From Anaerolineales bacterium (GTDB lineage Bacteria; Chloroflexota; Anaerolineae; Anaerolineales; VGOW01), in NCBI GenBank assembly GCA_919901875.1, contig CAKKQG010000026.1:1-18093 (forward strand): a stretch of DNA of 18,093 nucleotides, written 5' to 3'. A program made the position numbers and the translations under genes. Below, one piece after another: positions 1 through 18,093 of the stretch (within the stretch, counting starts at the first letter, position 1; every line of letters begins with the position of its first letter). The notes beneath the pieces were generated by a model, which did not search any database, had not been told where the DNA came from, and saw nothing but the letters and a program-made list of their open reading frames with translations.

Positions 1-693
1 CACATCAATCACAATTGCCAGATCGGGTCGCACACCAAAGGCGGAGGCATAAGCACCGCCATATGTGATCTCTTCTTGCGCCGTGGCAACCGCAACCACA
101 TCCCAACGGTGCGGACGATCTTTTAACGCATCGAGACAGGCGGTAACGGCAGCAACCGAAGCGCGATTGTCGAGCGATTTAGCGACGAGCAGATCGCCTT
201 GCATCTCAAAGGGCAACTGACCGTAAGAGATCAGGTCGCCGACTTTCACTAATCTCGTAACTTCTTCGGCAGGCAAACCCACATCAATGATTAGATCATC
301 AAGCTGCACCGCCTTCTCGCGATCGCTTGCCGAAAGCAAATGGGGTGGCGTCGAGGCAACGACACCTTGCAGCGTCTCTTTGCCATGCACGTATACCGGC
401 TGACCGGGCATCACGCGCGCGTCCACGCCGCCGATTTGAGTGACATACAAAAATCCTTGATGCACGCGGCGCACCATAAGACCAATCGCGTCCATATGTG
501 AGACGAGCATGATCTTTTTGCGCGGCGCTTTGCTCGTGCCATGTTTGGTCGCCCACAAGCTGCCCAGTTTGTCGCCGCCGAATTCATCTGCTAGCGGTGT
601 CCACGCCTCACGAATTAAATTTCGAATGGGGTCTTCGTGCGCCGAGAGGCCGGGCGCGGATACAAGTGTTTTGAGGTGAGAGAGTAAGTCCAT
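1..693 (-). CDS. M42 family metallo-aminopeptidase (C-terminus outside window)
   Basis: The reading frame opens with ATG at 693 and runs without a stop to base 1, giving 231 residues of a family that is usually about 340-360 long, so the C-terminal third lies beyond the left edge. It fits the dinuclear-metal M42 (glutamyl aminopeptidase/CelM) peptidases, cytosolic enzymes that trim N-terminal residues from peptides. Visible motifs are the N-terminal VSAPGLSAHE (11-20), the metal-ligand motif SHMDAIG with H66 and D68, the bridging aspartate in KSLDNR (D175), the catalytic/metal pair EE at 207-208, and the next ligand in VIDV (D230). The domain inserted at about 75-165 matches the PDZ-like lid of the family. 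The region directly upstream is a 7-bp repeat array with no Shine-Dalgarno sequence. It lies 105 bp after the stalk-protein gene on the same strand and may be co-transcribed. Family assignment is strong; the natural substrate is unknown. Confidence 0.9.
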   Translation of the reverse strand, partial: MDLLSHLKTLVSAPGLSAHEDPIRNLIREAWTPLADEFGGDKLGSLWATKHGTSKAPRKKIMLVSHMDAIGLMVRRVHQGFLYVTQIGGVDARVMPGQPVYVHGKETLQGVVASTPPHLLSASDREKAVQLDDLIIDVGLPAEEVTRLVKVGDLISYGQLPFEMQGDLLVAKSLDNRASVAAVTACLDALKDRPHRWDVVAVATAQEEITYGGAYASAFGVRPDLAIVIDV

Positions 694-800
694 AGTTAGA
701 GGTCGGAAGTTAGAGGTTAGATGTTGGATGTTAGAGGTTGGAGGTTGGAAGATGGAAGTTAGAAGTCTGACATCCAACTTCCAATTTCCATTTTCTAATT
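694..800. repeat. inverted pair of heptamer tandem arrays
   Basis: Eleven consecutive 7-bp units of consensus RGTTRGA fill 694-770 (for example AGTTAGA, GGTCGGA, AGTTAGA, GGTTAGA, TGTTGGA). After two bases, four units in the opposite orientation (TCCAACT, TCCAATT, TCCATTT, TCTAATT) fill 773-800. The two halves can fold on each other. The array begins on the base next to the M42 start codon and ends in the stop codon of the upstream stalk gene, so it is the whole intergenic spacer. Confidence 0.85.
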
Positions 801-1560
801 AGGGGCATGTCGGCGTGCCTCCGGCTGCTGCTGTTGCCGTGCCGCAGGCATTTTTGGTAGCAGTGAGATTCGCCGTGCCGCTTGGTGTCGCCGTTGCCCC
901 AGTAGCGCTGGCTGTTGCCGATGGAGTGACAGGTGTTGCCGTCGCTCCACCTGTTGCTGTAGCTGTTGAAGTAAGAGTCGGCGTCTTGGTAAATGCGGTT
1001 GCCGTTTGAGTCTGATTCGCCACGGCGGTGAACGTGGCAGCAACGCCAGTGCCTATCGCATTAGAGTTCGCTTGTGCGGTTGCGGTTTGCGCCGCGTTCG
1101 TTCCAACTGCATTGGCAGTAGCAAAGGCGCTCGTCACTGTTGCGTCAAACGTGGCAGTAGATGTTGGCGTGGTAGTAGCCGCCGCCGTTGTAGTGAACGT
1201 GGGAGTAAGAGTCGGCGTAAACGTTTGAGTCGGGCTAGGTGTGAACGATGCGGTCAAGGTAAATGTCGGTGACGGCGTGAAGGTTTTTGTGTCCGGGATA
1301 AATTGAGTCGGAGTCGAAGGTAGAGTCGTGCCACTTGCCGCTGACGGCGGCGGTGGAAGGGTCGGGGTCGCCGCCAGGGTGGCGGTTGCCGCGCGCGTGG
1401 CAGTGACAGGAGGAGGCAACGGCGTCGCGCTGGGCGGAGGCGGCGCAAACATCAACGCCAGAAATCCAGCGCAGTAACATGGCACGGTTAATACAATGAT
1501 CCCCGTTAAGATTGAATAGGTCCGCCGCCGTCGGCGTTCAACGTCCGAAAGAACGTCCAT
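799..1560 (-). CDS. membrane-anchored Thr/Ala/Pro-rich stalk protein, hypothetical
   Basis: This encodes 253 residues. A short charged N-terminus with an arginine run (RRRRR at about 9-13) is followed by one hydrophobic segment at about 16-39, which looks like an uncleaved signal anchor. Everything after it is low complexity, dominated by Thr, Ala, Pro and Ser with TATAT- and TPT-like runs. The tail has two cysteines (C239 and C252) that could form a small disulfide loop. Such chains usually extend from the membrane to the outside and are candidate O-glycosylation targets; that is inference. The frame is supported by an ATG start, an upstream GGAAGG at 1570-1575 (minus strand, 9-nt gap) and a good promoter at 1623-1651. 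I see no catalytic domain. Open frames on the other strand here are by-products of the repetitive codons. Confidence 0.75.
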   Translation of the reverse strand: MDVLSDVERRRRRTYSILTGIIVLTVPCYCAGFLALMFAPPPPSATPLPPPVTATRAATATLAATPTLPPPPSAASGTTLPSTPTQFIPDTKTFTPSPTFTLTASFTPSPTQTFTPTLTPTFTTTAAATTTPTSTATFDATVTSAFATANAVGTNAAQTATAQANSNAIGTGVAATFTAVANQTQTATAFTKTPTLTSTATATGGATATPVTPSATASATGATATPSGTANLTATKNACGTATAAAGGTPTCP

Positions 1561-1622
1561 AAAGGTTTGCCTTCCGACGTTTTAAAGTTGGAAATTTGCT
1601 AGTCGGAAACAATACGGGCGGC

Positions 1623-1651
1623 ATAATAGCATCGGGAGTGATTATGCGCAA
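1623..1651 (-). promoter_or_regulatory. sigma70-like promoter for the stalk-protein gene
   Basis: On the minus strand, TTGCGC (1651-1646) is followed by a 17-nt spacer and TATTAT (1628-1623). This predicts transcription starting near 1616 and a leader of about 55 nt before the ATG at 1560. It has the same -35 core and spacer length as the divergent promoter at 1779-1807. Found by pattern only. Confidence 0.5.
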
Positions 1652-1686
1652 GCTTTTAACGGAAAAACTTAACTACTCAGCTGCTT

Positions 1687-1768
1687 CGTCATTGCGAGCG
1701 CACTTCGCGGAGCGGAAAGCAATCTCGGTCGCGCTATGAGATTGCTTTGCGAAGCACTCGCAATGACG
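1687..1768. repeat. REP-like imperfect palindrome between divergent promoters
   Basis: A two-part hairpin. The outer arms CGTCATTGCGAG (1687-1698) and CTCGCAATGACG (1757-1768) are perfect complements. The inner arms AAAGCAATCTC (1716-1726) and GAGATTGCTTT (1738-1748) are also perfect, with an 11-nt loop. The core wording (CGTCATTGCGAG...GCAATCTC) resembles extragenic palindromes seen in many copies in various bacterial genomes. It lies in the 371-bp gene-free stretch 1561-1931, which otherwise holds only the two promoters, a second hairpin and a ribosome binding site. Confidence 0.8.
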
Positions 1769-1778
1769 CTAACGTGTT

Positions 1779-1807
1779 TTGCGTGGAGCGGGGTATCGTA
1801 TTATAAT
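1779..1807 (+). promoter_or_regulatory. sigma70-like promoter for the adenylate cyclase gene
   Basis: TTGCGT (1779-1784), a 17-nt spacer and a perfect TATAAT (1802-1807). The predicted start is near 1814, giving a leader of roughly 118 nt that contains the hairpin at 1841-1909 just before the ribosome binding site. Confidence 0.6.
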
Positions 1808-1840
1808 CACCGCGCTCTCCATTTCATTCACGTAGACCAA

Positions 1841-1909
1841 AGACTTCCGAAGTCTGCGCCCACTCCGCTTCACTATGCGTAGCAGTGCTTTGCAAGACTT
1901 CGGAAGTCT
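1841..1909. repeat. palindromic element, ACTTCCGAAGT arms, long loop, in cyclase leader
   Basis: Perfect 15-bp arms, AGACTTCCGAAGTCT (1841-1855) and AGACTTCGGAAGTCT (1895-1909), enclose a 39-nt loop. The loop segment CCCACTCCGCTTCACTATG matches the loop of the coding-region element at 12311-12375 (reverse strand) with two differences, although the arms differ. It ends 10 nt before the cyclase Shine-Dalgarno sequence, so it would fold in the mRNA leader. Confidence 0.8.
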
Positions 1910-1919
1910 GACTTAAGTT

Positions 1920-1924
1920 AGGAG
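1920..1924 (+). promoter_or_regulatory. ribosome binding site that sets the GTG start of the cyclase
   Basis: AGGAG at 1920-1924 followed by a 7-nt gap and GTG at 1932. No ATG is available near the N-terminus of this frame, so this site decides the start. Confidence 0.7.
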
Positions 1925-1931
1925 TCACCCG

Positions 1932-3659
1932 GTGCCGGGGACCACAGAATCTAGCAGCATCAGCAAAGAACTCTCTGATCTGCGTAAACTTACCCTCGAT
2001 ATAAAAGCATTGTTGAGCAGTCAGAAAGATATACTGGCAAAAGCGAAACTCTCGCTGCCGCCGGGAGTCTCTGATGGACTGTCGCAGCTCGCCAGCGCAT
2101 TGGAACGCATCTCGCGCGTCATTGGCGATCAGGAACACCGCCTGACACAACTACAAGCTCTGGCCGAAATCTCCAGCGTGGTCAATTCGTCGCTCGATCT
2201 CACTACGGTGTTGAACGAAGTGATGGATACTATTATTAAGTTGACCGGCGCTGAGCGCGGCTTCTTGATGCTCAAGAATGAAAAAGGCATCTTGGACTTC
2301 CGCATCGCCCGCAACGTTGACCGCGAGACTCTGCAAGCCTCTGCCTTTGAGATCAGCCGCACGATTATGGAACGCGTGGCACAGAGCGGTGAGCCAGTGG
2401 TGACCACCAACGCTCAAGAAGACCCGCGCTTTGGCAAACAAGAAAGCGTCGTCGCTTTCAACTTGCGATCCATTTTGTGCGTGCCATTGAAAGTGAAAGG
2501 CGTGATCACCGGCGTGATTTATGCCGACAACCGCATACGCGCCGGAATCTTCAACGAACATGATCGCGACATTCTCGCCGCCTTCTCCAACCAAGCGGCT
2601 GTCGCCATCGAGAACGCGCGTTTGTTTGAGAGCGTCAAGCAATCACTGGATGAAGTGACGCGCCTGAAGAATCTGCTCGACAATGTATTCGCTTCAATCA
2701 ACAGTGGCGTCATCACCACCGATGTCGGCGATTCGGTAACTCTGTTCAATCGCGCCGCCGAAACGATCTTGAACGTGAAATCGGATCAAGTGATCGGCAA
2801 AAAATATGACACGGTGCTGCCGCCGATTGACGGGAAACTGGCGCAAACGTTGACCGCCGTGAAGACGGCAGACAAATCTTTTGCCCTTGAAGCCAACCCC
2901 AGCGTGCTTGGTCGTGGCGCCGTTGATCTAAGTTTGAGCATCACGCCTCTCAAGAACGCCGAATGGGAAACGCAAGGCGCGGCGATTGTGGTGGATGACC
3001 AAACCGAGCGCAAACGCTTACGCAGCAAGTTTGAACTTTTCCAGCGCATGGTCAGCCCGGCGGTCATTGAACGCCTCGACCCGAATCAACTTAAACTTGG
3101 CGGCGACCGCCAAGAGGTGACCTGCATCTTTGCCGACATTCGCGGCTTCACCAACTTCAGCGAACATCTTGACCCGGTGGTTTTGCTTGATGTGTTGAAC
3201 CGTTACTTGGGCGCGGCGGCGGAAGCCGTGTTGGTGCAAGAAGGCACGCTCGATAAATTCTTGGGTGATGCCGTCATGGCGATCTTCAACGCGCCCTATC
3301 AACAAGAAGATCACACCATGCGCGCCGTGCGCGCCGCTATACAAATGCGGGACGACATTTTGGCTCTGCATCAAGTGATGGAGCCGCAATACCGCTTGTC
3401 ATTCGGTATTGCGATCAATGTTGGCGAGGCCGTGGTGGGTTTAGTCGGCACAAAAAACCGCCTGGACTACACGGCGATTGGCGACACGATTAACACCACC
3501 AAACGCATTCAAGAAAATGCTAAAGCCGGGCAAGTATTGATCAGTGACGCCGCTTACGACCGCGTGAAGAAATTTATCAAAGCCACAGCCCAAGAACCGA
3601 TGAAGGTCAAAGGACGCACCCAGCCGGTTCAAGTGTACGAAATTGAAGATTTGAAGTAA
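1932..3659 (+). CDS. class III adenylate cyclase with GAF and PAS sensor domains
   Basis: A 575-residue soluble signalling enzyme that should make cAMP from ATP. The order is an N-terminal helical/coiled region (about 1-75), a GAF domain (about 78-235), a PAS-like domain (about 245-360), a short linker (EEF-type helix, RSKFELFQRMVSPAVIERL) and a C-terminal cyclase domain (about 393-573). The metal-binding aspartates are D402 in FADIRGFT and D446 in FLGDAVMAIF. The base-selecting pair is K442 and T514, the Lys/Thr combination found in bacterial adenylate cyclases such as CyaB1. The transition-state residues N521 and R525 are present in INTTKR. All catalytic positions are therefore intact. The start is GTG with AGGAG 7 nt upstream. 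It has its own promoter and is followed by a terminator, so it is probably a single-gene unit. The ligands of the GAF and PAS domains cannot be read from sequence. No membrane segment is seen. Confidence 0.93.
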   Translation: MPGTTESSSISKELSDLRKLTLDIKALLSSQKDILAKAKLSLPPGVSDGLSQLASALERISRVIGDQEHRLTQLQALAEISSVVNSSLDLTTVLNEVMDTIIKLTGAERGFLMLKNEKGILDFRIARNVDRETLQASAFEISRTIMERVAQSGEPVVTTNAQEDPRFGKQESVVAFNLRSILCVPLKVKGVITGVIYADNRIRAGIFNEHDRDILAAFSNQAAVAIENARLFESVKQSLDEVTRLKNLLDNVFASINSGVITTDVGDSVTLFNRAAETILNVKSDQVIGKKYDTVLPPIDGKLAQTLTAVKTADKSFALEANPSVLGRGAVDLSLSITPLKNAEWETQGAAIVVDDQTERKRLRSKFELFQRMVSPAVIERLDPNQLKLGGDRQEVTCIFADIRGFTNFSEHLDPVVLLDVLNRYLGAAAEAVLVQEGTLDKFLGDAVMAIFNAPYQQEDHTMRAVRAAIQMRDDILALHQVMEPQYRLSFGIAINVGEAVVGLVGTKNRLDYTAIGDTINTTKRIQENAKAGQVLISDAAYDRVKKFIKATAQEPMKVKGRTQPVQVYEIEDLK

Positions 3660-3684
3660 CACATCCTCTTGCGCGCGTTCATGC

Positions 3685-3729
3685 ACACGGGTCACAGCAG
3701 GCATGATTGTTGTGACCCGTGTTTATTGT
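3685..3729 (+). terminator. rho-independent-type terminator after the cyclase
   Basis: Perfect 12-bp arms ACACGGGTCACA (3685-3696) and TGTGACCCGTGT (3711-3722) with a 14-nt loop, followed by a T-rich TATTGTT tail. It lies 25 bp after the cyclase stop codon. The tail is interrupted, so termination strength is uncertain. Confidence 0.65.
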
Positions 3730-3738
3730 TTAGCCGTA

Positions 3739-3781
3739 AAGACCCTTCGGGTCGCACACACCGCGAAATCCGAAGGGTCTT
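3739..3781. repeat. palindromic element, ACCCTTCGGGT arms, 16-nt type loop
   Basis: Perfect 12-bp arms AAGACCCTTCGG (3739-3750) and CCGAAGGGTCTT (3770-3781). The loop core CGCACACACCGCGAAA (3753-3768) matches 15 of 16 bases of the loop in the coding-region element at 16239-16280, whose arms are of the other type. It ends 12 nt before the start codon of the next gene, so it falls in the leader of that gene. Confidence 0.8.
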
Positions 3782-3793
3782 GTTAGGTAGTAT

Positions 3794-5281
3794 ATGCACG
3801 ATATCATTTTCATTCTTGCAATCCTTTATGCTTTCGCCGCGATCAGTTTGGCGATTTATGGTTTTAATGCGTTGTTATTCTCCGCCCTCTTTGTGTGGTT
3901 AAGACGAAGAGAGACTCATGCCGCCGCAGTGGAGGCGGTGTCACCGGAGTCGTTTCCGTCCGTCACGATTCAACTGCCGATCTTCAACGAACGATTTGTT
4001 GTTGAACGATTGATCAAAGCGGTTGCCGCCATTGACTATCCGCGCCAGCAGCTTTCGATTCAGGTGTTAGATGATTCCACCGATGACACCGCCGCCCTCG
4101 CCCGGGCACAAGTTGCCCACTACAAAGCCCAAGGCGTGAACATTGACTATGTGCGCCGACCCAATCGAACAGGATACAAAGCAGGCGCGTTGGCTTACGG
4201 ACTCGAACACACGCCCGCCGATTTTGTTGCCGTGTTCGACGCCGACTTTGTTCCGCCGCGCGACTTTTTACAAAAGGTGATGCCGTCTTTCGCCAATGAA
4301 CGCGTGGGGGTAGTGCAAGCACGCTGGGGTCATCTCAACCCCGAACACAGTTGGCTGACGATGTCGCAAGCCTTGATGCTCGATGGTCATTTCGGAATCG
4401 AACAATTTGTGCGAAGTCGTTTGGGCTTGATGTGGAACTTCAACGGCTCGGCAGGTGTGTGGCGCGTGCAAGCCATAAAAGATTCGGGTGGCTGGGGACT
4501 TGATACGGTTGCCGAAGACCTTGATCTCTCTTATCGCGCTCAACTGCGCGGGTGGCAGATGCGTTATTTATCAGACGTCGTTGCGCCGGCAGAGATACCT
4601 TCACTGCTCGTCGCTTTCAAGCGGCAACAATTCCGTTGGGCAAAAGGATCGATTCAATGTTTGCGTAAGTTCGCCCGCCCGATAATCGAATCGCCCAAAT
4701 CACTTTTTCAGAAAGCACAAAGCTTGATCCACTTGAGTGGTTATCTGGTTCATCCCCTGATATTGCTTTTAGCCTTGATCAGTCTGCCTCTCGTGTTAAC
4801 AGGCTATATCTCAAAACTACATCTGGGCGCAATTAGCATCGCCGGATTCGGCGCGCCGATTCTGTTTGCAGTATCGCAATGGGCGCTCTATCCGAATTGG
4901 AAACACAAGTTGCGCCATTTGCCGACGATCATTTTGATCGGACCCGGTATTGCCGTGAGCAATTCGTGGGCGGTGATCGAAGCCTTGATCAACCGCAACC
5001 CAACTTTATTTTTAAGAACGCCGAAGTTCCAATTAGAAGGTCGTGACGGGAATCATCACAGCGAATACAGTTTGCCTGTGGATTGGTCAACGTGGGTTGA
5101 ACTATTCTTCATGATCTACAGCGGCATCACGACTCTTGTTTCCATTGAGTACGCGCCCGGTCTCGCACCGTTCATGCTCATTCACACCATCGGTTTCGCT
5201 TACACGGCATATTTGGGGTTGAGGCAATCGTTGAGGGTGAAAGAGAAAGTGGTAGGACAGAGCGTGATGAGGGAAGCGTAG
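3794..5281 (+). CDS. processive-type family 2 glycosyltransferase, membrane
   Basis: A 495-residue membrane glycosyltransferase of the cellulose-synthase-like GT2 group, closest in style to beta-mannan/glucan synthases (CslA-like). It would use a nucleotide sugar in the cytosol and may pass the polymer through the membrane. One hydrophobic segment at about 4-36 precedes the GT-A catalytic domain (about 55-300). Motifs: substrate-binding DD at 93-94, DAD at 149-151 (metal/nucleotide), the catalytic-base motif AEDLD with E241 and D242, and QQFRW at 278-282, the Q-x-x-R-W signature of processive enzymes. Several hydrophobic segments follow (about 305-400 and 435-485). The start ATG at 3794 is just after a palindromic element, with only a weak AGG upstream. 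It ends shortly before a shared terminator and faces the AsnB/zinc-ribbon unit. The sugar and product are unknown. Confidence 0.88.
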   Translation: MHDIIFILAILYAFAAISLAIYGFNALLFSALFVWLRRRETHAAAVEAVSPESFPSVTIQLPIFNERFVVERLIKAVAAIDYPRQQLSIQVLDDSTDDTAALARAQVAHYKAQGVNIDYVRRPNRTGYKAGALAYGLEHTPADFVAVFDADFVPPRDFLQKVMPSFANERVGVVQARWGHLNPEHSWLTMSQALMLDGHFGIEQFVRSRLGLMWNFNGSAGVWRVQAIKDSGGWGLDTVAEDLDLSYRAQLRGWQMRYLSDVVAPAEIPSLLVAFKRQQFRWAKGSIQCLRKFARPIIESPKSLFQKAQSLIHLSGYLVHPLILLLALISLPLVLTGYISKLHLGAISIAGFGAPILFAVSQWALYPNWKHKLRHLPTIILIGPGIAVSNSWAVIEALINRNPTLFLRTPKFQLEGRDGNHHSEYSLPVDWSTWVELFFMIYSGITTLVSIEYAPGLAPFMLIHTIGFAYTAYLGLRQSLRVKEKVVGQSVMREA

Positions 5282-5283
5282 AA

Positions 5284-5311
5284 AGTGACCAGTTATCAGT
5301 GAACAGTAAAA
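5284..5311. repeat. heptamer array after the GT2 gene
   Basis: Four 7-bp units in strict phase: AGTGACC, AGTTATC, AGTGAAC, AGTAAAA. The array starts 3 bp after the TAG stop of the glycosyltransferase and runs into the left arm of the terminator at 5309. Confidence 0.65.
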
Positions 5312-5334
5312 AGGACCTCGTGCGGGGTCTTTTT
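5309..5334. terminator. bidirectional terminator between convergent genes
   Basis: A 9-bp stem with one G-T pair (5309-5317 with 5326-5334), an 8-nt loop, and A/T runs at both ends (AAAAAGGACC...GGTCTTTTT). It serves the glycosyltransferase on the plus strand and the zinc-ribbon gene ending at 5338 on the minus strand. Confidence 0.7.
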
Positions 5335-5337
5335 AAT

Positions 5338-5598
5338 TCACGAGTCGTGTTCAAATTCCATCACCGGCATTTGCAAATAGCGATCAGGTTGTTCTTCTCG
5401 CTGATAGATCGCTTTGAAACGTTGTTCCACTTTGATCAAAGCGTCACCTTTATAGTAACGCTCACCACAGTTAAGACATACAAACGCCGGCATATCAGGA
5501 ACAAACAAGTAGTGATCGTTTCGACTGTATAGATATTCAACATTACGTTCAACAAACTCAACGTTGCCACAAAAGGGGCAGGGATCGGTTTTAGACAT
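5338..5598 (-). CDS. small YgiT-type zinc-ribbon protein
   Basis: An 86-residue protein with two CxxC pairs: C7-PF-C10 (CPFCG) and C41-LN-C44 (CLNCG). The spacing and the following GERYYKGDALIKVE segment fit the YgiT-type (MqsA N-terminal-like) zinc-binding domain. In that family the domain often belongs to antitoxins paired with an MqsR/DUF4258-type toxin, but no toxin-like gene is beside it here and no DNA-binding helix-turn-helix domain follows. It starts 3 nt after the AsnB stop codon, with a strong GAGGAG ribosome binding site inside the last AsnB codons, so the two genes are translationally coupled. Its role is unknown; zinc binding is well supported by the cysteines. Confidence 0.82.
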   Translation of the reverse strand: MSKTDPCPFCGNVEFVERNVEYLYSRNDHYLFVPDMPAFVCLNCGERYYKGDALIKVEQRFKAIYQREEQPDRYLQMPVMEFEHDS

Positions 5599-5601
5599 AG
5601 A

Positions 5602-7536
5602 TTACTCTCCTCGTGTGTTGGGTTTTTGAAATTTGGGATTTGGGATTTCTTCTATCCACATCTCATGCCACAGCACAAAATTCAATAGATACCACGCCAA
5701 CTCATCGCGCTCGTTTAAAAGTTTATCCACCACGTTCCAATTAAAATAATCGGTGCGGGCGCAAAAGTTTTGCAGCGTCTCGCGCCCCACCGTGCCAAGC
5801 GTCTCCGCCATCCAATCGTTCAGCGGCACACGGAAACCTTGCTTTGGGCGATCAATGATCGCATCGGGGATGAGACCGCGCACCGCTTGCTTGAGTAAAT
5901 GTTTGGGTTTGAGATCATCGCCTACTTTAATTTTTTGCGGGATGCTCATCGCCAGCGCCACAAACTCATGATCGAGATACGGCACACGCGCCTCAATCGC
6001 CGTCGCCATCGTCATCTTATCCACGCGCATTAGCAACAACTCCGGTAAACGCAAACGCAGATCGAGATAGCTCATCCACGATAAATAATCGTGATGCGGA
6101 CTGCGCTCGTTGAATTTTTTTCGGAATGGAGCAATCACGTCATGCGACGTGATGCCGCCAACCGCTTTGCGAATCGATTCGGAAATCAAACTTTGTTTCC
6201 GCGCCTCACCAAACGCTTCTGCCCCGCCCCAAAACAATTCTTCGCCCATCGTTGCGCGGCGGATATATTCGTAACGCACGCCGCTAAAGGCAAACTGCGC
6301 CGCCGCCAGACCCAGCCGCTTTAGCGGAGTCGGCATCCCCGTGTACATCCGCCATCCGCTTCGCTCCAGATTCAAAATATCAATCCAGTGTTTGTATCCG
6401 CCGAAGAGTTCGTCGCTCCCCTCGCCGACTTGAATCACCGTCGTGCCGCACTCCTTCGCCAACTTTGAGACAAAATAAATCGGCACACACACCGGGTCGG
6501 CAATCGGTTCATCTTGATGGTAGATCATCTTCGGTAAAAAATTGATCAGATCGTGCACGTCAATTTGAATCTCGTGATGATCCGTTTTGAAATATGATGC
6601 CGCCTGCCGCGCCCAAACGAACTCGTTGAAGTCGGGCGCGTCTTTATAGCCAATGGAAAAAGTTTGCACCGGTCGATCCATCTGCGCCGCCATGAGCGCC
6701 GTGTTCACCGTTGAATCGATCCCGCCCGAAAGGAAAACACCGAACGGTACATCAGACACCATGCGCAGTTTGACTGACTCGGTTAACTTCTCGCGCAAAC
6801 GCTCTGCCCAATCACCTTCCGTCAACTGCGGATCATATTCTGCTTGATCAAACACATCCCAATACTCCTCAACGCGCAACTCGCCCGAATCAATTTTGAG
6901 CGTGGCGCGATGACCCGCGGGTAATTTGTAAATGTTTTTGAACAGAGTCTGCGGGGCGGGCGTGGTGAGGAAAGTGGCGAAGTGATAGAAAGCGTTGAGA
7001 TCAACTTCGCGCTTGACGGTGGGGTGATGCAAAATACATTTGATCTCCGACGCAAAAATAAATTGCCCACCGGCAAAGGTGTAGTAAAGCGGCTTCACGC
7101 CTAAACGATCACGCGCTAAAAATAATTCGCGTTTGCGCTCATCCCACAAAGCAATGGCGAACATCCCGCGCAAACGATGCAAACACTCCGCGCCGTGTTC
7201 TTCGTAGAGATGAACGATGACTTCAGTATCCGATTGCGATTTAAATTTGTGTCCGCGCTGCTTGAGTGGCTCAAAATGTTCGGCGTAGGTATAGGTCTCG
7301 CCGTTATAGGCGATCCAGATCGATCCATCCTCGTTACTCATCGGCTGATGGCCGGCATGACTCAAATCAATGATCGAGAGTCGGCGATTGGCTAACCCGA
7401 CTTTGCCATCGCTAGAAATCCAACTGCCCGCGTCATCAGGACCGCGATGAGCAATCGTGTCGCGCATTTTGTCGAGCAACGCCGCATCCACTCTCGCCCC
7501 GTCGCCTATAGTTACTATTCCGCAAATTCCACACAT
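5602..7536 (-). CDS. asnB: AsnB-type glutamine amidotransferase / asparagine synthase
   Basis: A 644-residue two-domain enzyme. The N-terminal class II glutaminase domain has the nucleophile C2 directly after the initiator Met (MCGICGI), RRLSI at 51-55, YNGE at 77-80 and D103. The C-terminal ATP-pyrophosphatase domain carries the P-loop SGGIDS at 270-275. The glutaminase releases ammonia, which the second domain adds to an AMP-activated carboxylate. Aspartate is the textbook substrate, but the length (about 640 rather than 550) and the neighbouring glycan genes match AsnB-like enzymes in polysaccharide loci, some of which amidate sugar acids. The ribosome binding site is AGGTGAT, about 6 nt before the ATG. 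The last residues (IPNPKFQKPN) are encoded by a 7-bp repeat array, an unusual C-terminus. The function as an amidotransferase is secure; the acceptor is not. Confidence 0.92.
   Translation of the reverse strand: MCGICGIVTIGDGARVDAALLDKMRDTIAHRGPDDAGSWISSDGKVGLANRRLSIIDLSHAGHQPMSNEDGSIWIAYNGETYTYAEHFEPLKQRGHKFKSQSDTEVIVHLYEEHGAECLHRLRGMFAIALWDERKRELFLARDRLGVKPLYYTFAGGQFIFASEIKCILHHPTVKREVDLNAFYHFATFLTTPAPQTLFKNIYKLPAGHRATLKIDSGELRVEEYWDVFDQAEYDPQLTEGDWAERLREKLTESVKLRMVSDVPFGVFLSGGIDSTVNTALMAAQMDRPVQTFSIGYKDAPDFNEFVWARQAASYFKTDHHEIQIDVHDLINFLPKMIYHQDEPIADPVCVPIYFVSKLAKECGTTVIQVGEGSDELFGGYKHWIDILNLERSGWRMYTGMPTPLKRLGLAAAQFAFSGVRYEYIRRATMGEELFWGGAEAFGEARKQSLISESIRKAVGGITSHDVIAPFRKKFNERSPHHDYLSWMSYLDLRLRLPELLLMRVDKMTMATAIEARVPYLDHEFVALAMSIPQKIKVGDDLKPKHLLKQAVRGLIPDAIIDRPKQGFRVPLNDWMAETLGTVGRETLQNFCARTDYFNWNVVDKLLNERDELAWYLLNFVLWHEMWIEEIPNPKFQKPNTRGE
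5621..5648. repeat. heptamer array inside the 3' end of asnB
   Basis: Four 7-bp units GGTTTTT, GAAATTT, GGGATTT, GGGATTT. Read on the minus strand they encode the last part of AsnB (about residues 630-639), which has no expected role in the fold. The array type matches the spacer arrays elsewhere in the window. Confidence 0.65.
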
Positions 7537-7551
7537 ATTTCAATCACCTGT

Positions 7552-7557
7552 TATAAT
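7552..7557 (+). promoter_or_regulatory. candidate -10 element for the Uma2 gene
   Basis: A perfect TATAAT lies 21 nt before the ATG at 7579, but there is no good -35 box at normal spacing (TTCCAC at 7527-7532 gives a 19-nt gap). The whole spacer between the divergent asnB and Uma2 starts is only 42 bp, so promoters in both directions must overlap it or the gene starts. Confidence 0.3.
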
Positions 7558-7578
7558 TTTTCTAGAAGGATATATCCG

Positions 7579-8181
7579 ATGCTAACTCAAACCGCGCCTT
7601 CAATCACGCTTCCTGCGACAAACAAGTCTCCCGCGCAAGGTCAATGGACTTACGACGACTATCTTCGCTTGCCCGAGGATGGCACGCGCTACGAGATCAT
7701 TGAAGGGATCCTATATATGGCTAACGCACCTGCTTACGATCATCAACATGCTGTGGGTGAAATTTTCGGCGAGATACGAAAATTTGTGAAAGAAAAAAAT
7801 CTAGGCATCACCCTCACCGCGCCGTTTGAAGTGCATCTCTCCGAGAAGACTCGCCCGGTGCAACCCGATGTGCTATTCATCGCCAATGATCGCAAACCCG
7901 AAGCCAACGCCCAAGTTTTTAAAGGCTCGCCCGATCTCGTAGTAGAAGTCATCTCGCCTTCGTCATTGCGAATCGATCAACACATCAAGTTTGGAGCGTA
8001 CGAGCAAGCGAAAGTGCGCGAGTATTGGTTGGTGGATCCCAAGACGCGATCTGTCGAAGTATACTCGTTGCCCAAAGAGGGTCCTGAATATGTGTTGTTG
8101 GGGCAGTTCAGCAATAACGAGAAAATGAAGTCGGCAGTATTAGAGGGGTTGGAAATTGATGTGAGCAGTTTGTTTGCATAA
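7579..8181 (+). CDS. Uma2 family (DUF820) putative endonuclease-fold protein
   Basis: A 200-residue protein of the Uma2 family, which has a PD-(D/E)XK nuclease fold and is often present in many copies in Chloroflexota and cyanobacteria; its biological job is not established. The N-terminal WTYDDYLRLPED (23-34) and YEIIEG (38-43) are family signatures. The nuclease-like core has E39, QPDV with D97, VEVISPS with E123 and K137 (HIKFGAY), followed by EYWLVDP. The start is the ATG at 7579 with AGAAGGA 8 nt upstream; a longer in-frame extension to 7447 would overlap the divergent asnB gene and has no family support. It converges with the glycan operon, and both end at the palindrome 8185-8228. No partner gene is nearby. 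Confidence 0.88.
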   Translation: MLTQTAPSITLPATNKSPAQGQWTYDDYLRLPEDGTRYEIIEGILYMANAPAYDHQHAVGEIFGEIRKFVKEKNLGITLTAPFEVHLSEKTRPVQPDVLFIANDRKPEANAQVFKGSPDLVVEVISPSSLRIDQHIKFGAYEQAKVREYWLVDPKTRSVEVYSLPKEGPEYVLLGQFSNNEKMKSAVLEGLEIDVSSLFA

Positions 8182-8184
8182 TCT

Positions 8185-8228
8185 AAAACTTCCGAAGTGC
8201 TTCGCATGCGAAGCACTTCGGAAGTTTT
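8185..8228. terminator. perfect 44-bp palindrome, bidirectional terminator
   Basis: Two 22-base halves are exact complements with no loop offset (centre between 8206 and 8207). The outer part is the ACTTCCGAAGT arm also used by the elements at 1841 and 16239. Seven Ts follow on the plus strand (8225-8231) and four on the minus strand. It sits 3 bp after the Uma2 stop and 1 bp before the glycan-operon stop, so it should end both transcripts. Confidence 0.85.
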
Positions 8229-8229
8229 T

Positions 8230-9405
8230 TTATTTCCCCGCGCACTTCCGATAAACGTCTTCCCACGTCTCAGCGATATTATCCCAACCGAAGTTTGCCA
8301 ACACATACTCGCGTCCATAACGCGCGCGGCGTTTGGCTTCGTCGGGACTGCGTAAGATGTTGACGATCTCATCTCTGAGTCCATTCACATCGCCGTAATT
8401 TACGATTGAACCTAAGTTGTTATGCCGCACAAAATCGGCAAGACCGCAACGATCGGTAGCGATGATCGGCGTGGCGCAAGCGAGTGATTCAAGCAAGGTG
8501 ATGGCAAACATTTCGTAGGCGGAAGGCAACACATACAAATTCGCCGATTGATACGCTTCGAGTTTTGCCACGCCATCAAGATACCCGGTAAAGCGAACAT
8601 GCGCTTCCAATCCTAACGCAGCGACTTGCTGTTTTATTTCGGTCAAGTAACCATCATCTGGACCCACGATCACCAACACCGCATCGGGCAACACCTTACG
8701 CACTTCGGCGAAGCCCGACACCAAAAAGTCCACGCCTTTAATTTTGTTGACACGCGCTAAAAACAAAACCACAGGCGCGTTCTGCCGAATATCATACTTG
8801 GCGCGAAAACCATTCACCGGCGGCAACACGCGATACTCATCAAGGTTCACGCCATTGGGCAGAATCGCAATGCGTTCCGGCTCAACACCGAGTTCCAAAA
8901 ATTGAGTCTGCTCAAGGGTGTTGAGGGCGTGCAAGCGAGCGGCGTGTTTTAAAATTCGTTGCCCGACCAACGCATCATATACTTGCTTCAAGGCGTAACG
9001 CCCCATGATGCGCGGCATCCCGCCCTGTGCCGTCAACACAAACGGCACTTTGAGTCGTTCCATGATCGGCAGTGCCATTGCATTTTGAAACGAGCGATAC
9101 TCGTGCAAGTGCGCCACATCCACGCGCTTAAGTTCGCGCTCCAGATAAAAGCCAATCGTCAGCGGCGTGAACAACCGCGCCCAGGCCAGATGATTACTCA
9201 CGTTATGAAAACGGTGAATCTCGACTCCATCCACAACTTCAAACTGCGGGGTTGCGCGATTATTGGAATCAAGTGCATCTGTGGTGAACACCACCACCTC
9301 GTGCCCTTTACGCACCAACGCCCGCGAAAGTTCCCACGCCGCGCGGCATGTGCCGCCGTACGCCCAAGCGGGATAGAAGTAGGGGATGATGTGGAGGATT
9401 CGCAT
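8230..9405 (-). CDS. family 4 glycosyltransferase (GT-B fold), last gene of operon
   Basis: A 391-residue soluble GT-B enzyme. The N-terminal half opens with MRILHIIPYFYPAWAYGG, a glycine-rich acceptor-side loop usual for GT4. The C-terminal nucleotide-sugar domain shows LFLARVNKIKGVDFLV (about 214-229) and the E-x7-E motif with E298 and E306 (SAYEMFAITLLESLA). Retaining sugar transfer from a nucleotide sugar to a growing glycan is expected; the sugar cannot be predicted. Directly upstream of the ATG is a heptamer array and no Shine-Dalgarno sequence, so translation may depend on coupling or on the array. The gene ends at the bidirectional palindrome terminator, so it is the promoter-distal end of the operon. 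Confidence 0.9.
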   Translation of the reverse strand: MRILHIIPYFYPAWAYGGTCRAAWELSRALVRKGHEVVVFTTDALDSNNRATPQFEVVDGVEIHRFHNVSNHLAWARLFTPLTIGFYLERELKRVDVAHLHEYRSFQNAMALPIMERLKVPFVLTAQGGMPRIMGRYALKQVYDALVGQRILKHAARLHALNTLEQTQFLELGVEPERIAILPNGVNLDEYRVLPPVNGFRAKYDIRQNAPVVLFLARVNKIKGVDFLVSGFAEVRKVLPDAVLVIVGPDDGYLTEIKQQVAALGLEAHVRFTGYLDGVAKLEAYQSANLYVLPSAYEMFAITLLESLACATPIIATDRCGLADFVRHNNLGSIVNYGDVNGLRDEIVNILRSPDEAKRRARYGREYVLANFGWDNIAETWEDVYRKCAGK

Positions 9406-9470
9406 ATCGCTTATAGCGTATTGCGTATAGCGTATTGTCGAAGGGTCACGAAATACGCAATACGAAATAC
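9402..9470. repeat. inverted pair of heptamer arrays filling a 69-bp spacer
   Basis: Five 7-bp units in phase (GCATATC, GCTTATA, GCGTATT, GCGTATA, GCGTATT; 9402-9436), then three of opposite sense (GAAATAC, GCAATAC, GAAATAC; 9450-9470). CGTATTGCGTAT (9417-9428) and ATACGCAATACG (9453-9464) are perfect 12-bp arms. The 17-mer at 9448-9464 also occurs, reverse-complemented, at 15359-15375. The array covers nearly all of the gap between the stop at 9475 and the start at 9405. Confidence 0.8.
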
Positions 9471-9474
9471 GTTT

Positions 9475-11319
9475 TCATTTTACTTTCCAAACCTGCGCGC
9501 CGTCAAAATCTTTGATGAGTTCTAAATACTTTGCGTCGGCGAAAGATGATTTCATGGATTCGATAAACGGTGGTCGCCAACGTTGTGCAGATTTAAATGA
9601 GTCGGGGTTGCCGATCACTTGTGGGATTAAAACATAACCGATGTTCGCCGCCCGAACCTTTTTCTCCGACTCAGGGGATGCCGGATCGTGATAGGCGACT
9701 CGCAATTCATCTTGTTGCTTCCACGCCTCTCCCGCGCCGATGTAAAACAACTGCTCGCGAAAGTGAATCGCTTTGCGCTCGGCGATCACCGGAACCCAAT
9801 CGCCCTCGATGCCCGGGTAATTTAAGATCAACGCATCAGGCGGAGTATTTTCTTTCAACCAGGTCATCGCGCGAATATCTGCCGTAGACGACAATGCGCC
9901 CGTGATGCGGATTCGATCTTTGCTCCATTGAATCAGCGTATCACTGAAAACACCCGCCCCAAGTGAGGCGATGATAGCACACGCACCGGCGGCGACCCCG
10001 ATGGAACGCGGAATCTTAATCTGATTCATAAATGGCAAAGCGCACATCGCCGTTGCCGCCATCAACGGAATCGGGATGATCGTCGCGTGCCAGATCACGC
10101 CGAAGGGATAAAAAATTTGCATCGGATCGATCAGCGTCGTCTTTGAGAGTCGATCTAAATTTCCCCACGACGAAATTTCCATGATGGCAATCGCCGTGCC
10201 GATCATCCAAATATCAATCCATCGCCGCCGCCACACGCCAAGCAACAAACCGCCGAGGGCGAGATACACCGGCGCATAACCGTTGAAGGCGATCAGATCG
10301 AGCCAATGAAACGGCGAAGGGTTTTGCCGTTCATGCACACTCACACCGCCCAATAATGGAAACGCGCGCAGTATCCAAGGCAGGCACAACAAAACGGCGA
10401 AGAACGGCACGATGACCGTCAGCGTGGCGTATTGTTTTAAAGTTGGGCGTGTGCGCGCCAGCCACACCGTGAAGTAAAACGGAATATAGGCCATCAACAA
10501 ATGAATGATGCTATCGGGATGCGAGAGAGGCAGACTCGCCAGCGCAATGATGGCGCACACGATGTTGAAGCGATTCGGTTCTTTCGCGGCGCGAAAAATT
10601 AAAACCAGAGTCGCCGCCGTCAAAAAATTTCCGAAGACGTTGGTGTATGCCGAGTCCATCATCGTGGTGAACAGCGCCGTGCTGATCACCGCGAAGAACG
10701 CCGACCAATTTGCGATGCGCTCGTCGCCGAACTCGCGCCCCACTGCCCACACGCCCATCACTGTTGCAATCGCAAACGCATGACCGAGCGCGATCATCAC
10801 CAAGTGCATCGGCGCTCCGAAAGCCATGTCACTTAACTGCGCGGCGAGTAAAAAAAATGCGGGTGAGTAAAAAAAATTGATCTCACTCCAAAACGGCGCG
10901 AGCGACGTAATGCTTCCACCGAGTCGAACCGTCAACGCCAAAATACCAAAGCCTTGCGCGTCGGTGTCGTACGGAACAGGGATGACAAACGCTGGCACGA
11001 TAAAGATTAAGATCGCCGCCACCCATAGAATCAGGTGATGCCGACTCCACGTTAACGTCCACCGAATCCACTCGCGCACGCGAAGCGTTCCACGAGCCAA
11101 CCATGTTAACGCAGCGATGACGATCAGATTCAAGGCAAACTGAATCCAAAAGCGGTAGCCAAAAAGACTCGCCGCCCAAACATCTATCACAATCATTCCC
11201 GCCAACGCCAGCCCCAACGCAACGGGCAACGTAATACCGCGCTCACGCACGATGATGTGCAAGAGAACGCCGGGGAGAAAGTAGAAGAGGGTGATGAGTA
11301 AGAAGAGAAGAATAAGCAT
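9475..11319 (-). CDS. polytopic membrane protein, GT-C glycosyltransferase-like
   Basis: A 614-residue protein with many hydrophobic segments (the first at about 1-21, then continuing to about 490) and a soluble C-terminal part of about 125 residues. The first large outside loop carries an acidic PYDTDAQGFG motif (D118, D120), as expected for the metal-binding/catalytic loop of GT-C enzymes that take sugars from polyprenyl-phosphate carriers. The C-terminal domain (RAMTWLKENTPPDALILNYP) is typical of large membrane glycosyltransferases and related DUF6541-like proteins. It follows the GT-C gene 11389-12969 with a 69-bp repeat-filled spacer and lacks a clear ribosome binding site. A role in transferring a lipid-linked sugar to a glycan or protein outside the cell is inferred from fold and context; a transport or polymerase role cannot be excluded. 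Confidence 0.78.
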   Translation of the reverse strand: MLILLFLLITLFYFLPGVLLHIIVRERGITLPVALGLALAGMIVIDVWAASLFGYRFWIQFALNLIVIAALTWLARGTLRVREWIRWTLTWSRHHLILWVAAILIFIVPAFVIPVPYDTDAQGFGILALTVRLGGSITSLAPFWSEINFFYSPAFFLLAAQLSDMAFGAPMHLVMIALGHAFAIATVMGVWAVGREFGDERIANWSAFFAVISTALFTTMMDSAYTNVFGNFLTAATLVLIFRAAKEPNRFNIVCAIIALASLPLSHPDSIIHLLMAYIPFYFTVWLARTRPTLKQYATLTVIVPFFAVLLCLPWILRAFPLLGGVSVHERQNPSPFHWLDLIAFNGYAPVYLALGGLLLGVWRRRWIDIWMIGTAIAIMEISSWGNLDRLSKTTLIDPMQIFYPFGVIWHATIIPIPLMAATAMCALPFMNQIKIPRSIGVAAGACAIIASLGAGVFSDTLIQWSKDRIRITGALSSTADIRAMTWLKENTPPDALILNYPGIEGDWVPVIAERKAIHFREQLFYIGAGEAWKQQDELRVAYHDPASPESEKKVRAANIGYVLIPQVIGNPDSFKSAQRWRPPFIESMKSSFADAKYLELIKDFDGAQVWKVK

Positions 11320-11386
11320 TTCTGATTTTCGATTTCTGATTGCTGATTATTTTTTCATTCGGCAATCAGAAATCAACAGTCAACAA
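11319..11386. repeat. inverted pair of heptamer arrays filling a 69-bp spacer
   Basis: Four units in phase (TTTCTGA, TTTTCGA, TTTCTGA, TTGCTGA; 11319-11346), a T-rich centre, then four of opposite sense (TCGGCAA, TCAGAAA, TCAACAG, TCAACAA; 11359-11386). The arms GATTTCTGATTGC (11331-11343) and GCAATCAGAAATC (11362-11374) pair perfectly over 13 bp with an 18-nt loop. The array spans from the start codon of one gene to 2 bp before the stop of the other. Confidence 0.8.
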
Positions 11387-11388
11387 TT

Positions 11389-12969
11389 TTATTCGGGCGG
11401 AAATTGGAATTGCTCACGTTTCAACCGATACACAATAATCGGCTTGCCGCCTTCGGGTCGTTGGAAGCGCGCGAGTTCGTGCGGGTTCACTTCTAGCCCG
11501 ACGAAGTTGGCTCTGAAGTGATCGGTATCCACGAGTAGAAATGTTGGCTTGCCCGAAGCGACTCGTCCATCCACGTCTTCCACACTCGCCCCCATCGTCG
11601 CATCCCACAGCGTCAACACCTTGCCGTTGCCCGTCCAATACAATCGCGCCGTCACCATTCCTGCGAGATCAGAAACATAAATGATAGACGGCTCTGATTC
11701 GTTTTTCGCTTGCTCGCTCACGTATTGCATCGCTTCACGAATGCCGTAGCCCGACGACCAGAGGGTGATGTGTTGTTGGCGATCTACTGTAGCAAGGCGC
11801 AACTGTGCCGGAGCGATATAAGATGGATAGACGAATAACAAAAATTCGACTGTGGAGAAAAGCGGTATTAACATTATGAGCGACAACACCGCCTGCTTAG
11901 ATTCTCGATCTACCACGTACTTTGGCAGTGTCCGCCAAATCAAGTCTAAGCACAAGCCCGCTAACAGACACCCAAACGCTAACGCGGGTAAATAATATCG
12001 TGGATAAGCGGTTGAAGGGGCGAAGAGATACGTGCCAGCCGATATACCGAATCCTATCAACGCAATAATGCCTAACGCCTGTCGTCGTATCAACACGATG
12101 GCGATACCGGCGACGATAGCGAGACCGATGACAATTGCATACGCCCTAAACCACTCCACCACATCGCTTGCATTCCCTACCCACCAATCCATCATTGTGC
12201 GTTGCCCAAAGCCCGCGCGTTGAATCACTTCTTGCCCAACGCTGTAACGCGAGTTGGCGTAGCCGAGGAGGATCGCTAAGACAGTGATGGCGAACACGTA
12301 AGGCATCCACAAAACCCGAAGGGTCTCGCGAAGCGCCCCGTAGCGAAGCGGAGTGGGTGAGACCCTTCGGGTTTTAACCAAGCCTATGACAATTGGCATT
12401 ACCAACAACGTCACCGCACTCAACTTCGCTAACGGCAAAGCGATCATGCTCAATACCAAAATAATCTCCGAAACCCGGAGGGTCTCAAAGACCCTTCGGG
12501 TTTGTAAACGAGTCACATATCGAAACACCGCCACCATCATCACCACGGCGCACGCCGCCACAAGAGAGTCGGCAACCGCCAGCCGTTCATGGAAAAATGT
12601 CCAGGGCGTAACGGCATAAAATAGCGCGGCGAAGAATCCTGTTCGACGATTCCACTTGCGACCCAATGCATAGAGTCCACTTAAGATCACCACGCCCGTC
12701 AACACACTCGCCGCGCGCCCAAGCCACAACGCCGCAGGGAAGGGGAGGAACAATGCTTCGTAATAGATCAACAACGGTTTGCCGCTCGCCAGTGGAAACA
12801 GCCATCGCCCCTGCCACACCTCACTCGCCCAGCGCAAATGATTCCCTTCGTCAATGAAGCCGGGAAGTTGCAAGAGGGCGTGGAGGCGAAGCGAAAACGA
12901 AACCAATAACAACGCGATGATGATGTAAGTGGAGATTGGGGATTGGAGATTGGAAGTTGGACGCTTCAT
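11389..12969 (-). CDS. GT-C (GT39/ArnT-like) membrane glycosyltransferase
   Basis: A 526-residue polytopic protein of the PMT/ArnT-like superfamily, which transfers sugars from polyprenyl-phosphate donors on the outer membrane face. After the first membrane helix (about 15-31) comes the loop PGFIDEGNHLRWA with the acidic pair D40-E41 typical of GT39 enzymes, then about ten further hydrophobic segments and a C-terminal soluble domain (about 385-526). The ATG overlaps the stop of the preceding gene as ATGA (12966-12969), which indicates translational coupling. Three stretches are repeat-derived: the N-terminal tail (TSNLQSPIS, from a heptamer array) and two arginine-rich loops (about 156-167 and 199-220, from palindromic elements). 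These two loops flank a hydrophobic region of about 30 residues and probably lie on the cytosolic side. The acceptor and sugar are unknown. Confidence 0.86.
   Translation of the reverse strand: MKRPTSNLQSPISTYIIIALLLVSFSLRLHALLQLPGFIDEGNHLRWASEVWQGRWLFPLASGKPLLIYYEALFLPFPAALWLGRAASVLTGVVILSGLYALGRKWNRRTGFFAALFYAVTPWTFFHERLAVADSLVAACAVVMMVAVFRYVTRLQTRRVFETLRVSEIILVLSMIALPLAKLSAVTLLVMPIVIGLVKTRRVSPTPLRYGALRETLRVLWMPYVFAITVLAILLGYANSRYSVGQEVIQRAGFGQRTMMDWWVGNASDVVEWFRAYAIVIGLAIVAGIAIVLIRRQALGIIALIGFGISAGTYLFAPSTAYPRYYLPALAFGCLLAGLCLDLIWRTLPKYVVDRESKQAVLSLIMLIPLFSTVEFLLFVYPSYIAPAQLRLATVDRQQHITLWSSGYGIREAMQYVSEQAKNESEPSIIYVSDLAGMVTARLYWTGNGKVLTLWDATMGASVEDVDGRVASGKPTFLLVDTDHFRANFVGLEVNPHELARFQRPEGGKPIIVYRLKREQFQFPPE
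12311..12375. repeat. palindromic element inside coding sequence, ACCCTTCGGGT arms, long loop
   Basis: Perfect 17-bp arms AAAACCCGAAGGGTCTC (12311-12327) and GAGACCCTTCGGGTTTT (12359-12375) around a 31-nt loop. The loop (reverse strand) shares CCCACTCCGCTTC and flanking bases with the cyclase-leader element at 1841-1909. It is read in frame and encodes about residues 199-220 of the GT-C enzyme (KTRRVS...RETLRVL). Confidence 0.8.
12471..12503. repeat. short palindromic element inside coding sequence
   Basis: Arms AAACCCGGAGGGTCT (12471-12485) and AGACCCTTCGGGTTT (12489-12503) pair at 14 of 15 positions with a 3-nt loop. The length of 33 bp keeps the frame. It encodes QTRRVFETLRVS in the same GT-C protein, reproducing the TRRV and ETLRV words of the larger element 96 bp away. 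Confidence 0.78.
12933..12960. repeat. heptamer array in the 5' end of a GT-C gene
   Basis: Four 7-bp units GATTGGG, GATTGGA, GATTGGA, AGTTGGA, 8 bp inside the coding sequence that starts at 12969. It encodes part of the N-terminal tail before the first membrane helix. The sequence matches the reverse units of the array at 773-793 (17 of 18 bases over TCCAACTTCCAATYTCCA). Seven is not a multiple of three, so a one-unit change would shift the frame. Confidence 0.75.
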
Positions 12970-14162
12970 CGCTTCATCTCCAACAAGAGGGACTCAAATT
13001 CGTCGGTGAGTTTTTCCCAATCACAATTCTCTTCGACAAATTTGCGCGACGTTACGCCGAGAGTCTTTCGATAATCGGGATCAAGTAAACGATTCAACTC
13101 ATTAAGCAATTCTGTTTGAGAGATGTAAAGCACACCGTGGTTCGGCGGCACATCGCGCATGACAGCAGGAAGCGGCGAGGCGAGAACAGGTTTGCCGCTC
13201 GCCATGTATTCGTAAATTTTAATTGGCACAATGTGGCGCGTGATCGGTTTGAGATCGAAATACAACAGACACACATCGGACATCGCCATAAACTGCGGCA
13301 TGGTGTCGTAAGGCTGCGAACCGGCAAAGACGACGCGCTCGCCGAGATTCAATTCTCGATGCAGTGCTTTCAATTGCGGCTCACCTTCGCCCGCGCCGAC
13401 GACGAGCAATTTTACGTTGGCGGGCAATTGGGGCAGAGTCCGCATCACCGTGTCAACACCCACATGATCATAAAGCCAGCCGATGAACAGAAGGATCACG
13501 TCATCGCTTTTGAATCCAAGTTGAGATCGGAGGGATGCCGACTCCACACCCGAACCGAATCGCTGCAAGTCCACGCCGCTGCGAATCGTTTGCGCCGATG
13601 ATTCTTTCGCGCCCATGTTGATTCCATATTGGCGTAGCTCTTCGTTGATGTAGAGCGTGCGATCCGAAGCACGTAAAAGATTATGCTCAAAAAATTTTGC
13701 GACGGGTCGCAGAATCAGAGACGGGACGAGTGTGTAAAGCGAATCAATAACGTGAAAGAGAAACGGAATTTTTCGCTGACGCGCGGCGATGAGGGCGGGC
13801 AAGCCGGTGGAGAGAGCGTAGTTCACGATCACATCGGGCGGATTGAAAACAGGCGGATTGGAAATCCGCCGTACGAGTTCAGCGTAAAAAGTTAACAGCG
13901 AGATCGGGCGGGCGATGAGGGGCAGGCGAATGGTGAACGGGCGGATGACGGTGACACCGTTGGAGGGAGCGAGAGTCCGCTTCACGTTTGAATGAATCTG
14001 CCGATGGGCGATCAGCGGCGCGCGAGGAAATGGCTCGTAGAGAATCTCAAAGTCGAGGACGGTGACATCGTGACCGCGCGCGGCGAGTCGCTCGAAGAGA
14101 TGGTGCTGTTGATGAGGTCCGCGCTTGAGCCAATCGGTTTCCTGAACGACGGTGATACGCAT
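12966..14162 (-). CDS. family 4 glycosyltransferase (GT-B fold)
   Basis: A 398-residue soluble GT-B enzyme. I chose the ATG at 14162 (MRITVVQETDWLKRGPHQQHH) because the GPHQQHH acceptor loop then sits at the usual distance from the N-terminus; a TTG at 14177 is in frame but lies inside a palindromic repeat. The C-terminal domain has LLFIGWLYDHVGVDTVM (about 224-240), LLVVGAGEGE and the donor-site segment PIKIYEYMASGKPVLAS (about 313-329), where the usual E-x7-E is replaced by a shorter acidic arrangement around E318, as in glucuronosyl/fucosyl-type GT4 members. It overlaps the next gene by 4 bp. The RRISNPPVFNPPDV stretch near 98-111 contains a palindromic-repeat insertion. Nucleotide-sugar transfer is confident; specificity is unknown. 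Confidence 0.88.
   Translation of the reverse strand: MRITVVQETDWLKRGPHQQHHLFERLAARGHDVTVLDFEILYEPFPRAPLIAHRQIHSNVKRTLAPSNGVTVIRPFTIRLPLIARPISLLTFYAELVRRISNPPVFNPPDVIVNYALSTGLPALIAARQRKIPFLFHVIDSLYTLVPSLILRPVAKFFEHNLLRASDRTLYINEELRQYGINMGAKESSAQTIRSGVDLQRFGSGVESASLRSQLGFKSDDVILLFIGWLYDHVGVDTVMRTLPQLPANVKLLVVGAGEGEPQLKALHRELNLGERVVFAGSQPYDTMPQFMAMSDVCLLYFDLKPITRHIVPIKIYEYMASGKPVLASPLPAVMRDVPPNHGVLYISQTELLNELNRLLDPDYRKTLGVTSRKFVEENCDWEKLTDEFESLLLEMKR
13852..13870. repeat. small palindrome within GT4 coding sequence
   Basis: GGCGGATT (13852-13859), a 3-nt loop, AATCCGCC (13863-13870), preceded by another direct copy of GGCGGATTG at 13847-13855. On the coding strand this gives the NPPVFNPP peptide, which looks like an in-frame repeat inserted just before the conserved PDVIVNYA segment. 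Confidence 0.5.
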
Positions 14163-14171
14163 AATTTTGTG

Positions 14172-14192
14172 GCGCAAGTTGCCAACTTGCGC
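14172..14192. repeat. palindrome at the GT2/GT4 junction
   Basis: GCGCAAGTT (14172-14180), loop GCC, AACTTGCGC (14184-14192). It fills the 29-bp gap between the GT2 stop (14192-14194) and the GT4 ATG (14162) and takes the place where a ribosome binding site would be expected. Confidence 0.7.
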
Positions 14193-15331
14193 TACTTGCG
14201 CGCCTCAATGTCGAGCAAGCTCAAGAACAACGAACTAAAAATAATTTGCGTGCCACTCACGCCGAGCGTAAGACCGAGCAAGCCTAAACGCAGTTCGTTG
14301 ATGTTAGCAAAATTATGCTGCGCCCAGATAAAGACAATGTAGAGACCCAAGCCGAGTCCAGCGGCGAGAAAAATTAAACCGACGAGCAAACCACGTTCCA
14401 TAGACACATGGGCGTGAATCCAATCAATGAGCGCATCGCGTCTATCGAGTCCGTTGGCGACGAGGTAGCTCTTGCCTTGCAAGCCGAGCAACAAAATTTG
14501 TAAACCCAACATCGCCAACGCACTGCCAACGATCATGTAATGAAAGTCAACAAAAAATTTTCCGATAGTGAGAGGTCCATTTGCCAAGGCGATCAACGGA
14601 ATCCATCCCAAGATCACAAACATGAGTCCGGGTAAAATGAAAAGGGTTGTGGGACTTCGCAATAAAAGATAACGCAAGTGCCGCCAGCCATCGCGCCAGG
14701 TATTGAGCTTGCTCTCGCCGAGTCGCGGGTAATAGGTGATCGGCACTTCGGCGATTTTAAGTCGCGCTTGCGCCGCCGTAACGATCATCTCGCTGGCGTA
14801 CTCCATGCCCAGCGTGCGTAAATTTAATTTATCGTAGGCTTCGCGCCTGAAAGCCCTCATACCTGTATGGGCGTCGCTCACGCGCAAACCAAAAAGTGAA
14901 TTTAAAATTCCGGTGAGGATCGGATTGCCCACGTAACGATGCAGCCAAGGCATCGCCTTCGGCAAAATTTTTCCGCGCAAGCGAGAAGCAAGAACCAGAT
15001 CGTAGCCTTCACGAATCTTGGCAACGAGTCGCGGCACTTCACCAAAATCGTAAGTGTCGTCGCTGTCGCCCATCACAATGATCGGCGCGCGGGCGTGAGC
15101 AATGCCGTTGATATACGCGCTGCCATAACCGCGTTTCGCTGCATGAACAACGCGCGCGCCCGCTTGTGTGGCGATCTCTTGCGAGCCATCCGTTGAACCG
15201 TTGTCGCTGACGATCACTTCACCGCGCAACTTGCCTGCCTCAAAAGATCGCAATGCTTTCTCCACGCAAGCGCGAATCGTCGCCGCTTCATTCAAGCAAG
15301 GCAGCACAACTGAAACGTCTAAATCTGTCAC
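14192..15331 (-). CDS. GT2 polyprenol-phosphate sugar transferase (DPM1-like) with membrane tail
   Basis: A 379-residue enzyme with the GT-A fold of dolichol/polyprenol-phosphate mannosyl- or glucosyltransferases. Motifs: VSVVLPCLNEA (6-16), SDNGSTDGS (42-50), the metal/nucleotide DxD in MGDSDDTYD (D89, D91), SDAHTGMRAF (152-161) and the tail signature ESKLNTWRDGWRHLRYLLLRSP. Three or four hydrophobic segments follow (about 229-365), placing it in the inner membrane. It should move a sugar from a nucleotide donor to a polyprenyl phosphate, producing the lipid-linked donor that GT-C enzymes such as its neighbours use. I place the start at GTG 15331 because GAGG lies 5 nt upstream; a GTG at 15352 is in frame but sits inside a heptamer array. 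Mannose versus glucose cannot be decided. Confidence 0.9.
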   Translation of the reverse strand: MTDLDVSVVLPCLNEAATIRACVEKALRSFEAGKLRGEVIVSDNGSTDGSQEIATQAGARVVHAAKRGYGSAYINGIAHARAPIIVMGDSDDTYDFGEVPRLVAKIREGYDLVLASRLRGKILPKAMPWLHRYVGNPILTGILNSLFGLRVSDAHTGMRAFRREAYDKLNLRTLGMEYASEMIVTAAQARLKIAEVPITYYPRLGESKLNTWRDGWRHLRYLLLRSPTTLFILPGLMFVILGWIPLIALANGPLTIGKFFVDFHYMIVGSALAMLGLQILLLGLQGKSYLVANGLDRRDALIDWIHAHVSMERGLLVGLIFLAAGLGLGLYIVFIWAQHNFANINELRLGLLGLTLGVSGTQIIFSSLFLSLLDIEARK

Positions 15332-15340
15332 ATACACCTC

Positions 15341-15382
15341 ATCACGTATCACGTATCACGTATTGCGTATTTCGTATTCCGT
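15341..15382. repeat. six-unit heptamer array between two operon genes
   Basis: Six 7-bp units in strict phase: ATCACGT three times, then ATTGCGT, ATTTCGT, ATTCCGT. It ends 3 bp before the stop codon of the GT-C gene (15386) and begins 9 bp upstream of the GT2 start. It shares an exact 17-mer with the array at 9402-9470. Confidence 0.85.
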
Positions 15383-15385
15383 CCT

Positions 15386-17188
15386 TCATGGTTTCATCAC
15401 TCGATACACAATTAAACTACTCGACGGTCCCGTAAAAACTTGTTGCAATATACGGCGATCATTCACCAGATTCATCAGCTCTTTGTTTGAGACGCCATAA
15501 AGATCGTAGACGCTCACCCACCACGAGCCTAGCACAAAATAATCGTATTGCGCGAAAGACTCCAACGTCGCCGGATAGTTCACGTCAATCTGCCGATCTA
15601 CAAAATAATATGAGAAGCGCCCATCCATCGAAATGATCTTGGCATTCGTCGGCACGTAGTCGCGAATAAATTCAACCGCCGGATAGAGATCGCCTTTGGC
15701 GCGAATCAGGCGATCACGATACGAAGCCGTCGGCGCGAGAAGCCACTGCCGCGCCCCACCGAGATTCGCTTCACGAAGCGAGACGGCAACACCGATGATG
15801 ATGGCGATGATCGCGCCCCACTTCACTACGGGGATGCCGCCAACGCGCGCGGCGACTTCTTCCATCAACCCACCGACGATGAGCGCGTAGAATGGCAACA
15901 CAGTCAACAAGAATCGCGCGTCGTAAGAATATAACTGCCACCATAATAAAGTGTAAGGCGCCGCCCACAACAAACACCAAATCACTGTGAGACGTTTGAA
16001 GCGGATCATCGCCCACCCTAAGCCGATGGTGTAAAGCGCCGAGGCGGCAACACCGAAGTCGAGAGGCTTGCCGATAAACGGAATCAAATAGAGGATCGTG
16101 TTGTTCGCCTGTTGCGTATAGATGTAACCCGGCGTCGGGGCGAAGTTGATCAACCCATCATAATAAATGTTGCGCGCATACCACCATCCGCCGAAAAGGA
16201 AAGCGACGAGCAAAACGATGACGCCGTCGCGCACGATCACACTTCCGAAGTCGCACAAACCGCGAAAACTTCGGAAGTGTTGTGCCAACGCCCACACAAA
16301 CACCAAACCCAACGCGGGCAACATCGCAAAGCCCGCTTGCTTTGCCCACAACGAGAGTCCGGTCATCGCGCCCGCCATCACTGCCCACTTCACGTTACGC
16401 GTCGTCAGCCACACATCCAAACTATATGCGCCCAATACAAAATAAAGCGCGGATGGAATGTCCACGTAACCGTCGGCTGACCAATGCAGATAGAGTGGCG
16501 TGACGATCAACATCAACGCCGATGTGATGCCGCCTCTCACCCCGAACCATCGCCGCCCCAATGCCGCCGTCGCCAACACTGTGGCAATCGAAAACAAAAC
16601 CGGAATCACCCGCGCCAGTTGTTCGGCAAGTTGCCCTGTGGTTTGATAAACATAATTTGTGAGCGAGAAGATGTAGGCGTAAGCTATCGGCATCAACATC
16701 GGGTAGCCACGAATGTCACTTGTCACTTGTCCGCGCCACCACATCAGCTTAGCGTAATAGGCGTAGCGGCTGATCTCATCATCGCCGATGAACGGGTAAT
16801 AGGTGGCGTGACCTAAAACAATGATGAAGGCAATCACGCAAACGAGAATTGTCCATGCGATGGGATCACCTTGAAAGATTCTTTTAACCGCCGAGCGCGC
16901 AGAGAGCGCGGAGAGAAAATCTTTGATCTTTAATCTTTGTGGGAAAAATAAACTTGCCACCAAAACGATCACAGGAACGATCAACACCGTCCACGCATTA
17001 AGTTGCCACGCGCCGATGACGAACAAGCTCAAAGTCAAAACGCCAATGCCGAGTCCAAACGCGAGCGGCAATATGATGAGTCGTCGTTCATCGGTATCGA
17101 GATCGTTGAGCCACGAATCTAAAAAAGGTCGCATCATCCACGAGGCGGCAATTAACCATAACGAGCCCCAGAGATAAGCGGCTATCAT
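15386..17188 (-). CDS. GT-C membrane glycosyltransferase
   Basis: A 600-residue polytopic protein. The ATG at 17188 overlaps the TGA of the upstream methyltransferase gene as TGATG, so I prefer it to an in-frame ATG at 17227. About eleven hydrophobic segments occupy residues 1-455, followed by a soluble domain of about 140 residues. The first large outside loop has YPFIGDDEISRYAYYAKL with D136, D137 and E138, the acidic motif of GT-C enzymes acting on polyprenyl-linked sugars. WSADGYVDIPSALYF further on is also typical. Two loops are repeat-derived: about 85-104 (RLKIKDFLSALSARSAVKRI) and about 304-317 (HFRSFRGLCDFGSV), both between membrane helices and probably cytosolic. It most likely transfers a lipid-linked sugar to glycan or protein; the acceptor is unknown. 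Confidence 0.85.
   Translation of the reverse strand: MIAAYLWGSLWLIAASWMMRPFLDSWLNDLDTDERRLIILPLAFGLGIGVLTLSLFVIGAWQLNAWTVLIVPVIVLVASLFFPQRLKIKDFLSALSARSAVKRIFQGDPIAWTILVCVIAFIIVLGHATYYPFIGDDEISRYAYYAKLMWWRGQVTSDIRGYPMLMPIAYAYIFSLTNYVYQTTGQLAEQLARVIPVLFSIATVLATAALGRRWFGVRGGITSALMLIVTPLYLHWSADGYVDIPSALYFVLGAYSLDVWLTTRNVKWAVMAGAMTGLSLWAKQAGFAMLPALGLVFVWALAQHFRSFRGLCDFGSVIVRDGVIVLLVAFLFGGWWYARNIYYDGLINFAPTPGYIYTQQANNTILYLIPFIGKPLDFGVAASALYTIGLGWAMIRFKRLTVIWCLLWAAPYTLLWWQLYSYDARFLLTVLPFYALIVGGLMEEVAARVGGIPVVKWGAIIAIIIGVAVSLREANLGGARQWLLAPTASYRDRLIRAKGDLYPAVEFIRDYVPTNAKIISMDGRFSYYFVDRQIDVNYPATLESFAQYDYFVLGSWWVSVYDLYGVSNKELMNLVNDRRILQQVFTGPSSSLIVYRVMKP
16239..16280. repeat. palindromic element inside coding sequence, ACTTCCGAAGT arms, 16-nt loop
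   Basis: Perfect 13-bp arms ACACTTCCGAAGT (16239-16251) and ACTTCGGAAGTGT (16268-16280) with loop CGCACAAACCGCGAAA. The loop differs at one base from the intergenic element at 3739-3781 while the arms differ throughout. The 42-bp unit is a whole number of codons and is translated as HFRSFRGLCDFGSV in a loop of the GT-C protein. Confidence 0.82.
16881..16939. repeat. composite short tandem repeats inside coding sequence
   Basis: At 16919-16939 there are three 7-bp units (ATCTTTG, ATCTTTA, ATCTTTG). The adjoining 16881-16917 is a purine-rich run of GAGCGCG/GAGAGCG-like words that continues from AACCGCC. Together they encode about residues 85-104 of the GT-C protein, a charged loop between membrane helices. 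The heptamer part is clear; the second part is a looser repeat. Confidence 0.6.
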
Positions 17189-18093
17189 CACACGGATTCG
17201 AACGGCAGAGATTTGACTAACTCGCATTGTTGTTCGGCACTCAAACCACGCATGATCAAACGCGCGTGGGGAAAATAAGCATCGGTCACAGAAATTTCGG
17301 CGAACTTGCCTTGCGCTACGTCGCGCCGCACAAAAAATGCGTTCACGCCATTCGCTTCACAGCCGATCAACACGTATCCTTTTTCGTGTGCCAGTTTCGT
17401 TAACGCTTGCAGGGATGCGCCGCGACACAAACTATTCTCATCAGGCATAAAGTCCGCGTTGTAGGGGATGGTCACCGATTTTTCTGCGCCTAAAGAGGCG
17501 TTGTATTCAATCACTACTACGCGCGGCGAGATCGCCGTGATCGCTTTCCACACCCAATAATCATTGCCGTCAATATCAATGGACAGAAGATCGATCTCGC
17601 CCGCCATGCCACTCTCGCTTAATACTGTATTGATATTCTCCAGCGTCACAAAACACTGTCTGAAACGAATCGCGCGCGCGCCTGCGCCGATCATATCGGC
17701 ATAGAATCGCCGTGCCGATTCGATCCCTTCGGCGTCGGCATCCATCAAGAGTCCATGCCAGCCAAAGTTCAACGAAAGATTCGCCGTGTTACATTGCCGT
17801 CCATCTTGAATCCCAAATTCAACAAACTGCCGATTCGTTGCGCCGATCTTAGAAAAGACATACAACAAAATGCCGTCTTCATTGTTCTGCGAAAAGCATT
17901 TAAAGCCGTGAGCGTTGATCGCGTCTTTAAACTGCGGCAGCATCGCCAACATCGGATAGCGCGGAGTCAACAGCGTCGCCGTTAAGTTTCGCAGCTGCCG
18001 ATCCTGCGCGTCGAGACGGTGAAAGATGGCGCGATAATTTTCGATGGCGCGCCGCAATGCTTGAGGCAGCAAGCGTTTGATGATTTGTTTCAA
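17188..18093 (-). CDS. FkbM-like SAM-dependent methyltransferase (N-terminus at window edge)
   Basis: The frame is open to the right edge. The visible 301 codons begin with TTG at 18093, so the real start may be that codon or lie just outside. The N-terminal 60 residues are basic and helical (KQIIKRLLPQALRRAIENY). Then FSQNNEDGILLYVF (67-80), the SAM-binding motif QFVEFGIQDGRQCNTANL (89-106), GWHGLLMDAD (111-120) and a conserved IDLLSIDIDGNDYWVW segment follow. This pattern matches FkbM-related class I methyltransferases common in polysaccharide and glycan clusters, which usually methylate sugar hydroxyls. Its stop overlaps the next ATG by one base (TGATG), so it is the first visible gene of the glycan operon and is translationally coupled to the GT-C gene. 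Methylation of a sugar is inferred from context. Confidence 0.8.
   Translation of the reverse strand: MKQIIKRLLPQALRRAIENYRAIFHRLDAQDRQLRNLTATLLTPRYPMLAMLPQFKDAINAHGFKCFSQNNEDGILLYVFSKIGATNRQFVEFGIQDGRQCNTANLSLNFGWHGLLMDADAEGIESARRFYADMIGAGARAIRFRQCFVTLENINTVLSESGMAGEIDLLSIDIDGNDYWVWKAITAISPRVVVIEYNASLGAEKSVTIPYNADFMPDENSLCRGASLQALTKLAHEKGYVLIGCEANGVNAFFVRRDVAQGKFAEISVTDAYFPHARLIMRGLSAEQQCELVKSLPFESV

What the first reader, a model, noticed from the sequence alone, without database searches (positions are those of the whole stretch)
8230..15386. Operon spacers are built from strict 7-bp tandem arrays, each locus with its own heptamer
In the glycan operon the gaps at 9406-9474, 11320-11388 and 15332-15385 consist almost wholly of 7-bp units in unbroken phase, running from a few bases after one stop codon to the next start codon. 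The same occurs at 694-798 outside the operon. Heptamer words differ between loci (GCGTATT, TTTCTGA, ATCACGT, RGTTRGA), yet the period and boundaries are the same, and two of the gaps are both 69 bp. This is more regular than chance and suggests a mechanism that generates or keeps a period of seven in intercistronic DNA. Short heptanucleotide repeats are known in cyanobacteria, so the general class has precedent; the use as stop-to-start filler looks unusual.
Basis: partly seen in the sequence, partly recalled or inferred. Interest (0 to 1): 0.78.

Follow-up and report, generated by a model that had tools for sequence, protein, structure and literature searches.

The report
Interchangeable seven-base repeat hairpins between genes
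In this Chloroflexota genome about a quarter of the gaps between neighbouring same-strand genes in a sample hold seven-base repeats, often paired as hairpins and drawn from a shared pool of repeat words, and a sister species can hold a different seven-base word in the same gap; it is a lively variant of a repeat type already known from other bacteria.

Summary
The period-7 arrays are real and far above chance. In an unselected sample of the own MAG (260,225 readable bases), 66 arrays have period 7; periods 2-6 and 8-13 have 0-6 each. Arrays are 18 times denser outside ORFs than inside. In same-strand gaps they run from the stop codon (median 5 bp away) to the next called start (median -2 bp). 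Three of the four cited spacers are inverted arms around a loop, not one unbroken run. The words are not private to a locus but belong to dispersed families. In a sister species (median identity 88%), of 24 anchored orthologous array loci, by my reading, 11 keep the family, 6 hold another heptamer family, 3 an unrelated hairpin, 4 are mixed and none is cleanly empty. Heptameric intergenic repeats are known from cyanobacteria, Beggiatoaceae, Bacteroidetes and Xanthomonas. New relative to what I read: the lineage, the number of families in one genome, stop-to-start filling, and family switching. Most likely: slippage-homogenised heptamer arrays and hairpins that disperse and turn over fast in permissive intercistronic DNA. 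Function is unproven.

The parts
694..798 (.). period-7 hairpin of GTTGGA/GTTAGAG type (period-7 runs 705-766 and 770-800) next to the end of minus-strand ORF 799-1560
   Evidence: similar stretches at C26:18434 and C30:893 and 1643 of the own genome; in the sister species the same gap holds an unrelated TTCCTTNNN hairpin of period 9
9406..9474 (-). CGTATTN heptamer hairpin filling the gap between the DUF6541-like membrane-protein gene and the GT4 glycosyltransferase gene; arms 9412-9435 and 9448-9471
   Evidence: family dispersed; genus-mate G004 has a different heptamer hairpin (CGCTCCA) in the same gap
11320..11388 (-). GATTNCT heptamer hairpin (GATTTCTGATTGC arms, T-rich loop on the plus strand) between two membrane-protein genes
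   Evidence: similar stretches in G000:C284 and G002 and in the sample; G004 has only about 22 bp there
12927..12963 (-). period-7 array CCAATCTCCAATC in the first codons of ORF 11389-12969, just after the overlapping stop/start
15332..15385 (-). direct array ATCACGT x3 passing in phase into CGTATTN, between the GT2 glycosyltransferase gene and a membrane-protein gene
   Evidence: sister species has an array of CGTGATN/CGTAGTG words at the same place; in G004 the two genes overlap there
8230..9405 (-). GT4 glycosyltransferase, downstream of the 9406-9474 hairpin
   Evidence: Pfam PF00534
9475..11319 (-). membrane protein, DUF6541-like (27.5 bits, below the Pfam cutoff of 29)
11389..12969 (-). 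probable membrane protein (hydrophobic by eye), no Pfam match
12966..14162 (-). GT4 glycosyltransferase
14192..15331 (-). GT2 glycosyltransferase
15386..17227 (-). PMT_2-like membrane glycosyltransferase, upstream of the 15332-15385 array

Best explanation
The spacers are members of several dispersed families of heptameric intergenic repeats. Each family is a seven-base word present as a tandem array, often as two inverted arms that form a hairpin. Arrays grow, shrink and are homogenised unit by unit (replication slippage or unequal exchange), so neighbouring units are more alike than distant ones and words drift in phase along an array. Arrays and whole hairpins are also copied to other loci, by a route not identified here, and are tolerated mainly in the short non-coding space between a stop codon and the next start on the same strand. 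Gain, loss and exchange are fast enough that sister species often hold different families in one gap. SHOWN: period 7, gap location, dispersed families, inverted arms, decay with lag, some length changes by multiples of 7, switching between species. INFERRED: slippage as the generator, ectopic copying as the spreader, near-neutrality, and at most a mild RNA-hairpin effect between cistrons.
For: 66 period-7 arrays in 260,225 sampled bases against 0-6 for periods 2-6 and 8-13; Markov null 0.2. 0 in 100 kb of E. coli. 44 of 66 mostly outside ORFs. 37 of 150 same-strand gaps carry an array, median 5 bp from the stop and -2 bp from the called start. The 66 consensus words fall in 24 clusters, 12 with two or more arrays. 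CGTATT pattern, overlapping matches counted: 68 exact matches in the own genome, 18 in G001, 1-4 in 4 other genomes, none in 394 of 400; reversed control 0. Arms of one CGTATT element are no more complementary to each other (median score 29.5) than to arms of other copies (30), so the hairpin is family consensus, not local palindrome building. Unit identity falls with distance from 0.81 at lag 7 to 0.61 at lag 35. Of 9 same-family orthologous loci with changed length, 4 change by a multiple of 7 (14, 42, 14, 91; lengths, classes by eye). 31 of 45 intergenic array loci have an inverted match of at least 15, about 25 of them made by the array itself by eye. Sister-species comparison.
Against: No cleanly empty site among 24 anchored array loci in the sister species, although simple insertion predicts some; with one definition for both kinds, near-empty partners are 3 of 17 heptamer blocks (all three are unit gain or loss inside a kept array) and 9 of 22 other hairpin blocks, p 0.17, so this is not a significant contrast. 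No flanking direct repeat of 4 bp or more at any of 28 CGTATT elements, so no trace of a transposition mechanism. 5 of 9 same-family length changes are not multiples of 7. Gaps without arrays also often have inverted matches (41 of 68), so hairpins are not special to heptamers. Why seven, and not six or eight, is not explained. 17 of 74 array loci lie inside called ORFs.
Confidence: 0.6

Rival explanations
1. The hairpins are selected RNA elements between cistrons (mRNA stabilisers, processing sites or insulators of translation); any hairpin will do, so the word is free to change but the structure is kept.
For: 31 of 45 intergenic array loci have an inverted match of at least 15. Exchanged loci can swap one hairpin for another, e.g. 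L079 8518, L228 1623, L038 2180, window 694-798. Location is intercistronic rather than between convergent genes: 23 of 62 tandem gaps against 1 of 13 convergent gaps of at least 60 bp, p 0.05.
Against: Conserved orthologous arrays show no excess of compensatory change: of 597 predicted pairs (flanks included), 376 unchanged, 8 changed on both sides and still paired, 46 changed on one side and still paired, 73 broken by a one-sided change, 14 broken on both sides, 80 lost in gaps. 14 of 45 intergenic loci lack a strong inverted match. In G004 two of the three operon gaps have no comparable spacer although the gene order is the same.
Confidence: 0.2
2. They are REP/MITE-type elements moved by a dedicated transposase (RAYT-like or other).
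For: Hairpins mostly of about 50-60 bp, dispersed and in high copy. Other, non-heptamer hairpins in the same genomes show presence against near-empty sites between sister species (9 of 22 blocks).
Against: GTAG or CGTC tags within 8 nt of an end: 0 of 28 CGTATT elements; flanking direct repeats of at least 4 bp: 0 of 28. Arms vary in number of units. No cleanly empty site at 24 anchored heptamer loci in the sister species.
Confidence: 0.12
3. Intrinsic transcription terminators.
For: Hairpins close after stop codons.
Against: No terminator-like site was called in the gaps 9406-9474, 11320-11388 or 15332-15385. Arrays occupy only 1 of 13 convergent gaps of at least 60 bp, where terminators should be commonest; one of the cited loci is a direct array without a strong fold.
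Confidence: 0.05
4. Each array arose in place by slippage from local sequence, with no movement between loci.
For: Lag decay and some length changes by multiples of 7.
Against: The same words recur at dozens of unrelated loci, and some orthologous gaps change family altogether.
Confidence: 0.03

Closest known systems
TAACTGA direct repeats of Beggiatoaceae, Cyanobacteria and Bacteroidetes (MacGregor 2015, PMC4679880; abstract and sections 7, 8, 11 and 24 read)
   Same: Seven-base tandem repeats, mostly intergenic, ending close to start codons; indels mostly in 7-nt steps between two Cyanothece strains; Microcystis has a range of heptamers mixed with TAACTGA. ACTGATA/ACTGTTC arrays occur here too.
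   Different: In the Beggiatoa genome one word dominates and one inverted repeat is listed; here 66 arrays fall in 24 word clusters and inverted arms are frequent (31 of 45 loci with an inverted match of at least 15).
GGGAATC repeats of Xanthomonas and GGGGA(C/T)T of Nostoc (PMC4692102; passages and section 14 read)
   Same: Heptameric, mostly intergenic; 70 and 75 close pairs of opposite orientation in the two Xanthomonas genomes; length variation between sister species.
   Different: G-rich, quadruplex-forming, essentially one word; [quoted passage not shown]
Three tandem heptanucleotides of Calothrix PCC7601
   Same: Several heptamers in one genome.
   Different: Seen only as cited in PMC4692102 (passage); not compared.
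REP/REPIN palindromes with GTAG or CGTC tags (PMC3733652, passages and start of abstract; PMC3116915, search listing only)
   Same: Dispersed, mostly extragenic hairpins.
   Different: 20-40 bp palindromes with a terminal tetranucleotide; tags absent here (0 of 28); no period of seven is described in the passages I saw.
Variable segments / microdiversity loci (PMC2884548, passages)
   Same: Short segments, often intergenic and partly palindromic units, that differ between close strains.
   Different: General category, not tied to a period of seven in the passages I saw.

Membership tests
Heptameric intergenic simple sequence repeats (broad class) | tandem unit of 7 bp over-represented against other unit lengths | tested here: met
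   66 arrays at period 7, 0-6 at periods 2-6 and 8-13, null 0.2
Heptameric intergenic simple sequence repeats (broad class) | concentrated in intergenic DNA | tested here: met
   44 of 66 mostly outside ORFs; density ratio 18
Heptameric intergenic simple sequence repeats (broad class) | length changes in whole units between relatives | tested here: inconclusive
   4 of 9 same-family loci with a length change differ by a multiple of 7 (classes by eye)
Single-word heptamer network (TAACTGA in BOGUAY, GGGAATC in Xanthomonas) | one dominant word | tested here: not met
   24 word clusters among 66 arrays, largest 9
REP/REPIN | GTAG (or CGTC) tetranucleotide at one end | tested here: not met
   0 of 28 CGTATT elements; other families not tested
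REP/REPIN | cognate RAYT transposase | not tested
MITE | target-site duplication | tested here: inconclusive
   0 of 28 CGTATT elements have a direct repeat of 4 bp or more directly at their ends, but the ends are my definition, so a shifted end could hide one
Intrinsic terminator | G+C-rich stem followed by a T run | tested here: not met
   none called in the three operon gaps
Known structured RNA | match to an Rfam family | tested here: not met
   0 matches in the window at gathering score

The most novel reading that the evidence does not exclude
The conserved property of a gap is the period of seven, not the sequence: an active process rewrites intercistronic DNA with phased heptamers from a pool of words, so that the same gap in different lineages is filled with unrelated words in the same period. 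The gap between the DUF6541-like gene and the GT4 gene holds CGTATTN arms in the window, a CGCTCCA hairpin in genus-mate G004 and a weak ACTGANG run (14 of 21) in G006 of another family, but no array in G012 and G031. Six of 24 anchored loci switch heptamer family between sister species by my reading and none is cleanly empty. The odds were lowered from 0.2 when a recount removed the significance of the contrast with other hairpins.
Probability: 0.17. Interest if true: 0.75.

Novelty: new variant of a known kind. Interest (0 to 1): 0.45.

Why it matters
Over-representation of heptameric repeats in bacteria has been noted; for a cause, the paper I read (PMC4692102, passage) cites only a hypothesis about the DNA segment that the polymerase contacts. 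This genus offers a dozen recurrent heptamer word clusters in one genome, a sister species at a median 88% identity and frequent switching, so competing ideas (slippage with a 7-nt register, mobile hairpins, selection for any hairpin between cistrons) make different, testable predictions. It also suggests that intercistronic spacing, and some assembly breaks, in such genomes are shaped by these repeats.

Tried and rejected
Tried and rejected or left open. (a) Chance: rejected. (b) A property of any bacterial gap: E. coli gives 0 in 100 kb. In the order, period-7 arrays appeared in all five genus members (G000; G001, G002, G003, G004), in G006 and in G027, but in none of 24 other genomes with readable stretches of 3-20 kb each (9, 15); G007 and G010 had no readable base. 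The samples are small, so absence is weak evidence. (c) Base-pair conservation: few compensatory changes. (d) Local palindrome building: rejected for the CGTATT family. In one search the own inverted score exceeded all controls at 13 of 45 loci and 90% of them at 26. (e) Transposition marks: none at 28 CGTATT elements. (f) Terminators in the operon gaps and Rfam families: none. (g) Alignment-gap spectrum as a test of 7n indels: not decisive. (h) Word orientation relative to genes: small mixed counts, not pursued. (i) A contrast of 0 of 24 heptamer loci against 8 of 22 other hairpins facing empty sites (p 0.001) mixed two definitions and one hand count; with one definition it is 3 of 17 against 9 of 22, p 0.17, and I withdraw it. 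(j) Papers by Mrazek 2007 and Elhai 2008 were not held.

Rows dropped: 18 of 60 sampled contigs were mostly N; 6 of 30 array loci lacked an anchored flank. The eight G000 stretches used for the sister comparison were not random: the window, five longer sample contigs, and two contigs (L228, L229) met through a heptamer pattern; a further fetched contig (L227) was not compared. The machine classes (9 kept, 9 other heptamer family, 4 other hairpin, 2 other, 0 absent) differ from my reading (11 same family, 6 switched, 3 unrelated hairpin, 4 mixed); both are given. ORFs were called by length only (at least 100 aa), so start positions are approximate.
Full report
WHAT IS THERE. The window is part of contig C26 of a MAG (2.63 Mb, 484 contigs, 63.7% complete). 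The region 8230-17227 is a minus-strand glycan-type operon: GT4, DUF6541-like (below cutoff), a protein without a Pfam match, GT4, GT2 and PMT_2-like genes. Period-7 autocorrelation finds runs at 705-766, 770-800, 9400-9437, 12927-12963 and 15336-15382, and no other period from 3 to 15 except the multiple 14. The gap 11320-11388 is a degenerate case (16 of 21).

ANATOMY. Three of the four cited spacers are inverted arms around a loop: 694-798, 9406-9474 and 11320-11388. The fourth, 15332-15385, is a direct array that passes in phase from ATCACGT to CGTATTN. A further array at 12927-12963 forms the first codons of ORF 11389-12969. In-phase passage from one word to another is visible in other arrays, for example L079 4070-4140 and L066 6885-6959.

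HOW COMMON. I took 60 contigs by number from the own MAG. After mostly masked contigs were removed, 42 contigs and 260,225 bases remained. Period 7 gives 66 arrays; periods 2-6 and 8-13 give 0-6 each; 14, 21 and 28 appear as multiples; an order-3 Markov null gives 0.2. 44 of 66 lie mostly outside ORFs of at least 100 aa, which make up 90% of the bases; density is 1.70 per kb outside and 0.094 per kb inside. The same detector finds none in 100 kb of E. coli MG1655. Contig ends carry an array within 100 bp in 8 of 84 cases against about 2 expected, so assembly breaks may hide some arrays.

WHERE. With gaps defined by length-called ORFs, 37 of 150 same-strand gaps carry an array (34 of 96 gaps of at least 20 bp). 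Its edge lies a median 5 bp from the upstream stop and -2 bp from the called downstream start. For gaps of at least 60 bp: 23 of 62 tandem, 5 of 14 divergent, 1 of 13 convergent; tandem against convergent p 0.05. 17 of 74 merged loci lie inside called ORFs; some of these ORFs may be spurious, because an array without stops can be open in several frames.

FAMILIES. The 66 array consensus words fall in 24 clusters at one mismatch to a seed, 12 of them with two or more arrays. The pattern CGTATTNCGTATTNCGTATT occurs 68 times in the own genome, 18 in G001, 1-4 times in four further genomes and not in the other 394 of 400 genomes drawn from the phylum; overlapping matches are counted; the reversed control is 0. 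G003 was not in that draw, but it holds many copies by similarity (51 matches, 40 of 141 candidates scored). The copies share the form CGTATTN arms, loop, reverse-complement arms, without flanks that look shared by eye. Within a copy the arms fit each other no better (29.5) than arms of other copies (30), so pairing is a family property. Among 45 intergenic array loci, 31 have an inverted match of at least 15 (median 27; controls between loci 10). In about 25 by eye it is made by the array; in the rest it is a neighbouring hairpin of another kind. Of 68 gaps without arrays, 41 also reach 15 (median 20.5), so hairpins of several kinds fill gaps in this genome.

SISTER SPECIES. Eight G000 stretches were aligned to orthologous contigs of G003; 21 aligned blocks, identity 78-92% with median 88%, contain 30 array loci, 24 with both flanks anchored. 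By machine: 9 same family, 9 other heptamer family, 4 other hairpin, 2 other, 0 absent. By my reading: 11 same family, 6 switched family (L079 4951, L079 8518, L228 10074, L228 1623, L076 5142, L229 10280), 3 unrelated hairpin (L034 10145, L038 2180, window 694-798) and 4 mixed (L038 3249, L084 14503, L228 13529, L229 14472). At L079 8518 a GATTTCT hairpin faces a CGTATT hairpin; at L228 1623 a TTGGAG hairpin faces a GATGGC hairpin. Two of the six (L076 5142, L229 10280) fall below the machine threshold of 16 of 21 on one side. Independent gain and loss could produce such coincidences: with 34 of 96 tandem gaps occupied, 6 of 9 exchanged loci (or 6 of 13 with the mixed ones) holding another heptamer has p 0.06 (or 0.30). 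No anchored locus is cleanly empty, but the contrast with other hairpins, which often face near-empty sites, is not significant under one definition (3 of 17 against 9 of 22, p 0.17). This is why the rewriting idea stays a minority reading.

COUSINS. In G004 the order of the matched operon genes is kept, with 26-81% protein identity for 9 of 10 window genes. The gap matching 9406-9474 holds a hairpin of another heptamer, CGCTCCA. The gap matching 11320-11388 is about 22 bp and the genes at 15332-15385 overlap, without an array. G006 has a weak ACTGANG run in the first of these gaps (14 of 21; binomial 7e-5 for one position, not corrected for the roughly 20 positions tried); G012 and G031 have none. 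So arrays have been gained into, or lost from, compact gaps over longer times.

HOW IT PROBABLY WORKS. Neighbouring units are more alike than distant ones (identity 0.81 at lag 7, 0.76 at 14, 0.70 at 21, 0.64 at 28; 35 arrays of at least 42 bp), and 4 of 9 same-family loci with a length change differ by a multiple of 7. Both fit unit-by-unit duplication and loss. Dispersed families require copying between loci; I found no transposition mark and could not tell ectopic conversion from an unknown mobilisation. Compensatory changes are few (8, against 46 one-sided changes that still pair and 73 one-sided breaks in conserved loci), so I do not claim selection on pairing. The location fits tolerance in non-coding DNA; a mild RNA role between cistrons remains possible.

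WHAT IS KNOWN. Heptameric intergenic repeats are an established kind (PMC4679880, abstract and sections 7, 8, 11, 24; PMC4692102, passages and section 14), including indels of 7 nt, mixtures of heptamers in Microcystis, positions just before start codons, and inverted pairs in Xanthomonas. Of my seven paper searches only two named Chloroflexi; neither listed such repeats there, in a library that lacks most subscription papers. New relative to what I read: the lineage, the number of co-resident families, the frequency of hairpins, filling from stop to start, and switching of family at orthologous gaps. Hence a new variant of a known kind.

Noticed in passing
window 1670-1784: A roughly 100-bp dispersed hairpin (CGTCATTGCGAG ... 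CTCGCAATGACG) with dozens of copies in G000 and G003; the orthologous site in G003 lacks it (128 against 46 bases, flanks included).
   Followed up: partly
window 12308-12381 and 12463-12505: Dispersed GACCCTTCGGG-type hairpins lie inside the reading frame of ORF 11389-12969 and are translated as part of the protein.
   Followed up: no
window 16882-16940 and 15847: A repeat-like stretch inside ORF 15386-17227, including period-7 ATCTTTG, is replaced in G003 by a different hairpin with a length difference of 6 bases; at 15847 G003 carries a hairpin that makes the stretch 24 bases longer. Both differences are multiples of three.
   Followed up: no
window 8185-8228: Palindrome with 20 pairs, ACTTCCGAAGTGCTTCGCATGCGAAGCACTTCGGAAGT, with a T-rich tail, the top terminator-like site of the scanned region; related ACTTCCGAAGTC hairpins recur (L038 near 7330, L063 near 4475).
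   Followed up: no
L133 (G003), orthologous to window 694-798: A hairpin with period 9 (NTTCCTTNN units; 16 of 21 at lag 9, 6 of 21 at lag 7) occupies the gap, so another period can also build such arms.
   Followed up: partly
L034 5260, L034 7548, L229 1117, L229 15159, L084 8338: Non-heptamer hairpins present in G003 and nearly absent in G000 at orthologous sites, some with what look by eye like short flanking direct repeats (GATAT at L229 1117, AAGGT at L034 5260); candidates for real miniature mobile elements.
   Followed up: partly
L034 5618, L076 3304: Heptamer arrays inside called ORFs; the orthologous length differences are 14 (not a multiple of three) and 42 (a multiple of three and of seven), so coding status is doubtful for the first.
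   Followed up: no
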